Positions 1 to 64,000 of a DNA stretch of 64,000 nucleotides are shown one piece after another (the first letter of the stretch is position 1; every line of letters starts with the position of its first letter). The notes beneath the pieces are model-generated. The model was not told the DNA's origin. It saw nothing but the letters and a program-made list of their open reading frames with translations, and did no database searches. The position numbers were made by a program, and so were the translations under genes. This DNA is from Nitrospira tepida (GTDB lineage: Bacteria; Nitrospirota; Nitrospiria; Nitrospirales; Nitrospiraceae): positions 496,001-560,000 of the forward strand of contig NZ_OX365700.1 of NCBI RefSeq assembly GCF_947241125.1, written 5' to 3'.

Positions 1-51
1 GGAGGTGGCGGCTCCCGGTGACGGATCGTGCGGCTCCGAAAAAAGAGAGTT

Positions 52-963
52 TCATCTGGCAGAGCCCCGGGGTTGCTGTTGGGTGAGAATCATGTCCCAC
101 GCTTCTTGCGCGGTCTCGGCATAACGGATCAACGACAGGTCCTGCGGGCCGATCAGGCCGCAATCGACCAACAGGTTCCAGTTGATGAGCTGTTCCCAAA
201 AGGCACGGCCGAACAGGACGACCGCGGCGCCCTGCGCCTTCCCCGTTTGCAGGAGCGTGAGGACCTCGAACAATTCATCCAACGTGCCGAAACCGCCAGG
301 AAAGGCCACCAGGGCGCGTGCCCGCAACATGAAGTGCATTTTGCGCAAGGCGAAGTAGCGAAACTGAAAGCAGAGTTCCGGCGTGATGTAGGAGTTGGGG
401 GTTTGTTCATGGGGCAGAACGATGTTGAACCCGATCGACTTGGCCCCTACGTCGGTGGCGCCTCGGTTGGCCGCCTCCATCACGCCAGGTCCTCCGCCCG
501 TGACGATGACATATTCGCACCGCCCGTCCACCTGACAGGTGGAGGACACCAGACGGGCGAAGTCCCGGGCGTGATCGTAGAAGGGCGACAGCGCCAATTG
601 TTTCCTGGCCGTCTCGACATTGGATCTAAGCACCGGGTCGTCCGGTCGGCGGGCCAGGGTTGCTTCCGCTTCGGCAAGACGCTGGCGCGCGACGGCCGGC
701 TCGGGCAGCCGCGCGCTCCCGAACACGACAATCGTCGACTGGATGCCCTGTTCGCGCTGAATGAACTCGGGCTTCAGATATTCAAGCTGCAACCGCAGGG
801 CCCGGAGATCGTCCCGGTTCAGGAACTCGGTATCCCGGTCAGCTCGGCGATAGGATGGCGATTGCAGAATGGCTGCTAAGTCCCTGGAAGAGTCGGTGTC
901 GGAGGATGTCGAGGTCAATTCAGCCGATCGTTCGGTGGGAGGGTCGGGCGGCCGGTCGGTCAT
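52..963 (-). CDS. LOG-family (TIGR00730-like) nucleotide phosphoribohydrolase
   Basis: 303 aa. A Rossmann-type core begins near residue 77 (TIVVFGSAR) and carries both signatures of the LOG / lysine-decarboxylase-like family: GGGPGVMEA at 156-164 and PGGFGTLDE at 222-230. Family members cleave nucleoside 5'-monophosphates (cytokinin-type and purine nucleotides) to base plus ribose 5-phosphate. The older name 'lysine decarboxylase' is a misannotation. The first 50 or so residues are charged, low in complexity and probably disordered. The ATG at 963 lies immediately after a good promoter, so the transcript may be leaderless. The product is cytosolic and the gene appears monocistronic. The physiological substrate cannot be told from sequence. 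Confidence 0.88.
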   Translation of the reverse strand: MTDRPPDPPTERSAELTSTSSDTDSSRDLAAILQSPSYRRADRDTEFLNRDDLRALRLQLEYLKPEFIQREQGIQSTIVVFGSARLPEPAVARQRLAEAEATLARRPDDPVLRSNVETARKQLALSPFYDHARDFARLVSSTCQVDGRCEYVIVTGGGPGVMEAANRGATDVGAKSIGFNIVLPHEQTPNSYITPELCFQFRYFALRKMHFMLRARALVAFPGGFGTLDELFEVLTLLQTGKAQGAAVVLFGRAFWEQLINWNLLVDCGLIGPQDLSLIRYAETAQEAWDMILTQQQPRGSAR

Positions 964-964
964 G

Positions 965-1000
965 GAGCGTCATTATAGAGAGGGGATCGCACGGCGGCAA
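965..1000 (-). promoter_or_regulatory. Sigma-70-type promoter of the LOG gene, possibly leaderless
   Basis: On the minus strand TTGCCG (995-1000), a 17-bp spacer, then a perfect TATAAT (972-977). The expected start of transcription, 6-8 nt past the -10 box, falls at about 964-966, while the ATG is at 963. No Shine-Dalgarno sequence fits between them. Confidence 0.6.
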
Positions 1001-1506
1001 TGTTGGAGCGCCATCCTGTTCCCGATCCCGCTCTCCACCGTCTCCGACCAGCCTCTTTGTACCCCAAGGCGGTTGACATTTGCTCCAAGGAACTTGGTGA
1101 AACCTAGCTTGATCTGCGGTCACGCGAGTGATCCGGCGCTACAGAACCTACTATTCCTGTCACCCCTTCACGGCCTTCTGATTGGCAAGGGGTTAGGCAT
1201 CCGTCCGTCCTCAGTCGGATCAGGGGGCCCCGGATGACGCAGGGCGAGCACTCCGGCTGCGCCATCATGCGATGCAATGGGGATCGCTGCTGGTGTCGCC
1301 GGTGTTGCCGCTGCTCCCTCTCAAGCTCGACCAGAGTCGAATGCCGGTCGCAGCGGCGGCCTCACGGCTAGCGGCATGATACAAGCGCAATGGCTACACC
1401 CTCTGTGCTCATCCCTGCCATCCCAGGCCAACGGAACGGCACGCCGGTTGTTCGGGCTTCCTTTCTGTGTTGGAGTCAATGAGGCTGAGTGATGAACGGC
1501 AACCGT
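1001..1506. other. Intergenic region, no supported gene
   Basis: About 500 bp between two minus-strand genes. Short open frames exist but none has a recognisable domain, a good ribosome-binding site or gene-like composition. A small GAACGG/CCGTTC hairpin (1494-1508) overlaps the stop codon of the next gene and lacks a U-tract. Confidence 0.5.
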
Positions 1507-2328
1507 TCACTGACCGGTTGAATCAGATGACCCGGGAATAGAGTGGTCGAACCGATATGCAATGGGAATGACAAGGTAAGCAGGGGTCTCGTGGACCACC
1601 CGTTGAATGGGAAAGGGAACTGATCCCTCCAATAGGTCTCGTGCAGCCTGATCGAGGAGTTCCGATCCTGAGGAGTCGTATAACTCTACATTCTGTAGGC
1701 TACCATCATCCTGTAACACGGCACTGAGAACGACGTTCCCTTCAAGCTTTGAGGCAATGGCAGCGGCGGGGTAATGCATGTTTATAAGGAGTCGATCCCT
1801 CACTATGTTGATTAACGTTTGTTGATCAGGCGATAGAAAGATGAGGTTATATGCAATTGGGATGAGAAAACGTGTCTGTGCCGAAGACAGGGCATGGTCG
1901 AGTTTAATGCTGCCCACCGAACGTATGAGACCTACACTTTCATTATCTAGGAAGGCATTGCCCGAACTCGACGCAACTGCCACGTGGACGATCTTCCCGT
2001 CCTGCGCAAGAGTGCCGCAAATCTCCGTCGTTCCCTGCCAGAGATATTGTCTGGCTAGTTCCGGATAGACGAAGTGATTACTTAGCGTTTCATGCAACTT
2101 GCGGATGATCTCCTGATACTCAGCGGCCCGCATGGTCTGGGTCGAGCTTTGGGGTCTAACATTATTGGCTGACATACAATGTGGAGGGACGGTGCGAGGT
2201 GAACGAACCTGAGCACCGGTGATGGTGACCAATCCTACTCGAAGGGGAAATGGTTGAGCCGTAACACACCCGCTCATAATAATTATTAGGAGGAATAGGG
2301 GGGTTGCTCCAAATCGTCGAGAAGACAT
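1507..2328 (-). CDS. Putative lipoprotein with two TonB-C-like modules
   Basis: 273 aa. The N-terminus has a hydrophobic segment followed by a lipobox (IIMSGC near residue 21), so export and lipidation are likely. Two similar segments follow, one near residues 95-160 and one near 188-260. Each starts at YPELA or YPAAA, has a strand of the type GTLAQDGKIVHV or SAVLQDDGSLQNV, then SSG, and closes on an IPIAY sequence. This is the pattern of the TonB C-terminal (energy transducer) fold. There is no N-terminal transmembrane anchor plus proline-rich spacer as in a real TonB, so a periplasmic binding or scaffold role is more likely than energy transduction. Composition is lower in GC than the neighbours. 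Function is inferred only at fold level. Confidence 0.65.
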   Translation of the reverse strand: MSSRRFGATPLFLLIIIMSGCVTAQPFPLRVGLVTITGAQVRSPRTVPPHCMSANNVRPQSSTQTMRAAEYQEIIRKLHETLSNHFVYPELARQYLWQGTTEICGTLAQDGKIVHVAVASSSGNAFLDNESVGLIRSVGSIKLDHALSSAQTRFLIPIAYNLIFLSPDQQTLINIVRDRLLINMHYPAAAIASKLEGNVVLSAVLQDDGSLQNVELYDSSGSELLDQAARDLLEGSVPFPIQRVVHETPAYLVIPIAYRFDHSIPGSSDSTGQ

Positions 2329-2671
2329 ACGCCAGAAACCTTTCCCTTAGAGGTCATGCCTTTCCTTTGTGAGGACGGATTCTCGCAAAGTTAGATATCG
2401 CCGCACAAGTGTACGGAAGGAGGAGGCAGAAGGTGTCGATCACAACGTCAAGTTGAGTGAATTGGTTGCTGCTCTTGGTGAGGTCGCGTTACTTGAACGC
2501 TGGGCGGGTTACCAAACTGAACGACGAAAGTAACGGGTGGCTATTGTTCGGATTTGACAGCAAAACTGTACGGTTCGATATGGAGATATCCTGGGGAGAA
2601 TTCAAGCCGACGCCGTCAATGGAGCGCGAGGCCGGAAACCTGGCTCGTCGAGGTCCGCGGAGAAGCCGATA
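2329..2671. other. Intergenic region, no supported gene
   Basis: About 340 bp. A plus-strand open frame from 2457 has no ribosome-binding site or recognisable domain and runs into the lipoprotein gene on the other strand. Nothing else is supported. Confidence 0.45.
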
Positions 2672-3109
2672 TCAATCGCCGAACGGAAGCAAGCGGAACT
2701 CAGACGAGTTGGCATGGGTCGCAAAGGCATGGTCGCGGACGATCCATTGAGCGTCGCAGGCGATCTGAAAAATGTCGGTTCCGATCCCGCCGCCGCCGAG
2801 CACGAGGTCGGGCGAATAGAACGGGATCAGAAACCGCAACCCCCACCCGAAATTCGCCCGAAAGTATTTGCCGTCGGTGAAGTGGTAGCGGGCGAGGACG
2901 TGGTCGCCAACGGCCACCATTTCATCCGGCGAGCCGAGCCTGGCCGTCACGTCGGCCAGACTGGTTTGCCCGTCGATGATGAACCGCACATCCTCGGCAG
3001 CAATGCGCTGGTTCAGGCTCACCCGCTGCCAGCCGATTGGGCCGCGCAGGCACCCCGCTTGACCGATCAGCAGGAGGGCGCAGAGAAGGCTCGCGATGGT
3101 TCGGGTCAT
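2672..3109 (-). CDS. BamE/SmpA-like small lipoprotein (paralog of the next gene)
   Basis: 145 aa. A signal peptide with lipobox (GQAGC, Cys about 19) is followed by a short domain with the SmpA/OmlA pattern 'hxxGxTxxxVxxxLGxP' (DGQTSLADVTARLGSPDE) and then YHF. This fold is used by BamE and many small outer-membrane lipoproteins. The C-terminal half has a hydrophobic stretch that includes LGGGGIG. It lies 12 bp downstream of a related lipoprotein gene and is probably cotranscribed with it and the acetyltransferase upstream. Precise function unknown. Confidence 0.7.
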   Translation of the reverse strand: MTRTIASLLCALLLIGQAGCLRGPIGWQRVSLNQRIAAEDVRFIIDGQTSLADVTARLGSPDEMVAVGDHVLARYHFTDGKYFRANFGWGLRFLIPFYSPDLVLGGGGIGTDIFQIACDAQWIVRDHAFATHANSSEFRLLPFGD

Positions 3110-3121
3110 GACGCGATCGGG

Positions 3122-3553
3122 TCAGGGTCCGAAGGGCCAATCAAAGGGCCAGAACTGAAATTCGAGCGGTGGTTTTGTCTTCCCCGACACGAGATCTTCC
3201 ACGATGCCGGCCTGATTGAAAATAACGAAGATGTCGTCGCTCTTGATGTTTGTGCGCGAGAAAATCAGGATAAAGCCCGATTTCACGTCGAAATGGTAAT
3301 AGTGAAAGATCTCGTGGCCGTTGGCTTCGACAATGCGATCCGGCGCGCCCAACACCGAGGCCACGTCGCTGCGCGTGCTGATGCCTGTCTTGATGGAAGA
3401 GAGATCGCCTTGGTTGACGTCCTCGCCATAGCTGCCCCTGACGAAGGCGCAGCCCGTCGTCGAGAACAGGGCCCAAAGCAGGCCAAGCACGAGGGCGGGC
3501 CGGATCAAGAGGGTGCGGCCCGACGGCGTGCGGTCAGAACGAACGTGATTCAT
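3122..3553 (-). CDS. BamE/SmpA-like small lipoprotein
   Basis: 143 aa. A hydrophobic signal segment ends in a lipobox (STTGC, Cys near residue 35). The mature part has the SmpA-type motif KTGISTRSDVASVLGAPDR followed by FHYYHFDVKSG. Its start overlaps the stop of the acetyltransferase gene upstream (ATGA, 3550-3553), a sign of translational coupling. It shares length, lipobox and the LGxPD motif with the neighbouring gene, so the two probably arose by tandem duplication. Likely an outer-membrane or periplasmic-facing lipoprotein; a role in BAM assembly is possible but not shown. Confidence 0.7.
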   Translation of the reverse strand: MNHVRSDRTPSGRTLLIRPALVLGLLWALFSTTGCAFVRGSYGEDVNQGDLSSIKTGISTRSDVASVLGAPDRIVEANGHEIFHYYHFDVKSGFILIFSRTNIKSDDIFVIFNQAGIVEDLVSGKTKPPLEFQFWPFDWPFGP

Positions 3554-4053
3554 ATCGACTCCTTTCGTTTATTTGGAGGCAAGACAAAATCTTCCTCGTA
3601 TACCCGGTAACTCGACATCTGCATGCCGGCCCGCCGATAGGCCTGCTGGGCGGTCCGGTTGGTCCCTTCCACATAGAGCCGGATGCCGCAGACGCCGGGC
3701 GTCGCGCGCGCTTCGCGTCGAATGGCGTCGTGCATGGCGCGATACACGCCCTGCCGGCGGCATTCGGGCGTCACGTACACGCTTTGAATCCACCAGAACG
3801 TGGCGTTGCGCCAGTCGCTCCACTCATAGGTGACCATCATTTGACCGACCACCCGTGCCCTGTCCCCGCTGGTCGTTTCGGCGACGCGGAAAAAGCCGCG
3901 GGCTGGCTCCGTCAGAATGCCGAGGATGCCCTGGCGCAGGCGGGAGCGATCCAGGGCGCGGCCCTCGGTTTCCAAGGCCATCGCCAGGCTGAATTCGATC
4001 AGCCGGTCGAGATCCCCGAGTTCGGCCGGGCGAACGAGCAGATTCCTGGTCAT
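3550..4053 (-). CDS. GNAT-family N-acetyltransferase
   Basis: 167 aa, the usual size of a single GNAT domain. The acetyl-CoA pyrophosphate-binding loop is visible as VTPECRRQGVYRAM, followed by the terminal GNAT strand pattern (RLYVEGTNRTAQQAYRRAGM). The N-terminal VRPAELGDLDRLIEF is also typical. The substrate is not predictable. It is the first gene of a coupled set with the two small lipoproteins downstream and lies 4 bp after the DUF502 gene. Confidence 0.85.
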   Translation of the reverse strand: MTRNLLVRPAELGDLDRLIEFSLAMALETEGRALDRSRLRQGILGILTEPARGFFRVAETTSGDRARVVGQMMVTYEWSDWRNATFWWIQSVYVTPECRRQGVYRAMHDAIRREARATPGVCGIRLYVEGTNRTAQQAYRRAGMQMSSYRVYEEDFVLPPNKRKESI

Positions 4054-4057
4054 GGGG

Positions 4058-4705
4058 CTATCGGACAGTCGAGGGCGGTTCCGAGGACGCGGGTGACCGC
4101 AGCCACGCCCCGCGCGGCCGGTACAGTCCTGCCGAGAATTCCAGCTTCATGGCTTCTTCAACCGGGAGATTGATCGGCGTGATGGCCCGGGTCGGGACGA
4201 ACGCCAGGTAGCCGGTAAACGGATGAATGGCGGTCGGAACGAACAGCATGGCGAGCGTGTCACCGGTGGTCCGCTGCACGGCCGCCGGAGCGGCGCCCAT
4301 GACAAAGCCGATGGCCCAGAGGCCGTCCCGCGGAAAGGGGAACACGACGACCCGACTCCGTCCGAATCGCGAGCGAAAGTGAAAAATATCCGTCATGCTT
4401 TTCAAGGTCAAATAGATCGTCCGGACAAGCGGAATGCGCTGGACCCTCTCTTCGGCCCACAGGACCAGGCGTTGGCCGAAAAAATGCGACGTGACCAGTC
4501 CGGTGAGGAAGATCAGCAGCAGGAGGAGGACAAATCCGACTCCCGGAGCCGTCCCGGTTAATCCGGGGCTCAGCAGATCCCGGGTCACGTGGTCGAACGT
4601 CTGGAACAGCTTGGACAGGATCAGCAACGTGGCCGTGGCCGGAACCAACACCAGAAGGCCGGTCCACCAGGCTTGCCACCATTTGCGGGAGATCGATTTC
4701 ATCAT
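4058..4705 (-). CDS. DUF502 family inner-membrane protein
   Basis: 215 aa. Two hydrophobic segments near the N-terminus (about 10-30 and 55-78) are followed by the conserved DUF502 region RIPLVRTIYLTLKSM and the segments VVVFPFPRDGLWAIGFVMG and LAMLFVPTAIHPFTGYLAFVP. Members are found across bacteria and plants; their molecular role is not established. The gene probably leads the operon with the acetyltransferase and the lipoproteins. Confidence 0.85.
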   Translation of the reverse strand: MMKSISRKWWQAWWTGLLVLVPATATLLILSKLFQTFDHVTRDLLSPGLTGTAPGVGFVLLLLLIFLTGLVTSHFFGQRLVLWAEERVQRIPLVRTIYLTLKSMTDIFHFRSRFGRSRVVVFPFPRDGLWAIGFVMGAAPAAVQRTTGDTLAMLFVPTAIHPFTGYLAFVPTRAITPINLPVEEAMKLEFSAGLYRPRGAWLRSPASSEPPSTVR

Positions 4706-4920
4706 AATATCGGGCGTAACCTGATGATGGGGAGTCTAACAGATTCCGCCGGCAGATTCCGCTGGACCGCTCCTGTCGGGGTTTGAACAATAGAGTGCGC
4801 TGGAGGCGCGCGAACCTGCGGATGCCTGGAGGCCCGTTGCGGAATGCGGCTGTTCGCTTGATCTTTTTGGCGGCGATACTTTACCCTTGATTGTTTCGTG
4901 CGCGACGAGAGGAGTCGAAC

Positions 4921-5190
4921 ATGGGCAACGTCAACCTCGACAAGGACCTCTTGGCCATCTTATGCTGCCCGGAGACCAAGCAGGCTGTTCATCTAGCTGA
5001 CGAGCCGCTGATCGAGAGGCTCAACGATCAGGTGGCTCGTGGAGAGCTTCGCAACAAGGCCGGCCAGCCCGTGAAAGAAAAGTTGGATGGGGGATTGATT
5101 CGGGCGGACCGGAAAATTCTCTACCCCGTTCGGGATGATATTCCCGTCATGCTCATCGACGAGGGCATTCCTCTCGAACCCTACCTGTAA
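4921..5190 (+). CDS. Trm112 / UPF0434-like small protein
   Basis: 89 aa from the ATG at 4921, chosen because GAGGAG lies 7 bp upstream; an upstream TTG at 4891 has no such site. The sequence follows the Trm112/YcaR pattern: LLAILCCPETKQ at the N-terminus, then KILYPVRDDIPVMLIDEGIPL at the C-terminus. In eukaryotes and archaea Trm112 activates several methyltransferases; the bacterial homologs are less studied. The usual second zinc-ligand cysteine (CPxC) is replaced, so metal binding is doubtful. The long central insert (LIERLNDQVARGELRNKAG) is longer than in the 60-residue UPF0434 proteins. Confidence 0.75.
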   Translation: MGNVNLDKDLLAILCCPETKQAVHLADEPLIERLNDQVARGELRNKAGQPVKEKLDGGLIRADRKILYPVRDDIPVMLIDEGIPLEPYL

Positions 5191-5330
5191 CAGCCGCGAC
5201 CCCGATGCGTCCTACAGACCGGAGAAGACCATGATCTGCAGGCGCTCCTGTCCGCGTCTCCAGGTTCGTGCTCATGAGGACGGATGACCGATTGCGGAGG
5301 GGACGTGGTCCGCTGCAAACCAGCGGTTCA

Positions 5331-5618
5331 TTATGGGCGGAGAATCCGAACCTCTTGTTCATTCCGTTCCGTCTTGCTTCCCGTGGAGGTGCCGCAGTGG
5401 AGGCAGAGATACTCGTAGAGGTTTCCTGTCGGCAGGACGAGGAGCAGTCGCTGGCGAGTCGGAGTGGCTTCCCGACATCGAGGGCAGTAGAGCAGAGAGG
5501 CCTGAAATGATCCAAACTGGTTCTCGCCCTGCCGCGATCGAGAGGGTGCCGATGGGCGTGTCGACGGAGGAGTTGACGGCCATCCGGGCGGGCGTTTTGG
5601 GGGCGAACCGTGATTCAT
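5331..5618 (-). CDS. Small zinc-ribbon protein (unknown function)
   Basis: The C-terminal half contains two CxxC knuckles (LYCPRCRE and YLCLHCGTS) separated by 25 residues, which is a convincing zinc ribbon. The N-terminal 35 residues are proline/serine-rich and look untranslated, so the real start is probably an internal codon nearer the first CxxC. No family name can be given. Confidence 0.5.
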   Translation of the reverse strand: MNHGSPPKRPPGWPSTPPSTRPSAPSRSRQGENQFGSFQASLLYCPRCREATPTRQRLLLVLPTGNLYEYLCLHCGTSTGSKTERNEQEVRILRP

Positions 5619-5741
5619 GGGCCACGAGTGTAGGAGACCGAATCGAACCCGGTCAAGTGGGAGCCGGCGCCTTCAATTTACTGGAGAAATGCCACCGGCG
5701 TCATGCCATCGGTCGGCGGCTTCTGAGCGGTTGCACAGGCA

Positions 5742-6002
5742 TCAGGGAGCCAGATAGTCGTTCTCGCCCTCGTCGTCGATGGGACTCTCCCGTTTGCCCT
5801 GCCTGATTCGCCACAGGATCCTGGACATTTGAACCAGGACATAAATCCCCAGGCCGATCAGCAGTCCCGAGAATCCTGCGCTGGACCACGGCCACCACGA
5901 GGGCTCATGGAGGATGACGCCCAGCGCCACATGTCCGCCTGCGCCCAGGCAAAGGGCGAAGATAATCCATTCGCGCGCCATCGACATACTCATCGAGGAC
6001 AA
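5742..6002 (-). CDS. Small two-helix membrane protein, unknown
   Basis: 86 aa. Two hydrophobic stretches are predicted, one near residues 12-30 and one near 38-62. A basic segment (RILWRIRQGKR) and an acidic tail (DDEGENDY) follow. The start is uncertain because four Met codons occur in the first eight residues. No recognised domain. Confidence 0.55.
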   Translation of the reverse strand: MSSMSMSMAREWIIFALCLGAGGHVALGVILHEPSWWPWSSAGFSGLLIGLGIYVLVQMSRILWRIRQGKRESPIDDEGENDYLAP

Positions 6003-6087
6003 CCTTACCCCGGCGGAAGCATGAAGGACAAGGAGGGAACGCGCGCGGAACGGAGGACAGCGGCGATCCGGACGAGACTCGAGCGCG

Positions 6088-6456
6088 CTACACCGAATTT
6101 TTCGCGGATTCGATTTCGGTTGCGGTGATCAGGCTCGTGAGGTAATCGGCAACGAAATTCAGGGCTTCTTCCCTGCCGTCGGCTCGCCGGCCCTTCTCCC
6201 GACGCTGGACCGACAGTTCATGATCGAGATCCGACTTGACCTCGGCCAGCACCCGCTGAAGCGCGGAAGGGGTGAGATTCGCGTCCATGTCTTCCAAGAT
6301 CTGACAACGGTCCAACACCCAATTGAGTCCCTCGATTCGGCCGCCGTAGTGCTCTTGATCGGCGGTGTCGATACGGGTCATGGAGGTCGCGAAGGTCTGA
6401 GCCTCATAAATCAGGTTGTAGAAACTGGTGACCGCCCGTTGCAATGCAGGTGTCAT
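6088..6456 (-). CDS. Conserved-looking hypothetical protein
   Basis: 122 aa, mostly alpha-helical by composition, no signal peptide or membrane segment. The segment YGGRIEGLNWVLDRCQILEDM and a long amphipathic helix suggest a small soluble helical protein. I do not recognise the family. It shares orientation with small unknown genes on both sides. Confidence 0.55.
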   Translation of the reverse strand: MTPALQRAVTSFYNLIYEAQTFATSMTRIDTADQEHYGGRIEGLNWVLDRCQILEDMDANLTPSALQRVLAEVKSDLDHELSVQRREKGRRADGREEALNFVADYLTSLITATEIESAKNSV

Positions 6457-6543
6457 GCTGAAGTCCCTTCGTCTAGAGGTCGTGCGACTGTATCTTGTTC
6501 ATTATACATCAGGAACGGCGTCGGACAAGGAGAAATTCTGGGG

Positions 6544-6870
6544 TCAGGTAAAGAGGAGAGAATGGAATTCGTTCATGAAACCGTAATACAGGGGGGCGAA
6601 GTGTTTGAGGCTCTCCGGACTGGTTTCCTTCAGCCGCTTGAAGAAATAGACCTGCGCGCGGGGATCGAGCTGTTCCAAAAGTTTCCCCAGTTGAGACATG
6701 GAATAACTCTCGGCTGGCACGCTCAGCACGTAGTGGACCAGCCGTTCGACGAACTGTTGCGCGACATACTCGGTGGGCAAATACCCGTCCGGCAATTTGC
6801 CCTTGGCGAGAAGCTCATCAAACGGGATGGCCTGGGCGGCAAACGGGATCGACGGCTGGGCGGCGCTCAC
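6544..6870 (-). CDS. Hypothetical protein, soluble
   Basis: 108 aa with a GTG start. No signal peptide, membrane segment or known motif. The codon pattern and the helical C-terminal half (MSQLGKLLEQLDPRAQVYFF) look like a real gene. Function unknown. Confidence 0.5.
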   Translation of the reverse strand: MSAAQPSIPFAAQAIPFDELLAKGKLPDGYLPTEYVAQQFVERLVHYVLSVPAESYSMSQLGKLLEQLDPRAQVYFFKRLKETSPESLKHFAPLYYGFMNEFHSLLFT

Positions 6871-7117
6871 GCTGAGATCCTTCGCGAGGGTGGGCTGCTA
6901 AAATCAGTCCACTCTACTGAAGGGGCGAGGAAGCCGTCAAGGGTTTGCTCGCTTGCCGGCGAAGGGCGGGCATGAACACGAAGATGAGCCAATGGCTCGG
7001 TCATCCTAAGATGTTCGGAGGACGTTCGCGCATCACGGGCTGTGCGCCTGCGGCGACTGTCGGTGGTGATGCCTCCGCAGTGTAGCGTCAGTCGTTGCGG
7101 TGACGCTGGCGCCGTGA

Positions 7118-7558
7118 CTACCTGTTGAGGGCCAGAAAGGCCCGCGTGACCGCCGCCTCCAACTCCTCTTCCAGGCCGACCTTCTTGATCACCACACCGA
7201 ACACCCCCAAGGTCCTGGCCGACTCCAGATCGTCCGATGTGCCATAGGCGGTGAGGATAATCACCGCGACCTTCGGAAGAATACGACGAATCTCTCTCAA
7301 GGTGTCGAGCCCGCTCAAGCCCGGGAGTTTGAGATCCAGGACAATGAGGTCCGGCGTCTCGCGGGTGAGCGCGTCCAAAAGATTCTCGCCGGAGGCGAAG
7401 GCGCGCACCCGTTGGACAGGTCCGGAGAACCGTCGCGTGAGCGCGGAGATCAAGACCTCGTTGTCGTCAGCGAAGAAGATCCGTCGGGGGACGGCAGCGG
7501 CTGTTGGTGCGCTTCTCTCATCGGCGGAGGGCAGGATTCCGGCGTCGCGGTCTATCAT
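7118..7558 (-). CDS. Single-domain response regulator (receiver only)
   Basis: 146 aa. A receiver domain occupies residues 26-146: acidic pair D31-D32, phospho-acceptor D75 in VLDLKLPG, switch Thr in ILTAYG, and the conserved Lys in VVIKKVG. There is no output domain, so it must act by protein contact (CheY/Spo0F style) or as a phosphate sink. No kinase gene is adjacent. It lies directly downstream of the nxrAB1 terminator in the same direction, so a link with the NXR two-component pair is possible but only inferred. Confidence 0.85.
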   Translation of the reverse strand: MIDRDAGILPSADERSAPTAAAVPRRIFFADDNEVLISALTRRFSGPVQRVRAFASGENLLDALTRETPDLIVLDLKLPGLSGLDTLREIRRILPKVAVIILTAYGTSDDLESARTLGVFGVVIKKVGLEEELEAAVTRAFLALNR

Positions 7559-7756
7559 GGCCTGAATGGTTCAAACGTGGCGGTCTGCCAATGGTTGCCC
7601 ACGGCTGGTCGTCGGACAGCGCAATGTTGGGCCGTACCACTGCGGGTCACGCGAGCCTGGACCAACGGACGGGAGAATGGTGTGACGATCCTGGATGCCT
7701 TTCAACTCAGGAGATCAGATTATTCAATGGCGGCGCGATTACGGAGGAAGAAACGA

Positions 7757-7786
7757 GGGGCCGGGAGCCTGACGGCTCCCGGCCCC
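7757..7786 (-). terminator. Terminator hairpin after nxrB copy 1
   Basis: Perfect 13-bp stem (GGGGCCGGGAGCC and its complement) with a 4-nt loop TGAC, 25 bp beyond the nxrB stop. On the minus strand it is followed by the pyrimidine-rich CGTTTCTTCCTCC. An almost identical hairpin lies after copy 2. Confidence 0.75.
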
Positions 7787-7810
7787 TCCGCGTCTGGCCC
7801 GGCCTTGGAC

Positions 7811-9100
7811 TTACAGCCAGGTGACCCGTTCCGCCGGTCGGACGTAGATCGGCTCCTCGACCTGGATCCGCGCCACTTCCTTCCCTGACTTGTTGAAGCC
7901 CAGCACGGTGTCGTTGTACATCTCGAACCGCTTCCCGTGGATCTGGGTCTCAAACACCTTCGGGCCCGGAATCACGTCGTACCGGAAGATGATCTGCTGG
8001 CTGGCCCGCCACAGTTGCAGCACCGCCAACAGCTCCCGGCTCGGCACCAGGTACTTCTCGATCGCATTGTCCACGCCCGGCCCGAACATCTGTCGGGCAT
8101 AGCCCCGCGGGCTCCACCGCGGCGGGATGTAGAACCCGTTCGGCTCCGTTCCCCACTGCGGGTACAGGGGCAGCGCCACCTGCTCCACCCGAATGGCGAA
8201 GTACAGCGGGTGCCACCGGTCCTCGGCCCACAGCCCGTCCTCGCCGATCCGCACCAGCGACTGCATCCGGATCTTCCCGACGCAGGCCGCCATACAGCGC
8301 GTTTCCATCGGCTCGCCGCCCGTCAAGGGGTCCTTCCCCTCGATCCGCGGATAGCAGGCAATGCACTTCTCCGAGACCCGGGTCGTGCCTCGGTACATCG
8401 GCTTCTTGAACGGGCACTGCTCGACACACTTCTTGTACCCGCGGCAGCGGTTCTGGTCGATCAGCACGATGCCGTCTTCCGGCCGCTTGTAGATGGCCTT
8501 CCGGGGACAGGCCGCGAGGCAGCCCGGGTACGTGCAGTGGTTGCAGATCCGCTGGAGATAGAAGAAGAACGTCTCATGCTCCGGCAGACTGCTGCCCGTC
8601 ATCTTCCAGGGTTCGTCCCGGGAGAAGCCGGTCTTGTCGATGCCTTCCACGAGGGCGCGCATCGAGGTAGCCGTGTCCTCGTAGATGTTGACGAACCGCC
8701 ACTCCTGGTCCGTGGGGATGTAGCCGATCGCCGCCTGGCCGACCTTGGCCCCGGCGTCGAAGATGGTCATCCCCTCGAACACCCCGTAGGGGGCATGGTG
8801 CTTGCGGCCGACCCGCACGTTCCACACCTGCCCGCCCGGGTTCACTTGCTCGATCAACTGCGTGATCTTCACGTCGTAGAACTGGGGATACCCGCCGTAG
8901 GGCTTGGTCTCCACGTTGTTCCACCACATGTACTCCTGGCCCTTCGAGAAGAGCCAGGTGGACTTGTCGGCCATCGAACAGGTCTGGCACGCCAAGCACC
9001 GGTTGATGTTGAACACGAAGGCGAACTGCCACTTCGGATGCCGCTCCTCGTAGGGATAGAGCATCTTGCGGCCCAGTTGCCAGTTATAGACTTCAGGCAT
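7811..9100 (-). CDS. nxrB: Nitrite oxidoreductase beta subunit (NxrB), copy 1
   Basis: 429 aa iron-sulfur electron-transfer subunit of NXR. Fourteen cysteines in four groups can be seen: C35/C38/C41; C186/C189/C194/C198; C219/C225/C229; and C246/C249/C269/C273. This is the layout of NarH/DMSO-reductase-type beta subunits with four clusters. No signal peptide is present, so it is expected to be exported together with the Tat-bearing NxrA. It starts 103 bp downstream of nxrA with a strong site (GGAGG, 6 bp from ATG). It differs from copy 2 by one residue (Lys166 here, Arg there) and a few silent changes. No nxrC or chaperone gene lies nearby. Confidence 0.97.
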   Translation of the reverse strand: MPEVYNWQLGRKMLYPYEERHPKWQFAFVFNINRCLACQTCSMADKSTWLFSKGQEYMWWNNVETKPYGGYPQFYDVKITQLIEQVNPGGQVWNVRVGRKHHAPYGVFEGMTIFDAGAKVGQAAIGYIPTDQEWRFVNIYEDTATSMRALVEGIDKTGFSRDEPWKMTGSSLPEHETFFFYLQRICNHCTYPGCLAACPRKAIYKRPEDGIVLIDQNRCRGYKKCVEQCPFKKPMYRGTTRVSEKCIACYPRIEGKDPLTGGEPMETRCMAACVGKIRMQSLVRIGEDGLWAEDRWHPLYFAIRVEQVALPLYPQWGTEPNGFYIPPRWSPRGYARQMFGPGVDNAIEKYLVPSRELLAVLQLWRASQQIIFRYDVIPGPKVFETQIHGKRFEMYNDTVLGFNKSGKEVARIQVEEPIYVRPAERVTWL

Positions 9101-9116
9101 GGTTTCCTCCGTAATC

Positions 9117-9200
9117 CGTCATTCGTCATTAGTCATTCGTACGGTCCGTCCGAACACCTCATCACTCTTGCAAGTGACGAGTGACGGTTGACGAATGACG
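9117..9200. repeat. Inverted heptamer repeat in the nxrA-nxrB spacer, copy 1
   Basis: CGTCATTCGTCA (9117-9128) pairs perfectly with TGACGAATGACG (9189-9200). Each arm is itself a run of degenerate 7-bp units (CGTCATT / TGACGAA). On the transcript this forms a long-armed stem-loop directly after the nxrA stop and before the nxrB ribosome-binding site. Confidence 0.75.
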
Positions 9201-9203
9201 CCA

Positions 9204-12200
9204 TTACACCTTGATCTTAATGTGCTCGCCCTTGAGCCACTTGATCATGAACTCGTTCTCCTGCCCGGGGGTAAAGCCGGTCCGGACCGGTTCCCACGGG
9301 CCGCGGGCGCCGATGCCGCCGTCTTCCGCCTTGGTGATGCGGATCAGACATTCCTTCGGCACCGTGTTGACCGCGTGGTGGTCAATCTCGAAGCCCCACT
9401 TCATCTTGAGCCCGTTGGCATGTTTGCCGGGCAAGCTGTCGGTCTGGTGCATCGGCATCAACCAGCTCCGCGTAAAGGACTGTTGGGCCCCGTAGCGGAA
9501 GTTGGACTGATAGCCGGTGTCCAGGGCGATGGCGCGGCCGTCCGGCCGTGTCTCGTGCCCTTTGACCGATTTCGCCGTCGACACGTACGGGGCGTGCTTC
9601 GCCATCGTGACGTGATACGGATAGGAGGGATTGTACTTGGCCCGGATCATCAAGCGGGCGACCTTGTAGTAGGGATCGGAGGGTTTCCAGCCGCGGTAGG
9701 GCCGGTCCACCGGGTTCCCGTCCACGTAGACATAGTCACCGTCGTTGATGCCCCGATCGCGCGCCGCCGCCGGGTTGATGTTCAACTGGTGCTCGCCGAC
9801 GCCCGGCGTCCGCTTGTCCATCCGGTACGGATCGCCGAAGTTCGACTCGTAGATCTGCACCCAGTCGTTCACCGACCACTGGCTGTGCACCCGGTGCCGG
9901 GTCTTGGGGGTGACGCAGTAGAACTGATACCCCTTCTCCCACAACGGGTTCGAGTAGCGCTTGATCTCCGCCCAGGGCAGCTTCACGTTGCGCACCTGCT
10001 TGTCGTCATGGTGCTGCGCCGTGATGGGGATGCCGTAGTCATCCGGGCGGATGTAGGGGTTCGTGGAGCAGATGGCGTTGGGCAAGTACGGCGTCGCCTC
10101 CGGGCCTTCCCGGTGGACGATGAAGTTCTCGCCGTATTCAATGGCCTCGGGCTCCGTCCGGTAGGATTCCAACCGGCCGGTCCGAGTCCATTGGGGCTTG
10201 CTCTCGTTGATTTCTTCCCACAGGGGATGCCGCGGATAGGTCCGGACCATGACCATCCAGCCCTTCTCCGACTTCAAGAGCACGTCCGCCGAATAGCCGT
10301 AGAACGTGGAGGACGCATCGAGGATGCGCTGCACATACACGTCCACCCGGTTGTCGTAGACGAACTTGAAGACATCGCGGAGTTTCGGTTCGCCGGTGAT
10401 GTCGGCGAGCTTGGTGGTAACCCCGGTGAAGGAGTCGAGGTCGTTGCGGGTGTCGTAGAGCGGACGGATGCCGCCCTTCCACACCTGCACCCAGGGATTG
10501 GACACCGTGCCCGTCATTTCGGGATAGGTGAACTCCATCCACGAATTGGAGGCGAAGGCCACGTCCGCATGATTCACGTCCGAGGTCATCTCAATATCCT
10601 GGGTCACGATACATTCGATGTTCGGATCGACGTTCTTGACCATGTCGTAGTGGTGCTTGGCATTGTTCAGAATGTTGACGTTGACGACCCAGCGGAGCTT
10701 GCTGGGGCTCGGCATATGGGTCTTGCCCGTGAACACCTTGCGCCCGTACTTGGGCGTGTTCACGATCAAGGCCGTGTCGCCGTGGTTCCAGTAGCCGGGC
10801 TCCTCGCCGTAGTAGTAGCCCCGATACTTGACTTCCTTGCCGTGGATATTGGGATCCGTGTTCATATGCCACGGATCTTCGCTCAAATACACGGCGGCGC
10901 CGGAGCCGGACCAGGGGGTCGCGTTCCAGATACCGACCTTGTAGTTGCCCGACCAGGTATGGCAGCCCGAGCCGAACTTCCCGACGTTGCCGGTGAGGAT
11001 CATCACCAACGCGGCGGCCCGGCCCATCTGCGTCATGTGGAAGTAGTGACAGACCCCCTCGCCGTTGTGGATGGCGGCGGGCTTGATGGTACCGGCGTCC
11101 CGCGCCCAGCGCACGATGAGGTCCTTGGGCGCCCGGTTGATCTGATGCACCGTGTCCAGGTCGTAGTCCTGCAAGTGCACCTGATAGAGCTGGTAGATCG
11201 GGGCCACGTCCACTTCCCGGCCGTTGAGCAGCTTGACGCGGTAGGTGCCCGTCAAGGCCGCATCCAGGCCGCTGTTCTGGAAGTGCCAGCCCACCTGCTC
11301 CCGGTGAATCGGCACGGCCTGGTTCTTCGACAGATCCCAGACCATGGTGCCGCCCAGGCGCTGGATGTACTCGGGTTTCAGGCCCTGCACCCGGCCGCTA
11401 TAGGCGTTGGAGAAGTCCGGGAATGCATAGTCCTTGACCACGTCGCGGGGATCGAGGTACTGGAGCGTATCCGTCCGGACCAAGATCGGCATGTCCGTGT
11501 AGGCCTTCAGGAAGTCGGTGTCTTGGAAGTTCTCATCGAAGATGATCTTACAGGCGCCGAGGAAGAGCGCGGAGTCGGTCTCCGGCCGGACCGGAATCCA
11601 GTAGTCGGCCCGGGTGGCCGTCGGGTTGTATTCCGGGGTGATCACGGCGATGCGGGCGCCGCGCTCAAGGCTTTCGAGTTTCCAGTGGGCCTCGGGCATC
11701 TTGTTCTCGACGAAGTTCTTGCCCCAACTGGTGTTGAACTTACAGAACCGCATGTCGGAGAGGTCCACGTCGCAGTTCTGAGTGCCGTTCCACCAAGGTT
11801 GGCTGGGGTCCTGGTCGCCGTGCCAGGTGTAGTTGTTCCAATAGCGGCCGCCCTGGGCTTGATCCGGGCTGACTTTCCGAATCCACGCGTCCAGCAACGG
11901 CAGCGTGTTGTTGTTGAACCGGGTGTTGCCGTGCTTGCCGATCAGGCCCAGGATCGGCATGCCGGCGCGGTGCTTGAAGCACCGGACGCCCGCGCCCTTC
12001 ATCATCTCAATCATCTCGGGCGGATAGCCCTGCTCGCGCAACCGCCGGGCGCCGGCCTCGCCGCTGTAGCGCGTGGCGATGACGACCATCGCTTTGGCGA
12101 CGTAGGTGAAGGCCGTGTCCCAGGAGACGCGCATCATGTCGTCCAGGTAGCGGCTGTCGAATTTGTACTTGCTCTTGGTCTCCGGGGTGAGCTCCGGGGA

Positions 12201-12641
12201 GCCGGCATCCATCCATTCCTTCCAGCCCTTGCGCATCAGGGGGCCTTTCAAGCGATAGGGGCCGTAGACGCGGCGGTGGAAGGTGAAGCCCTTCAGGCAC
12301 ATGCGGGGGTTGTGGGCGAAGGTCCCGCGGTTGCCGTAGAGGTCTTCGTAGGTCTGGTGGTCGTAGTTCTGCTCGACGCGCATGACGACGCCGTTGCGGA
12401 CGAAGGCGCGGATGCGGCAGCCGTGCGTGTCGTTGGGGGAACAGCACCAGGTGAAGGAGGAGTCATACCGGTACTGATCGTGGTAGACGCGCTCCCACGA
12501 GCGGTCCGGATAGTCGCCGAGGGGGTTGCCCACCTCGATGACCGGCTGGAGGGCCGTCAGCGCCAGCGCGCGATCGGCGATCGCCGCGGCCGCCACCGTC
12601 CCCGCCGTGACCTTCAGAAATTGTCGTCGTGATAAAAACAT
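9204..12641 (-). CDS. nxrA: Nitrite oxidoreductase alpha subunit (NxrA), copy 1
   Basis: 1145 aa catalytic molybdopterin subunit that oxidises nitrite to nitrate. The N-terminus is a twin-arginine signal (SRRQFLKV, residues 4-11, then an Ala-rich hydrophobic core), indicating export of the folded enzyme to the periplasm. Cysteines 66, 67, 75 and 115 lie where the N-terminal [4Fe-4S] cluster of the NarG branch is bound. Segment 275-296 (GDQDP...DVDLSD) aligns by eye with the NarG region that holds the Mo-ligand Asp. The ATG at 12641 follows GAGGAGG with an 8-nt spacer. It leads the nxrAB unit. Compared with copy 2, the first 294 and last ~325 residues are identical, while 29 changes fall between. 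Confidence 0.97.
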   Translation of the reverse strand: MFLSRRQFLKVTAGTVAAAAIADRALALTALQPVIEVGNPLGDYPDRSWERVYHDQYRYDSSFTWCCSPNDTHGCRIRAFVRNGVVMRVEQNYDHQTYEDLYGNRGTFAHNPRMCLKGFTFHRRVYGPYRLKGPLMRKGWKEWMDAGSPELTPETKSKYKFDSRYLDDMMRVSWDTAFTYVAKAMVVIATRYSGEAGARRLREQGYPPEMIEMMKGAGVRCFKHRAGMPILGLIGKHGNTRFNNNTLPLLDAWIRKVSPDQAQGGRYWNNYTWHGDQDPSQPWWNGTQNCDVDLSDMRFCKFNTSWGKNFVENKMPEAHWKLESLERGARIAVITPEYNPTATRADYWIPVRPETDSALFLGACKIIFDENFQDTDFLKAYTDMPILVRTDTLQYLDPRDVVKDYAFPDFSNAYSGRVQGLKPEYIQRLGGTMVWDLSKNQAVPIHREQVGWHFQNSGLDAALTGTYRVKLLNGREVDVAPIYQLYQVHLQDYDLDTVHQINRAPKDLIVRWARDAGTIKPAAIHNGEGVCHYFHMTQMGRAAALVMILTGNVGKFGSGCHTWSGNYKVGIWNATPWSGSGAAVYLSEDPWHMNTDPNIHGKEVKYRGYYYGEEPGYWNHGDTALIVNTPKYGRKVFTGKTHMPSPSKLRWVVNVNILNNAKHHYDMVKNVDPNIECIVTQDIEMTSDVNHADVAFASNSWMEFTYPEMTGTVSNPWVQVWKGGIRPLYDTRNDLDSFTGVTTKLADITGEPKLRDVFKFVYDNRVDVYVQRILDASSTFYGYSADVLLKSEKGWMVMVRTYPRHPLWEEINESKPQWTRTGRLESYRTEPEAIEYGENFIVHREGPEATPYLPNAICSTNPYIRPDDYGIPITAQHHDDKQVRNVKLPWAEIKRYSNPLWEKGYQFYCVTPKTRHRVHSQWSVNDWVQIYESNFGDPYRMDKRTPGVGEHQLNINPAAARDRGINDGDYVYVDGNPVDRPYRGWKPSDPYYKVARLMIRAKYNPSYPYHVTMAKHAPYVSTAKSVKGHETRPDGRAIALDTGYQSNFRYGAQQSFTRSWLMPMHQTDSLPGKHANGLKMKWGFEIDHHAVNTVPKECLIRITKAEDGGIGARGPWEPVRTGFTPGQENEFMIKWLKGEHIKIKV

Positions 12642-12667
12642 GGATCAGACCTCCTCAGTTAAAGAAA

Positions 12668-12685
12668 GAGCCGGGTCGCCGGCTC
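12668..12685. promoter_or_regulatory. Hairpin in the nxrA1 leader just before the ribosome-binding site
   Basis: Perfect 7-bp stem GAGCCGG/CCGGCTC with a 4-nt loop. On the minus (nxrA) strand it is followed by TTTCTTT and then the GAGGAGG site. On the plus strand it is followed by ATTTTT. It could attenuate nxrA1 or simply end stray antisense transcription. Copy 2 has no counterpart. Confidence 0.5.
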
Positions 12686-13109
12686 ATTTTTGCCCGAACT
12701 CCATAGATATCGCTCTACAGTTCTTGGTCCCCCTTTCTCCCTGCGTGCAACTGAGGTAACAAAAGCAGAGCAAGACCGTATCCAATCCCCCGCAGGGTAG
12801 GTTGTCGCTATCCTGCTTATACAAAGCGGATGCCGGAGGAACCTGAAGAGGTGCGGAGTGATGCCGCCATGATTAAGAAGGAATTTCAACGCGATAGAAG
12901 GGCAAGGCAAGATGCGATCGCAAGGATTTAATTGGCCATGTAAGAGAAACATGACAGCGTTGGAGGTGGGACTGGCGCAAGTCATGGAAATATTGAGCAC
13001 AATAGAGAGTCAGGATTGCATGACAGCGAGGGGTGAAAAGAGGAAGATGTTGATGATAAAGGGAATGAGTGGGATTGAGGAGAGAGGGACGTCTGAAAAG
13101 ACGGACAGG
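12686..13109. other. Upstream control region of nxrA1
   Basis: About 420 bp between nxrA1 and the response-regulator gene, no coding frame supported. The part 12940-13090 is purine-rich. The decamer CATGACAGCG occurs twice (12950-12959 and 13019-13028), 69 bp apart, and could be half-sites for an activator. I searched by eye for a GG-N10-GC sigma-54 element on the nxrA strand and found none convincing. Confidence 0.4.
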
Positions 13110-14534
13110 TCAGTCTCCTTCCTTCTTAAGGTAGCGGCGCATGATCTCATGGAAATACGGGCGGGGTAGCCCGGCCTCCGACGCGGCATGGGTCACGTTG
13201 CCTTTATGCGCGTTGAGCTTCGCCTGAATGTACTGGCGGTTGAACTCCTCCAGGATCTTTTCCTTGGCTTTGGCGTACGGCAGATGGAGATGTTCTTCAA
13301 TGATCGATCCGGAGCTGTGGCGGTCCGCATGAAGCAAATTGACTACCTGGCTTCGGTCAATCGTGTCCTGCTTGGCGAGCATCACGGCCCGCTCGATGAC
13401 GTTCCGCAGCTCGCGTACATTTCCCGGCCAGGGGTAGGCGATCAGCTCGGTTAACGCGGCGGGGAGGATGTCGGCAATCGGCTTGCCGAATTCCTTTGTA
13501 TAGCGTCCCAGGAAGTGCCGAGCCAGCGACGGGATGTCTTCTTTACGCTCCCGCAGCGGCGGCACATGAATCACCATGACATTCAATCGGAAAAACAGAT
13601 CCTTTCTGAATTCACCCCGCTTGACCTTAGCGGCCAAATCCTGATTGGTCGCCGCGACGAAGCGGACGGCGAGTTTTCGCTGCTCGGTGCTGCCGACCGC
13701 CCGGACTTCGCGTTCTTCCAGCACGCGGAGCAATTTGGCCTGAAGGTTCAACGGAAGATCGCCGATCTCGTCGAGGAAGACGGTTCCCCGGCTGCCCAGC
13801 TCGATGAGACCCTGCTTGTCGGACACCGCCCCGGTGAAGGCTCCGCGCACATGCCCGAAGAGTTCACTCTCGGCGATGCCTTCAGTGAAGGTGGTGCAGT
13901 CTACGACCTGAAAGGGGCCGTCGGCCTCATCGCTCCGTTCATGGATCGCTTTGGCCAAGAGTTCCTTGCCCGTGCCCGTTTCTCCGATGATCAGGGTCGT
14001 GGCGGGGACTTTTGCCACGGTATCGATCATGGCTTTCACTTTCTGCATGGCGGGGCCGTTGCCAATCAGGTTTCGAAAGGGAAGGGTCGCGGGATCAGCG
14101 ACCTCGCTCCCTCGCTGTTCCGCGAAGATTTCGGAGATCCGCATGGCACGGTGAATCCGCATGGCCAGGTCGAACTTCTCGAAGGGCTTCACGATATAGT
14201 CGAACGCCCCGTGGTGCACCGCTTCAATAGCAGTGTCCACGGCGTCCACCCAACTGACCATGATGACTGGGATGTGGCGGTTCATGTCGTGAATGCGCTG
14301 CAGCAGTTCGAGCCCGCTCATCCCGGGCAGACGGATGTCCGTGATCACGAGATCGATCGGGCGCTCGGCAAGGATCTTGAGCCCTCCCTCCGCGCGGGCG
14401 GCCACGACCAATTCGACCTGCTCGGCGTCGTGACGGGGGAGCTCATGTTCGACGGCGCGAAGAAACATTTCCACGTCGCCGGCGTTATCCTCCACCAACA
14501 AGATCGTAAAGGGTTTGCTTTTGACGAGACTCAT
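13110..14534 (-). CDS. Sigma-54-dependent response regulator (NtrC family) of the NXR locus
   Basis: 474 aa from the ATG at 14534, chosen because it overlaps the kinase stop (ATGA, 14531-14534). Receiver domain 8-125 (phospho-acceptor D66 in VITDIRLPG, Lys116). AAA+ domain with Walker A GETGTGKE (184-191) and the sigma-54 contact loop GAFTGA (231-236). C-terminal Fis-type helix-turn-helix (GNVTHAASEAGLPRPYFHE). All parts needed to activate a sigma-54 promoter are intact. It is translationally coupled to the sensor kinase upstream and sits between two nxrAB units, so NXR transcription is the obvious candidate target, by inference. Confidence 0.93.
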   Translation of the reverse strand: MSLVKSKPFTILLVEDNAGDVEMFLRAVEHELPRHDAEQVELVVAARAEGGLKILAERPIDLVITDIRLPGMSGLELLQRIHDMNRHIPVIMVSWVDAVDTAIEAVHHGAFDYIVKPFEKFDLAMRIHRAMRISEIFAEQRGSEVADPATLPFRNLIGNGPAMQKVKAMIDTVAKVPATTLIIGETGTGKELLAKAIHERSDEADGPFQVVDCTTFTEGIAESELFGHVRGAFTGAVSDKQGLIELGSRGTVFLDEIGDLPLNLQAKLLRVLEEREVRAVGSTEQRKLAVRFVAATNQDLAAKVKRGEFRKDLFFRLNVMVIHVPPLRERKEDIPSLARHFLGRYTKEFGKPIADILPAALTELIAYPWPGNVRELRNVIERAVMLAKQDTIDRSQVVNLLHADRHSSGSIIEEHLHLPYAKAKEKILEEFNRQYIQAKLNAHKGNVTHAASEAGLPRPYFHEIMRRYLKKEGD

Positions 14535-16618
14535 GAATTCACCTGTCTGGGCCGGAGCGCCTCCTGCCCCGTTGTCGCAGGCCACGGGACGGCCTGTCCG
14601 GCTTGTTCGGGATGGATCTGCACGGCCGGCTCCTCTTCGAGCACGGCCACGGTCGGAAGTTGCACATAAAAGGTGCTGCCCTTCCCTGGAATGGTATCGA
14701 CGAACACACGCCCCTTGTATTGTTCAACCACGGTTTTCACGATGACGAGACCGATTCCGGCTCCGGAGATCTCCGGACCAGCCAGCCTGGCGAACGGACT
14801 GAAGATATGCTCCGTCATGGCAGGATCCATCCCCATGCCGTTGTCACGGACATAGATCAAACGGGCTTGATTCGACAGCATGGTGCCGATTTCGACATGC
14901 GGCTCCGATTGCCCTCCCATGTATTTGATCGCATTGCTGACGAGGTTTTCCAGGACTTGCTTCACATGGATGCGGCGACAGGCGAGTCGCGGAAGGTCTG
15001 GTTCCACGGTGATCCGGACTCCTCGCGTCTGAATCGCGCCGTCGAGCAGTTGCAACACTTCGCCCACGGCCTCGGACACATCGACGGTTTCCAGGTCGAG
15101 CGGCTCATGCGTGAGCCTGGCCAGGTCCAGGGTCCGCTCGGCCAATTGAGCCAGGTCCCGCCCCTCCTTCTTGATCCAGGAAAGGTACCGTTGCCCATGT
15201 TCGCCTATAAGCGAGCCATAATCCTGTTCGATCCAGGAGGCGAACTCGGCCACGCGCCCCGCCGGCGCCTTCACTTCGTGCGTCAAGGCGGCCACCTTGT
15301 GCTCCACCGCCGCCAGTTTGGCGGATAGGGCGTTCGTTTCGGATTCCAGTTCGTGGAAGAGCCGGACGTTTTCCAAGGTGACGGCGGCGTAGGAGGCAAA
15401 CTGCTCCGCCAACCCCACGTCCCACGTCGTAAACTGGCGAGTCTGGGTGGTGCTGCACAACATCAACACGCCAAGACAGTGTTGATGCGCCATTAACGGG
15501 ACGGCCAGCAGGCTTTTTGCTCCATAGACGTCGCGAATCTTGACCAATGTATCGGCATGGTCCGACAAGACGGGAACAATCACCGGCGCGCGTTCTTCGT
15601 AGGCTTGATTGGAGAACGGGGTTTCCTCCGTCAACCAGATCTCTTTCTGTTTCGCGTCGAACATCGCACCGGAAATGGCGTCAAGGACCCAACAGTCCAT
15701 CGATGGATGGCGGACCAGCAGAGCCGCAAAATCGGCGCGGGAGACAGCCGCGGCATGATCCACAATGCCGTGAAGCACCTGATCGAGATCTCCATGGCCG
15801 AGAGCGGCCACCTCTCGACAGACGGAATGGAGCGCTTGCAGCTCCTCGATTTTGTGTCGGACCTTGTGCGCCATGGTTTCCAAGGCAGTGCCGACCCTGC
15901 CCAATTCGTCTTCCCGGGAAAGCGACGCGACGTCCATGAAATCGCCGGAGGCGAGCCGCTCAGCTTTGCCGACGAGCTGGTTGAGTGGAGCCTGCAGCGT
16001 CCGTCTCAAGACCAGGACGGTGAGGCCGATGATGCAAAGGGACAGCATCAAAAACATGAGCAAGAGGCGATTGAGCGCCTGAATGCGGTCGCCCGCATCC
16101 TGCTCCAGCATGTGCACCATCTGATTGAGATCGAGTTTGAGGTCGTCCAGATCGTGCTGGTACTGCTGTTCAAGAAGGTGGAGATCCGTGGGATTGTCGT
16201 GAAGGGCTCGTTCGAGCGTGGGCCTGAGCTGGAGTTCCCATCGGTCCTTGACTGTTTGGAGTTGTCGTGCCAGCTCAGGATTGGAGGAAGCGATCGCGTT
16301 GTGGCGCGCGTTCCCATATTGGAGACCCTCAAGCACTTGATTCCACTTTTGGATTTCTTCGCGCATGGCGGCGCGTGTCGTCTGGCGCATGGCCGGATCG
16401 CGAAGCTGGGACAAGAGAAGGGCAAGCTTGTAGACTCGCATCCGCTGCCCTCCGGCTTCGTTAATGGCGGCGCTGGTTCCGATGAGTTGTCCTGCAAGGT
16501 GCCATGTGGTGAGAAGGCATCCTGCCGTTGTGAGAATCAGGAGGAGGAAGACTGCCCCGACCTTTGAGACGATCGAGCGCGACAAGTGTCGAAATATAGC
16601 CGAACGTGCGGAATGCAT
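14531..16618 (-). CDS. Sensor histidine kinase with NarX/PilJ-like input domain
   Basis: 695 aa from the ATG at 16618; an in-frame ATG at 16702 would add 28 residues, and neither has a strong ribosome-binding site. Layout: TM1 (about 21-43); periplasmic helical domain beginning with INEAGGQRMRVYKLALLLSQ (52-71), which resembles the P-box that binds nitrate/nitrite in NarX/NarQ; TM2 (about 185-204); HAMP (205-257); GAF-like domain (270-422); HisKA with H447 in LTHEVKAP; and a HATPase with N-box NLVSNAIKYM and glycine boxes. The input domain and the position between two nitrite oxidoreductase operons suggest it senses nitrite or nitrate. Its partner is the coupled regulator gene downstream. Confidence 0.9.
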   Translation of the reverse strand: MHSARSAIFRHLSRSIVSKVGAVFLLLILTTAGCLLTTWHLAGQLIGTSAAINEAGGQRMRVYKLALLLSQLRDPAMRQTTRAAMREEIQKWNQVLEGLQYGNARHNAIASSNPELARQLQTVKDRWELQLRPTLERALHDNPTDLHLLEQQYQHDLDDLKLDLNQMVHMLEQDAGDRIQALNRLLLMFLMLSLCIIGLTVLVLRRTLQAPLNQLVGKAERLASGDFMDVASLSREDELGRVGTALETMAHKVRHKIEELQALHSVCREVAALGHGDLDQVLHGIVDHAAAVSRADFAALLVRHPSMDCWVLDAISGAMFDAKQKEIWLTEETPFSNQAYEERAPVIVPVLSDHADTLVKIRDVYGAKSLLAVPLMAHQHCLGVLMLCSTTQTRQFTTWDVGLAEQFASYAAVTLENVRLFHELESETNALSAKLAAVEHKVAALTHEVKAPAGRVAEFASWIEQDYGSLIGEHGQRYLSWIKKEGRDLAQLAERTLDLARLTHEPLDLETVDVSEAVGEVLQLLDGAIQTRGVRITVEPDLPRLACRRIHVKQVLENLVSNAIKYMGGQSEPHVEIGTMLSNQARLIYVRDNGMGMDPAMTEHIFSPFARLAGPEISGAGIGLVIVKTVVEQYKGRVFVDTIPGKGSTFYVQLPTVAVLEEEPAVQIHPEQAGQAVPWPATTGQEALRPRQVNS

Positions 16619-16836
16619 GGATGATGGGGTCCTAGTGGATCGAGGGAAACCTGACAGACTGTGCCGCGTGGCCTGTCCAGCAAGGTACGCCCGTCCTTTC
16701 ATTCAAACGTTTTAGGGTACATAAACATACCGGGACGTTGCATGCAAGTCTTGGGGCCGTGGGAGGTATGGATGTTGAGGTTGAAAAGAGGGAAATTGAC
16801 GAAATGGCGTGCGAATTGGTTTGGGTGAAAGAAGAA
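16619..16836. other. Upstream region of the sensor-kinase gene
   Basis: Non-coding apart from a possible 28-codon N-terminal extension of the kinase (16619-16702). No consensus promoter could be assigned with confidence. Confidence 0.4.
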
Positions 16837-16866
16837 GGGGCCGGGAGCCTGGCGGCTCCCGGCCCC
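16837..16866 (-). terminator. Distal terminator hairpin after nxrB copy 2
   Basis: The same 13-bp stem as at 7757-7786, with loop TGGC, followed on the minus strand by TTCTTTCACCC. It lies over 100 bp beyond the nxrB2 stop instead of 25 bp because of an insertion between gene and hairpin. Confidence 0.75.
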
Positions 16867-16890
16867 TCCGCATCTGTGCCCAGCTTGGGA

Positions 16891-16907
16891 TTACAGCCAG
16901 GTCACCC
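16891..16907 (-). pseudogene. Vestigial 3' end of an earlier nxrB
   Basis: On the minus strand this stretch reads GTGACCTGGCTGTAA, i.e. Val-Thr-Trp-Leu-stop. Those are exactly the last codons of NxrB, at the same distance from the distal terminator as in copy 1. The intact nxrB2 stop lies 83 bp upstream. It looks like the tail of the former gene, left when a full-length copy replaced it. Confidence 0.65.
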
Positions 16908-16923
16908 TCCGAACTTGCTGAAG

Positions 16924-16953
16924 CCCGGTGCGCTCATGATGACGCGCACCGGG
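16924..16953 (-). terminator. Proximal hairpin after nxrB copy 2
   Basis: Perfect 10-bp stem CCCGGTGCGC/GCGCACCGGG with a 10-nt loop, 21 bp beyond the nxrB2 stop. No U-tract follows, so it may stabilise the 3' end rather than terminate. It is absent from copy 1. Confidence 0.55.
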
Positions 16954-16973
16954 AGACACACCACCGGGCCGTC

Positions 16974-18263
16974 TTACAACCAGGTGACCCGTTCTGCCGG
17001 TCGGACGTAGATCGGCTCCTCGACCTGGATCCGCGCCACTTCCTTCCCCGACTTGTTGAAGCCCAGCACGGTGTCGTTGTACATCTCGAACCGCTTCCCG
17101 TGGATCTGGGTCTCAAACACCTTCGGGCCCGGAATCACGTCGTACCGGAAGATGATCTGCTGGCTGGCCCGCCACAGTTGCAGCACCGCCAACAGCTCCC
17201 GGCTCGGCACCAGGTACTTCTCGATCGCATTGTCCACGCCCGGCCCGAACATCTGCCGGGCATAGCCCCGCGGGCTCCACCGCGGCGGGATGTAGAACCC
17301 GTTCGGCTCCGTTCCCCACTGCGGGTACAGGGGCAGCGCCACCTGCTCCACCCGAATGGCGAAGTACAGCGGGTGCCACCGGTCCTCGGCCCACAGCCCA
17401 TCCTCGCCGATCCGCACCAGCGACTGCATCCGGATCTTCCCGACGCAGGCCGCCATACAGCGCGTTTCCATCGGCTCGCCGCCCGTCAAGGGGTCCTTCC
17501 CCTCGATCCGCGGATAGCAGGCAATGCACTTCTCCGAGACCCGGGTCGTGCCCCGGTACATCGGCTTCTTGAACGGGCACTGCTCGACACACTTCTTGTA
17601 CCCGCGGCAGCGGTTCTGGTCGATCAGCACGATGCCGTCTTCCGGCCGCTTGTAGATGGCCTTCCGGGGACAGGCCGCGAGGCAGCCCGGGTACGTGCAG
17701 TGGTTGCAGATCCGCTGGAGATAGAAGAAGAACGTCTCATGCTCCGGCAGACTGCTGCCCGTCATGCGCCAGGGTTCATCTCGGGAGAAGCCGGTCTTGT
17801 CGATGCCTTCCACGAGGGCGCGCATCGAGGTAGCCGTGTCCTCGTAGATGTTGACGAACCGCCACTCCTGGTCCGTGGGGATGTAGCCGATCGCCGCCTG
17901 GCCGACCTTGGCCCCGGCGTCGAAGATGGTCATCCCCTCGAACACCCCGTAGGGGGCATGGTGCTTGCGGCCGACCCGCACGTTCCACACCTGCCCGCCC
18001 GGGTTCACTTGCTCGATCAACTGCGTGATCTTCACGTCGTAGAACTGGGGATACCCGCCGTAGGGCTTGGTCTCCACGTTGTTCCACCACATGTACTCCT
18101 GGCCCTTCGAGAAGAGCCAGGTGGACTTGTCGGCCATCGAACAGGTCTGGCACGCCAAGCACCGGTTGATGTTGAACACGAAGGCGAACTGCCACTTCGG
18201 ATGCCGCTCCTCGTAGGGATAGAGCATCTTGCGGCCCAGTTGCCAGTTATAGACTTCAGGCAT
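16974..18263 (-). CDS. nxrB: Nitrite oxidoreductase beta subunit (NxrB), copy 2
   Basis: 429 aa, with the same fourteen Fe-S cysteines as copy 1. The only protein difference seen is Arg166 in place of Lys166. Nucleotide differences are a handful of silent changes plus a short cluster around the residue-166 codon (near 17764-17780). It follows nxrA2 with the same 103-bp spacer and ribosome-binding site. The near identity shows recent duplication or ongoing gene conversion. Confidence 0.97.
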   Translation of the reverse strand: MPEVYNWQLGRKMLYPYEERHPKWQFAFVFNINRCLACQTCSMADKSTWLFSKGQEYMWWNNVETKPYGGYPQFYDVKITQLIEQVNPGGQVWNVRVGRKHHAPYGVFEGMTIFDAGAKVGQAAIGYIPTDQEWRFVNIYEDTATSMRALVEGIDKTGFSRDEPWRMTGSSLPEHETFFFYLQRICNHCTYPGCLAACPRKAIYKRPEDGIVLIDQNRCRGYKKCVEQCPFKKPMYRGTTRVSEKCIACYPRIEGKDPLTGGEPMETRCMAACVGKIRMQSLVRIGEDGLWAEDRWHPLYFAIRVEQVALPLYPQWGTEPNGFYIPPRWSPRGYARQMFGPGVDNAIEKYLVPSRELLAVLQLWRASQQIIFRYDVIPGPKVFETQIHGKRFEMYNDTVLGFNKSGKEVARIQVEEPIYVRPAERVTWL

Positions 18264-18279
18264 GGTTTCCTCCGTAATC

Positions 18280-18363
18280 CGTCATTCGTCATTAGTCATT
18301 CGTACGGTCCGTCCGAACACCTCATCACTCTTGCAAGTGACGAGTGACGGTTGACGAATGACG
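18280..18363. repeat. Inverted heptamer repeat in the nxrA-nxrB spacer, copy 2
   Basis: Same sequence as 9117-9200: 12-bp perfect arms (18280-18291 and 18352-18363) built of CGTCATT/TGACGAA units. It was duplicated with the operon. Confidence 0.75.
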
Positions 18364-18366
18364 CCA

Positions 18367-21300
18367 TTACACCTTGATCTTAATGTGCTCGCCCTTGAGC
18401 CACTTGATCATGAACTCGTTCTCCTGCCCGGGGGTAAAGCCGGTCCGGACCGGTTCCCACGGGCCGCGGGCGCCGATGCCGCCGTCTTCCGCCTTGGTGA
18501 TGCGGATCAGACATTCCTTCGGCACCGTGTTGACCGCGTGGTGGTCAATCTCGAAGCCCCACTTCATCTTGAGCCCGTTGGCATGTTTGCCGGGCAAGCT
18601 GTCGGTCTGGTGCATCGGCATCAACCAGCTCCGCGTAAAGGACTGTTGGGCCCCGTAGCGGAAGTTGGACTGATAGCCGGTGTCCAGGGCGATGGCGCGG
18701 CCGTCCGGCCGTGTCTCGTGCCCTTTGACCGATTTCGCCGTCGACACGTACGGGGCGTGCTTCGCCATCGTGACGTGATACGGATAGGAGGGATTGTACT
18801 TGGCCCGGATCATCAAGCGGGCGACCTTGTAGTAGGGATCGGAGGGTTTCCAGCCGCGGTAGGGCCGGTCCACCGGGTTCCCGTCCACGTAGACATAGTC
18901 ACCGTCGTTGATGCCCCGATCGCGCGCCGCCGCCGGGTTGATGTTCAACTGGTGCTCGCCGACGCCCGGCGTCCGCTTGTCCATCCGGTACGGATCGCCG
19001 AAGTTCGACTCGTAGATCTGCACCCAGTCGTTCACCGACCACTGGCTGTGCACCCGGTGCCGGGTCTTGGGGGTGACGCAGTAGAACTGATACCCCTTCT
19101 CCCACAACGGGTTCGAGTAGCGCTTGATCTCCGCCCAGGGCAGCTTCACGTTGCGCACCTGCTTGTCGTCATGGTGCTGCGCCGTGATGGGGATGCCGTA
19201 GTCATCCGGGCGGATGTAGGGGTTCGTGGAGCAGATGGCGTTGGGCAAGTACGGCGTCGCCTCCGGGCCTTCCCGGTGGACGATGAAGTTCTCGCCGTAT
19301 TCAATGGCCTCGGGCTCCGTCCGGTAGGATTCCAACCGGCCGGACCGGGTCCACATCGGCTTGCTCTCGTTGACTTCCTCCCACAGGGGATGCCGCGGAT
19401 AGGTCCGGACCATGACCATCCAGCCCTTCTCCGACTTCAAGAGCACGTCCGCCGAATAGCCGTAGAACGTGGAGGACGCATCGAGAACACGCTGCACATA
19501 CACGTCCACCCGGTTGTCGTAGACGAACTTGAAGACCTGCCGCATCAGTTGCTCGCCGGTGATGTCGGCGAGCTTGGTGGTAACCCCGGTGAAGGTATCG
19601 ATGTCGTTGCGGGTGTCGTAGAGCGGACGGATGCCGCCCTTCCACACCTGCACCCAGGGATTGGACACCGTGCCCGTCATTTCGGGATAGGTGAACTCCA
19701 TCCACGAATTGGAGGCGAAGGCCACGTCCGCATGGTTCACGTCCGAGGTCATCTCAATATCCTGGGTCACGATACATTCGATGTTCGGATCGACGTTCTT
19801 GACCATGTCGTAGTGGTGCTTGGAATTGTTTAACACGTTGACGTTGACCACCCAGCGGAGCTTGCTGGGGCTCGGCATATGGGTCTTGCCCGTGAACACC
19901 TTGCGCCCGTACTTGGGCGTGTTCACGATCAAGGCCGTGTCGCCGTGGTTCCAGTAGCCCACTTCCTCGCCGTAGTAGTAGCCCCGATACTTGACTTCCT
20001 TGCCGTGGATGCTGGGATCTGTGTTGGTGTGCCACGGATCTTCGCTCAAATACACGGCGGCGCCGGAGCCGGACCAGGGGGCCGCGTTCCAGATGCCGAC
20101 CTTGTAGTTGCCCGACCAGGTATGACAGCCGGCGCCGAACTTCCCGACGTTGCCGCCGAGGATCATCACCAACGCGGCACCCCGGCCCATCTGCGTCATG
20201 TGGAAGTAGTGGCAGACCCCCTCGCCGTTGTGGATGGCGGCGGGCTTGATGGTACCGGCGTCCCGCGCCCAGCGCACGATGAGGTCCTTGGGCGCCCGGT
20301 TGATCTGATGCACCGTGTCCAGGTCGTAGTCCTGCAAGTGCACCTGATAGAGCTGGTAGATCGGGGCCACGTCCACTTCCCGTCCGTTGAGCAGCTTGAC
20401 GCGGTAGGTGCCCGTCAAGGCCACATCCAGACCGCTGCTCAGGAAGTGCCAGCCCACCTGCTCCCGGTGAATCGGCACGGCCTGGTTCTTCGACAGATCC
20501 CAGACCATGCAAGCGCCCAGGCGTTGGATGTACTCGGGTTTCAGGCCCTGCACCCGGCCGCTATAGGCGTTGGAGAAGTCCGGGAATGCATAGTCCTTGA
20601 CCACGTCGCGGGGATCGAGGTACTGGAGCGTATCCGTCCGGACCAACAGCGGCATGTCCGTGTAGGCCTTCAGGAAGTCGGTGTCTTGGAAGTTCTCATC
20701 GAGGATGATCTTACAGGCCCCCAGGAAGAGGGCGTTGTCGGTCTCCGGCCGGACCGGAATCCAGTAGTCGGCCCGGGTGGCCGTCGGATTGTATTCCGGG
20801 GTGATCACGGCGATGCGAGCGCCGCGTTCGATTGACTCCAACTTCCAGTGCGCTTCCGGCATCTTGTTCTCGACGAAGTTCTTGCCCCAACTGGTGTTGA
20901 ACTTACAGAACCGCATGTCGGCCAAGTCCACGTCGCAGTTCTGAGTGCCGTTCCACCAAGGTTGGCTGGGGTCCTGGTCGCCGTGCCAGGTGTAGTTGTT
21001 CCAATAGCGGCCGCCCTGGGCTTGATCCGGGCTGACTTTCCGAATCCACGCGTCCAGCAACGGCAGCGTGTTGTTGTTGAACCGGGTGTTGCCGTGCTTG
21101 CCGATCAAGCCCAGGATCGGCATGCCGGCGCGGTGCTTGAAGCACCGGACGCCCGCGCCCTTCATCATCTCAATCATCTCGGGCGGATAGCCCTGCTCGC
21201 GCAACCGCCGGGCGCCGGCCTCGCCGCTGTAGCGCGTGGCGATGACGACCATCGCCTTGGCGACGTAGGTGAAGGCCGTGTCCCAGGAGACGCGCATCAT

Positions 21301-21804
21301 GTCGTCCAGGTAGCGGCTGTCGAATTTGTACTTGCTCTTGGTCTCCGGGGTGAGCTCCGGGGAGCCGGCATCCATCCATTCCTTCCAGCCCTTGCGCATC
21401 AGGGGGCCTTTCAAGCGATAGGGGCCGTAGACGCGGCGGTGGAAGGTGAAGCCCTTCAGGCACATGCGGGGGTTGTGGGCGAAGGTCCCGCGGTTGCCGT
21501 AGAGGTCTTCGTAGGTCTGGTGGTCGTAGTTCTGCTCGACGCGCATGACGACGCCGTTGCGGACGAAGGCGCGGATGCGGCAGCCGTGCGTGTCGTTGGG
21601 GGAACAGCACCAGGTGAAGGAGGAGTCATACCGGTACTGATCGTGGTAGACGCGCTCCCACGAGCGGTCCGGATAGTCGCCGAGGGGGTTGCCCACCTCG
21701 ATGACCGGCTGGAGGGCCGTCAGCGCCAGCGCGCGATCGGCGATCGCCGCGGCCGCCACCGTCCCCGCCGTGACCTTCAGAAATTGTCGTCGTGATAGAA
21801 ACAT
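18367..21804 (-). CDS. nxrA: Nitrite oxidoreductase alpha subunit (NxrA), copy 2
   Basis: 1145 aa. The ATG at 21804 was preferred over an in-frame GTG at 21813 because GAGGAGG sits 8 nt upstream of the ATG, as in copy 1, and would overlap the GTG. Tat signal (SRRQFLKV), cluster cysteines 66/67/75/115 and the presumed Mo-binding segment match copy 1. The 29 differences all lie between residues 295 and about 820; examples are Ser295 to Ala and the PKLRD segment to QLMRQ. The upstream DNA is unrelated to that of copy 1, so the two operons are probably driven by different promoters. Confidence 0.97.
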   Translation of the reverse strand: MFLSRRQFLKVTAGTVAAAAIADRALALTALQPVIEVGNPLGDYPDRSWERVYHDQYRYDSSFTWCCSPNDTHGCRIRAFVRNGVVMRVEQNYDHQTYEDLYGNRGTFAHNPRMCLKGFTFHRRVYGPYRLKGPLMRKGWKEWMDAGSPELTPETKSKYKFDSRYLDDMMRVSWDTAFTYVAKAMVVIATRYSGEAGARRLREQGYPPEMIEMMKGAGVRCFKHRAGMPILGLIGKHGNTRFNNNTLPLLDAWIRKVSPDQAQGGRYWNNYTWHGDQDPSQPWWNGTQNCDVDLADMRFCKFNTSWGKNFVENKMPEAHWKLESIERGARIAVITPEYNPTATRADYWIPVRPETDNALFLGACKIILDENFQDTDFLKAYTDMPLLVRTDTLQYLDPRDVVKDYAFPDFSNAYSGRVQGLKPEYIQRLGACMVWDLSKNQAVPIHREQVGWHFLSSGLDVALTGTYRVKLLNGREVDVAPIYQLYQVHLQDYDLDTVHQINRAPKDLIVRWARDAGTIKPAAIHNGEGVCHYFHMTQMGRGAALVMILGGNVGKFGAGCHTWSGNYKVGIWNAAPWSGSGAAVYLSEDPWHTNTDPSIHGKEVKYRGYYYGEEVGYWNHGDTALIVNTPKYGRKVFTGKTHMPSPSKLRWVVNVNVLNNSKHHYDMVKNVDPNIECIVTQDIEMTSDVNHADVAFASNSWMEFTYPEMTGTVSNPWVQVWKGGIRPLYDTRNDIDTFTGVTTKLADITGEQLMRQVFKFVYDNRVDVYVQRVLDASSTFYGYSADVLLKSEKGWMVMVRTYPRHPLWEEVNESKPMWTRSGRLESYRTEPEAIEYGENFIVHREGPEATPYLPNAICSTNPYIRPDDYGIPITAQHHDDKQVRNVKLPWAEIKRYSNPLWEKGYQFYCVTPKTRHRVHSQWSVNDWVQIYESNFGDPYRMDKRTPGVGEHQLNINPAAARDRGINDGDYVYVDGNPVDRPYRGWKPSDPYYKVARLMIRAKYNPSYPYHVTMAKHAPYVSTAKSVKGHETRPDGRAIALDTGYQSNFRYGAQQSFTRSWLMPMHQTDSLPGKHANGLKMKWGFEIDHHAVNTVPKECLIRITKAEDGGIGARGPWEPVRTGFTPGQENEFMIKWLKGEHIKIKV

Positions 21805-22513
21805 TGAGTGCACCTCCTCAAGTTGTGAGCTGACTTCTCAGCCTGACTGCACCAAATGACTCGCACCACCGAACTTCTTTTCCCACCTCCTTCCTTTGTG
21901 AAGCATTTCCTCCTTACCACTTGATGTGCCCTGTATTTCCGACCAGTAAGAGCATGTTTCGATAACAAGAAACACAAAAGACCCCCTCAAAACAGAGCGG
22001 TAAAAAGCAACTATCAAACCATGAGGGATGTATTTTTTTAACTTATGGAATTGATGAGAAAAAAATATTATTTCGACGGAGGGAAGGAAGAAATGAGGCA
22101 GAACGGACGTTACTTATCTGTAACGGTTTGCCATGTCGGTTTAAGGATATGCATAGAAAGGTCAATAAAAACAGAAAGGTGCGAGAGTTTATTATGCGTT
22201 ACCAGTTGGGCGGGTCTATCCAGCAAGGTAACGCTGCTGGGGAGCGGAGTGGCGCGGAAAAAAGGACTGAGCTATCCCGCATTATTCACGAGTTGCCATG
22301 AACGCCTGGCGTTCACCCGTGCATGATGAGCATGCGCGATCCGACGCATGCCGTGGCCCGGTTCACGTCGGGGAACATTGGTACCGCGAGTCCGCCACGA
22401 GTGTGATGTGGGCGCTTCCGGCACCCCGCATGGTGGCTGCGAGCACGCAAAGCAGAGTCGTGATGAGGAGGCGCCTCCGGGCCACGGCCGTTCACCATCT
22501 GGAGGAGGATGCC
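21805..22513. other. Upstream region of nxrA2 and flank of a degraded insertion sequence
   Basis: About 700 bp with no supported gene. 21950-22190 is clearly more AT-rich than the rest of the window (A- and T-runs near 22030-22075), as expected for a promoter/leader region or foreign DNA. From about 22260 the GC content rises again into the transposase remnant. An open frame at 22045-22326 has no ribosome-binding site or recognisable product. Confidence 0.5.
22299..22315. repeat. 17-bp palindrome near the transposase remnant
   Basis: TGAACGCC-T-GGCGTTCA, perfect 8-bp arms around one base. It may be an operator or part of the insertion-sequence end. Confidence 0.5.
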
Positions 22514-23550
22514 ATGGAGCGACGTATCGAGCGTGGTGCAGGCTTGGATGACCCCAAAGAGACGGTGGCGGGGTGTGTCCGCGTGCCAGGGCCGACGGGA
22601 GCGCGGGAGCAGCAGGGGCGCACGTTGGGCACAATGACGGCGGACCTGTTGGCCTTGCGCGATTGGCTGGCGGCCCACCAGGTCACCGACGTGGCCATGC
22701 GCAACGTCCCGGGGCGGAAGACCGATGGGCAGGACTGTGTCTGGATCGCGCAACTGCTGGAGCCTGGGCTGCTGCGGGGCAGCTTCGTGGCCCCCGGCAC
22801 CGATCCGGGAGTTACGGGACCTCACGCGGTATCGCGAGGGCCTGATCCAGGAGCGTGGCCGCGAGACGCAGCGGCTTGAGAAGGGGCGGGAGGAGGCGGG
22901 GGTGAAGCTGGCGTCGGTCGCCACGGATATCCTGGGGGCTCGGGCCGAGCGATGCTGGAGGCGCTCGTGCACGGGACCACCGATCCCGACACGCTGGCCG
23001 AGCTGGCCAAAAGCAGACTGCGTGCCAAGCTGCCGGCGTTGCGGGCGGCCTGGCCGGGCGCTTTCGGGGGCATCATGGGTTTCTGGTCAGCGAGCTCTTG
23101 GCGCCTCTGGATGACCTCGAAGAGGCGATCGCACGTTTGAGCCAGCAGATCGAGGAGCACCTCCGCCCTTCCGCGACCCTGGTCCAGCCGTTGGATGCGA
23201 TCCCGGGGGTGAACCAGCGCGCGATTGAAGGGATCATGGCCGAGATCGGCGTCGACCTGTCGCCGTTTCCCTCGGATTGGCATCTCAGCAGTTGGGCTGG
23301 GATCTGTCCTGGCCATCATGAGAGCGCAGGCAAGCGCCAGAGCGGCAAGACCCGTAAGGGCAACTGCTAGCTTCGGGCCGCGCTGATTGGAGCGGCCTTT
23401 GGGGCCATTCGGGGGAAAGACAGCCGGTTGGCCGCTCGCTATCGCCGCATCAGGCGGCATCGGGGACACAAGAACGCGGTGAAGGCCCAGGACCGGGTGC
23501 GGCGGAAATTCTGGCGCTTGCTGCATCGCCACAAGCCGCCGTCGTGGCCG
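22514..23550 (+). pseudogene. Broken IS110-family transposase
   Basis: Starts at ATG 22514 after GGAGGAGG. Fragments in three frames reconstruct an IS110-type DEDD transposase: an N-terminal region with AGLDDPKETVAGCVRVPGP, GRKTDGQDCVWIAQLLE, RELRDLTRYREGLIQER, the transposase_20 part DAIPGVNQRAIEGIMAEIG and WAGICPGHHESAGKRQSGKT. Frameshifts occur near 22800, 22940 and 23080. A TAG near 23369 replaces the expected Trp codon of the motif after KTRKGN. In addition, Val-Ala-Met is joined directly to RNVPGRKTD. In intact relatives a segment of roughly 25-30 residues containing the second catalytic acid (MESTGVYW) lies there, so an in-frame deletion removed it. It cannot be active. Confidence 0.88.
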
Positions 23551-23926
23551 CTGCCCGGGAGTTGGCTGGGTTTGTCTGGGCCATCGCCCAGCAATTCCCG
23601 GTGGCGCCACCCATCTGAGAGCGAGGACAGGCACTTGGAGCGTTCTGGTCCTGGAAGCGAGGCAACGGTATGGAGCATGCTCGTGGCTCCTCTGTGGCAT
23701 CCCAACATCCGTTGGCGATGACCCAGGACGCTAGATCGAGGCCGCTCCCGACGAATCACTATCATGCGTCCCTGTCCATCCCTGGATGGACAACACGCGA
23801 ATATCAGGTTGATTCACCGTCGCGCAACGCCTGGCTTCCAGGTCCTGGGCGCTCCAGGGATAGGCCGCCCAGACCGCACCGGCGGCGCCATGATCGAACA
23901 AGGAACTTGACACGCTCGTCCATATC
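23551..23926. other. Intergenic decay region
   Basis: Between the transposase remnant and the MITE-like element. Short frames only; no domain recognised on either strand. Confidence 0.5.
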
Positions 23927-24067
23927 AGGAGCCTGTCCGACATTGACCTTTCTACTGCGGCGAATGATGTACCGACATCTGCTTCGTTCTCGGCCCATAA
24001 AATCCGGGGCACCCATTGCTCCGGGACTGCAATGGGTCAAGCGAACGGCAATGTCGGACAGGCTCCT
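23927..24067. mobile_element. MITE-like element, 141 bp
   Basis: Perfect 19-bp terminal inverted repeats, AGGAGCCTGTCCGACATTG (23927-23945) and its complement (24049-24067), enclose about 100 bp of non-coding DNA. That interior contains a second perfect hairpin, ACCCATTGC/GCAATGGGT (24011-24037). No transposase is encoded. No clear target-site duplication could be assigned. It would be mobilised in trans by an element with the same ends. Confidence 0.75.
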
Positions 24068-24200
24068 ATGGCCACAGGAAAAGAAATGTGGGGGTGATTT
24101 GGGGTTTTCGATTAGGCCACATGTGTCCGGCCCGTGTCACGCCAAAGTTGACAGTCAGTAGTCAGGTCAGTAGAATTCGCTCTCCTCCAGATTCTAAAGA

Positions 24201-24275
24201 GCGGGAATAGCTCAGTGGTAGAGCATCGCCTTGCCAAGGCGAGGGTCGCGGGTTCAAATCCCGTTTCCCGCTCCA
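24201..24275 (+). tRNA. tRNA-Gly (anticodon GCC)
   Basis: Complete cloverleaf: acceptor GCGGGAA/TTCCCGC, D-arm AGCTCAGTGGTAGAGC, anticodon stem TCGCC/GGCGA with loop TTGCCAA (anticodon GCC at 24233-24235), T-arm GCGGGTTCAAATCCCGT, discriminator T and encoded CCA. It decodes GGC/GGU. It lies 130 bp from the MITE-like element and near the transposase remnant. Confidence 0.97.
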
Positions 24276-24329
24276 ATTTTTCAATCACTTCCGTTCTAAG
24301 GCCTTTTCTAATTTCCCTCCCCAGAGGCT

Positions 24330-26510
24330 TCACGGCTGCCGGGAAGGGAGAGCACGAAGACGGGTGAGCCATTCATCTGCCTGTCGGAGGTCGCGAAGCG
24401 TAAAGGTCGTGCCTCCGAATCGCACCCGACAATAGAACTCCGTCAAGGATGCGATGATCGGTTCGGCTTCCTTCCATTCGGCTCCCACGTTGTGGAGGAA
24501 TTCATGCGGCGTGGACCAGGCCGGCTTGCAGTAGCCCCGGGCCCGCAGGATCTGTAACGTCCGGACATAGACCTGCTGGGCTGCGGTTTCTTCCTGCGTC
24601 GGCACGTCCGTCGATCGTCCCCGAAGCCACTCTACCAAAAGACGAACAGGGACCCGCCAGAGAAACCACCCGACCAGGAGCGCCCCCGAGAGAGCGGCGG
24701 CGGCGTACCACTGGGAGCGTTGCAGGAACTGGGCAAGGGCCTGCGCGCGGAGCAACCATTCACTGAATGTCGAAACCAGAAGATCGGTCACTTCAGTCCG
24801 CAAGGAGTGTGTGCTCTCCCGAAGGCTCTGCACGACCGCGAGTTGATCGCGGGCACTGTATTGCACGATCAGCCGATCCCATTGCACACGAAATGAGTCG
24901 ACCATTCTGACCCAGGCCGTCCACCAGGACTCGTGACCGGCCGATCCGACGCTTGGCGTTGGATCGAACGTCACCCAGCCGGATTGGGGGAAGTAGGCTT
25001 CCACCCAGGCATGGGCGTCCCGCTGGCGCACGGTGTAATAGCGGCCGAACTCGTTCCACTCACCGGGAAGAAACCCCGTCACAAGACGGGCGGGGATGCC
25101 CAATGTCCTGAGCAGGATTACCATGGCCGTCGCATAGTGTTCGCAGTAGCCCGTCTTGCGCACGAAGAGAAACTGCTCCAACGGTTTGGAAGACTGGCCG
25201 CGGCCGACGTCCAGGCTATAGCGAAAATGGCGTTGCAGGTACTGCGAGAGCGCCAGGGCCTTGAGATAAGGCGTCGAGGCGCCGGCCGTTGCTTCCTGCG
25301 CCAGTTGTGCCACGCGGAGGGGAAGCGGAGGAAGTTGTAAAAAATGCCGTCGGATCTCCTCCGGATACGTGAATGACGTCGCGGCCCGATCTGCTTCGCG
25401 AATCGAGACCGGTGTCGACCAGACCGTGTATTGCGTCCGTCCCGTCGACGGAACGGGGAGAAACAAGCTGCCCATCCCGTCGGTCTGGAGGGTCAGAAAG
25501 TCTCCATCGATCGAGCGGGGGAACGACAGCCCGAACAGGACCGTGGTATCGAGGCCTTCCAGAAGGATGGTCTGGACGATGGGGGTGCCCGGCTGTCGCT
25601 CGTAAGGCGTTCCGTGTCCTGGCAGCAAACCGAACCTGCCGGAGGGACCATCGTTCATGAGCCGGCGCTTTCGGAAGGTATTCACCCAGGCCGTCCCGTT
25701 GTACCAATCGTAGGCCATGCCCCTGAGATACAAGACCGATTCCGGGCTCGGCGTTCTGCCGGGCAATTCCATTCGCATCACCACGCTCTCATCCAACTTG
25801 ATCGGGCCCATGACCCCGAGGTCCACCTTTTCCGTGAACCCGACGGTGCGCATGGTCTGGTCGCGGTTCTTTTGAAACAACCCGACGCCGATGCGAGGGA
25901 ACGTGAAGAAGATGATCAGGGTCACCGCGAGCGCACCGGCAGCCAGCCCGTTCGTGGACCAGAAGAATTGCGCGGTGATCCGTCCGATTTCCGGCAGCGC
26001 CGGCTCCGGTCCGCTGGCGTGGCCCGCGCGGTCGGCTTCCATGACGAGTTGGTACAACAAGAGGGTCCAGACGCCGATCAGCAGATAGGTCACCACCACC
26101 GTCCCGTACCACACCTCCGTCGTCATCGCGGCAGAGGCGAGGATCATGATGAAGCTGATGGCGTAGAGCTGGAGATAGTCGCGCCGCTGATGGAGGTTGA
26201 ACAATTTATTGACCATGAGCCCGATCAGGAAATGGACGCCGGCGTGCAACAGGTCGTTGGAAAACCACAGATAGTCGATCCAGAACCAGATGAACGCCAC
26301 CATGATCAGCACGTTCCAGAAGTGCAGGGACGCGCCGAGCGGCTGTGTCAGGCTGGAGGCCTGCATGGCAAATGCGGCCAGCGCCGCGAGCAGGCAGCCG
26401 AAGCCGAGAAATAGAAAACCGGGCGGCAACGAGGCGGTTAGCGCAAGGCCGGTGAAGGCCGCGGTTGCCAGGAGTAGAGAGCTAAGCCGGAACGCGCTGG
26501 TCACATCCAT
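24330..26510 (-). CDS. TgpA-type membrane transglutaminase (DUF3488-transglutaminase-DUF4129)
   Basis: 726 aa from the ATG at 26510 (an ATG at 26567 would overlap the upstream gene by 86 bp). At least five N-terminal transmembrane helices (DUF3488) are followed by a periplasmic transglutaminase-like domain with catalytic Cys in TGYCEHYATAMVILLR (about residue 456), His in RDAHAWVEAYFP and Asp in VTFDPTPS. One more transmembrane helix and a C-terminal DUF4129 region follow. Family members act on exported proteins or peptides at the inner membrane; substrates are mostly unknown. It is the last gene of a MoxR-DUF58-TgpA operon, a widespread association. Confidence 0.92.
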   Translation of the reverse strand: MDVTSAFRLSSLLLATAAFTGLALTASLPPGFLFLGFGCLLAALAAFAMQASSLTQPLGASLHFWNVLIMVAFIWFWIDYLWFSNDLLHAGVHFLIGLMVNKLFNLHQRRDYLQLYAISFIMILASAAMTTEVWYGTVVVTYLLIGVWTLLLYQLVMEADRAGHASGPEPALPEIGRITAQFFWSTNGLAAGALAVTLIIFFTFPRIGVGLFQKNRDQTMRTVGFTEKVDLGVMGPIKLDESVVMRMELPGRTPSPESVLYLRGMAYDWYNGTAWVNTFRKRRLMNDGPSGRFGLLPGHGTPYERQPGTPIVQTILLEGLDTTVLFGLSFPRSIDGDFLTLQTDGMGSLFLPVPSTGRTQYTVWSTPVSIREADRAATSFTYPEEIRRHFLQLPPLPLRVAQLAQEATAGASTPYLKALALSQYLQRHFRYSLDVGRGQSSKPLEQFLFVRKTGYCEHYATAMVILLRTLGIPARLVTGFLPGEWNEFGRYYTVRQRDAHAWVEAYFPQSGWVTFDPTPSVGSAGHESWWTAWVRMVDSFRVQWDRLIVQYSARDQLAVVQSLRESTHSLRTEVTDLLVSTFSEWLLRAQALAQFLQRSQWYAAAALSGALLVGWFLWRVPVRLLVEWLRGRSTDVPTQEETAAQQVYVRTLQILRARGYCKPAWSTPHEFLHNVGAEWKEAEPIIASLTEFYCRVRFGGTTFTLRDLRQADEWLTRLRALPSRQP

Positions 26511-27744
26511 GCGGGAGGGCTCCAGACTCCGGGCTGCCGAGATCGATAAGGTGCGTCGCCCGCTCATACTGCCGCTGGAGGTCCGGCGTGGACCAGGGCA
26601 GAATGGCGATCATGAGGTCGCCATCATCGGAATCCGGTGCGGCAATGGCCGTAGGTGGCGTGCTTCCGTCGTCCGGCGGTTCCTGCGGGAGGCAGGTGGC
26701 CAAGGGAGCGAGAAGGCGGCGCAGGTCCTCATCGTCTGATTCGGCCTGTACGGCGGTCTCTCCGGTTACAAGGCGAACTCGATACCCCTGCTCGTGCAGG
26801 TGCGCGACGACGGAAGCCGCCAGGGTCACCGCCTGCTCGAATCGGTCCCGCGCCTGGGCAGGGGTGATGACGGAGAGATGGACGGATGCCGTCTCCTGCG
26901 TTTCCGCCTCCGTCTCACGCACCATGAGCTGGGAGGTGCGGGCTGTGCTCATCCAATGAATGCGCCGTGAATCGTCCCCCGGCTGATACACACGCAGATT
27001 GTAGAGATCCAATCCCAGTCCTTTTTTTAGGAGACGGGCCTGTCCGCCCGCGCCGACCGTCTCGGGCAGCAGCGTCCGAGGAAGGGGGAGCGGTTGCGGG
27101 AGGACCGTGATGGTCGTTTCGCAGGGGACAAAGGCCCGCTTGACGAACAGGCCAAAGGGAAACGGCGTCGCCAGCAACATTCCCTCGATACGATAAAGCC
27201 CGCGTCGCGGGAGGCTCAGGCGACAGGAGAGCAGGCGCGAGGCTTGGGGGGGCAGGTGCGCCAGGTGCAGGTCTCGATCGATCTCCGAGCCAGCGACCAT
27301 GTCATACAGACGGAGCGAAAAGCTGGGCAGACGCGATTTTCGATTGGTGATGGTGATGGTCAAAGTTCCGGTCTCTCCGGCATAGAGGAAGGCCGGCGCA
27401 TGCCGATAGAGTTCTAACTTGCGCAGGCAGAACTCGGATAGGAGGCCGGACATGACGATCAGGCTCAACATCATGGCCAGCAGCAGATAGAAAAGATTGT
27501 TGCCGGTGTTCACAGCCGCGACCCCGACGGCCACGGTGAACAGGATGAAACGCTTCCCCTCCGCGGTGAACCGAATCGAACGGTGGCGGAAGAGGTGCCG
27601 CAGCAGGAGCCGCCATTGTGAAGGGGAGGTGATGCCGGGCGGGCGCCAGGTGGTGCGAGCCACGTTGGACCTGCCGAGATCTCTCGTGATCATGCCCGCT
27701 TGTACGGTTCGATTGTTCGTGGCTCCGCGGCGAAACTGCCGCAT
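26482..27744 (-). CDS. DUF58 domain protein
   Basis: 420 aa. Two N-terminal transmembrane segments (about 68-105, FILFTVAVGVAAVNTGNNLFY and following) precede a DUF58 region with the signature YQPGDDSRRIHWMSTART. DUF58 proteins have a von Willebrand-A-like fold and act with MoxR ATPases. The start may be internal (ATG at 27693), since no ribosome-binding site precedes 27744. It follows the MoxR gene by 3 bp and overlaps the transglutaminase gene by 29 bp, so tight coupling is clear. Confidence 0.9.
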   Translation of the reverse strand: MRQFRRGATNNRTVQAGMITRDLGRSNVARTTWRPPGITSPSQWRLLLRHLFRHRSIRFTAEGKRFILFTVAVGVAAVNTGNNLFYLLLAMMLSLIVMSGLLSEFCLRKLELYRHAPAFLYAGETGTLTITITNRKSRLPSFSLRLYDMVAGSEIDRDLHLAHLPPQASRLLSCRLSLPRRGLYRIEGMLLATPFPFGLFVKRAFVPCETTITVLPQPLPLPRTLLPETVGAGGQARLLKKGLGLDLYNLRVYQPGDDSRRIHWMSTARTSQLMVRETEAETQETASVHLSVITPAQARDRFEQAVTLAASVVAHLHEQGYRVRLVTGETAVQAESDDEDLRRLLAPLATCLPQEPPDDGSTPPTAIAAPDSDDGDLMIAILPWSTPDLQRQYERATHLIDLGSPESGALPHGCDQRVPA

Positions 27745-27747
27745 TGG

Positions 27748-28689
27748 CTAAAGCGGAACAGGAACGGAATGGATCAGGTCGTGCACGACGCGTTCTGTTT
27801 GTTCGGCGATCTTGCCGCGCACGGCGTGGGCGCGGTTCAGCATGATGCGATGAGACAGGACGAGCGGCGCCAACTCCTTGATGTCGTCGGGCAGACAATA
27901 GTCGCGCCCGCGCACCAAAGCCAGGGCCCTGGCGGCCTTGCAAAGCGCCAGCGCACCTCTCGTGCTGACGCCGAGGCTCAAGAGGTCGGTTTGCCGGGTG
28001 GCGAGCACCAGCGCCAGCAGATAATTCATCAACGTGTCGTGCATCCGCACCTTTTCGACCTGGTCCTGAAGATCGAGCACGTCCTGAGCCGTCACCACCG
28101 GGTCGAGCTCTTCGGCCGGGTGCAGCGATTGCGGGCGATCCAGCACCTTCTTTTCCTCTTCCGGCGAGGGATACCCGATCCGCAGGCGCATCAAGAAGCG
28201 ATCGACCTGCGATTCGGGGAGCGGGAACGTGCCGTGGTACTCCGCCGGGTTCTGCGTGGCGATGACCATGAACGGTTGGTGCAGCGGATAGGTCTGGTTG
28301 TCCACGGAAATCTGGGCCTCGCTCATCGCTTCCAGCAGGCTGCTCTGGGTCTTGGGCGTGGTCCGGTTGATCTCATCGGCCAGGACGATGTTGGCAAAGA
28401 TCGGTCCTCGCATGAATTCAAACGCCTGTTTTTGCCGGTTGAAGATCGAAATGCCGACGATGTCGGAGGGGAGCAGGTCGCTCGTGAACTGGATGCGCTT
28501 GAAGGAGCAGTCGATGGAACGGGCCAGACTGTGCGCGAGCGTCGTCTTGCCGACGCCGGGGACGTCCTCGATCAGCAGGTGCCCGCGCGCCAGCAGGCAG
28601 ACGATCGTCATTTCAATCACAGGGGACTTGCCCTTGATCACGCGCGCGATGTTCTGCTGGATATTCCGGATGGCTTGTGCGTTGTCCAC
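27748..28689 (-). CDS. MoxR-family AAA+ ATPase
   Basis: 313 aa with a GTG start. Walker [10 protein letters not shown] (44-52), Walker [11 protein letters not shown] (101-110), and the MoxR sequence [12 protein letters not shown] and ATQNP further on. MoxR ATPases act as chaperones that insert metal or remodel partners carrying VWA-like domains, here presumably the DUF58 protein encoded directly downstream. First gene of the three-gene operon. The partner and substrate in this organism are inferred from gene order only. Confidence 0.93.
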
Positions 28690-28837
28690 GACGTCGACGA
28701 CGGGAGGTGGCCAGGGTTACGGGAAGGACATTGAAAAAGTCTAACAGAGGGTCCGGGGAGCGTCAATTTTATCGCCGTTTTCGTAAGAGCTGAAAAGCCG
28801 CTCCCAGAGCCATTCTCGGCGATAAGCGGCTCCATCG

Positions 28838-30193
28838 TCAGGCGGGAAGCAATAGGAGAAACCAGGGAGCGGATTCCTCTCGAAGTCGAGAGAATTGCCG
28901 CGCGGTCGCGCTGGCGGGCATGCCAGGAAAGGTGGCGCCGCGCCGAATGAGGACATCGCGGAAGCCGAACGTCGTGGCCGCATCCGTGCTGGATGCGACC
29001 GTGCGTGGGATGTCGCGGCGAAGGTCCGTGAGTTCGGCCAGGCTCTGTGGGCGGTCCTGCGTCAAGGTCTGGAGATCACGGTAGAGCCGGCCGAAGACTT
29101 CAGGCAGGGTCTGCTCGGTGAAGAGCACATCTCGCGGACGCGTCGACGGATCAGCCACGAGTTGCGCGAGAAGTTCCCAAAATACCTCTGAATCAACGGC
29201 GCCGAGCACGCAGAGCAGCCCTCGGTGGGCGATCACGTCGAGCAAGGCGAGCGGCCCGCGAATGTCGAATTTCCACTCCGGGAAGAGCAACGCCCGTCCT
29301 TGATGAAGGACTTCCAATGCCGGCTCGCCATGAGCCCGTACCTGTCGGTAGGTCCCGCGCGTTTCACGCAGGTGCCGGTCGATCAGTTCGGGAGAGAGCC
29401 GAGACGGCTCATATGAAAAAGTAGGATTGGCTGGCGCCCAACAGGTGACCAGATGGTACCAGGGGCGAAGGACAGAGCGACGGTCGGGCTTCTCCAGGGC
29501 AAACATATCCTGGTCGCCCCAATAGCGAAACTGCAATCCCGGCTTCGTCTTGAGGCTTGCGACCCTGTCCTGCGTAGCCTGATATGCCGTCCCCAGGGAG
29601 GAGCCGGGTTTGATCCGGTCGAGCGCATGGACCGTCAGCAGGCGGCCGTGCTCGCGAATGGGCGGGAGGTACTGGGCAACCAGCTCGTGGACGAAGGACA
29701 GGTCGCCCGCGCCGAGATCCAACAGGGATGGGGTCTCGACTTCGAGCAAGAGGTCGAAGGGGTTGGCGTGACTGCGCAGGAACGTGTCCACTTGATCGGT
29801 TGTCCGGTCAGGGCCGGTAACTGAATGATCCGGCAGACCGGCCAGCCCAAAGTGCACACAGAGCGCGCGAAGGGCTTTGGTTGTGGGGAAGCCGGTCAGT
29901 CGTTTCAGGAGGTCGCTGCCCGGTTCCGGCATTGTGGGTTCGTGCGCCGCGGGCAAGAGGCCGGCCAGCAATGGCTCACGAATCTCGGGAGGCAATGTGG
30001 AGGTTCGGATCGCTTCGGACAAGCGGTGCAACGTCGCCAAGAGGGTGTGGCCCGCGATCATGGCGCGGGAAGCTTGCCATTCGCGCGGTTTCGACGAGCG
30101 GAGAGTCTTGAGGGACGAACGGAATTCGGCAAACGCAGGAGAGTCCTGCGGAAGCCGTCCCGGTTGGTCAGGATGAGAGGTCACCGCGATCAC
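28838..30193 (-). CDS. Large conserved-looking protein with a methyltransferase-like motif
   Basis: 451 aa, GTG start. The segment PSLLDLGAGDLSFVHELVAQ (about residues 155-174) matches motif I of class I SAM-dependent methyltransferases, and a downstream VHALDR could be motif II. The N-terminal 100 and the C-terminal 200 residues match nothing I know. No signal peptide or membrane helix. It lies alone, upstream of the MoxR operon on the same strand with a 148-bp gap. A methyltransferase function is a hypothesis. Confidence 0.6.
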   Translation of the reverse strand: MIAVTSHPDQPGRLPQDSPAFAEFRSSLKTLRSSKPREWQASRAMIAGHTLLATLHRLSEAIRTSTLPPEIREPLLAGLLPAAHEPTMPEPGSDLLKRLTGFPTTKALRALCVHFGLAGLPDHSVTGPDRTTDQVDTFLRSHANPFDLLLEVETPSLLDLGAGDLSFVHELVAQYLPPIREHGRLLTVHALDRIKPGSSLGTAYQATQDRVASLKTKPGLQFRYWGDQDMFALEKPDRRSVLRPWYHLVTCWAPANPTFSYEPSRLSPELIDRHLRETRGTYRQVRAHGEPALEVLHQGRALLFPEWKFDIRGPLALLDVIAHRGLLCVLGAVDSEVFWELLAQLVADPSTRPRDVLFTEQTLPEVFGRLYRDLQTLTQDRPQSLAELTDLRRDIPRTVASSTDAATTFGFRDVLIRRGATFPGMPASATARQFSRLREESAPWFLLLLPA

Positions 30194-30295
30194 GAATCGA
30201 TGAACAAGTTTGGAAGTAGGGAAGCATAAGAACCGGCAGCGCCGCCGTCAAGACACGAGCTTGCCGCAGCGTGGCGCCTGTGTTAGGGAACACAC

Positions 30296-31327
30296 ATGAA
30301 TGGATGGTTTCTGAAATCAGCCGGCGTGGCCGCGGCAATCCTCTTCCTCAGCGCCGTTCCGTCCTGCACGATGGTGACGGCCGACCAGGACCCGCCAGCG
30401 GCTCATGGAGGGAGTGTTCGTCCGAACGACCTTGCAACGCAGGCGACTCCCGCATGGAAGCCGGGCGTGATCTTGTCGGCCGAGACCGGAGAACCGTCCA
30501 GTTTCGAGGATTGGCTGCCCAGGCTCCGAGGCGTCGATGTCGTTTATCTCGGAGAGGAACATCAGAATCCGGAACACATCAAGGCGGCGCTGCTGGTCCT
30601 GCGATCGCTGCTCGCACAGGGGCGCCGCCCCTTGCTGGGAATGGAGATGTTCTCCTGGGACGGACAACCGGCTTTGGACCGGTATGTGGCAGGGGAGACG
30701 GATGCGGATCAGCAGTTTCTCGAAGCCGTGCGGTGGAAACAGAACTGGGGCGGTGCGTTTGAGGACTATGCCCCCTTGGTCGCCTTTGCGCGGGAACACA
30801 AGCTGCCGGTGTTAGCGCTGAATCCACCTCGTCCCCTTGTCAGGCGCGTGGTCAAGGATGGGGTGGAGGCGGTTGTGAAGGGGGAGGAGGCAGCCCGCTG
30901 GGGCATGAAGGGCGAGGAACTTGTCGAGGATGCCGGCTATCGGGAAGCCATCATCGGTCAGCTCAAGGCCTGTCATGGAGGCGGGACGGATCGTGACTAC
31001 GAGGGCATGTACGAGGCGTCATTGTTTCGCGACGAAGGGATGGCCAAGACCATCGCGGACTCGCTGGCCCGCATGGCCACGGACGGAGATCCGACTCGAG
31101 GTCCCTTCGTCAGTTACACAGGAGGCGGGCATATCCAGTATCGGCTGCCCGTGCCCAATCGCGTGCAACGGCGAGTCGGGCCTGGCGTGAAGCAGATGAC
31201 GATCTATATGACCTCGTTTGAACCGGCTCGCCCCGACGAAGTGCGGGACCTGTTGATCCGGCACATTGCCGACTACCTGTGGTTGACGCCGGTTGGTCCA
31301 CAAGGACCTCCACGCCGCTGCCGTTGA
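30296..31327 (+). CDS. ChaN-like lipoprotein
   Basis: 343 aa. A signal peptide ends in a lipobox (SAVPSC, Cys about 24). The mature protein has the ChaN signature VVYLGEEHQNPEHIKAALLVL, then LGMEMFSWDGQPALDRY and the late SYTGGGHIQYRLPVPNRV. ChaN proteins belong to the Tiki/EreA-like superfamily; Campylobacter ChaN binds haem pairs and is linked to iron uptake. Nitrospira-type metabolism is very haem-rich, but no iron-uptake genes are adjacent, so the role is open. ATG 30296 is preceded by AGGGA. Confidence 0.82.
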   Translation: MNGWFLKSAGVAAAILFLSAVPSCTMVTADQDPPAAHGGSVRPNDLATQATPAWKPGVILSAETGEPSSFEDWLPRLRGVDVVYLGEEHQNPEHIKAALLVLRSLLAQGRRPLLGMEMFSWDGQPALDRYVAGETDADQQFLEAVRWKQNWGGAFEDYAPLVAFAREHKLPVLALNPPRPLVRRVVKDGVEAVVKGEEAARWGMKGEELVEDAGYREAIIGQLKACHGGGTDRDYEGMYEASLFRDEGMAKTIADSLARMATDGDPTRGPFVSYTGGGHIQYRLPVPNRVQRRVGPGVKQMTIYMTSFEPARPDEVRDLLIRHIADYLWLTPVGPQGPPRRCR

Positions 31328-31502
31328 GGACCGGTCTTGCAGGCGGGTCTTTGACGCCGGACGGCTTGGCCGCAAACGGTGCAGCCTGGGCCCCAAGGGG
31401 CCAGCCCGTCCCTCAATCCCGCATTTCTTGACAGGTGCCATACCTGGCGGTACAACCGGACAGAACAGAGCGCGGCAATCGTCAGAGTCTTCTCTCCCCC
31501 TC

Positions 31503-32390
31503 ATGCGAAATTCCATCCCCTGTACGGCGAGCCGTCTTGGTCTTCTCGAACCGACGATGATCCAATCCATCGTCGAGCAGAAGGCCTATCAGCGGGGCAA
31601 CCAGTACTTTTCAGAAACCCGCGTGCGCCTGCTCGAAGCCAATGAGCAGGACATTGCCGCGACGGTCAGTGGCAATTCCGGCCTGTATGAGCAGACGATT
31701 CGCCTACGGGACGGCCATCTGGTGGCATCTTGCTCCTGCTCCTTGAGCGAGCCGCCCATGTGCCGGCATTGCGTGGCGGTGCTGCTGGAATATCACCGAT
31801 GGGTGTCCCTGCGGCTGAAGCGCGACGGTGCTCCGGTTCGGCCCGCAGCGGAGGCGCATAAGGGGAACGGGAAGGCTCCCCCCGCGGCCGGCCATGCCGT
31901 GAATGACCTGAGGCTCAGCGAGGTAACGGAGTTCATCGAATGGCTCCAGGCCGCGATGAAGAGCCTGGAGACGAAGGAACCGCTTCCCGATTCACCGCCA
32001 CAAAAGACCGGTCTGGTGGCGGATTGGATCAGCGCCATCAGGGAGTTGGAACGAGAGCGGCGCGAAAGCGAAGCGTTGCGGCAGGCGCTTCAAGAAGATC
32101 TGTCACGGCATGAAGGGCAGATCCAACAGTTCCGGCAGCAACTCGCCTCTGTTCAGGAGGAGTTGGAGAACGCTAAGGCCAAAAGCCAAGGTCTGGAGCG
32201 GGAGATTACCGGCTATCAAGCCATGGTCGCCAAGCTGACCACGCTTTCCCGCGAAATCTGCCAGTTCGACCTGGAGATCAAGACGGTGTCCGGAGATCTC
32301 ACCAAGAGCGGGAATCAGTTGGAGCAGTTGTCGCGGGCCTTTGGGGAGGTGGCGGCCGCTCTCCAGGATCTAGGCAGGCGACACCTGTAG
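31503..32390 (+). CDS. SWIM zinc-finger protein with long coiled coil
   Basis: 295 aa from ATG 31503; an ATG at 31557 is also possible and neither has a good ribosome-binding site. The N-terminal part (SIVEQKAYQRGNQYFSETRV) and the metal-binding CSCSLSEPPMCRHC define a SWIM domain (CxCx8CxHC). The C-terminal half is a long heptad-like coiled coil rich in Glu/Gln/Arg from about residue 190. SWIM domains bind DNA or proteins and are often in SNF2 helicases, but no helicase accompanies this one. A stand-alone SWIM plus coiled coil suggests an adaptor or nucleoid-associated role, inferred. Confidence 0.75.
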   Translation: MRNSIPCTASRLGLLEPTMIQSIVEQKAYQRGNQYFSETRVRLLEANEQDIAATVSGNSGLYEQTIRLRDGHLVASCSCSLSEPPMCRHCVAVLLEYHRWVSLRLKRDGAPVRPAAEAHKGNGKAPPAAGHAVNDLRLSEVTEFIEWLQAAMKSLETKEPLPDSPPQKTGLVADWISAIRELERERRESEALRQALQEDLSRHEGQIQQFRQQLASVQEELENAKAKSQGLEREITGYQAMVAKLTTLSREICQFDLEIKTVSGDLTKSGNQLEQLSRAFGEVAAALQDLGRRHL

Positions 32391-32474
32391 CGTACCCCTG
32401 CCGATAGCGACCCTCACGCGAACTGAACCGCTTGAAATGGACCCCGACGGTTCGGTAAGATCTTCTCTCTCTTT

Positions 32475-32496
32475 ATCAATTCCGGATCAATTCCGG
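32475..32496. repeat. Tandem 11-bp repeat upstream of the 58-aa gene
   Basis: ATCAATTCCGG occurs twice in direct contact (32475-32485 and 32486-32496), ending 28 bp before the start codon. It could be a regulator site or a replication slip. Confidence 0.6.
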
Positions 32497-32524
32497 TTTA
32501 TTCAACGCAGAGGAGGGTAGAGGT

Positions 32525-32701
32525 ATGTTCCGTAGGATGTTGGGTTTCACCGGCCTCGCACTCTTGAACGCATCCCTGGCTGTCGCCAATGCCCCGACGG
32601 ATGGTCCACCGGACTACAGCGGCATCACCGGCATGTACTATGTCTTGATCGGCATGGTCTTGGCCTACGGGGTGTACGACACCTTCTTCAAGAAGTCCTA
32701 A
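32525..32701 (+). CDS. Small exported/membrane protein, 58 aa
   Basis: Reads MFRRMLGFTGLALLNASLA at the N-terminus, an apparent signal segment with a likely cleavage after ALA-type residues (VANA). A short linker (PTDGPPDYSG) and one transmembrane helix (ITGMYYVLIGMVLAYGVYD) follow, ending in FFKKS. Start ATG at 32525 is preceded by GAGGAGGG, a strong ribosome-binding site. Codon use fits the neighbours. The size and single C-terminal helix recall accessory subunits of respiratory complexes (CcoQ-like size), but there is no sequence match I can name. It stands alone between the SWIM gene and the convergent esterase gene. Confidence 0.75.
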   Translation: MFRRMLGFTGLALLNASLAVANAPTDGPPDYSGITGMYYVLIGMVLAYGVYDTFFKKS

Positions 32702-32806
32702 GTCGTTCTTCACGCCATCGGACTTTCATTGTCATAACGCCTGCGGGGGCGCGGCGCCTTGTGGCGCGCATTCTCGAAGGGTGGGATGCGGGGGTGTGTC
32801 TGTTTC

Positions 32807-33529
32807 TTATGACGGGCCCTGGGGACGGCGCTGCTTGGACAACAGGGGCTCGATCGTTGTAAACACCGTGTCCACGATCCTCCTGTACCCTTCGCCCGTG
32901 GGATGGATGCCGTCCGGTTGGTTCAGCGCCGGATCCGCGGCAACCCCGTCAAGGAAGAACGGGATCAAGGCAAGGTTATAGCGGCGGGCGAGATCGACAT
33001 ACAAGGCCTCGAATCTCTTCGTGTACTCTGCTCCATAGTTCGGCGGAAGTTTCATGCCCGCGAGCACCACGGTGACGCGGGCCTCCCGCAGCCGGCGGAT
33101 AATCTCTTCAAGATTGGCCTTGGTCTGATCGAGGCTCAACCCGCGCAATCCGTCATTGGCCCCGAGTTCCAAGATTACGATCGCCGGGAGATTTTTGAGG
33201 ATCCACGGAACTCGCCTAAGTCCGCCAGCGGTGGTGTCTCCGCTCACGCCGGCATTGATGACTCGGTACTTGTGCCCGGTCGCCTCCAATCGTTGTTGCA
33301 ACAACGCAGGATAAGTCTGCCCGCGGGGGACGCCGAGTCCAGCGGTGAGGCTGTTGCCGAACGCGACGATGCGCGGCCGGTCCTCCCCGTGCGGAGCCGT
33401 TTCGGTCTCGACTCCGCGCGATGACGCCCAGACTCGCTGGTGCGTTGACAGCCCCTGGGTTCCAAAGGAACCGAAGAGGTGAGCCATCCCCAGCAGCAAC
33501 CCGAGGGTGAAAATGGCGCGGTGCTTCAT
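32807..33529 (-). CDS. tesA: TesA-like arylesterase / SGNH hydrolase
   Basis: 240 aa from ATG 33529 (GGGGCAGG upstream); the longer frame to 33631 has no signal features and would cross the divergent promoter region. A signal peptide (KHRAIFTLGLLLGMAHLFG) indicates periplasmic location. SGNH blocks: catalytic Ser in AFGNSLTAGLG, Gly in NAGVSGDTTAGG, Asn in ELGANDGLRG, and Asp/His in PDGIHPTGEGY. E. coli TesA is a periplasmic thioesterase/lysophospholipase. It is transcribed divergently from ybbA-ybbP exactly as in E. coli, with 54 bp between the starts. Confidence 0.9.
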   Translation of the reverse strand: MKHRAIFTLGLLLGMAHLFGSFGTQGLSTHQRVWASSRGVETETAPHGEDRPRIVAFGNSLTAGLGVPRGQTYPALLQQRLEATGHKYRVINAGVSGDTTAGGLRRVPWILKNLPAIVILELGANDGLRGLSLDQTKANLEEIIRRLREARVTVVLAGMKLPPNYGAEYTKRFEALYVDLARRYNLALIPFFLDGVAADPALNQPDGIHPTGEGYRRIVDTVFTTIEPLLSKQRRPQGPS

Positions 33530-33583
33530 CCTGCCCCAGTATAATATGACAGTTGTCTGACGCGGTAACGGCTGGAGTCTCGT

Positions 33584-34288
33584 ATGATTCAGATCCGTGA
33601 TCTGGTGATGCAGCTTTCGGGCGGCGGCCACACGCTCACGGTGTTGGACGGCATCTCACTGGAGATTCCGGATAAACAAACCGTCGCAATTGTCGGGCCT
33701 TCAGGGAGCGGAAAATCGACGTTGCTGGGGCTCATCGCCGGTCTCGACCGTCCTACGGCCGGGTCGATTCAGATCGACGGCATCGAGATCACCGACATGC
33801 CGGAGGCGGAACTGGCTCGGTTCCGCCGCGAGAAGATCGGCTATGTATTCCAATCGTTTCACCTGATTCCTACCTTGACGGCGGTCGAGAACGTCGCGGT
33901 TCCTTTGGAGTTGAGCGGCGTCGCGGACGCCGTCGAGCGCGCAGAGGCACTGCTGGATGCCGTGGGGCTCGGCGATCGGCGGGGCCACTATCCAGTCCAA
34001 CTGTCAGGCGGCGAGCAGCAGCGGGTGGCGGTGGCACGGGCCTTTGCCTGCCGCCCGCCGATCCTGTTGGCCGACGAACCCACCGGAAATTTGGACTCGG
34101 TCAACGGGCGCCACGTCATGGAGCTGCTGCTCGCGCTCCACCGCGATGCGGGGACGACGCTAATCCTCGTGACGCATGAACCCCAGTTGGCAAGCCGCAT
34201 GGGACGGATCATTTCGCTTCGGGACGGACGGATGGCCTCCGACGACGTTTCTCGGGGCGACCCCATGAGCCAGGAGCAGCTTCGATGA
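33584..34288 (+). CDS. ybbA: ABC transporter ATP-binding protein (YbbA/LolD type)
   Basis: 234 aa. Walker A GPSGSGKST, ABC signature LSGGEQQRVAVARAFA, Walker B ILLADEPTGNLD and His-switch VTHE are all intact. This is the MacB/LolD/FtsE-like class that drives membrane-spanning 'mechanotransmission' rather than import. GGAG precedes the ATG. The stop overlaps the permease start (ATGA, 34285-34288), so the two form one complex. A TATAAT at 33540-33545 lies in the shared divergent promoter region. Confidence 0.94.
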   Translation: MIQIRDLVMQLSGGGHTLTVLDGISLEIPDKQTVAIVGPSGSGKSTLLGLIAGLDRPTAGSIQIDGIEITDMPEAELARFRREKIGYVFQSFHLIPTLTAVENVAVPLELSGVADAVERAEALLDAVGLGDRRGHYPVQLSGGEQQRVAVARAFACRPPILLADEPTGNLDSVNGRHVMELLLALHRDAGTTLILVTHEPQLASRMGRIISLRDGRMASDDVSRGDPMSQEQLR

Positions 34289-36945
34289 TGGGATTCTCCT
34301 CTCGCATGGCCTGGCGGGAGACCCGCGCCGGCTGGCGGCACTTCCTGTTTTTTCTGGTCTGCATCGCCGTCGGCGTCGGCGCCTTGGTCACCGTGAGCGT
34401 GTTCGCCGCGAACGTCGAGCGGACCATCACGCGCGAAGCCAGAAGCCTGATGGGCGGCGACATCGAGGTGCGCCTCTCCCGTCCCATCACTGTCGAGGGG
34501 CGTCAGGTGCTCGATTCGCTGGCCGAGCGCGGCATCGCCGTCACGCATGCCAGCGAGCTGATTGCCATGGCCGCTGTTCAGGCGACCGCCGACCTGCCGC
34601 GGCCGAGCCAGATGTCCCAGGTGGTGGAACTCAAGGCGGTCGAACCGACCTATCCCCTCTACGGCCAGGTTGGACTCGACCCCGATCGCCCGCTCCATGA
34701 TCTGCTGGCGGTCGCCTCATGCGGAGCGATGTCCTGCCATGGCGCGGTGGTCCAGGAGTCGTTGCTCATTCGCCTGGGCCTTCGGCCAGGCCAGCACCTC
34801 AAAATCGGAGAGGAACTGTTCGCGATCACCGGCCTTCTGAGGAAGGAGCCGGATCGCATGGCCAACGCGTTCAGTCTGGGACCCCGGGTGATGATTTCCC
34901 AGGAAGGGCTGGCGGCGGCAGGCCTCGTCAAGCCCGGCAGCCGCGTGCGGGAGCGTTATCTCCTGCGCATTCCGCCGGGATCGGCGGTGATGTCGCTGGT
35001 GCACGAGCTGCGCGGTCGGCTGGACAAGGACCAGGCCAGAGTGTCGTCTTCTCAAGACGCCCAGCCCCAACTGAAACGGTTCCTGGACCAGATGGGGCGG
35101 TATCTCGGCCTCGTCGGGCTGACCGCCCTCTTCGTCGGGGGTATTGGCGTGGCGACGACGGTCCACGCGTTCATGCGCGAGAAGATGGCGACCATCGCCA
35201 TCATGAAGACCCTTGGGGCGACCACAGCCGTCATCATCGGGATCTATCTCCGTCAAGTGCTCCTGCTCGCCCTGTTGGGGAGCTTGCTCGGCGCCGCCGT
35301 CGGGCTGGGCTTGCAGCAGGTCATGCCCGGGTTCGTCAAGACCGCGTTTGCGATCGACCTGCTGGAGCAGATCGATTTCGGCGCTACGGTGAGCTGGTCC
35401 AGCCTGCTGGTTGTGGTGAAGGGTATTGTGTTGGGGCTGTTGACCGCGATCCTGTTTACGATCTGGCCGCTGCTGCGGGTGCGCGAGATCCGGCCGGTCG
35501 TGATCCTGCGGCGTGATCTGGCGGCGATGAAACAGGTGCAGGAGGCCGGCCATCGGGGCGGGTTGGTCGGAGGCTGGGGGGCATATGATGGAGTTTCGAT
35601 CGCGGCAGCGGCCGTCATCGCCCTCGGACTCGGCCTGTTGGCTGTGTGGCAGGCCGGCTCCTGGACCGTAGGACTGCTCTACGCGATGGGGCTGCTCGCC
35701 GCGGTTCTGGTCCTGCTGGGATCGGCGCGCGTCCTGATATCGCTTGTGCGACGGATGCCTCGTCCGCGGTCGCTGCCGTTGCGGCAAGCGCTGGGGAATC
35801 TTCACCGGCCGGGCAGCCAAACGATCGGCATCATGGTCGCCATCGGGCTGGCCTTGATGGTGACGGCCACGGTCTCGATTCTTGAGCGGGCCCTGGTCGA
35901 ACAGGTGGTCACGAACCGGCCGGACGACGCGCCGACCTTCTTCTTCATCGATATCCAGCCGGATCAACGGGAGGGGGTGTTGGATCTTATCCACAGACAA
36001 ACCGGCACGCTGGACCTGGATGCGATTCCGCTGGTGCGATCCCGTCTGGCCAGCGTCAACGGACAGCCGGTCAAGGCTGAAGAGGATGCCGGCGCCTCCC
36101 CGGCCGATCGCGAAGAGCGGCGGAAAAACTGGTACCTCACAAGGGAGTATGTGCTGACCTTTGCCGAAGCCCTTCCCAAGGGGAATGAATTGATCAAGGG
36201 AACCTGGTGGCCGGCCGGACTTGTTCCCGAGAAGCCGCTGATCTCGATCGAGGAAGAAGCTGCCAAGTATTTGGAACTCGACGTCGGGTCCACGGTTGAG
36301 ATGGAAATCCAGGGCGCCGTGGTGGCGGCGGAGGTCAGCAGCATCCGCAAGGTGGAATGGGGAAATTTCACGACCAACTTTTACATGATTCTGTCGCCGG
36401 GCAGCCTCGAGGGCGCTCCCTTCACCTATGTCGCCACGGCCCGTGTCAGGCCGGAGCAGGAGGTGCCGCTGCAGCAGGCGATGGTGCGGGCGTTTCCCAA
36501 TGTCACGGCCATCAACATCGGCGACGTGCTCGACAGCTTCACCGCGATGTTGGATCGGCTGGCCATGGCCATTCGCGCGGTCGCGCTGTTCTCCGTCCTG
36601 TCCGGAGCCGTCGTGATGGGCGCGGCCCTCTCCGCCACCAGGTACCGGCGCTTGTATGAGTCGGTCGTGTTCAAGGCTCTGGGAGCGACACGCGGGCTCC
36701 TGCTCCGGTCCTTCGCGTCCGAGTATGCGCTTCTCGGATTGGCGGCGGGCCTGATCGGGGTCGTGCTGGCGAATGTCTTGTCCTGGGGCGTGCTGCGGTT
36801 CCTCTTCGAGTTGGCCTGGTCGTTTCATCCCGCGGTCGTGGGATTGAGTCTGGCCTCCACCGTCGGGCTGACCCTGGCTGTCGGATTTGTCAGCACGTTC
36901 CGGCTGTTGGGTCAGCGTCCCCTCCCGGTCCTGCGCCATGAGTGA
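34285..36945 (+). CDS. ybbP: ABC transporter permease, YbbP-like (two FtsX domains)
   Basis: 886 aa. N-terminal transmembrane helix (HFLFFLVCIAVGVGALVTV), a periplasmic domain to about residue 270, three helices of a first FtsX domain (270-400), then two further helices, a second periplasmic domain, and a C-terminal FtsX domain (about 760-880). Length and order match the YbbP/DUF214 class. It pairs with the ATPase encoded just upstream. With the divergent TesA-like gene the set suggests extraction or removal of lipids or lipid-linked products at the inner membrane, by analogy only. Confidence 0.9.
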   Translation: MMGFSSRMAWRETRAGWRHFLFFLVCIAVGVGALVTVSVFAANVERTITREARSLMGGDIEVRLSRPITVEGRQVLDSLAERGIAVTHASELIAMAAVQATADLPRPSQMSQVVELKAVEPTYPLYGQVGLDPDRPLHDLLAVASCGAMSCHGAVVQESLLIRLGLRPGQHLKIGEELFAITGLLRKEPDRMANAFSLGPRVMISQEGLAAAGLVKPGSRVRERYLLRIPPGSAVMSLVHELRGRLDKDQARVSSSQDAQPQLKRFLDQMGRYLGLVGLTALFVGGIGVATTVHAFMREKMATIAIMKTLGATTAVIIGIYLRQVLLLALLGSLLGAAVGLGLQQVMPGFVKTAFAIDLLEQIDFGATVSWSSLLVVVKGIVLGLLTAILFTIWPLLRVREIRPVVILRRDLAAMKQVQEAGHRGGLVGGWGAYDGVSIAAAAVIALGLGLLAVWQAGSWTVGLLYAMGLLAAVLVLLGSARVLISLVRRMPRPRSLPLRQALGNLHRPGSQTIGIMVAIGLALMVTATVSILERALVEQVVTNRPDDAPTFFFIDIQPDQREGVLDLIHRQTGTLDLDAIPLVRSRLASVNGQPVKAEEDAGASPADREERRKNWYLTREYVLTFAEALPKGNELIKGTWWPAGLVPEKPLISIEEEAAKYLELDVGSTVEMEIQGAVVAAEVSSIRKVEWGNFTTNFYMILSPGSLEGAPFTYVATARVRPEQEVPLQQAMVRAFPNVTAINIGDVLDSFTAMLDRLAMAIRAVALFSVLSGAVVMGAALSATRYRRLYESVVFKALGATRGLLLRSFASEYALLGLAAGLIGVVLANVLSWGVLRFLFELAWSFHPAVVGLSLASTVGLTLAVGFVSTFRLLGQRPLPVLRHE

Positions 36946-36973
36946 GCGGCTTACAGGACGGGCTACCGTCTCT

Positions 36974-37062
36974 CGTCATTCGTCAAACGTGGGGGAGTGC
37001 AGATCTTCGCATCCTGTCCCGGCACTGACGTTCGATTGAGGACTGACGTTTGACGCATGACG
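36974..37062. repeat. Inverted repeat of the CGTCA/TGACG family
   Basis: Arms CGTCATTCGTCAAACGT (36974-36990) and ACGTTTGACGCATGACG (37046-37062) match at 16 of 17 positions. It lies between two convergent genes and shares its core with the repeats in both nxrA-nxrB spacers. It may serve as a bidirectional terminator. Confidence 0.7.
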
Positions 37063-37138
37063 TCGAAACCGGAGGCGGCCACCAGGGGCATTCCAAGAGC
37101 GACTGGTTTCCGGCTGGCGGAATTTCCAGATAGTACTC

Positions 37139-37633
37139 TTAGAGCGGGGCGTTGTAGAGATGGAGGTCGACGAGGCGACGAATGCGGCGCTCCTCGCTGC
37201 GGAGCAGATTGACAAAGCGAAGTCCGAGCCCCGCTCGTGCGTGCGAACGGACGATGGCGCAGTCGATGGTGATGGGGAAGGTCGAAGGCGAAGGCTGAAA
37301 CTCCAGCGAGACCGGCGTGCCGAGCGGAAGGCGCCGGCCGGTTCTGATGAGACAGCCTCGGATCGAGAGGTTCGCGATCGTTCCGTGCTCGGGCTGTTGT
37401 GCCTCCGGCTCCCGTTCCAGCCGAAACCAGGCCGGACACCTCACAGGGACTCGTTCGTAGTTTCGCCGCTGACTCTTGCGGTAGCGGCCAAGCCAGGCGC
37501 GAAAGCGGTGTCCGCATAATTGGCACCGAACCGGGTACAGGGCCAGCACTTCCAAGAGGCGGTCCACCCGGCTTCGAAACGGCGCGAGCCGGAGCTTGGT
37601 CGTGCGGCATCGCGGGCATCGGCGCTGCGGCAT
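37139..37633 (-). CDS. Zinc-ribbon plus PilZ domain protein
   Basis: 164 aa. An N-terminal zinc ribbon has two knuckles (CPRC at 6-9 and CQLC at about 37-40), followed by a PilZ domain with the c-di-GMP-binding RxxxR (RRNYERVPVR) and the (D/N)xSxxG motif (NLSIRGC). It therefore probably binds cyclic di-GMP. The zinc ribbon fused to PilZ points to an adaptor that changes partner with c-di-GMP level. It stands alone; no cyclase or phosphodiesterase is nearby. Confidence 0.85.
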   Translation of the reverse strand: MPQRRCPRCRTTKLRLAPFRSRVDRLLEVLALYPVRCQLCGHRFRAWLGRYRKSQRRNYERVPVRCPAWFRLEREPEAQQPEHGTIANLSIRGCLIRTGRRLPLGTPVSLEFQPSPSTFPITIDCAIVRSHARAGLGLRFVNLLRSEERRIRRLVDLHLYNAPL

Positions 37634-37784
37634 GATGTCGGACCCCCTTGGCGATGAAATGGCTGAGATTCGTTGGTGCCTGTTTTGCAGGGTACGGTAC
37701 TCGGTTGTGTCCGGCCAATCCCCTGGATGGGAGGGGCGGGACAGTCGGCGTGACCGGGTCGGAACTCAGACGTGAGAGGCGAGG

Positions 37785-40700
37785 TCAATTAAGCGTCAGA
37801 AGGGCTTTGCTGCCCTGGACCGCCTCGGTCCCCTCCCCCTCGCCAGTTTTGGGAGCCGTCACGAAGACCCGTTCCGGTTCAATCTCGCCGTGGTCGATGA
37901 GGTAATTGTGAACAATCTCGGCCCGATCCTTCCGTAACTGCTCGAAGTCCTGTTCGGTGACCGGTTGCTTCTCAAGCAATGCCTGTTCCATGTCGGCCAG
38001 CGAGGGTCCGTCCGGCTGAGGTGTCCCATCCGCGGGTGGAGTCTCCTCAGGCCGATTGCGCGATGGCTTGGCCGCCGGAGTCGTCTTATCCTTCCCGCCG
38101 AACGGGTTCAGACGCGCCAGAAAATCCCAAAATCCAGACTGTGGCTTGGGAGGAGGGGGAAGATTCTCCAGAGTGATCTCTGCCTCGGGAGGGGCGTTCT
38201 GGGTCGCCACGGTCAGGGCTTCGTAGGTCTCCCGTACCATCCGTTCATATTCGAGCTCATCCAAGACCAAATCGTCGCTGGAGACCGCTTGGGCCTGCTC
38301 CGGGGGCATGGCCTTGAGCTTCTTCTCCTTGAAGAACCGGCGGAGCTTGGCGCGGGCGATGCCCAGCCGATCCTGCTGTTGGTCATAGGTCGCGCTCACT
38401 TCGAGGTTCAACGACGGCCGTTCAGCAAGCGCCTTGGCCAACTTGGCCAGCTTGTCCCGCTCCTCGTCTGTCAACATGGCGCTCCCGGCTGTAAAGGCGA
38501 TTTCCTTCAGCTCGTCGCCTCCGCCGACCACCGATCCCAGTAACGCGAAGGGAGAGGTGGCCACTTTCTCGAGAATATTGACAAACGCCCGCAGGATTAC
38601 GCGGCCGAGGGTGAAGTCCGGATCATCCAGGCTTCCGTTGACCGGGACATCGAGGTTGATCTGGCCCTTCCGGTCCTTGAGCACGGCCAAGGCCAATTTG
38701 ATCGGCAGCGAGGTGGCGTCCGGGCTGTCAGTTTTTTCTCCCAAAGTCAGTTGATCGACCACCACGACATTGTCTCCTGCAAGTTGGCGGTCGGCGACCT
38801 TGTACTTGAGGTCGAGCGAGAGCTTCCCCTTTTCGATGGGGTATCCCACGTACTTTCCGCTGTAGGCGGAGAACGCGGGGACGTCATAGCCCTTCAAGGC
38901 CACCACGAGATCGAGCAGGGGATTCTTGCTGTGCGCTCTGAAATCGCCCGTGATTCTGATCGGCGCGCGGTTGTCGGCCTTCGCCGTCAGATCGATCGTC
39001 GTCTTGGCTTGGCCGGGAAGCGCGAAGCCCGTGATCCGGCCGGTCAGTTGCTGGATACCGGTTGAGACGGCCGGCTGGATCGAGCGGTCGGTAAAGGTGA
39101 AGCCGCCATTCTCGATGACAAAGGCCTTGATCGCCAGACGGAGTGGCTCTTCCGCCTCGGTTTGCTTAGGTGTCGGCGGTCTGTCGGCGCCCCGATCCCG
39201 GACGAGGGTTGCGAGATTCATCTGCCCGTCCTTGCCGATGGTCCCGATCCCTTGGAAATTCTTGAGGTGCACCTGATCGATCCGGATCGCTGTCGGGGAA
39301 AGGGCCGCCTGGAGTCCGCTCAGCCGCAGCCCGTCCCACTTCACGAGGAGATCGGACGTTCGCTCGTCTCGCAGGGCCAGTTGATTGAGGGCCATGTCGC
39401 CGACGAAACGAAGCAGCGGCTGCTTGGGGGCGGCGGCTCCATAGGTGAGGCTGCCGTGCCATTGAAGGTAGCCGCTCGCTACTTGTGCTTGGGCCTGTTC
39501 CGACAGATACGGTTGGAGCGGCCATAGTTCGAAGTCCTTGAGCGTTGTTTCAAGCTCTGCCTGCATCGGCGAATGGTGCAGGGTGCCGGAAATGGTGAGG
39601 GTGCCTTTCTCCGCCCAGCGGAGCGACGCGGCCGTTTGAATCGGCTGATCCTCCGGATAGGCCACGTCCTTCACATCGAGGCTGATCTGGTCAATGAGCA
39701 GTTGGGCCGGCGTCGCCGGGACCTGATCGAAGACGGAGAGGGTAAAGTTATCCAGGTGCAACCGGCTCAGTTGGATGTGCCAAGGTGGCTGGGTTTCGCT
39801 GGATGACGGGCGCGTCTCGGTTTCAGACTGAACCTCAGGGGACGGGGGCGAGGGGGGCGACTCAGGCTGCTGAACGATCAGTTTCTGGAAGTTCAGCCGC
39901 CCGTCCTTGTCTCGATGCGCGAAGAAGGAGCCGTCCGCCAGAGCAATCTCGTCCACGGCGATCGTGCGCTGGGTGAAGTCGGCCGAAATGCCCTGTACGG
40001 AGAGGTGGGGCAGCGACGAGCGGACCTCCTGGCTGTCGGGGTCGGCGACGATCAAGTGCTTCAGGTCAAAGGCGCCCCGTTGCACGTCCAGCACCAGCGG
40101 CTCCTGCCCGAGATCGACGTGATAGTCGAACGACAGCCCGACCAGCCCATCCAGAATCTGCCCTCGGAAGTGATCGAGGTAGTAGGGCGCGAAACTGTTG
40201 ATCTGGACGCCTGCAATCGCGATGGTGCCTGAGGATTTCAAGGGATCCACGGAGAAGTGTCCGGACCAGGAGACGGACGTGTCCGGATCCATGCGCGCGG
40301 TAAAGGTATGGGGACTGCTGGCGTCCGGCTCGGTCGTAAAGTTGGTGACCAGAAAATGTACCGGCCCGATGCGGGTTTGATAGGGCACCGGTTGCGTGAG
40401 ATCGTCGAAGGTCGCCGTGCCCTCTTCGATCGCGAGCCTGGCGATTCGGATGGTCGGCGGCCGAGACGGAGGCGCCGGTTCAGCCGTGTCCGAGGGGCGC
40501 TCCTCATGCGGTTGATCCGAGCGGAGGATATTGGCGAAGTTGGCCTTCCCGCCCTTCTCGAGAATCACGCTCAGCGAGGGGCGTTTCAGCGAGATGTCGC
40601 TGAGATTCAAACTGCGCTGGAAGAGGGAGGAGAGTTGGAAGTTGACGAACAACTCTCCAAATGACGCGAACTCTTCTCCGGTAGGCTCAGTGACCTGGAA

Positions 40701-40892
40701 GCCGGTGATCCTGAGAGACAGAGCGTAGGGATTAAAATCAATCGCATGGATGGACACCCGCCGATGGAGCACCGGCGGCAGCTTGGCTTCCAGTTGGGAT
40801 TTGAGGACGGCGGGAACGACAAAGAAGCCGACAACCGTATAGAGCAGGAGGAGACCGGACAGGATGACGAGCCATTTGGTTCTCCTGGGCAT
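37785..40892 (-). CDS. DUF748 / AsmA-like envelope protein
   Basis: 1035 aa from ATG 40892, preceded by GAGGG at 8 nt; an upstream TTG (40934) lacks a site. One N-terminal membrane anchor (WLVILSGLLLLYTVVGFFVV) is followed by long repeated beta-rich DUF748 regions that typify AsmA-like proteins spanning the periplasm. A low-complexity Pro-rich segment lies near residues 950-990. The C-terminus (RKDRAEIVHNYLIDHGEIEPERVFV) resembles an OmpA-like end. AsmA-like proteins are bridges for phospholipid traffic to the outer membrane; that role is assigned by family. Confidence 0.85.
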   Translation of the reverse strand: MPRRTKWLVILSGLLLLYTVVGFFVVPAVLKSQLEAKLPPVLHRRVSIHAIDFNPYALSLRITGFQVTEPTGEEFASFGELFVNFQLSSLFQRSLNLSDISLKRPSLSVILEKGGKANFANILRSDQPHEERPSDTAEPAPPSRPPTIRIARLAIEEGTATFDDLTQPVPYQTRIGPVHFLVTNFTTEPDASSPHTFTARMDPDTSVSWSGHFSVDPLKSSGTIAIAGVQINSFAPYYLDHFRGQILDGLVGLSFDYHVDLGQEPLVLDVQRGAFDLKHLIVADPDSQEVRSSLPHLSVQGISADFTQRTIAVDEIALADGSFFAHRDKDGRLNFQKLIVQQPESPPSPPSPEVQSETETRPSSSETQPPWHIQLSRLHLDNFTLSVFDQVPATPAQLLIDQISLDVKDVAYPEDQPIQTAASLRWAEKGTLTISGTLHHSPMQAELETTLKDFELWPLQPYLSEQAQAQVASGYLQWHGSLTYGAAAPKQPLLRFVGDMALNQLALRDERTSDLLVKWDGLRLSGLQAALSPTAIRIDQVHLKNFQGIGTIGKDGQMNLATLVRDRGADRPPTPKQTEAEEPLRLAIKAFVIENGGFTFTDRSIQPAVSTGIQQLTGRITGFALPGQAKTTIDLTAKADNRAPIRITGDFRAHSKNPLLDLVVALKGYDVPAFSAYSGKYVGYPIEKGKLSLDLKYKVADRQLAGDNVVVVDQLTLGEKTDSPDATSLPIKLALAVLKDRKGQINLDVPVNGSLDDPDFTLGRVILRAFVNILEKVATSPFALLGSVVGGGDELKEIAFTAGSAMLTDEERDKLAKLAKALAERPSLNLEVSATYDQQQDRLGIARAKLRRFFKEKKLKAMPPEQAQAVSSDDLVLDELEYERMVRETYEALTVATQNAPPEAEITLENLPPPPKPQSGFWDFLARLNPFGGKDKTTPAAKPSRNRPEETPPADGTPQPDGPSLADMEQALLEKQPVTEQDFEQLRKDRAEIVHNYLIDHGEIEPERVFVTAPKTGEGEGTEAVQGSKALLTLN

Positions 40893-40977
40893 GGCAATCC
40901 CTCGGTAACCCGCCGGCGAGGTGGCTGATGACAAAGCTCATGATAAATCACGGATGGACACAACGGCAATCGCGAAA

Positions 40978-43842
40978 CTAGTGGGAATCCCGCATGGTTG
41001 TCGACTGCATGGAGAAAGGCCGCAGGTATCGGCGAAGGGCTTCGGACTCCCGCTCGCGCCACTGTACGACGATCCGCAACCGTTCCAAATATTGCTGGGC
41101 GAGCTTCCCGCCGAAATCGAGCCGGCGCTCGGTGAAAAAGGTCCGCACGTCCCGCTCCAACTCGGGGGTCGCCAGGTTCACGACCGCGCCGCACATTCGC
41201 CGGAGACCGACAGGAGGAAAGAGCCGCTCCATCGTCTCCCAGTGGCGTTTGATGAACGTCCAGGTCATCTCGCGCGCCTCCACATTGCCGAGCAGCGCGC
41301 CTAGGAGGGCGGGCGCGTCCTGCGTCCGGACGTCGCCGTTGAGGGTGCTGTCCAGCGTGCGCGCGATCAGCGGCTTGGGACGGAAGGCCGCCAGGCTGAA
41401 GAGGTACCGGCGCTCCTCCTGCGGCGTGGCCGCCTGCTTGAAGCGGTGAACAAATCGTTCATATTCCGGCGCCTCCCCGGTGTAGGCCACGATTGAGACC
41501 AGCGCGGGCAGCAGGTTCGGGTCGATTCCCCCGCCGTTTCCGGGTAGACCGTTATACAGAGACTTGGCTCTGGCCTGGGCGGTGCGGTCTTCGCCCAAGG
41601 TCCCCAGGGCCTCGATCAGGTCTCCACGGAGCTGACCCGTCAACCCATCCTCTCCTTTGCGCGGGTTCCATCCCAGGTCTGAAACGGCCGGCTGTACCCG
41701 GTCCTGCACGAGCCTGGAGAAGGAGGAACGGTCGGTTGCTTCGATGAGCTGGTTGAGCAGGCCGAACGACTCCAGGATCAGCCCCCAGACATGCCGATCG
41801 CGCTCGTCGCGGAACCGGGTGGTGAGGTCCAGGTAGGAGGCAATCGGAGCCAGCCCTGCCTGGCACAGGGCCCAGGCATCGTTGATCAGCGTGAACCGGT
41901 CGGTCGAGGAAAGTTGGTCCGGCAGGCGCGCTTGGAGCCGGTCGAAGAGATCGGGCTCGTAACGGACGCGATAGAATCCATGGCCGCCCTCGTTTACGAT
42001 CAGCGATTCAAAATCCTCGGGGATGGCGAGACGCATTGTTGCCTCGGCGAGCACAAACTTGTGCGATCGCTCGCGGCCGCCGGCACGGACCTGCAGGTGA
42101 ACCGGCACCTGCCAGAGGGATTCTGCCTGCGGAGCCTGTCCGCTCGCCGCCGGTTCCGGCGTCAGGTACCGAAAGCGCTGTTGTGTCAGCAGGAGGTGCG
42201 AAGGCCCATCTCGCCTGACGGTCAGCAGCGGATAGCCGGCCAGGAAAATCCAGCCGTTCATCAGGGCGGAGACGGGAAGCCCCGCGACTGTTCCGATGGA
42301 GGCCCAGAGGTCCTCGGTTTCGGCATTGGCGTAGGCATGCGTCTTGAGATAGTCCCGGATGCCGTCGCGGAACAGCGTCTCGCCGATGAACTGTTCCAGC
42401 ATGCGCAGGACGACGGCCCCCTTGTGGTAGGTGAGGACGTCGAACATGCCGGCGGCGTCCTTGGGATCTCGAACCGGATATTCGACCGGGCGGGAGCTGT
42501 TTAGTCCATCGACGCTCAAGGCCGATGCGCGCGATGTCAGAAACATGCGCAGCGGCTGCCATTCGGGCTTCCATTCCTGGACCGCCAGGGCCTCCATAAA
42601 GGTCGCGAAGGCCTCGTTGAGCCAGATCCCGTTCCACCAAGCCATCGTGACCAGGTCGCCGAACCACATGTGCGCGTTCTCATGCGACACCACGTTCGCC
42701 AAGTCTTCCAGCTCTCCCTGGCTGGCGGCGGCTTCGTCGATGAGCAGGGCCCGCTCGCGAAAGGTGACGGCGCCGAGGTTCTCCATGGCGCCATGGGAGA
42801 AATCCGGGATCGCGATGAGATCGAGCTTGTCGCCGGGATACGGCATGCCGTAATAGTCCTCGAAAAAGCGCAGCGAGGCCGCAGCGATGTCCCGCCCGAC
42901 CTGCATGAGGTGGGTCTTTTTCGGCACGGCCCAGAGCCTGATCGGGGTGCGGCCCACATAGACTGGCTCTGACCCTTCGAGTTGTCCCACGACGAAGGCC
43001 AGAAGGTAGGTGGACATCGTGATGGTCTCGGCGAATCGGACGATTTTGCGTCCCTCCTGGATTTCTTCGGACAGGGGCGCGGTGTTGGACAGGGCCGTCA
43101 AGGCCGGATCAATGATCAGTGTAAGGGCGAACCGGGCCTTCAAGTCCGGCTCGTCCCAACAAGGGAAGGCGCGGCGGGCATCGGTCGCTTCAAACTGCGT
43201 GACGGCCAGATGTCGAACGGTTCCGGTGTCATCGGTGTAGGTGCTCCGGTAGAGGCCGCGGAGCTGGTCGTTCATGCCGCCGTGGAAATCGAGCGACAGG
43301 GTCCAATCCCCCGGTGCCAGGGGCTCCGGGAATGTGAGGTGGCAGCGCTCTGCCTTCTGATCCAACGTGCAGACGCCGGCCAGCGTTCGGCCTCGATCAT
43401 CGGCCGCCGTGATCGAACTGATCGTGAGGTCGAGGGCATTCAGCACGATGACGGCGGTCGATTGCCGCACGGTCACGGCGATGTTCACCGATCCCTGAAA
43501 CAGGGCCCGCTCGAGATCAGGGGCGATCGACAGGCCGTATCGTTGCGGCAGCACCAGCCGCGGCAGGCGATAGGGATCGAGCGGAGGGTCGGTCGGATCA
43601 GTCGGTTGAGCGGTCATCGAGGACTCGTGAACAAGGGGCGGACGGGGCCGGCATCCGATGAGGGACCCCAGCATCAGCCACAGGCTGCCGGCCGTTCCGC
43701 AGAGCCGAAGGGCGTGGGTTGCTGTCCGGCCCAGCCACGAGAGGGTCTCGCGCCGGGACAGGGGCGAGAGGCGACCCCTGTCTGATGCGGATGAGGGCTT
43801 GCCGGAAGAACGGACCTGTCTGGCGGATCCGGAGTCCGTCAC
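40978..43842 (-). CDS. M1-family metallo-aminopeptidase with lipoprotein/Tat-like N-terminus
   Basis: 954 aa with a GTG start. Zinc site HENAHMWFGDLVTMAWWNG...NEAFA (HExxH-18-E) and the substrate motif GAMEN are intact, so it should be an active aminopeptidase N-like enzyme. The N-terminus is unusual: SRRETLSWLG, then a hydrophobic stretch ending in LGSLIGC (about residue 63), a plausible Tat-type signal with lipobox. Most bacterial PepN proteins are cytosolic. It is the last gene of the pgl-glk-rpiA operon and starts 7 bp after rpiA. The start is uncertain, as no Shine-Dalgarno sequence is seen. Confidence 0.9.
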   Translation of the reverse strand: MTDSGSARQVRSSGKPSSASDRGRLSPLSRRETLSWLGRTATHALRLCGTAGSLWLMLGSLIGCRPRPPLVHESSMTAQPTDPTDPPLDPYRLPRLVLPQRYGLSIAPDLERALFQGSVNIAVTVRQSTAVIVLNALDLTISSITAADDRGRTLAGVCTLDQKAERCHLTFPEPLAPGDWTLSLDFHGGMNDQLRGLYRSTYTDDTGTVRHLAVTQFEATDARRAFPCWDEPDLKARFALTLIIDPALTALSNTAPLSEEIQEGRKIVRFAETITMSTYLLAFVVGQLEGSEPVYVGRTPIRLWAVPKKTHLMQVGRDIAAASLRFFEDYYGMPYPGDKLDLIAIPDFSHGAMENLGAVTFRERALLIDEAAASQGELEDLANVVSHENAHMWFGDLVTMAWWNGIWLNEAFATFMEALAVQEWKPEWQPLRMFLTSRASALSVDGLNSSRPVEYPVRDPKDAAGMFDVLTYHKGAVVLRMLEQFIGETLFRDGIRDYLKTHAYANAETEDLWASIGTVAGLPVSALMNGWIFLAGYPLLTVRRDGPSHLLLTQQRFRYLTPEPAASGQAPQAESLWQVPVHLQVRAGGRERSHKFVLAEATMRLAIPEDFESLIVNEGGHGFYRVRYEPDLFDRLQARLPDQLSSTDRFTLINDAWALCQAGLAPIASYLDLTTRFRDERDRHVWGLILESFGLLNQLIEATDRSSFSRLVQDRVQPAVSDLGWNPRKGEDGLTGQLRGDLIEALGTLGEDRTAQARAKSLYNGLPGNGGGIDPNLLPALVSIVAYTGEAPEYERFVHRFKQAATPQEERRYLFSLAAFRPKPLIARTLDSTLNGDVRTQDAPALLGALLGNVEAREMTWTFIKRHWETMERLFPPVGLRRMCGAVVNLATPELERDVRTFFTERRLDFGGKLAQQYLERLRIVVQWRERESEALRRYLRPFSMQSTTMRDSH

Positions 43843-43848
43843 CGGTGC

Positions 43849-44547
43849 TCATGACCGCTGCGGGGCTGTTTGCAGCACCACGCCCTCAGGCGTGCCGACA
43901 ATGAGCAGGCTGGTCCGACCCACGAAGAGGCCGGTTTCGACCACGCCGGGGACTTGATTGAGGCGGATCTCCAAATCGGCCGGATCGGTGATCGATCCCA
44001 CATGCAGATCAAGAATAAAGTGGCCTGCCTCGGTGCGGAACGGCCGGCCCTCCCGTTCGCGAAGGACAGCCTTCCCCTCGATGGCTTCGAGTTGTTTGGC
44101 GGTATTGCCCCATCCGAATGGAACCACCTCGATCGGCAAGGGAAAGGAATTGCCGAGCATCGGAACCCGCTTCGTATGGTCCACGACGATGATGAGCTGC
44201 CGGGCTGCGGCTGCGACGATTTTTTCCTTGAGTAGGGCGCCCCCGCCGCCTTTGATGAGGCATAACTGCGGATCCACCTGATCGGCCCCGTCGATCGCGA
44301 GGTCGAGCGTCCAGGTATTGTCGGATTCGATCAGGGCAATGCCCTGGCTCCGTGCCAGATCGGCCGTCTCCTGTGACGTGGGCACGCCGCGAATCTTCAG
44401 CCCCCGCCGGATCCGTTCGCCGAGCGCCAGGATCATATGTTTGGCCGTCGAGCCGGTGCCCAGCCCAATCACCATCCCGTCCTGGACATAGTCCACGGCC
44501 TTGAGCGCGGCCTGCCGTTTAAGCTCATCGAGCGTATGCTGAATCAT
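43849..44547 (-). CDS. rpiA: Ribose-5-phosphate isomerase A
   Basis: 232 aa, normal length. Phosphate-binding GLGTGSTAKHM, active-site DGADQVDPQLCLIKGGGGALLKEK and the late PGVVETGLFVG are all present. It interconverts ribose 5-phosphate and ribulose 5-phosphate in the pentose phosphate pathway (and the non-oxidative branch). The start overlaps the glucokinase stop (ATGA, 44544-44547). Confidence 0.96.
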   Translation of the reverse strand: MIQHTLDELKRQAALKAVDYVQDGMVIGLGTGSTAKHMILALGERIRRGLKIRGVPTSQETADLARSQGIALIESDNTWTLDLAIDGADQVDPQLCLIKGGGGALLKEKIVAAAARQLIIVVDHTKRVPMLGNSFPLPIEVVPFGWGNTAKQLEAIEGKAVLREREGRPFRTEAGHFILDLHVGSITDPADLEIRLNQVPGVVETGLFVGRTSLLIVGTPEGVVLQTAPQRS

Positions 44548-45617
44548 GCCGGGGCCTGACGGGCCAATTGGGAAGCAACCGAGGCGGCGCCGAGCAAAGC
44601 GGTCTTGTCGTTCATGATGACCCGGATCGGCATGTTGCTCATCAGCCGCTTATAGCGGCCCTTGTTGGTAAAGGCGCGGAGAAACGTCCCGTCCTGTAAT
44701 TTGGCCAGCAGCTTCGGGGCGATGCCGCCGCCGAGGTAGACGCCGTCCAATGCCATGGTTTTCAAAGCCAGATTGCCGGCTTCCGCCCCATAGATCGCAG
44801 CGAACATATCCAGCGCCTGTTTGGCGATCTCTGCCTGTCCCTTGAGACCGGCCTCTGCGATCACCGCAGGACCGTCGCCCACTCGAATCTGTTCGGCGAG
44901 CCAGGTCGGCTCGTTTTTTTTCGTGTCGCGCAGAAATTCGTAGATCGCCTGCAACCCGGGGCCGGACAGGACCCGTTCATAGCTCACGTGCAGGTATTGC
45001 CCGCGAAGGTGGCGCAACAGATCGATCTCCGCGTCGCTGTTCGGGGCAAAATCACAATGCCCGCCTTCCGAGGACAACACATGGAAGTGGTCCTTCACCC
45101 ACACCAGCGCCGCCTCGCCGAGCCCCGTGCCGGCGGCAATCAGCGCCATACAGCGCTTGGCGGCCGGCTGACGTCCTGGATTCAAGGTGGCGAACTCATC
45201 CGGTCGCAGGACGAGGAGGCCATGGGCGGTCGCCTCCAGGTCGTTCAACAGCATGACCAGGGGGATCTCGAACCGCTTGGCCAGATCGGCTCCGCTGACG
45301 ATCCAGGGGAGGTTGGTGGTCTGACAGCGGTTGTCGATGACCGGCCCAGCCACGCCGAAGCAGGCCGCTTCGATCTTGAGCGGGACCGCCTCAGGGATCG
45401 GCTTGTCGTCGGACTGGATTCCCACCTCATCAGGATCTTCAGATTGGATCAGGGAAGCAGGCGCCGGAGGTTTGAGAAATTCCTCAAGGACCTCTTCGAG
45501 CTGCCCATAGTCTCGGCTGTAGAAGGTCTGTTGGCGGACCGGTTCGACCCTGGACTCCGTCCATTCATACAAGGCGAGGTGGGTCTTGGTGCCGCCGATA
45601 TCGCCAGCGAGGATCAT
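44544..45617 (-). CDS. glk: Glucokinase
   Basis: 357 aa from ATG 45617; the upstream extension reads as non-coding. N-terminal ATP/phosphate motif LAGDIGGTKTHLALYEW, later AAGTGLGEAAL and the terminal GGGIAPKLL are the Glk-family (ROK-unrelated proteobacterial type) signatures. It carries an additional segment (about 60-85, LIQSEDPDEVGIQSDDKP) not seen in the E. coli enzyme. It phosphorylates glucose to glucose 6-phosphate. Between pgl and rpiA; glycogen turnover is a plausible source of glucose in a nitrite oxidiser. Confidence 0.93.
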   Translation of the reverse strand: MILAGDIGGTKTHLALYEWTESRVEPVRQQTFYSRDYGQLEEVLEEFLKPPAPASLIQSEDPDEVGIQSDDKPIPEAVPLKIEAACFGVAGPVIDNRCQTTNLPWIVSGADLAKRFEIPLVMLLNDLEATAHGLLVLRPDEFATLNPGRQPAAKRCMALIAAGTGLGEAALVWVKDHFHVLSSEGGHCDFAPNSDAEIDLLRHLRGQYLHVSYERVLSGPGLQAIYEFLRDTKKNEPTWLAEQIRVGDGPAVIAEAGLKGQAEIAKQALDMFAAIYGAEAGNLALKTMALDGVYLGGGIAPKLLAKLQDGTFLRAFTNKGRYKRLMSNMPIRVIMNDKTALLGAASVASQLARQAPA

Positions 45618-45645
45618 GCGTCGTGGTCGATCACAATGGAGATGG

Positions 45646-46395
45646 TCATGCCGAAGGTAGGGCCGAAGCCGCAGCCCTGTCAACATACCATATCAGCCGT
45701 CCGTTTGCGGGACGAATCCGTGATGCAGGCAGTGGCGCGGCGCTGTCGCGTTCTTCTTGCACCCGGCGCAAGATCGAAGCCTTGGAGGACCCGGTTACGA
45801 GGAACACCACCGTCACGGCCGCGTTCAGGAGCGGAAATGTCATGGTCAGGCGATGAGGGATTCCAACGGGCGAGGACGTCGGGACGACCAGGCGTCGTTG
45901 TTCGCGGAGCGCGGGACTGGAGGGAAACAGTGAGGCGGTGTGGCCGTCATCGCCCAAGCCGAGGAAGATCAGATCAAAGCGCGGGAACGGTGTCTGATCC
46001 GGTGCAAAGGCCTCGCGGATCGTCGCTTCATAGTGAGAGGCCGCTTCCTCCGGCTCCGCCTCGCCCCGCAGCCGCATGACCTGCTGGGGGGCGATCTGTA
46101 GGGGATCGATCAGGGCCTCCTTGGCCATGGCGTAATTGCTCTCGGGATGGTCCGGCGGGACGCAGCGTTCATCTCCAAAAAACAGAAGGACAGATGTCCA
46201 GTCGATGCGCTTGGCCCATTCGGGTTGCGCCAGCGTGCGATAGAGACGGCGGGGCGTCGATCCCCCCGAGAGAACCAGACGAACACGCGGCTTCCGCCGC
46301 AGGGTTTCCTCAATGGTGCTCGCAAGAAAGCCCGCGACCGCCTCGGCCAGTGCGGACTCGTTATCGAGGACGCGAATCTCTCGTGGAGACGGCAT
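45646..46395 (-). CDS. pgl: 6-phosphogluconolactonase
   Basis: 249 aa from ATG 46395 (MPSPREI), the usual family start; in-frame ATGs at 46440 and 46467 are possible. Motifs LSGGSTPRRLY, FFGDERCVPPDHPESNY and LGLGDDGHTASLFP identify the NagB/Pgl family, lactonase branch. It hydrolyses 6-phosphogluconolactone in the oxidative pentose phosphate pathway. No zwf or gnd lies in the window. First gene of the pgl-glk-rpiA-aminopeptidase operon. Confidence 0.94.
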   Translation of the reverse strand: MPSPREIRVLDNESALAEAVAGFLASTIEETLRRKPRVRLVLSGGSTPRRLYRTLAQPEWAKRIDWTSVLLFFGDERCVPPDHPESNYAMAKEALIDPLQIAPQQVMRLRGEAEPEEAASHYEATIREAFAPDQTPFPRFDLIFLGLGDDGHTASLFPSSPALREQRRLVVPTSSPVGIPHRLTMTFPLLNAAVTVVFLVTGSSKASILRRVQEERDSAAPLPASRIRPANGRLIWYVDRAAASALPSA

Positions 46396-46490
46396 AGAGG
46401 CGCTGATGGTCGCAAGAAAGAAACTGAGCGCGAGCGACATCTTAGGAGTTGGCTGGGGAAAAGGCAAACTTGCCGAGAGCGAGCATCTCC

Positions 46491-47135
46491 TTATGGGGAG
46501 CCCTTTCGGAGAATGAGCAGCGGCATCCCGTCCGTCACGGTCCAGGCCAGGGACCGTGCGTCTTCTTCAGCCAACAACAGCGAGATCATGAGGGGACGGA
46601 GGTTGTCTTCCGATGGGCTGGCATCAGAGAGTGCATGCGACAGTCGCGCCAGACTGTGCCACCAACGACCGATGTAGGATCGGAGCCGGGCCCAGACAGA
46701 CCGATGGGTGGAAGCCTCCACCGAAATGACCAGCGGTGGATCAAAAGACAACTCGAACGTGCTGGGCATATCGTCCAGTTCAATCGGCTGAGCGGAGGGA
46801 TCGTCCGGCGAACCGGACTTGGTCCGCAAGATCGGTGGCCGTGCCTTGAGGTAAAAGGGGCCGACCAACCGATCGAACTCAGACGTGACCCAGGAGGAGA
46901 TGGCCAGCCGATGAAGTTCGAGCCCCCTGGCTTTGATCAGGATCTGTCCTGCCTGGAGGTCCAGCACCAGATAGGTCTGCGGACGGGCGGCCAGGCGAAT
47001 TTCCTGGTCAAGCAGGCGGTTGCGCTCCGCGACATCGGCCGGATTGAGGGTAGCAGGAGAACCAGGAGAAGAGGCACAGAGGGGCTCAACAAGAAATGGG
47101 ACGACGAGGGCCCAGGCGACCAACCAAACGAGCAA
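46491..47135 (-). CDS. Exported protein of unknown function, linked to L,D-transpeptidases
   Basis: About 214 aa if a TTG at 47135 is used; the open frame extends to 47282 but would overlap the neighbour by 79 bp, so the start is uncertain. A hydrophobic N-terminus (LLVWLVAWALVVPFL) suggests export. The segment ERNRLLDQEIRLAARPQTYLVLD resembles the leader of the neighbouring L,D-transpeptidase (LTKKLTQLAPAEPYIVVD), but no catalytic HxGC motif follows, so it may be a non-enzymatic partner or a degenerate relative. Last gene of the envelope cluster. Confidence 0.6.
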   Translation of the reverse strand: MLVWLVAWALVVPFLVEPLCASSPGSPATLNPADVAERNRLLDQEIRLAARPQTYLVLDLQAGQILIKARGLELHRLAISSWVTSEFDRLVGPFYLKARPPILRTKSGSPDDPSAQPIELDDMPSTFELSFDPPLVISVEASTHRSVWARLRSYIGRWWHSLARLSHALSDASPSEDNLRPLMISLLLAEEDARSLAWTVTDGMPLLILRKGSP

Positions 47136-47203
47136 GAACGAGGAGCGGCCTTGACAGGCGCCGGTCCCTCTCCCGGCAGGGACCGACCATCGCCGGCGCG
47201 CGA

Positions 47204-47842
47204 CTAGAAAATCATGATCGGTGTTCCGATTTTTGCCGCCTTGTAGACGGTCCGCAGGTCTTCGTCGTTTAAACGAATGCATCCGTGTGTCACGTTCTTG
47301 CCCAACAGCCTGGCATAGAGGGTGCCATGAATGAAATAGCCTTGCCCGAACCCAAGGGCATATTCGCCCAACACGCCCGGTTCAAGCCGTTCGGCAGGAT
47401 TGCGCGGGACCGCCAGCCCGGCCTCCACAAACGCCCAGTCCGGCTTGACCCAAACGGGATTCAAGAGTTTCGACTGGATCGTAAAGAAGCCGCGAGGCGT
47501 ATCGAACACCCATTGGCCCTCGACATGATCGGGCTTATCCAGAATCGTCCCGCTCCCGGTTGAGGCCAGGGCGGTCAGGAGGACCTTCTCGCGCCGTTTG
47601 AGATACAGGAGGTTTCGAGCCGTGTCCACGACAATGTACGGTTCGGCCGGCGCCAGTTGGGTTAATTTCTTGGTCAGGAACGCCTGTCGAGACAGCAGCA
47701 ATTCGAGGGGCGGCAAAGCATGGTTCGGATCAGGGGGCCGTCGGTCGGTTGATGGCGTGAGCCATGTGGATTGGGAGAAGCCGACCCATGCGGCAAGGAG
47801 GAGGAGAAGAAGAAGAAGGACAACTGTCGCTGCCTGCTTCAT
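47204..47842 (-). CDS. L,D-transpeptidase (YkuD family)
   Basis: 212 aa. N-terminal signal/anchor (TVVLLLLLLLLAAWVGF), then a YkuD catalytic domain ending in FIHGTLYARLLGKNVTHGCIRL with His and Cys of the active site in the normal HGT...S/THGC(I/V)R spacing. It makes 3-3 peptidoglycan cross-links or attaches lipoproteins in the periplasm. It lies 30 bp downstream of a second, different L,D-transpeptidase gene. Confidence 0.93.
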   Translation of the reverse strand: MKQAATVVLLLLLLLLAAWVGFSQSTWLTPSTDRRPPDPNHALPPLELLLSRQAFLTKKLTQLAPAEPYIVVDTARNLLYLKRREKVLLTALASTGSGTILDKPDHVEGQWVFDTPRGFFTIQSKLLNPVWVKPDWAFVEAGLAVPRNPAERLEPGVLGEYALGFGQGYFIHGTLYARLLGKNVTHGCIRLNDEDLRTVYKAAKIGTPIMIF

Positions 47843-47872
47843 GGCCAGGACAGGGACCTGCCGCGGCGAGGC

Positions 47873-49012
47873 TTAGTCTGCGGCGAATTCGGCGAGGTCG
47901 CCCAACATCCGTGAAACGCGATTGTCGACGTCAAGCGCGCCGACGATCGTGACCGGGGTGCCGGGCGAGACCTGCTCGTATAGGTGGGCGATCTGCGAGT
48001 TGTCGAGCATGATGCAGCCCAACGTTTGTCCCAGCCCGTGGTCATCCTGCCCATGGATCTCGATCCACCCCCCGATGCCCTTGCCGTCCGGCATCTCCCC
48101 GGAATCCTTCGCAAGATCGTAGCGGCGGCGGTCGTCCGCATTCGGATAGTCCAGGAGAAACGCCCGATAGAACTGCGTGTCCCCGGGCCCGCGCTTTCTG
48201 AGGATGCGGTACTGGCCTTCCGGCGTGGCGCCGTCGCCCTGATGCTTTTTTTCCAGCATGCCGTTGAAGCCAAGGCGAACCGGGTAGGTGTGGACGGACT
48301 GGCCATTACGGTACAGGGTCAACTGGCGGTCCGCTTTATTGATCACGAGCGCCTGCGCCCGGCTCGTCCGCGACCATTCGATGGTACGAGCGGCCATCTG
48401 CTTCCACGCCTGCACCTGCTCCTCATCGGCATAGCGTCCGAGGGATCGGGTGAGACTCACCGTTTGGGCGCCCACCGATTGCAGGGCGATCTGGGAGAGT
48501 TCCAAGGCGCGGGCGTAGCGGCCCTGCTCAAAAAAGGTCTTGGCCTGGTGCACGAGCAATTCCGTGTCGATGAGTTGTTTCCCCACGACCGCTCGGCTGC
48601 CCAAGTCCTCCACGCGTTGCTTCAGCGTGCCCAACCGTGTCTCCGCCTCCTCCACCTGTTCTTCGGTCGTCCGGCGAAGATCTTCGCGCCGCTCCCTGGC
48701 GAGAGAAAGGGTGAGGGCCGCCTCCTGGGCGACCTGGGATACTTCGTCGGCGACGCGGTTCGGTTCCCAGGGCCAGCGGATCAAATCGTCGTCTTCTTCA
48801 AGCCTGTGCTTGAGGGCCACCCACCGCTCGACGAAATGCGCATATTCCTCCGGCGCAAACTCCGCGCCGCCAACCTCTGTCAACTGGCTGTCCAGCGCTT
48901 CGACCGTCTGCACCAGTTCGGGCGGAGGCGCCTGCACGCACCCACTGCCTGCAGCGAGACACCACCCTCCGGCGAGGAGCAGGGCTATCGTCCGAAAACG
49001 TCTGAGGCTCAT
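47873..49012 (-). CDS. Lipoprotein L,D-transpeptidase (YafK-like)
   Basis: 379 aa. Lipoprotein signal (LLAGGWCLAAGSGC, Cys about 25), a long helical middle part (residues 30-200, repeated Glu/Arg/Leu heptads), then a YafK-type YkuD domain: GATPEGQYRI, IEIHGQDDHGLGQTLGCIML with the catalytic His and Cys, and a closing TPVTIVGAL. In E. coli YafK (DpaA) releases Lpp from peptidoglycan; the substrate here is unknown. The helical spacer would let it reach from outer or inner membrane to the wall. It follows the DUF4398 gene in the same direction. Confidence 0.88.
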   Translation of the reverse strand: MSLRRFRTIALLLAGGWCLAAGSGCVQAPPPELVQTVEALDSQLTEVGGAEFAPEEYAHFVERWVALKHRLEEDDDLIRWPWEPNRVADEVSQVAQEAALTLSLARERREDLRRTTEEQVEEAETRLGTLKQRVEDLGSRAVVGKQLIDTELLVHQAKTFFEQGRYARALELSQIALQSVGAQTVSLTRSLGRYADEEQVQAWKQMAARTIEWSRTSRAQALVINKADRQLTLYRNGQSVHTYPVRLGFNGMLEKKHQGDGATPEGQYRILRKRGPGDTQFYRAFLLDYPNADDRRRYDLAKDSGEMPDGKGIGGWIEIHGQDDHGLGQTLGCIMLDNSQIAHLYEQVSPGTPVTIVGALDVDNRVSRMLGDLAEFAAD

Positions 49013-49062
49013 ATTCGTGATCCGGCAGGCGACAACCAGTACGCTGCCCCGATTTTACATGG

Positions 49063-49686
49063 TTATCTGGTGGCAACCTTGGTGGTGCGAGTTCCCTTGA
49101 CCTTTGCGAGGGCGTTTTCAATCTCGTCTGACACCGATTGGGCTTTGTCGGCAATCGCCTTGGCGCGATATTGCGCGTCGAGATACTCGCCCTGCTCCAG
49201 TACCTTCTGCGCCTCTTGGAGAGAGAGAGACAGGGCCTCGGCATCGTGCTTGATGGCTTCAAAGGCGGCCCGGTCCTTCCCGATCGGCGCTTTCGCCACT
49301 AAACTCTGTGCGGTCGAGATGGCTTCCTGTGCGGCCTGGATGGCGCGGGCGGCGGCTTCCTGCGCCTCTTGTTTCTTGGCGGTTGACGTTTGAACGAGCC
49401 TGTTCGCCTCGGCAGTCAAGGTCGCTGCAAGCTGCTCGGCCTTGCCGTAGTCCCGCAGCAACGAAAATTTCTCGTTCTGGGCGTCGAGTTCCTTCTTGAG
49501 CAGGGTCAGTTGCCCCTCAAGCTTGGCCAGATCCTCTGCCGCATATTTGCCGGCTTCGGCTGCGCGGGCATCTGCGACCGCTCGTTCCGCAGTTTGGATT
49601 TGATCGACCGGGGAGTTGGCGCATCCCCAAGTCGCAAGACTCAAGGCCACAAAGGCCATCACAATCCGTTGTTTCATCGAGTTCAT
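49063..49686 (-). CDS. DUF4398 coiled-coil lipoprotein
   Basis: 207 aa. Lipobox LATWGC (Cys about 22), then an Ala/Glu/Lys-rich coiled coil across almost the entire mature protein, starting with the DUF4398 pattern IQTAERAVADARAAEAGKYA. GAGGAG precedes the start. Such proteins look like Lpp-type or TolA-like periplasmic rods. Next to two L,D-transpeptidases it is a candidate substrate or tether for wall attachment (inferred). Confidence 0.8.
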   Translation of the reverse strand: MNSMKQRIVMAFVALSLATWGCANSPVDQIQTAERAVADARAAEAGKYAAEDLAKLEGQLTLLKKELDAQNEKFSLLRDYGKAEQLAATLTAEANRLVQTSTAKKQEAQEAAARAIQAAQEAISTAQSLVAKAPIGKDRAAFEAIKHDAEALSLSLQEAQKVLEQGEYLDAQYRAKAIADKAQSVSDEIENALAKVKGTRTTKVATR

Positions 49687-49726
49687 CGCAAGGTACTCCT
49701 CATGATCGCTCTTGGTCAGTAAAGCA

Positions 49727-49769
49727 CGAGCCCCCTCCGGTCGTCGCGTGGCCGACCGAAGGGGGCTCG
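49727..49769 (-). terminator. Terminator between the 75-aa gene and the DUF4398 gene
   Basis: Long stem with arms 49727-49743 and 49753-49769 (CGAGCCCCCTCCGGTCG against its complement, one mismatch) and a 9-nt loop, 23 bp beyond the stop of the 75-aa gene. On the minus strand TGCTTTACTG follows. Confidence 0.7.
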
Positions 49770-49791
49770 TCCAAAATCGAAGAGCCGCGGT

Positions 49792-50019
49792 TCAGCGGTC
49801 GGCGTCCTGTGTTGTCTGTTTCTTCTTCTGACTCTTTCTCTGCTTCTTTCCTTGTTGGGGCTGGCTGGCGGCCGGCTTCTCTCCCACCAGAGCCATCGCC
49901 TGACCGGGCAAGGGTTGCTGGGGGACCGACACTGGATGCTCTTGTGCCAAGGTTGTCGCTCCGAGCACTAACATGCAGGCTCCGAGAAGACCACCAATTA
50001 CAAAGAACAAACCCTTCAC
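49792..50019 (-). CDS. Small secreted basic protein, unknown
   Basis: 75 aa with a GTG start preceded by GAAGGAGGGG. Signal peptide (LFFVIGGLLGACMLVLGATTLA) then a Pro/Gln-rich stretch and a strongly basic tail (KKQRKSQKKKQ). It is flanked by its own promoter region and a terminator, so it is probably monocistronic. No family recognised; the basic tail could bind peptidoglycan, LPS or nucleic acid. Confidence 0.65.
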   Translation of the reverse strand: MKGLFFVIGGLLGACMLVLGATTLAQEHPVSVPQQPLPGQAMALVGEKPAASQPQQGKKQRKSQKKKQTTQDADR

Positions 50020-50412
50020 TGCCCCTCCTTCAGCCGATCAAGCCGGGTAGAACGATGTATCATCATGCAATCGCCAGGCCAACGGTACGGGAGAACTCAT
50101 GATGGAAAATATCGCGCTTCCTGTGACTTATGAATCGGCAGATGAATAAAAACGCATGGAAATCATGTGGTCTTGTGTGGCGCTCTCGCCACAAGCCGGG
50201 CAAAAGCGCCTCAGAAGTGCCTTTAGCTCCACCGCAAGGAGCTGTTGATCGTCTTTGGGATATTTGTTCATCCGTATCATCTCAAAAAATAGCACTGCGC
50301 GAAGGACTATTCACCCAGACTTCTGGATCGACAGCCAGGTCGAGCATGCCCCCACTTCCAGGCAGATCGGTCTTCGTGACCGGTTGGGTTTGTCATGGAG
50401 CGAGCGCGGATT
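50020..50412. other. Intergenic region upstream of rpmH
   Basis: Nearly 400 bp between divergent genes. It begins the plus-strand rpmH-to-atp block and might hold regulatory sites, but no DnaA box (TTATCCACA) or coding frame is supported. Confidence 0.45.
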
Positions 50413-50451
50413 AGGATTCGTGCGGATAGGATTCGTGCGGATAGGATTCGT
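50413..50451. repeat. 15-bp tandem repeat abutting the rpmH promoter
   Basis: AGGATTCGTGCGGAT is present twice (50413-50427, 50428-50442) followed by 9 bp of a third unit, which ends in the first base of the -35 box. Confidence 0.8.
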
Positions 50452-50479
50452 TGACAGGGTTCCATGCCGTCCATATAAT
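50451..50479 (+). promoter_or_regulatory. Consensus sigma-70 promoter of rpmH
   Basis: TTGACA (50451-50456), exactly 17 bp, TATAAT (50474-50479): a full-consensus housekeeping promoter. Transcription should start near 50486, 24 bp before the rpmH ATG. Confidence 0.88.
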
Positions 50480-50509
50480 CCAGGCTTTCAATTTCTGAAG
50501 GAGCCGGTG

Positions 50510-50647
50510 ATGTCATTTACATATCAACAACCGTCCAATCTCAAGCGCAAACGGGAGCACGGTTTTCGTAAACGGATGAGCACCAAAGGTGGACGGAAGG
50601 TCATTGCCCGTCGTCGTGCCAAAGGGCGGACCCGCCTGACTGTCTGA
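50510..50647 (+). CDS. rpmH: 50S ribosomal protein L34
   Basis: 45 aa, strongly basic. The L34 signature ([19 protein letters not shown]) and the ARRRAKGR end are intact. AAGGAG lies 7 bp upstream of the ATG at 50510. First gene of the rpmH-rnpA-yidD-yidC block. Confidence 0.97.
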
Positions 50648-50848
50648 AACCAGGCTCCGGTACCTGTCGGAGGAGCCCCGTTCCATTCGCCACCGCGCAT
50701 CTTCCACTGTCCCCGCCGTGCAGCGTTCCGGATAACCCGGCCCGATGCCGTCTGGCTGTCTCATCAGCGCGAACCAGATCCATGTTCAATTGGTCCGCGA
50801 GGGGGCAGGGCCGACCGGGTCGTGGAACCGCGCCTTCGGGGGAGAGAT

Positions 50849-51247
50849 ATGGGGAGCCATGGGGCTCAGAGCCCGCTTCGCTCAAGGACGGACTCCGAGC
50901 TGTTCCTGCGAAGGGGTGCGGATATAGAGCGGGCGAAAAGAGCGGGCAAGAGGCTCTCCTGCCCGTATTTTAATCTGGTTGTGGCCCCTTCTGATGCGGA
51001 ACTCAGCAAGGTCGCGATCGTGGTGGGAAGAAAACTTGGAAACGCCGTCATCCGAAATCGGGCCAAGCGCCGGTTTCGAGCCCTGGCTCGGGCGGTCGAA
51101 AGCCAGTTGGGACCTTACCGCCATCTCGTTGTCTTCCCTAGGACTGCGTCCTTGAGCGCAAGCTTCACCGATCTGGAACAGATGTGGCGGGAGCTGTTGG
51201 CGCGCGAATCGATTATCAAGAGGGGTCGGTGTTCAGAAGGGGTGTGA
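50849..51247 (+). CDS. rnpA: Ribonuclease P protein component
   Basis: 132 aa from ATG 50849, which follows GGGGGAGAG; the frame is open further upstream. The RNR motif region [20 protein letters not shown] is typical, as is the preceding [17 protein letters not shown]. It binds the RNA subunit of RNase P and helps process tRNA 5' ends. About 200 bp separate it from rpmH, longer than usual. Confidence 0.94.
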
Positions 51248-51257
51248 GAATTCCGGT

Positions 51258-51488
51258 ATGAGCGACCTGGTGATCAGAGTGATCCGGTTGTATCAAGTGC
51301 TGGTCTCTCCGTGGCTCGGCCCCTGCTGCCGCTTTGACCCCAGTTGCTCACACTATTCCATAGAGGCAGTTCGAACCTACGGAGTCATGCGCGGTCTCCT
51401 GCTGACGGTCGTTCGGTTGGGCAAGTGCCATCCCTTCCACCCGGGCGGCAGCGACCCGGTCGTACCTCTCAACAAGGCGGCCCGATAG
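51258..51488 (+). CDS. yidD: Membrane protein insertion efficiency factor YidD
   Basis: 76 aa. Family core [19 protein letters not shown] and the following [12 protein letters not shown] are present. A small amphipathic membrane-associated protein that assists YidC-dependent insertion. 10 bp after rnpA and 4 bp before yidC. Confidence 0.95.
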
Positions 51489-51492
51489 CACG

Positions 51493-53190
51493 ATGGAACG
51501 GCGCGTCATCATCTTTCTGGTCCTCTCGCTGATCATTGTGGCCGGGTACGACTATCTCTTGAAACAACTGGGCATCGTCCCATCGGCCACGGAGGAAGCA
51601 GCCCGTCAGGTCGATTCAAGTGAGAAGCCCTCCTCCACGATGGAGGGTCAGCCTGCAGGGCCTCCTGCAACAGGGAGCGGGGCCGAGACCAAAGCCACCG
51701 GCTCGGAGGCCCGAACCGGAGACATTTCCCCGGGAGGCCACGAGTCCAGCGCCGAGCAGATTGTGACGATTGAGACCGACCTCCTGAAGGTCGAATTGAC
51801 CAACAAGGGCGGGGTGATCAAGACCTGGCAACTGAAACGCTATTCCACCGAGACTCAAACCGGCCCTCAGCCCGTTCAATTGGTCTACCGAGGCGGCCAA
51901 TTCCCCGGCCCGCTCTCCCTGCGCGTGTCGGATGAGGCGGCGACGAGAGAAATGCAGCAGGCGCTCTACCGGGTTGAGGAGACAGGGCTCCGGCTGGATC
52001 CTGGCCACCCCACGGGCCGGGTGACATTTACGTACAGAAACCCCAAGTCCGGTCTCGCAATCCAGAAAACCTTGGGGTTTCGTCATGACAGTTACCTCGT
52101 GGATGTTGAGGTTAAGACGGAAGGCGTACAGGGGCCTGTCAACGTGGGCATGGGGACGAACTTCGGGATTATCGAGTGGGGGGAAGGGTTTATCGGCCTC
52201 ATCGGCCCGGCGTCCATGGTCGACGACAAGATCGAGAAGGAGACGCCGGAGCAGGAGGCCGAACGGTCAGGGACTGTCCAGTGGGCCGCCTTGCAGGACA
52301 AGTATTTCTTGAGCGTGATCATTCCCTCGCAGGGGACGGCGGTCCAGGTTAAGAAGGAGAGTGAACGGGTGGTGTCCTCCCAGGTGAAAGTCGCTCCCCC
52401 GGCCGGGCAGCCGGTCAAGCTGCAACTCTACGCCGGGCCCAAGGAATACGATACGCTCCGATCATTTCAGATCGGCCTGGAAGACACGATCGACTTCGGT
52501 TGGTTCATTTACGGAAGTTGGAGTCTCGTCAAGATGGTGGCGAAGCCCCTCTTCTCGGTGCTGCGGACGATCAACGAGGTCACCCACAACTACGGGGTCA
52601 CGATCATCCTGCTGACCGTCTGCATCAAGCTCCTGTTCGCGCCGCTTCAATACAAGAGCTACAAGTCCATGAAGGACATGCAGGTGATCCAGCCGAAGGT
52701 GTTGGCGCTCCAGGAGAAATACAAGGATGACCGCGAGCGGCTCAACAAGGAATTGATCAAGCTGTACCGGGACCATAAGGTCAACCCGGTCGGCGGCTGC
52801 CTGCCGATGGTGCTGCAGATGCCGGTCTTTGTCGCCCTGTTCAACATCCTCTATATGACCATCGATCTCCGGCAGGCTCCGTTTTTCCTGTGGATCAAGG
52901 ACCTGTCCGTGCCCGATCCGTTTTACGTCCTGCCCGTCATCATGGGCGCGACAATGGTGCTCCAGCAGAAGATGACGCCGACCACTCTTGATCCCACCCA
53001 GGCCAAGGTGATGTTGATCCTGCCGGTCATGCTCACGTTCTTGTTCTTGACCTTCCCCGCCGGGTTGGTGCTGTACTGGGTCACGAACAACACTCTCACG
53101 ATCGTCCAGCAATTTGTCACGGACCGATTCATCTTTAAGAGACCTGGTCCCGATAAAACTGCCGCTGCCGAAGCGGCCACGCAGGCCTGA
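51493..53190 (+). CDS. yidC: Membrane protein insertase YidC
   Basis: 565 aa, the long Gram-negative form. TM1 near residues 6-22, a Ser/Gly/Pro-rich linker, a large periplasmic beta domain (about 85-340), then the insertase core with helices from about 355 onward (GVTIILLTVCIKLLFAPL, KVNPVGGCLPMVLQMPVFVALF, and LTFPAGLVLYWVTNN). It inserts and folds inner-membrane proteins alone or with Sec. No jag/khpB gene follows it. Confidence 0.97.
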   Translation: MERRVIIFLVLSLIIVAGYDYLLKQLGIVPSATEEAARQVDSSEKPSSTMEGQPAGPPATGSGAETKATGSEARTGDISPGGHESSAEQIVTIETDLLKVELTNKGGVIKTWQLKRYSTETQTGPQPVQLVYRGGQFPGPLSLRVSDEAATREMQQALYRVEETGLRLDPGHPTGRVTFTYRNPKSGLAIQKTLGFRHDSYLVDVEVKTEGVQGPVNVGMGTNFGIIEWGEGFIGLIGPASMVDDKIEKETPEQEAERSGTVQWAALQDKYFLSVIIPSQGTAVQVKKESERVVSSQVKVAPPAGQPVKLQLYAGPKEYDTLRSFQIGLEDTIDFGWFIYGSWSLVKMVAKPLFSVLRTINEVTHNYGVTIILLTVCIKLLFAPLQYKSYKSMKDMQVIQPKVLALQEKYKDDRERLNKELIKLYRDHKVNPVGGCLPMVLQMPVFVALFNILYMTIDLRQAPFFLWIKDLSVPDPFYVLPVIMGATMVLQQKMTPTTLDPTQAKVMLILPVMLTFLFLTFPAGLVLYWVTNNTLTIVQQFVTDRFIFKRPGPDKTAAAEAATQA

Positions 53191-53259
53191 ACCGGCTTCA
53201 GGACGTGCAAGCGGACGGATCGAATGGGAAAAAGGCCGCGGTGATGCGGGTATGAAGCC

Positions 53260-54693
53260 ATGGTCCCCGGGAGCGACGATACGATCTGTGCCGTGGCAAC
53301 CCCGCCGGGGGAAGGCGGGGTCGCGATCGTTCGCGTGAGCGGACCCCACGCGGTGTCCCTGGTCGACCGTCTCGTCCGCCTGCGTTCCCGCCGGAGCCTG
53401 GCCACTGTCCGATCTCATTGCTTATACCGGGCCGAAGTCGGTGTTGGCGTTGATTCGTCCAGCCCGCTGAATGATTCCGAACGGAAGGCTCCGCTGGCGA
53501 TCAGCCTGGATCTGGCGCTCGTGGTCGTCATGCGCGCGCCGCATTCCTACACGGGCGAGGATGTGGTCGAGGTCCACTGCCATGGCGGACGGTTGATCGT
53601 CAACCGAATCTGCGAACGGTTGGTGGTGGATGGGGCGCGTCTTGCCGAGCCGGGAGAATTCACCAGGCGGGCGTTCCTCAACGGGCGCCTTGACCTTTCG
53701 CAGGCAGAAGGGGTGCTGGAGGTGATTCAAGCGAGGAGCGACGAAAGCCTGCGGCTGGCCCAAGAACTCCTGCGGGGAACCTTATCGGGCGAAATCAATG
53801 CCCTGGTCGAGACGATCGCCGGTCTGCTGGCACGGGTCGAAGCGGGCATCGATTTTGTCGAGGAAGATATCGCCTTTGTCTCAGAGCAGGAGTTGATCGG
53901 AGGGCTTGATCGTACAATCGTCGCCGTCGACCGGCTGCTTGCCACCTGGGAAGAGGGGCGGATTCTCAGGAACGGGGCCAAGGTCGTCATCGTCGGCAGG
54001 CCCAACGTCGGCAAGTCGAGCCTGCTCAACGCGCTCTTGCGGTCGGACCGCGCGATCGTGACGGCGATTCCAGGAACGACGAGAGACGTGCTGGAGGAGT
54101 CGGCGCTGATTGAAGGCCTCGCCGTGCGCCTCTCCGATACGGCCGGCGTCCGGAAGAGCGAAGACCCCATCGAGCAGGAGGGCATTCGCCGCACAGGGCT
54201 TGCCCTTGAGGAGGCCGATCTGGTCTTGGTGGTGCTGGATGGTTCGGAAGAGTTGATCTCCGAGGATGAGGAGATTCTTTGCCAGACGGAGCAACGGCGC
54301 CGGCTCATCGTGGTGAACAAGTGCGATCGCCCGATGCGATGGAGCAGAGAGAGCCTCTCGTCTCTGCCGGAGGGGCAGATGGTGGTCACCCTGTCCGCGA
54401 GAACCGGTGAAAACCTGGATGGACTGCGCCGTCAGGTGGCCCGGACGCTTGTCCCCCGATCCTTGGAGGCGCGCGAAGGCGTCATGATCACCAAGCTGCG
54501 CCACAAGCAGGCCCTTGAACGGGCGAGCGAATCGCTCCACAGCGCGAAGGCGTCGGTGGTCGGGAGACTGGCCCCGGAGTTTCTGGCTGCGGATTTACGC
54601 GGGGCCTTGGACTTCCTGGGAGAGATTACCGGCAGGGTGACAACCGACGATATTTTGGACCGGATTTTCTCAGAGTTTTGCATCGGGAAATAG
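53260..54693 (+). CDS. mnmE: tRNA modification GTPase MnmE
   Basis: 477 aa. N-terminal folate-binding domain ([20 protein letters not shown]), central G domain with [15 protein letters not shown] (G1), DTAG (G3) and NKCD (G4), and the C-terminal CxGK (CIGK) that is essential for modification. With MnmG it forms cmnm5U34 in tRNA wobble positions. It directly precedes mnmG. Confidence 0.97.
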
Positions 54694-54715
54694 GAGGCAA
54701 GGGGGCGAATGGACC

Positions 54716-56644
54716 ATGAGTCAGTCTTGTGACGTGATCGTGGTGGGAGGTGGGCATGCCGGTTGTGAGGCCGCGTTAGCGGCAGCGCGTATGGGTGTGC
54801 GCGTGGTCCTGCTGACGATCGCGCCGGACACGATCGCCCAGATGTCCTGCAATCCCGCGATCGGCGGGATCGCCAAGGGGCATCTGGTTAAGGAGATTGA
54901 CGCGCTGGGCGGAGAAATGGCGCGCAACACCGATCGGGCCGGTATCCAGTTCCGGATGATCAACACCAGCAAAGGGCCTGCCGTCCGGGCCCTACGCGCC
55001 CAGTGCGACAAGGCGCTCTATCGCCGCTGCATGCAAGAGACGATTCGAAACGTGCCGGGGCTGGCCGTCTGGGAGGGCACGGTCGATCGGCTGCTGACGG
55101 CCGGGGAACGCGTGACGGGGGTGGTGACGAACGGAGGGGACAGGGTGGCGGCGAAGGCCGTGGTCTTGACGTCGGGAACATTTCTTAAGGGATTAATCCA
55201 CATCGGTCTGAATCATTTTCCGGCGGGACGGGCCGGGGAAGCCTCGGCCGAGCATCTGTCAGATTGCATGCGCGACCTGGGATTCCAGCTCGGCCGGCTC
55301 AAGACCGGCACGCCGCCCCGGCTCGATCGCCGGACGATCGATTTTTCCGTGATGACCGTCCAACCTGGCGATGATCCGCCTCCACCCTTTTCCCATCGCA
55401 CCGATGTCATCACGACCCCTCAGCGGGACTGCTATCTCACTTACACGAACCAGGAGACCCATCGGATCATTCAGGACAACCTGGACCGGTCCCCCCTGTA
55501 CAGCGGGCGCATCGAATCCACTGGGCCACGATACTGTCCGTCGATAGAAGACAAGGTCGTACGTTTTGCCGACAAGGCCCGCCACCAGGTCTTTCTTGAG
55601 CCTGAAGGGATTGACACAGACTCCTGGTATCCCAACGGAATTTCGACGAGCCTACCGGTCGATGTTCAAGCAGCGATTCTCAGGACGATCCCCGGTCTTG
55701 AACGGGCGGCCATGATCAAGCCAGGCTATGCGATCGAATATGACTACTTCCCGCCGAGACAGCTCCATCCGACGTTGGAGACGAAGCTCGTGGAGGGCCT
55801 GTATCACGCTGGGCAGATCAACGGCACGTCGGGTTATGAAGAAGCGGCGGCGCAGGGCTTGATCGCGGGCATCAATGCCGCTGCAAAGATCCTCCAAAAG
55901 GAACCGTTGGTCTTGGATCGATCTGAAGCCTACATCGGGGTCCTGATCGACGACTTGATCACCAAAGACACCTTGGAGCCCTACCGGATGTTCACATCAC
56001 GGGCAGAGTATCGATTGTTGCTTCGCCACGATAACGCGGACCTACGATTAATGGAGTATGGACATAGGCTCGGGCTGATCGATGAGGCCATCATGGATCG
56101 CTGTCGTACCAAGAAGCAGCAAATCGAAGGGGCGGTCTCGCATTTGTCCGGTAAGAGGGTCCCGTGGTCCCAGGATGTCAGGGAGCGACTCAAGATGCGG
56201 GAAATCGATGGAGTGTTGCCAACCCATTCCCTCGCGCAACTCCTCAAGCGACCCGGAGTGTCCTACCAGGACCTCTGGGAGCTGATCGGAGAAGACCAGC
56301 CTGCTACGGGAGAGCTGGCTGATGCCATCGAAATGGCGGTGAAGTACGAAGGCTATATTCGCCGACAAATCAAGCAAGTCGAGCGGTTCAAGCGGCTTGA
56401 ATCGAAATCCATCCCGAGCAACTTTGCCTATGAGGCGGTGAAGGGTTTTTCACGGGAAGTCCTCGAAAAATTAAACCGTGTCCGCCCGTCATCCATTGGG
56501 CAGGCCTCCAGGATTTCCGGGATCACACCGGCCGCCATCTCTCTCCTACTCGTCGCTCTGGAGAAGGCCAAGCGCAATGGTTCTGGACATGCTGACCATG
56601 CTTCCGAAGACCTATCGAGCCTGTCATGCAGTCAGGAAGAATAG
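54716..56644 (+). CDS. mnmG: tRNA uridine-5-carboxymethylaminomethyl modification enzyme MnmG
   Basis: 642 aa. N-terminal FAD motif [19 protein letters not shown], GidA signatures [19 protein letters not shown] and [13 protein letters not shown], and the C-terminal helical domain that binds MnmE. 22 bp after mnmE, forming an operon with it. The last 25 residues ([13 protein letters not shown]...) are a non-conserved tail. Confidence 0.97.
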
Positions 56645-56742
56645 CCATACCTTCCGTCCGGTTCGAGATTTGATCCACTCCTCATCAAATTCCTGTCCAT
56701 TGCGGCATCCCTCATCTTGACCTCCTTGACAGATTCAAGTAG

Positions 56743-57399
56743 ATGTTCCACGTGGAACATTTCGGTGAGATCGTTTCCACCTGTCTTGCTGAACAAATCC
56801 ATCTCATCGGGCTCTCGCTCACAAGCACCCAGTTCGATCAATTCGCCAGATTTGCGGACGAGCTGAGCCGGTGGAATCAAAAGGTCAACCTGACGGCGAT
56901 CACCGAGCCGACAGACGTCGCGATCAAACACTTTCTGGACTCGCTCTTTGGAGTGCTTGCGCTGCCGACCGGGGCGCAACGGCTTGTCGATGTCGGGAGC
57001 GGAGGAGGATTTCCAGGGATTCCGCTGAAGATCATGATGCCGGATCTGGCCCTCTCCATCGTGGAGCCCAATAGCAAGAAGGCCTCGTTCCTCCTTCACC
57101 TTGTTGGCCTGCTCAAGCTTGGACAAGCCTATGTTTTAAATAGAAAAATAGAGGATCTCTCTCGCCAGGACTTCGGTATGAATGGACCGCTCTCGATCGT
57201 TGTGAGGGGGTTGAAGGTAGAGGATCGAGTTGGTCTCTTTGCATGCCTCCTGAACAGGGAGGAGCGCCTGATTCTCTACAGCACTACTCCTTGGTTTCAT
57301 TCTCTGGACAACTATCAGTTGAAGCTTCTCGATCAAATACCCTATCAACTGCCGCAGGGACTGGGTGACAGAAGGCTCATCGTGCTCAAAAAGGGATAG
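56743..57399 (+). CDS. rsmG: 16S rRNA (guanine-527-N7)-methyltransferase RsmG
   Basis: 218 aa. SAM-binding motif LVDVGSGGGFPGIPLKI and the N-terminal FADELSRWNQKVNLTAIT are typical. It methylates G527 of 16S rRNA. The ATG at 56743 lies inside a parS palindrome, so the first codons read Met-Phe-His-Val-Glu-His; no Shine-Dalgarno sequence precedes it, and the initiation codon is therefore less certain than the rest. Confidence 0.94.
   Translation: MFHVEHFGEIVSTCLAEQIHLIGLSLTSTQFDQFARFADELSRWNQKVNLTAITEPTDVAIKHFLDSLFGVLALPTGAQRLVDVGSGGGFPGIPLKIMMPDLALSIVEPNSKKASFLLHLVGLLKLGQAYVLNRKIEDLSRQDFGMNGPLSIVVRGLKVEDRVGLFACLLNREERLILYSTTPWFHSLDNYQLKLLDQIPYQLPQGLGDRRLIVLKKG
56744..56759. promoter_or_regulatory. 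parS: parS centromere site 1
   Basis: Perfect 16-bp consensus TGTTCCACGTGGAACA. With one flanking base on each side the palindrome extends to 18 bp. It overlaps the proposed rsmG start codon. ParB, encoded 1.5 kb downstream, should load here. Confidence 0.95.
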
Positions 57400-57430
57400 A
57401 GCGAAGCGGAGACCGGAGGGAGCGGAGCAA

Positions 57431-57446
57431 TGTTCCACGTGGAACA
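57431..57446. promoter_or_regulatory. parS: parS centromere site 2
   Basis: Perfect TGTTCCACGTGGAACA, 672 bp from site 1 (end to start), between rsmG and parA. Bound ParB could also influence parAB transcription, which must start close by. Confidence 0.95.
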
Positions 57447-57491
57447 ACGCGGGCATGTCCTGATGTTGGAAAGCCTAGCAGGATGCGGCTC

Positions 57492-58268
57492 ATGACCCGC
57501 CTGATCGCCGTTGCCAACCAAAAAGGCGGGGTCGGAAAAACCACGACCTCCATCAACTTAGCCGCTTATCTTGCCATCAATGGGGCTCCGACTCTGCTCG
57601 TCGATATGGACCCCCAGTCCAATGCGACAAGCGGTCTTGGCATCTCGCCAAGAGAACTCACCAAAACTATCTATGATTGCCTGATGCGGTCGGCCCGCGC
57701 ATCTGAAGCGATTGTTCAGACTGGAGTGTCACAGTTATCGGTCCTGCCGGCCAATAGGGATCTGGCTGGAGCGGAGGTCGAGCTGATTCAGGTGCTTTCA
57801 CGTGAGCTTGTGCTTAAGCGATCTCTTGATCACGTCCTGAACGACTACCGCTATGTGATCATCGACTGTCCCCCGGCCTTCGGCCTGTTGACCATCAATG
57901 CCTTGGCCGCCGCCACCTCCGTGGTGGTGCCGGTCCAATGCGAGTACTACGCCATGGAGGGGCTAGGCTGGTTGATGGCGAACGTCGAGCGGGTTCGCCA
58001 AAGCCTGAACCAGCAACTTGAACTGGAGGGGGTGTTGCTCACTATGTTCGATATCCGGAACACCCTGGCCAGGCAAGTCGCCGAGGAGGTCAGGGCGCAT
58101 TTCAAGGAGAAGGTCTTCAAGACCGTGATTCCTCGGAACGTCACGCTGGCGGAGGCCCCGAGCTACGGCCGGCCGGCATTGCTGTACAACGCCGGGTCGG
58201 CCGGGGCGCAGGCGTATCTGGAATTCGCAAAGGAGCTCATGAGCCATGGAGAAGAAAGCCCTAGGTAG
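57492..58268 (+). CDS. parA: Chromosome partitioning ATPase ParA (Soj)
   Basis: 258 aa from ATG 57492 (family start MTRLIAVANQKGG); an ATG at 57483 is in frame. Deviant Walker A KGGVGKTTTSINLA, switch DMDPQSNATSGLG and DCPPAFGLLTINAL are present. Short chromosomal type without an N-terminal DNA-binding extension. With ParB it segregates the origin region. It overlaps parB by 23 bp. Confidence 0.96.
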   Translation: MTRLIAVANQKGGVGKTTTSINLAAYLAINGAPTLLVDMDPQSNATSGLGISPRELTKTIYDCLMRSARASEAIVQTGVSQLSVLPANRDLAGAEVELIQVLSRELVLKRSLDHVLNDYRYVIIDCPPAFGLLTINALAAATSVVVPVQCEYYAMEGLGWLMANVERVRQSLNQQLELEGVLLTMFDIRNTLARQVAEEVRAHFKEKVFKTVIPRNVTLAEAPSYGRPALLYNAGSAGAQAYLEFAKELMSHGEESPR

Positions 58269-59103
58269 AGGACTGGATGCTTTGCTGCCGGTTGCGGCGC
58301 CGGCTCCGGTGAAGCCGGCCGCCGAATCGCAAGACGTGCTCGACATCGAGTTGGATCATATTCTTCCCAACCGATTCCAGCCGCGCAGGGATTTCCCGGA
58401 GGACGAGCTTGAGCAATTGGCGGACTCGCTGCGGCAGAACGGCCTGCTCCAGCCCATCGTCGTCCGCCGGAAGGGCGACGGCCTCTATGAGTTGATCTCG
58501 GGCGAGCGGCGGTGGCGAGCGGCGGAACTGGCCGGGCTCGGCACGATCAAGGCGCTGGTCAGAAACTGTAGCGACGATGAGGCCATGGCGTTGGCGCTCA
58601 TCGAGAATCTCCAGCGGGACGACCTCAATCCGATGGAAACGGCACATGCCTACCACCGGATGGCGACGGAATTCGGGATGACCCAGGATGTGATCGCCCA
58701 GCGGGTCGGCCGGGAACGGTCCTCAGTGGCGAACCTCTTGCGGTTGCTCCATCTGCCCGAGGAGGTGCAGCAGATGGTGGCGGCTGGGAGCCTCTCCACC
58801 GGACATGCCAAAGTGCTGCTGGCTGTACACGGAGGCGAGGCGCAGGTGCGATTGGCCCGCGAGATCGTGGATCGGCAATGGTCGGTGCGGGAGTCAGAGA
58901 AAAGAGTCGCCGCGCAGGCGCGCGACAAGCGGCCGACGCGCGGCCGCGCACAGCCCTCGGCGTTCCAGGATCTCGAAGCGCGGCTGCAGAAAAAACTCGG
59001 GACCAAGGTCGTCATCGAACAGGCAGGGACCGGCGGCCGCATCGTGGTGCATTATTTTTCGCCCCAGGAGCAGGAAAGACTCCTTGACATCTTGCTCGGG
59101 TGA
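58246..59103 (+). CDS. parB: Chromosome partitioning protein ParB (Spo0J)
   Basis: 285 aa. N-terminal ParA-interacting stretch (KKALGRGLDALLP), CTPase/ParB box (ISGERRWRAAELAG and ENLQRDDLNPMETAHAY), helix-turn-helix (MTQDVIAQRVGRERSSVANLLRLL) and a C-terminal dimerisation domain. It recognises the parS sites at 56744 and 57431, loads as a CTP-dependent clamp and spreads. Confidence 0.96.
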   Translation: MEKKALGRGLDALLPVAAPAPVKPAAESQDVLDIELDHILPNRFQPRRDFPEDELEQLADSLRQNGLLQPIVVRRKGDGLYELISGERRWRAAELAGLGTIKALVRNCSDDEAMALALIENLQRDDLNPMETAHAYHRMATEFGMTQDVIAQRVGRERSSVANLLRLLHLPEEVQQMVAAGSLSTGHAKVLLAVHGGEAQVRLAREIVDRQWSVRESEKRVAAQARDKRPTRGRAQPSAFQDLEARLQKKLGTKVVIEQAGTGGRIVVHYFSPQEQERLLDILLG

Positions 59104-59208
59104 AGAGACATTCTACGATTCGTCCGCCGATGCCTCGCCGCGGCGACGACACTTTGCTTTTTCCTGGTGCTCAACAGATGCTTTGTTATACTTCAACGGA
59201 GGTGACGC

Positions 59209-59694
59209 ATGTGGAACAAGGAAAAAACTGACGGCAAGCGCCAGCCGGGCCAGGCCGATGACCTTATGGCCACGACGACGAACGGCCAGAGCGCGGCGGT
59301 CGAACCGGTCGGGGCCTTGGAAGGCATCAACGCGTTCGTCGGAAAGGGCGTGGACTTCAAAGGCACGATCAGCTATCACGGCACGGTCCGCATCGACGGC
59401 ACCCTCGAAGGTGAGATTCATACCGAGGGCACGTTGCTGGTCGGAGAGGAGGCCGTAATCAAGGCGAAGGTGACGGCCGGCACGATCGTGTGCAAGGGGC
59501 AGATCACCGGCGATATCCTGGCCAAGGAAAAGGTCACCCTGCGCGCGCCGGCCGTTATCAATGGAGGAGTGGAAACGCCCATGCTTTCCATGGAGGAAGG
59601 CGTCCAGTTCAACGGCACGATCGAGATGTCGGCGCCGGCCCGGACGGCCAATCTTGCAGGAGAGGGGATGGTTGCGGCGGGCGCCTATAGCTGA
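59209..59694 (+). CDS. Bactofilin (polymer-forming cytoskeletal protein), first copy
   Basis: 161 aa. The right-handed beta-helix domain spans about residues 40-140 with the repeats FVGKGVDFKGTISYHGTVR and IDGTLEGEIHTEGTLLVGE typical of bactofilins. Flanking termini are disordered. Bactofilins self-assemble without nucleotides into scaffolds at the membrane. It is 105 bp after parB and followed by a second bactofilin gene. Confidence 0.94.
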   Translation: MWNKEKTDGKRQPGQADDLMATTTNGQSAAVEPVGALEGINAFVGKGVDFKGTISYHGTVRIDGTLEGEIHTEGTLLVGEEAVIKAKVTAGTIVCKGQITGDILAKEKVTLRAPAVINGGVETPMLSMEEGVQFNGTIEMSAPARTANLAGEGMVAAGAYS

Positions 59695-59755
59695 CGGAAT
59701 CTCAGCCGGTCGCCGCCCCACTCCCGGTCACACGAGGTGAGAGGGAGGAACGGAC

Positions 59756-60196
59756 ATGTGGACAAAAGGTGAGAAGAAGGTAGGGGCGGCGGTCGCGGAG
59801 GATGAGAACTTTACGTTCCTCGGGAAGGGAGCCCATTTCAAGGGGGTCGTCAATTTTGAAGGGACGGTCCGCATCGACGGCAAGTTGGAAGGGGAGATCC
59901 ATACGACCGGGACCTTGGTCGTCGGGGAGCACGCGGTCATCAAGGGAATCGTTACGGCCGGCGTGCTCATGATGAGCGGGAAGGTCAACGGGACGGTCAC
60001 GGCCACCGATAAGCTCCAACTGCTCAAGCCCGGCATTCTGGTCGGCGACATCCGCACGCCCAATATCTCGATTGAAGAAGGGGCCCGGTTCCAGGGGATG
60101 TGTGACATGGGAGCGGAGCAGAGCGGAGACGACTATTCGGAACTCCCCGCCAATGTCCATGACATCGCCGTCCATCGTGGTAAAGCGCTTGCCTGA
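59756..60196 (+). CDS. Bactofilin, second copy
   Basis: 146 aa. Same beta-helix repeat pattern as the preceding gene (FLGKGAHFKGVVNFEGTVR, IDGKLEGEIHTTGTLVVGE), with different N- and C-termini. The pair is probably a tandem duplication, and the products may co-polymerise. In Myxococcus, bactofilins hold ParA/ParB-parS complexes near the poles; the position next to parAB here suggests a related role, by analogy. Confidence 0.94.
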   Translation: MWTKGEKKVGAAVAEDENFTFLGKGAHFKGVVNFEGTVRIDGKLEGEIHTTGTLVVGEHAVIKGIVTAGVLMMSGKVNGTVTATDKLQLLKPGILVGDIRTPNISIEEGARFQGMCDMGAEQSGDDYSELPANVHDIAVHRGKALA

Positions 60197-60219
60197 CACA
60201 GTATAATCCCGCCGGACAT

Positions 60220-61311
60220 ATGGCTCGTCACACCGTGATTCTCGGCATGAGCGGGGGGGTGGATAGCTCCGTCGCCGCTTCGTTGTTGGTCGCCCAGGGA
60301 TATGATGTCCGGGGCGTCACACTCCAGGTCTGGGAACATGAGGACGAGACTGTGGCAACCTCCAAGCGGTGGCAGGAGCGAGGCTGTTGCAAGGTGGGCC
60401 TCGCGAAGTTTGTCGCCAAGAAGCTTGGGATTCCCCATGAGGTCATCGATACCAGGGAGCGGTTCCGCCGGTCCGTGATCGACGACTTTGTCGGCGGCTA
60501 TGTCAACGGCATCACCCCCAACCCCTGCGTCCGCTGCAATGAACGGGTGAAGCTGAGAACCCTGGTCGAGCTGGCGAGAGAACGGGAAGCGGACTATGTG
60601 GCGACCGGCCACTATGCACGCATCCTCCGCGAGAACGGCCGCTGGACCTTCCATCGGGCTCTGGACGCCAAGAAGGACCAGAGCTATTTCCTCTATCGAA
60701 TCGATCCGGCATGGCTTCCCAGGACCCTATTCCCACTGGGAGAAATGCAGAAAGCAGATGTCTGGCAGGAGGCCGAGACGCTGGGGTTGCCGGTCGATGA
60801 GCTCAAGGAGAGCCAGGAGATCTGTTTTGTCAGTCATGGCGACTATCGGACGTTCCTCGAACAGGAGGCGCCTCAGGCCCATCGACCAGGACCGTTCACG
60901 GACGGCGAGGGCCGGGTGCTCGGCGAACACGAGGGCATTGCCTTCTACACGCCGGGGCAGCGTCGCGGGCTCGGCGTAGCCACGGGGCAGCGGTTGTATG
61001 TGCAGCGGGTCGAACCACAGACCAATGTCGTGGTCCTGGGGCCGGACGAATCGCTCTATTCGGAAGCCTGCGAGGTAAGCAACCTCCATGCCGTTGATCC
61101 TGATCGGTTGAATGGGCGCCGGGAGGTTGAGGTCAAGGTCCGATATGCGACGCCGGCCTCTACTGCTTCGATCGACCCCCTTGGTGAAGGTACCCTCCTC
61201 ATCCGCTTTCACCAACCGCAGCGTGCGCTGACCCCGGGACAGTCCGCCGTCTTCTATGACGGGTCCAGGGTTCTTGGAGGAGGAATTATTAGTCCGGTCC
61301 GGCCGATCTAG
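60220..61311 (+). CDS. mnmA: tRNA-specific 2-thiouridylase MnmA
   Basis: 363 aa. PP-loop GMSGGVDSSVAA, catalytic Cys in TPNPCVRCNERVK and second Cys in ESQEICFV; ATGHYA is also present. It thiolates U34 of Lys, Glu and Gln tRNAs. Together with mnmE and mnmG in the same block it supplies both branches of the wobble-uridine modification. Confidence 0.97.
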   Translation: MARHTVILGMSGGVDSSVAASLLVAQGYDVRGVTLQVWEHEDETVATSKRWQERGCCKVGLAKFVAKKLGIPHEVIDTRERFRRSVIDDFVGGYVNGITPNPCVRCNERVKLRTLVELAREREADYVATGHYARILRENGRWTFHRALDAKKDQSYFLYRIDPAWLPRTLFPLGEMQKADVWQEAETLGLPVDELKESQEICFVSHGDYRTFLEQEAPQAHRPGPFTDGEGRVLGEHEGIAFYTPGQRRGLGVATGQRLYVQRVEPQTNVVVLGPDESLYSEACEVSNLHAVDPDRLNGRREVEVKVRYATPASTASIDPLGEGTLLIRFHQPQRALTPGQSAVFYDGSRVLGGGIISPVRPI

Positions 61312-61358
61312 CGCCTGAGCCGTCCTGCAACCCCCGCCCTCGCTCCCGAGCCTCGTTC

Positions 61359-61388
61359 TTGACAGTCCGCGCGTTTGAATGCTACGCT
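61359..61388 (+). promoter_or_regulatory. Candidate promoter of the atpHAG genes
   Basis: Perfect -35 box TTGACA (61359-61364), 18-bp spacer, weak -10 TACGCT (61383-61388). It starts 48 bp after the mnmA stop and lies 78 bp before the atpH GTG. Confidence 0.5.
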
Positions 61389-61466
61389 ACGCCGCTTTTG
61401 TCGTGCCCACCGCACGCAGAACTCCTGCTGAGACAGGTCTGCCGTTTCAACACAACGGTATAAACG

Positions 61467-62006
61467 GTGAAGAAGACATCGGTAGCCCGCCGCTACGCAA
61501 AAGCTCTGTTTGAACTCCTGGACCAGTCGAGCCTCGCGCAGGCGCGCGCCTCGTTGACGGCGCTCGGAGAGGCTCTCCAGCAGTCCACAGACCTTCAGCA
61601 TGTCATGGCCTCCCCCGCCTTCACCCTTGACGACAAGGTGAGGGTATTGACGGAACTCGGCAGGCGGTCCGGGTGCCCGCCGGTCGGCCAGAATTTCTTG
61701 AGTCAATTGGTCAAGACCAACCGGGTGGTTTTTCTCCCGGATATCGCCGAGGCCTTCGGTGCCATGGTCGATCAGTCGAAAGGGACGCAACCGGTTGAAA
61801 TCGTATCGGCCAGACCGCTGGACCCCGCGGTTCATGAGCAGCTTAAAACACGGCTTCGCACGTCGCTCAAACGCGAGGTCGAACTTGCGGTGCACACGGA
61901 CCCCGCCCTACTGGCCGGGCTGCAAATTAAGATCGGCAGCACCGTGTACGACAGTTCCCTGCGGAACCGGTTGAACAGTATGAAAACATTGCTCATGCGC
62001 GAATAG
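61467..62006 (+). CDS. atpH: F-type ATP synthase delta subunit
   Basis: 179 aa with a GTG start ([17 protein letters not shown] is the typical opening). Conserved OSCP/delta C-terminal region ending in [23 protein letters not shown]. It connects F1 to the peripheral stalk. No F0 genes (atpB, atpE, atpF) precede it, so F0 is encoded elsewhere. Confidence 0.95.
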
Positions 62007-62047
62007 CGCGGCGAGGCTTTCTCGACAAGCGTTGGCAAGGAGAGGCA

Positions 62048-63565
<1,518 letters not shown>

Positions 63566-63588
63566 GAGCTGAAACCGTCCATTGCCCT

Positions 63589-63707
63589 CGGCCGTTCAAA
63601 ACGGTGCTCCAACGCGGCCGCAGGGAGCCTGGCGACTGAGTCGTACTGTTGCAGTACGTCACAAGGACAGGCGACTGAGAACGAAGTTGGGGGCCGTTTT
63701 CAACAAG
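63589..63707. repeat. Structured repeat-like element between atpA and atpG
   Basis: Outer arms TTCAAAACGG (63595-63604) and the complement of TTGAAAACGG (near 63694-63703) differ at one of 10 positions. Inside are a perfect hairpin CGTACTG-TTG-CAGTACG (63642-63658) and a direct repeat GGCGACTGAG (63631-63640 and 63670-63679). It does not encode anything. Confidence 0.6.
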
Positions 63708-63712
63708 CCGAT

Positions 63713-64000
63713 ATGCCCAGTCTACAGTCACTCCGCCGCAAGATCGCGGCGGTCAAGAATACACAGAAGATCACCAAGGCCATGAAGATGGTCGCGGCCG
63801 CCAAGCTCAAGCGGGCCCAGGACCGGATCCTGGCGTTGCGTCCCTACAGCCACAAGTTGCGGGGGGTGATGGCCAATTTGAGCACGCGCGTGAATCGCGC
63901 CGCGCATCCCCTGCTGCAGAAGCGGGGAGAGAAGGTCATCGAGGTCCTGGTGGTCACGAGCGATCGCGGGCTCTGCGGGGCCTTCAACGCCAACATTCTC
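63713..64000 (+). CDS. atpG: F-type ATP synthase gamma subunit (partial, cut by window end)
   Basis: First 96 codons only. The N-terminus PSLQSLRRKIAAVKNTQKI followed by TKAMKMVAAAKLKRAQ and the later VTSDRGLCGAFNANI are unmistakable for the gamma (rotor shaft) subunit. ATG at 63713; no strong ribosome-binding site is seen. It is 147 bp from atpA, much more than in most atp operons. Confidence 0.96.
   Translation, partial: MPSLQSLRRKIAAVKNTQKITKAMKMVAAAKLKRAQDRILALRPYSHKLRGVMANLSTRVNRAAHPLLQKRGEKVIEVLVVTSDRGLCGAFNANIL

Follow-up and report, generated by a model that had tools for sequence, protein, structure and literature searches.

Behind the intact nxrB2 gene of Nitrospira tepida, the last codons of nxrB are written a second time, which raises the question of how a single gene came to have two ends. 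The locus lies in a window of 64,000 nt (G000:C1:496001-560000), the whole stretch of DNA analyzed here, which forms part of a 4.73 Mb genome assembled as a single contig (G000). This genome contains three nxrB genes, designated nxrB1, nxrB2, and nxrB3 (Table 1). Two tandem nxrAB pairs are separated by genes encoding a sigma-54 response regulator and a histidine kinase; the Fer4 domains of nxrB and the molybdopterin domains of nxrA are present as expected. The nxrB2 protein is 97-99% identical to those encoded by the nxrB genes of most related genomes.

Table 1. Features of the nxrB2 end and of the sites with which it was compared. Positions are those of the window unless preceded by G000:C1.
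Feature	Position	Strand	Basis or detail
nxrB2, intact, 429 aa; real end GTC ACC TGG TTG TAA	16974..18263	minus	ORF, Fer4 domains
nxrB2 stop codon TAA	16976-16974	minus	
5-nt spacer 3' of the nxrB2 stop	16969..16973	minus	
Worn dispersed palindromic element, CCCGGTGCGC..loop..GCGCACCGGG, arms conserved	16907..16968	plus	model R2
Ghost nxrB 3' end, GGGTGACCTGGCTGTAA, V T W L stop	16891..16907	minus	paralogue match and profile score
Ghost codons GTG ACC TGG CTG TAA	16905-16891	minus	
G+C-rich hairpin, then T-rich stretch; read as the terminator of the old nxrB2 tail	16837..16866	minus	common to nxrB1 and nxrB3
nxrB1	7811-9100	minus	
nxrB1 last codons, GGGTCACCTGGCTGTAA	7811..7827	minus	comparison
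Terminator hairpin past nxrB1	7757..7786	minus	comparison
nxrB3	G000:C1:3961904-3963190	minus	
Example places of the palindromic element	G000:C1 4309700-4310800, 630300-631600, 4129000-4130500		loci L229-L248

A second nxrB end

A preliminary description of the locus had reported a further Val-Thr-Trp-Leu-stop past nxrB2. This was confirmed: on the minus strand the two stop codons lie 83 bp apart, and the interval from the nxrB2 stop to the relic (hereafter, the ghost) is only 66 nt. The ghost matches the end of nxrB3 at 17 of 17 positions and that of nxrB1 at 16 of 17. Its first two codons read GTG ACC, as in nxrB3, and the present end of nxrB2 has GTC ACC, as in nxrB1. In a three-way alignment, the ends of nxrB1 and nxrB3 fall on the ghost, not on the real end of nxrB2. 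The nxrB1-like spacing and hairpin noted beyond the ghost also held up on alignment, as the 55 nt past it are 89% identical to the sequence past nxrB1 (E=6e-13) and the same long, G+C-rich terminator stem is common to both tails.

Alignment with the nxrB1 tail, which had been suggested as a check on coincidence, did not point to a chance match, and neither did a position-specific profile. The latter was built from the last 24 nt of nxrB plus the stop codon, and 141 distinct nxrB tails were searched with it, each to a distance of at most 800 nt downstream. Six forward ghosts were recovered (scores 22.7, 22.0, 21.2, 12.4, 4.0 for the window, and -2.2), all above the controls: the next forward match scored -14.8, and the best reverse-complement match -9.3. 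Between the nxrB2 stop and the ghost stands the hairpin of a palindromic element. No T-run was found directly 3' of this hairpin before the ghost, GCGCACCGGG being followed by CTTCAGCAAG; thus, it is not an intrinsic terminator.

Ghosts in related genomes

Ghosts occur in seven genomes of six genera, comprising the window and six related genomes (L130/G108, L144/G090, L080/G188, L062/G011, L011/G030, and L260/G198), and the relatives are mostly metagenome bins. In G090, G108, G188, and G011, the nxrB stop is followed by a terminator-like hairpin (hpA), the palindromic element, and the ghost, in that order. The same order is seen in G198:C40, where the element is shortened; in G030, hpA is kept, the ghost is decayed, and little of the element is left. 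The ghost stop codon has been lost in both G011 (GGTAC) and G030 (TGTCA). The window lacks hpA, which the relatives carry right after the nxrB stop. With this hairpin missing and a ghost of 17 nt, the window copy appears older or more worn.

Searching 175 genomes of the family with a pattern for the element-ghost junction refound G090, G108, and G188 and uncovered the new case G198:C40, and the reversed control pattern gave 0 matches in the same 175 genomes. The strict junction is sporadic (4/175). Its boundary is identical in the four genomes G090, G108, G188, and G198, and this shared boundary favours a junction that originated once and was then spread or inherited; it may mean one ancient event and descent, not repeated conversion. 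The preliminary description had also reasoned that ghosts in relatives with no nxrB duplication would speak against a replaced gene. No such refutation emerged, as nxrB is duplicated in G000, G011, G030, G188, and G198. From each of G090 and G108, a single nxrB end was recovered; both are metagenome bins, in which near-identical copies readily collapse into one, so that their copy number is uncertain.

A probable exchange between nxrB copies and its alternatives

The arrangement is probably the outcome of a gene-conversion-type exchange, in which an nxrB together with a tail ending in the palindromic repeat overwrote the resident nxrB except for its last codons, which survive as the ghost. Windowed identity among the three nxr loci is 93-100% within nxrB for all pairs, as compared with 63-89% between mid-nxrA of nxr3 and the other two, and similarity drops at the nxrB stop codon. 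Such a pattern, with its sharp end, is what gene conversion predicts. In genus g19, ghost-free orthologous loci run from nxrB straight into the sequence found elsewhere after the ghost, which argues that the ghost is the old gene end of its locus. Before-and-after pairs of loci can be aligned: the ghost and tail of G198:C40 agree at 111/134 positions with the tail that immediately follows nxrB in G030:C155 (100 shuffles: mean 87, maximum 99), and G030:C2 agrees with G018:C20 at 118/138 (shuffles: mean 88, maximum 102). A third pair, G090 and G015, is marginal at 103/138 (shuffle maximum 101). In G198, moreover, the nxrB end and hpA are the same at two nxr loci, beyond which each locus continues into a tail of its own.

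The preliminary description had interpreted the site as a conversion or recombination junction that left the old tail in place. Homogenization up to the stop codon and the g19 orthologues support the exchange itself; the picture of the site has shifted in that its hairpin is a dispersed repeat and the same scar occurs in six other genomes. The locus works like a gene-conversion scar between paralogues: the paralogues reside in the same genome, their identity is a patchwork with a sharp end, and the relic continues into the recipient flank, as seen with the g19 orthologues and, at the window itself, with paralogues only (the window locus was compared with these alone, and its genus is represented in the set by this one genome). 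The comparison is worded in this way because a search of G000 for a tail that could have served as donor of the nxrB2 end found none: neither of the two other nxrB tails carries the element. A donor tail in the same genome is not indispensable, since the donor may be lost or foreign.

We infer the following order of steps. The resident nxrB2 would have ended in GTG ACC TGG CTG TAA with its own terminator, until homologous recombination put another nxrB copy and its 3' tail in place of the gene body. If the incoming tail ended in a copy of the dispersed palindromic repeat, and if the exchanged tract stopped, on its right-hand side, where this repeat meets the old last codons, the last 17 nt of the former nxrB would have stayed. 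The element-ghost junction itself may have arisen once, from an element that either resided in the final ~24 nt of an nxrB copy or inserted there, and may then have spread between nxr loci with the ghost as a second short stretch of homology; alternatively, the element may mark the breakpoint for some other reason. The window would later have lost hpA and part of the ghost. A more far-reaching and tentative idea, which we regard as possible but doubtful, is that four parts travel together as one module, namely the 3' end of nxrB, the terminator hairpin, the palindromic element, and the spare gene end. Homologous recombination would carry this module from one nxr locus to another and from one Nitrospira genus to another, the spare end would provide built-in landing homology, and the repeat would hitch-hike on the concerted evolution of a gene central to nitrification.

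A direct repeat of the gene end flanks a short element, and in four genomes the end of that element meets the ghost at one and the same position. This might also be expected if the element had integrated close to the 3' end of nxrB and thereby duplicated the final ~17-24 nt of the gene, in the manner of a target site or attachment site, with no exchange between nxrB copies. Such an insertion is unlikely to be the explanation. Simple insertion adds no terminator-like hairpin, yet hpA too lies between stop and element in G090, G108, G188, G198, and G011; the nxrB end and hpA are common to the two G198 loci; and the repeats enclose no integrase or recombinase gene of their own, the 66-nt interval being too small for an integrase gene.

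There is only a slender chance that two tandem nxrB genes once stood here and that the second was deleted except for its last codons. The tandem nxrAB copies of the window are 9 kb apart, and recombination is documented to have removed an nxrAB copy in an earlier report (PMC6606698). However, homologous collapse yields one fused gene with no relic, so that non-homologous deletions with nearly the same endpoint in several genera would be needed to leave one; the ghost-free g19 orthologues, in which one nxrB is followed by the post-ghost tail, also weigh against this scenario. Very improbable, finally, is a conserved regulatory 3' region in which the second gene end is kept for an RNA stem across the stop codon, acting in termination or transcript stability: the last codons (CTGGC) do pair with sequence ~9 nt past the stop in 38/138 nxrB tails, versus ~10% of shuffles, and, judging from the sequence, a wobble form of this stem could be retained in the ghost, but the stop codon losses and sporadic occurrence described above run counter to it.

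Exchange between nxrB copies, the reading preferred here, has a close counterpart in the recombination of nxrB paralogues in a growing culture of N. moscoviensis, where one nxrAB copy was lost (PMC6606698). In both cases near-identical nxrB copies exchange, and the organisms belong to the same group. In that culture, however, an nxrAB copy was deleted and two nxrB genes were fused, and the part of the report available to us describes neither a leftover gene end nor a palindromic repeat. The locus also resembles the concerted evolution, or gene conversion, of bacterial duplicates in that gene bodies are homogenized and flanks remain locus-specific; unlike ordinary conversion of duplicates, the tract here carries a 3' tail, leaves a relic of the recipient gene end, and recurs in several genera. 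A literature search for nxrB gene conversion in Nitrospira found nothing direct.

The scars indicate that nxrB copies overwrite one another, tail included; thus, a tree or a copy count based on nxrB can blend loci with different histories. The scars are countable traces of overwriting events, and following them brought to light a dispersed family of palindromic repeats associated with tRNA ends and ribosome-binding sites.

The dispersed palindromic element

The hairpin between nxrB2 and the ghost had been called unique. Its exact sequence is single-copy in G000, yet it is a member of a family of ~100 copies. A search with the exact hairpin matched the window locus and G011 only, and an element specific to this pair was briefly considered; the idea was dropped when a looser DNA search revealed a wide family. 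With the cassette as query, the element part was located at a great number of sites across Nitrospira-type genomes, frequently in clusters.

A covariance model, R2, was constructed from 18 element copies, none of them from nxrB, with the structure supplied; its E-values are rough. Within the 64 kb window, the element at nxrB2 is the best R2 match (20.9 bits; rough E=1.3e-5), and over the whole of G000 this copy reaches E=9.3e-4, again a rough value. Because this site is the best match within the window to a model free of nxrB copies, the hairpin is a worn member of the family and not a unique structure. In G000, R2 matches at least 109 places at E<=1 (150/3116 candidates scored), the nxrB2 copy among them. 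A second, weaker match in the window lies at 5646-5699 on the plus strand (14.1 bits, E=0.0076).

The element is intergenic, palindromic, and ~60-80 nt long. Many copies adjoin the CCA end of tRNA genes of various specificities, or that of tmRNA. In G000, it lies behind several tRNAs and also forms tandem arrays (unit length ~95-100 bp), which often immediately precede a ribosome-binding site. Reading the hairpin as an integron attC site was considered and dropped, since the attC core motifs do not fit.

In being short, palindromic, intergenic, multi-copy, and often tandem, the element resembles the REP and BIME repeats associated with RAYT (Y1) transposases. It differs from them in that many copies sit at tRNA CCA ends or just upstream of ribosome-binding sites, and in that no significant copy was found around the eight Y1 (PF01797) matches of G000, where the best element match has E=0.076. 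The element is REP-like in build but is not classed as REP: a link to Y1/RAYT was looked for around those eight matches and not found, and recognition of a foot tetranucleotide by the transposase, a further mark of REP elements, is a matter for biochemistry. The literature yielded nothing direct describing a palindromic repeat family in Nitrospira.

Two further observations concern the surroundings of element copies. At L237 and L240-L243, the palindromic element is contained in a larger dispersed repeat of up to ~430 bp with an inverted repeat. At L175, L181, and L184, element copies adjoin degenerate 3' fragments of tRNA-Ser that resemble tRNA ghosts.

Follow-up and report, generated by a model that had tools for sequence, protein, structure and literature searches.

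A conserved 58-residue single-span membrane protein precursor in Nitrospirales, tentatively an accessory subunit of a membrane complex

Positions 32525-32701 (forward strand) of the DNA analyzed here, a 64,000-nucleotide stretch of the Nitrospira tepida genome (the window: G000:C1:496001-560000, of a genome that is one contig of 4.73 Mb), are a genuine gene. Its translation product, MFRRMLGFTGLALLNASLAVANAPTDGPPDYSGITGMYYVLIGMVLAYGVYDTFFKKS, has 58 amino acids and is, by prediction, the precursor of a single-pass membrane protein that we tentatively regard, with confidence that stops a little short of even, as an accessory or structural subunit of a Nitrospirales membrane complex, docking by one face of its helix. 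The median dN/dS of its orthologues is 0.18 (quartiles 0.13-0.28; 422 pairs with pS of 0.05-0.5, drawn from 110 distinct coding sequences), and this value, the constancy of the ChaN-like and esterase neighbours and a recurring promoter pattern, all referred to below, place the frame far beyond chance. The ribosome-binding site, GAGGAGGG (32510-32517, forward strand), lies 7 nt 5' of the ATG; Shine-Dalgarno-like sites also precede the orthologues' starts, which were chosen partly by such sites. The original prediction, of a real gene with a strong ribosome-binding site in DNA of Nitrospira origin, is borne out in its first two parts and supported in the third. Its short length and the absence of a significant family match might have argued that the frame is no gene at all, but conservation, dN/dS, a signal-peptidase-type site and the promoter have already refuted that notion, and we accord it practically no credence. 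An antisense ORF of 71 codons (32498-32713, reverse strand) is not conserved and was rejected as coding, since antisense frames are mostly closed across the orthologues (the three are open in 47, 1 and 0 of the 110 coding sequences).

As far as genome sequences can establish such things, the gene, the promoter-like element that precedes it, its conservation and its distribution are established. A search for homologues in the Nitrospirota had been proposed as the check, with failure to find any as the refutation, and the homologues are there: a profile built from 17 sequences (A1, threshold E up to 0.05) has a match, to the gene itself or to a relative, in 222 of the 235 genomes of the order, paralogue-only matches included. 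By family, the matches are 169/175 in f1, 7/8 in f2, 46/48 in f3 and 0/4 in f4. Family f1 is taken to be Nitrospiraceae, with N. moscoviensis and N. defluvii in it, f4 is probably UBA2166, and f2 and f3 would be NS-4 and UBA8639; the names of the last three rest on the presence of NxrB and on the four UBA2166 genomes counted in the accessible part of PMC12342949. In a phylum sample of 295 genomes, 94 match A1 at E up to 0.001, every one of them inside the order. With the protein alone as query and E up to 1 allowed, 58 of 61 relatives gave a match, though matches close to that limit are noise. A tight peptide pattern, scanned against 84,980 species genomes, gave 111 confirmed loci, and the 80 of these that are listed bear Nitrospira-type names, bar one titled uncultured Nitrosospira that is probably a mislabelled record. 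Apparent absences in G240, G056, G429 and G220 look like assembly gaps, since the ChaN neighbour is also missing in the first three and in G220 lies ~1.1 kb from contig base 1; an A1 match is also absent from G332, G360, G369 and G390 (f1) and from G043 (f2).

The comparison set of 148 sequences (the window's and those of 147 loci) yielded 146 orthologues at E 1e-12 or better and from these the 110 distinct coding sequences, which are of the f1/f3 type, with starts picked partly by Shine-Dalgarno score and the f2 members left aside. Residues A21, N22, Y31, G33, Y38, I42, L46, G49, D52 and F54 are invariant among them. The part of the protein that would survive processing is the more constrained, with a median pN of 0.064 and pS of 0.43, against 0.138 and 0.34 for the signal part. 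Searches of Pfam, NCBIfam, PHROGs and PDB gave no significant family match, the weak ones (E 0.02-1) being to unrelated families; the best PDB hits with the two alignments (E 0.92 and 0.56) are unrelated proteins, and the best PHROGs hit (E 0.038) is a family of unknown function. Rfam gave nothing across the locus, and our literature searches turned up no description of the gene. The family is new, though of a familiar sort, that of small single-span membrane proteins. PMC6606698, in its accessible part, describes NITMOv2_2496 as exported and highly transcribed, with no function assigned to it; we considered this protein as a member and rejected it, since by rough interpolation its tag number is a misfit to the positions of the three N. 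moscoviensis members, 0.258, 1.856 and 1.888 Mb. The small gene itself occupies 258,019-258,207 in N. moscoviensis and 309,076-309,249 in N. defluvii.

A predicted sigma-70-type promoter, TTGAAA-18 nt-TAAGAT, occupies 32432-32461 on the forward strand (the scan found 1, with 0.2 expected). Paired hexamers of the CTTG[CA] and TANNAT types, at near-constant spacing, lie 5' of 95 of the 108 orthologues that have at least 110 bases of upstream sequence, versus 0.6% of mononucleotide shuffles. A tighter version of the pattern occurs once in each of four of the eight genomes searched, always 5' of the small gene, and is absent from the other four, the window's own among them. The sequence is best read as specifying a single-gene transcription unit, and the notion of a shared operon with the neighbouring ChaN-like and SWIM-like genes was rejected, the small gene having a putative promoter of its own.

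The export signal and the topology are predictions. The signal peptide should comprise residues 1-21 (32525-32587, forward strand), with cleavage predicted between A21 and N22: all 110 distinct f1/f3-type orthologues have an [AV]-x-A site (A or V at -3, A at -1) followed by Asn22, and the net charge of their n-regions averages +1.75. What follows, residues 22-58 (32588-32698, forward strand), would be the mature protein, invariant at columns 31, 33, 38, 42, 46, 49, 52 and 54, in which a putatively periplasmic PDYSG stub precedes a transmembrane helix at approximately residues 37-55 (32633-32689, forward strand). AlphaFold2 places helices at residues 2-21 and 32-56 (mean pLDDT 76.6, rising to 93 over residues 41-50), so that the signal segment and the single transmembrane helix of the original prediction are both upheld, as predictions. 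Over its best 19 residues the second helix has a hydropathy of 1.35-1.46, modest for a free-standing helix. Its conservation is one-sided: the moment at 100 degrees picks out Y38, Y39, I42, L46, G49 and T53, and the helical period has a permutation p of 0.010-0.038, varying with the stretch that is taken. The features of a type I single-span protein (AxA-type site, one further helix, positive cytoplasmic end) are all present, by prediction only, and an outside N-terminus with an inside C-terminus is the simplest arrangement given the terminal Lys-Lys. Divergent f2 members, such as VKGMWTFLQTLLVFLSTVAVAFANEPKAGEGGGNPYEAMYMIWYVLIGIVLAWGVYDSFFRPID, share this layout, the post-cleavage Asn becoming Glu or Gln in several of them; their common plan makes one helix look ancestral.

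The mechanism that we propose starts with a Sec-exported precursor, which signal peptidase I would cut after residue 21, leaving ~37 residues. The one helix would hold the mature protein in the inner membrane, with a periplasmic N-terminus and a cytoplasmic Lys-Lys tail, and its conserved face (Y38, I42, L46, G49, T53) would dock on a larger membrane complex. The periplasmic DYSG stub may also touch that complex, which would be one common to the Nitrospirales that bear nitrite oxidoreductase (NXR), and plausibly a part of the nitrite-to-oxygen electron transport chain. CydX, CcoQ and PetN are small single-span subunits of respiratory complexes. Size and single helix are as in our protein, but its signal peptide is predicted to be cleavable and its gene does not share an operon with large-subunit genes; profile searches of Pfam, NCBIfam and PDB brought up no significant match to a curated family of the CydX/CcoQ kind, nor are large respiratory subunits encoded beside it at the loci examined. 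The original suggestion of a respiratory-complex subunit, for a terminal oxidase or a bc-type complex, is no more than a reasonable guess.

Many genomes also hold a relative of 74-79 amino acids bearing a second hydrophobic stretch (YVAAPxxxxGLYMMLP); the window genome's own copy is at G000:C1:3591969-3592187. This two-helix paralogue resembles the small protein in its signal peptide, its GYxGI stub and its YYxxxxxxLxYGxYDxFxKK helix, and differs from it in its length of ~74-79 residues, its second predicted hydrophobic stretch and its patchy occurrence. The paralogue profile recovers the window gene from among the window's frames at E 7.5e-12; outside the order it finds only G162 and G249, weakly (E 0.003-0.005, within frames that encode 368 and 384 amino acids), which we take as noise, and no match to it was found in N. 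defluvii. Its Pfam-identified neighbours are mostly unrelated housekeeping genes (topoisomerase VI, DapB, RF3, a TPP enzyme, a tRNA synthetase). Among the matches listed, 23 f1 genomes reach A1 with no E better than 1e-14. Of these, 14 belong to g10, which has 32 genomes, and their scores are paralogue-like. In six of these 14 (G036, G203, G232, G246, G248 and G278; the other eight lie outside the sample) the A1 match is the two-helix paralogue, NxrB is present and no full one-helix copy is recognizable. The esterase-adjacent site of seven such low-scoring g10 genomes holds a decayed relic in G203 and no recognizable copy in the other six, and in three further genomes it holds a frame-broken copy (G010) or none (G016, G043). 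In G181 the small gene is ~136 kb from the esterase, and the esterase-adjacent position alone therefore proves nothing. The two-helix paralogue may replace the one-helix protein in some lineages. The relic (G203:C1:29090-29197, reverse strand; L286) belongs to a 1.8-Mb genome that has kept the two-helix paralogue and NxrB; the broken copy (G010:C56, L288) is split over two frames near the YGxYDTF motif, by a sequencing error or as a young pseudogene.

That the protein belongs to NXR itself, as its membrane anchor or as a small intrinsic subunit, we consider quite unlikely. What speaks for it is partly distribution: the four f4 genomes match neither NxrB nor the small gene, and f1-f3 have both. 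(In the accessible part of PMC12342949, UBA2166, with four genomes, is the one family of the order that lacks NXR, and 140 genes mark the NXR-bearing families; having four genomes and no NxrB match, f4 is probably that family.) NxrB itself was found in 169 of the 235 genomes (7/8 in f2, 0/4 in f4), a low count that we put down to the loss of multi-copy genes from draft assemblies; the f2 genome G043 has NxrB and no small-gene match. Such co-distribution is weak evidence, because the ChaN-like neighbour is likewise absent from f4 (0/4) and gain by a whole clade amounts to one event. Synteny also speaks for it: among 90 orthologue rows of the matches listed, a choice leaning to genomes with a listed nxrB, 49 have both genes on one contig, and in 36 of these 49 nxrB is 8.3-28.8 kb away, upstream and divergent (in the other 13 it is >30 kb off, and in N. 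defluvii 2.9 Mb by linear distance). In G024 (L065:7820-12754, reverse strand) the two-helix paralogue directly follows nxrAB at the 3' side and in the same direction, with a DUF5069 gene next, and in G237 it is ~10 kb from nxrB; G024's other contigs end at nxr copies. Against this, no family member turned up downstream of nxrB in 40 further regions, 2 of which are truncated by contig ends, so that membership in an NXR operon was rejected and the G024 adjacency may be coincidence. The codon-usage scores of the window gene (0.476) and its N. moscoviensis counterpart (0.427) are also below those of nxr (0.77-0.80), on weights that derive from nxr and so favour it, and the g10 genomes that have NxrB yet only the paralogue, one with a relic, argue the same way. 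The more ambitious thought is that this is the missing small membrane-side subunit by which a periplasmic, membrane-associated NXR system is tied to its partners in respiration, and that the NXR-bearing Nitrospirales acquired it at their base along with nitrite oxidation; we regard it as a long shot. The alternative NxrC proteins, candidate NXR anchors in the accessible part of PMC6606698, are likewise exported, with one transmembrane helix, and occur in NXR-bearing Nitrospira, but their mature forms have masses of 27 kDa and, in the case of the dihaem cytochrome, 64 kDa, while the small protein would have ~4 kDa when mature and has no known domain.

Two further roles come from the immediate neighbourhood and from the small protein's own features. 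Of 27 orthologue loci (18 f1, 9 f3), 26 have a ChaN-like gene on the upstream side and 26 have a GDSL esterase gene, of opposite direction, on the downstream side; genes for an ABC ATPase and a permease usually come after the esterase, and the space between the flanking genes is taken up by a SWIM-like coiled-coil gene (match E 0.03, under its cut-off) or by other small genes. The protein might accordingly work with the haem-binding ChaN-like protein, or else with the esterase/ABC system, in the handling of haem or of envelope lipids. That ChaN shares the f4 absence fits this proposal, but of the eight f2 genomes five have the homologue and ChaN on separate contigs and two, G037 and G049, gave no ChaN match, and the distant esterase of G181 has already been mentioned; we think the proposal unlikely. 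(The f2 homologue is located elsewhere: eight of nine loci lie beside a gene that, recognized by eye, looks to be of the VOC/glyoxalase type.) AcrZ- and MgtS-like proteins bind a transporter or protease and tune or stabilize it, and a small regulatory membrane peptide of that sort, without any structural part in electron transport, is a possibility to be reckoned with, if not a probable one. Its own putative promoter and single-gene unit, its single conserved helix face, the conserved seat near the ABC ATPase/permease pair and codon usage that is ordinary (380 stretches of 58 codons from other genes have a median close to the 0.476 of the window gene) would all suit such a regulator. Conditional regulators are usually patchier in distribution, and near order-wide retention and very tight sequence stand against it, as does the promoter reading, by which the ABC genes fall outside the small gene's transcription unit.

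The accessory-subunit reading, which we tentatively prefer, draws on the retention, across the order, of the gene or of a relative, the stronger constraint on the mature than on the signal part, the signal-peptidase-type site in 110/110 combined with one-sided helix conservation, the dedicated promoter, the joint f4 absence with NxrB together with the position of nxrB in 36/49, and the six g10 genomes that hold the two-helix paralogue where a full one-helix copy is not recognized. On the other side of the ledger, no operon with respiratory genes was found at the loci examined, where the neighbours are ChaN-like, SWIM-like, GDSL esterase and ABC-transporter genes; the f4 absence is shared by ChaN and so comes down to a single event in one clade; codon usage is unremarkable; paralogue-like matches are all that 14 of the 32 g10 genomes have, with a relic in G203 despite its NxrB; and the paralogue's neighbours are mostly housekeeping genes. 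Nitrospirales are major nitrite oxidizers. In the accessible part of PMC6606698, the attachment of NXR to the membrane and its connection with the respiratory chain are presented as an open question. A widely kept, tightly conserved and lineage-restricted peptide, small enough to slip easily through annotation and proteomics, is a concrete target for partner studies.

The window has other features of note in its nxr region. It holds two nxrAB pairs (7811-12641 and 16974-21813, reverse strand), ~9 kb apart, whose NxrB proteins differ at one residue; alpha is of the molybdopterin type, the first with a Tat signal match, and beta of the 4Fe-4S type. A third nxrB is at G000:C1:3961904-3963190. The interval between the pairs contains genes at 13110-14585, for a response regulator of the sigma-54 type, and at 14531-16702, for a histidine kinase of the GAF/PilJ kind. 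A broken IS110-family transposase remnant (22725-23367, forward strand; PF02371 at E 1.2e-10, PF01548 at E 0.00035, under cut-off) sits between nxrA and a TgpA-type transglutaminase gene, near tRNA-Gly (24201-24275).
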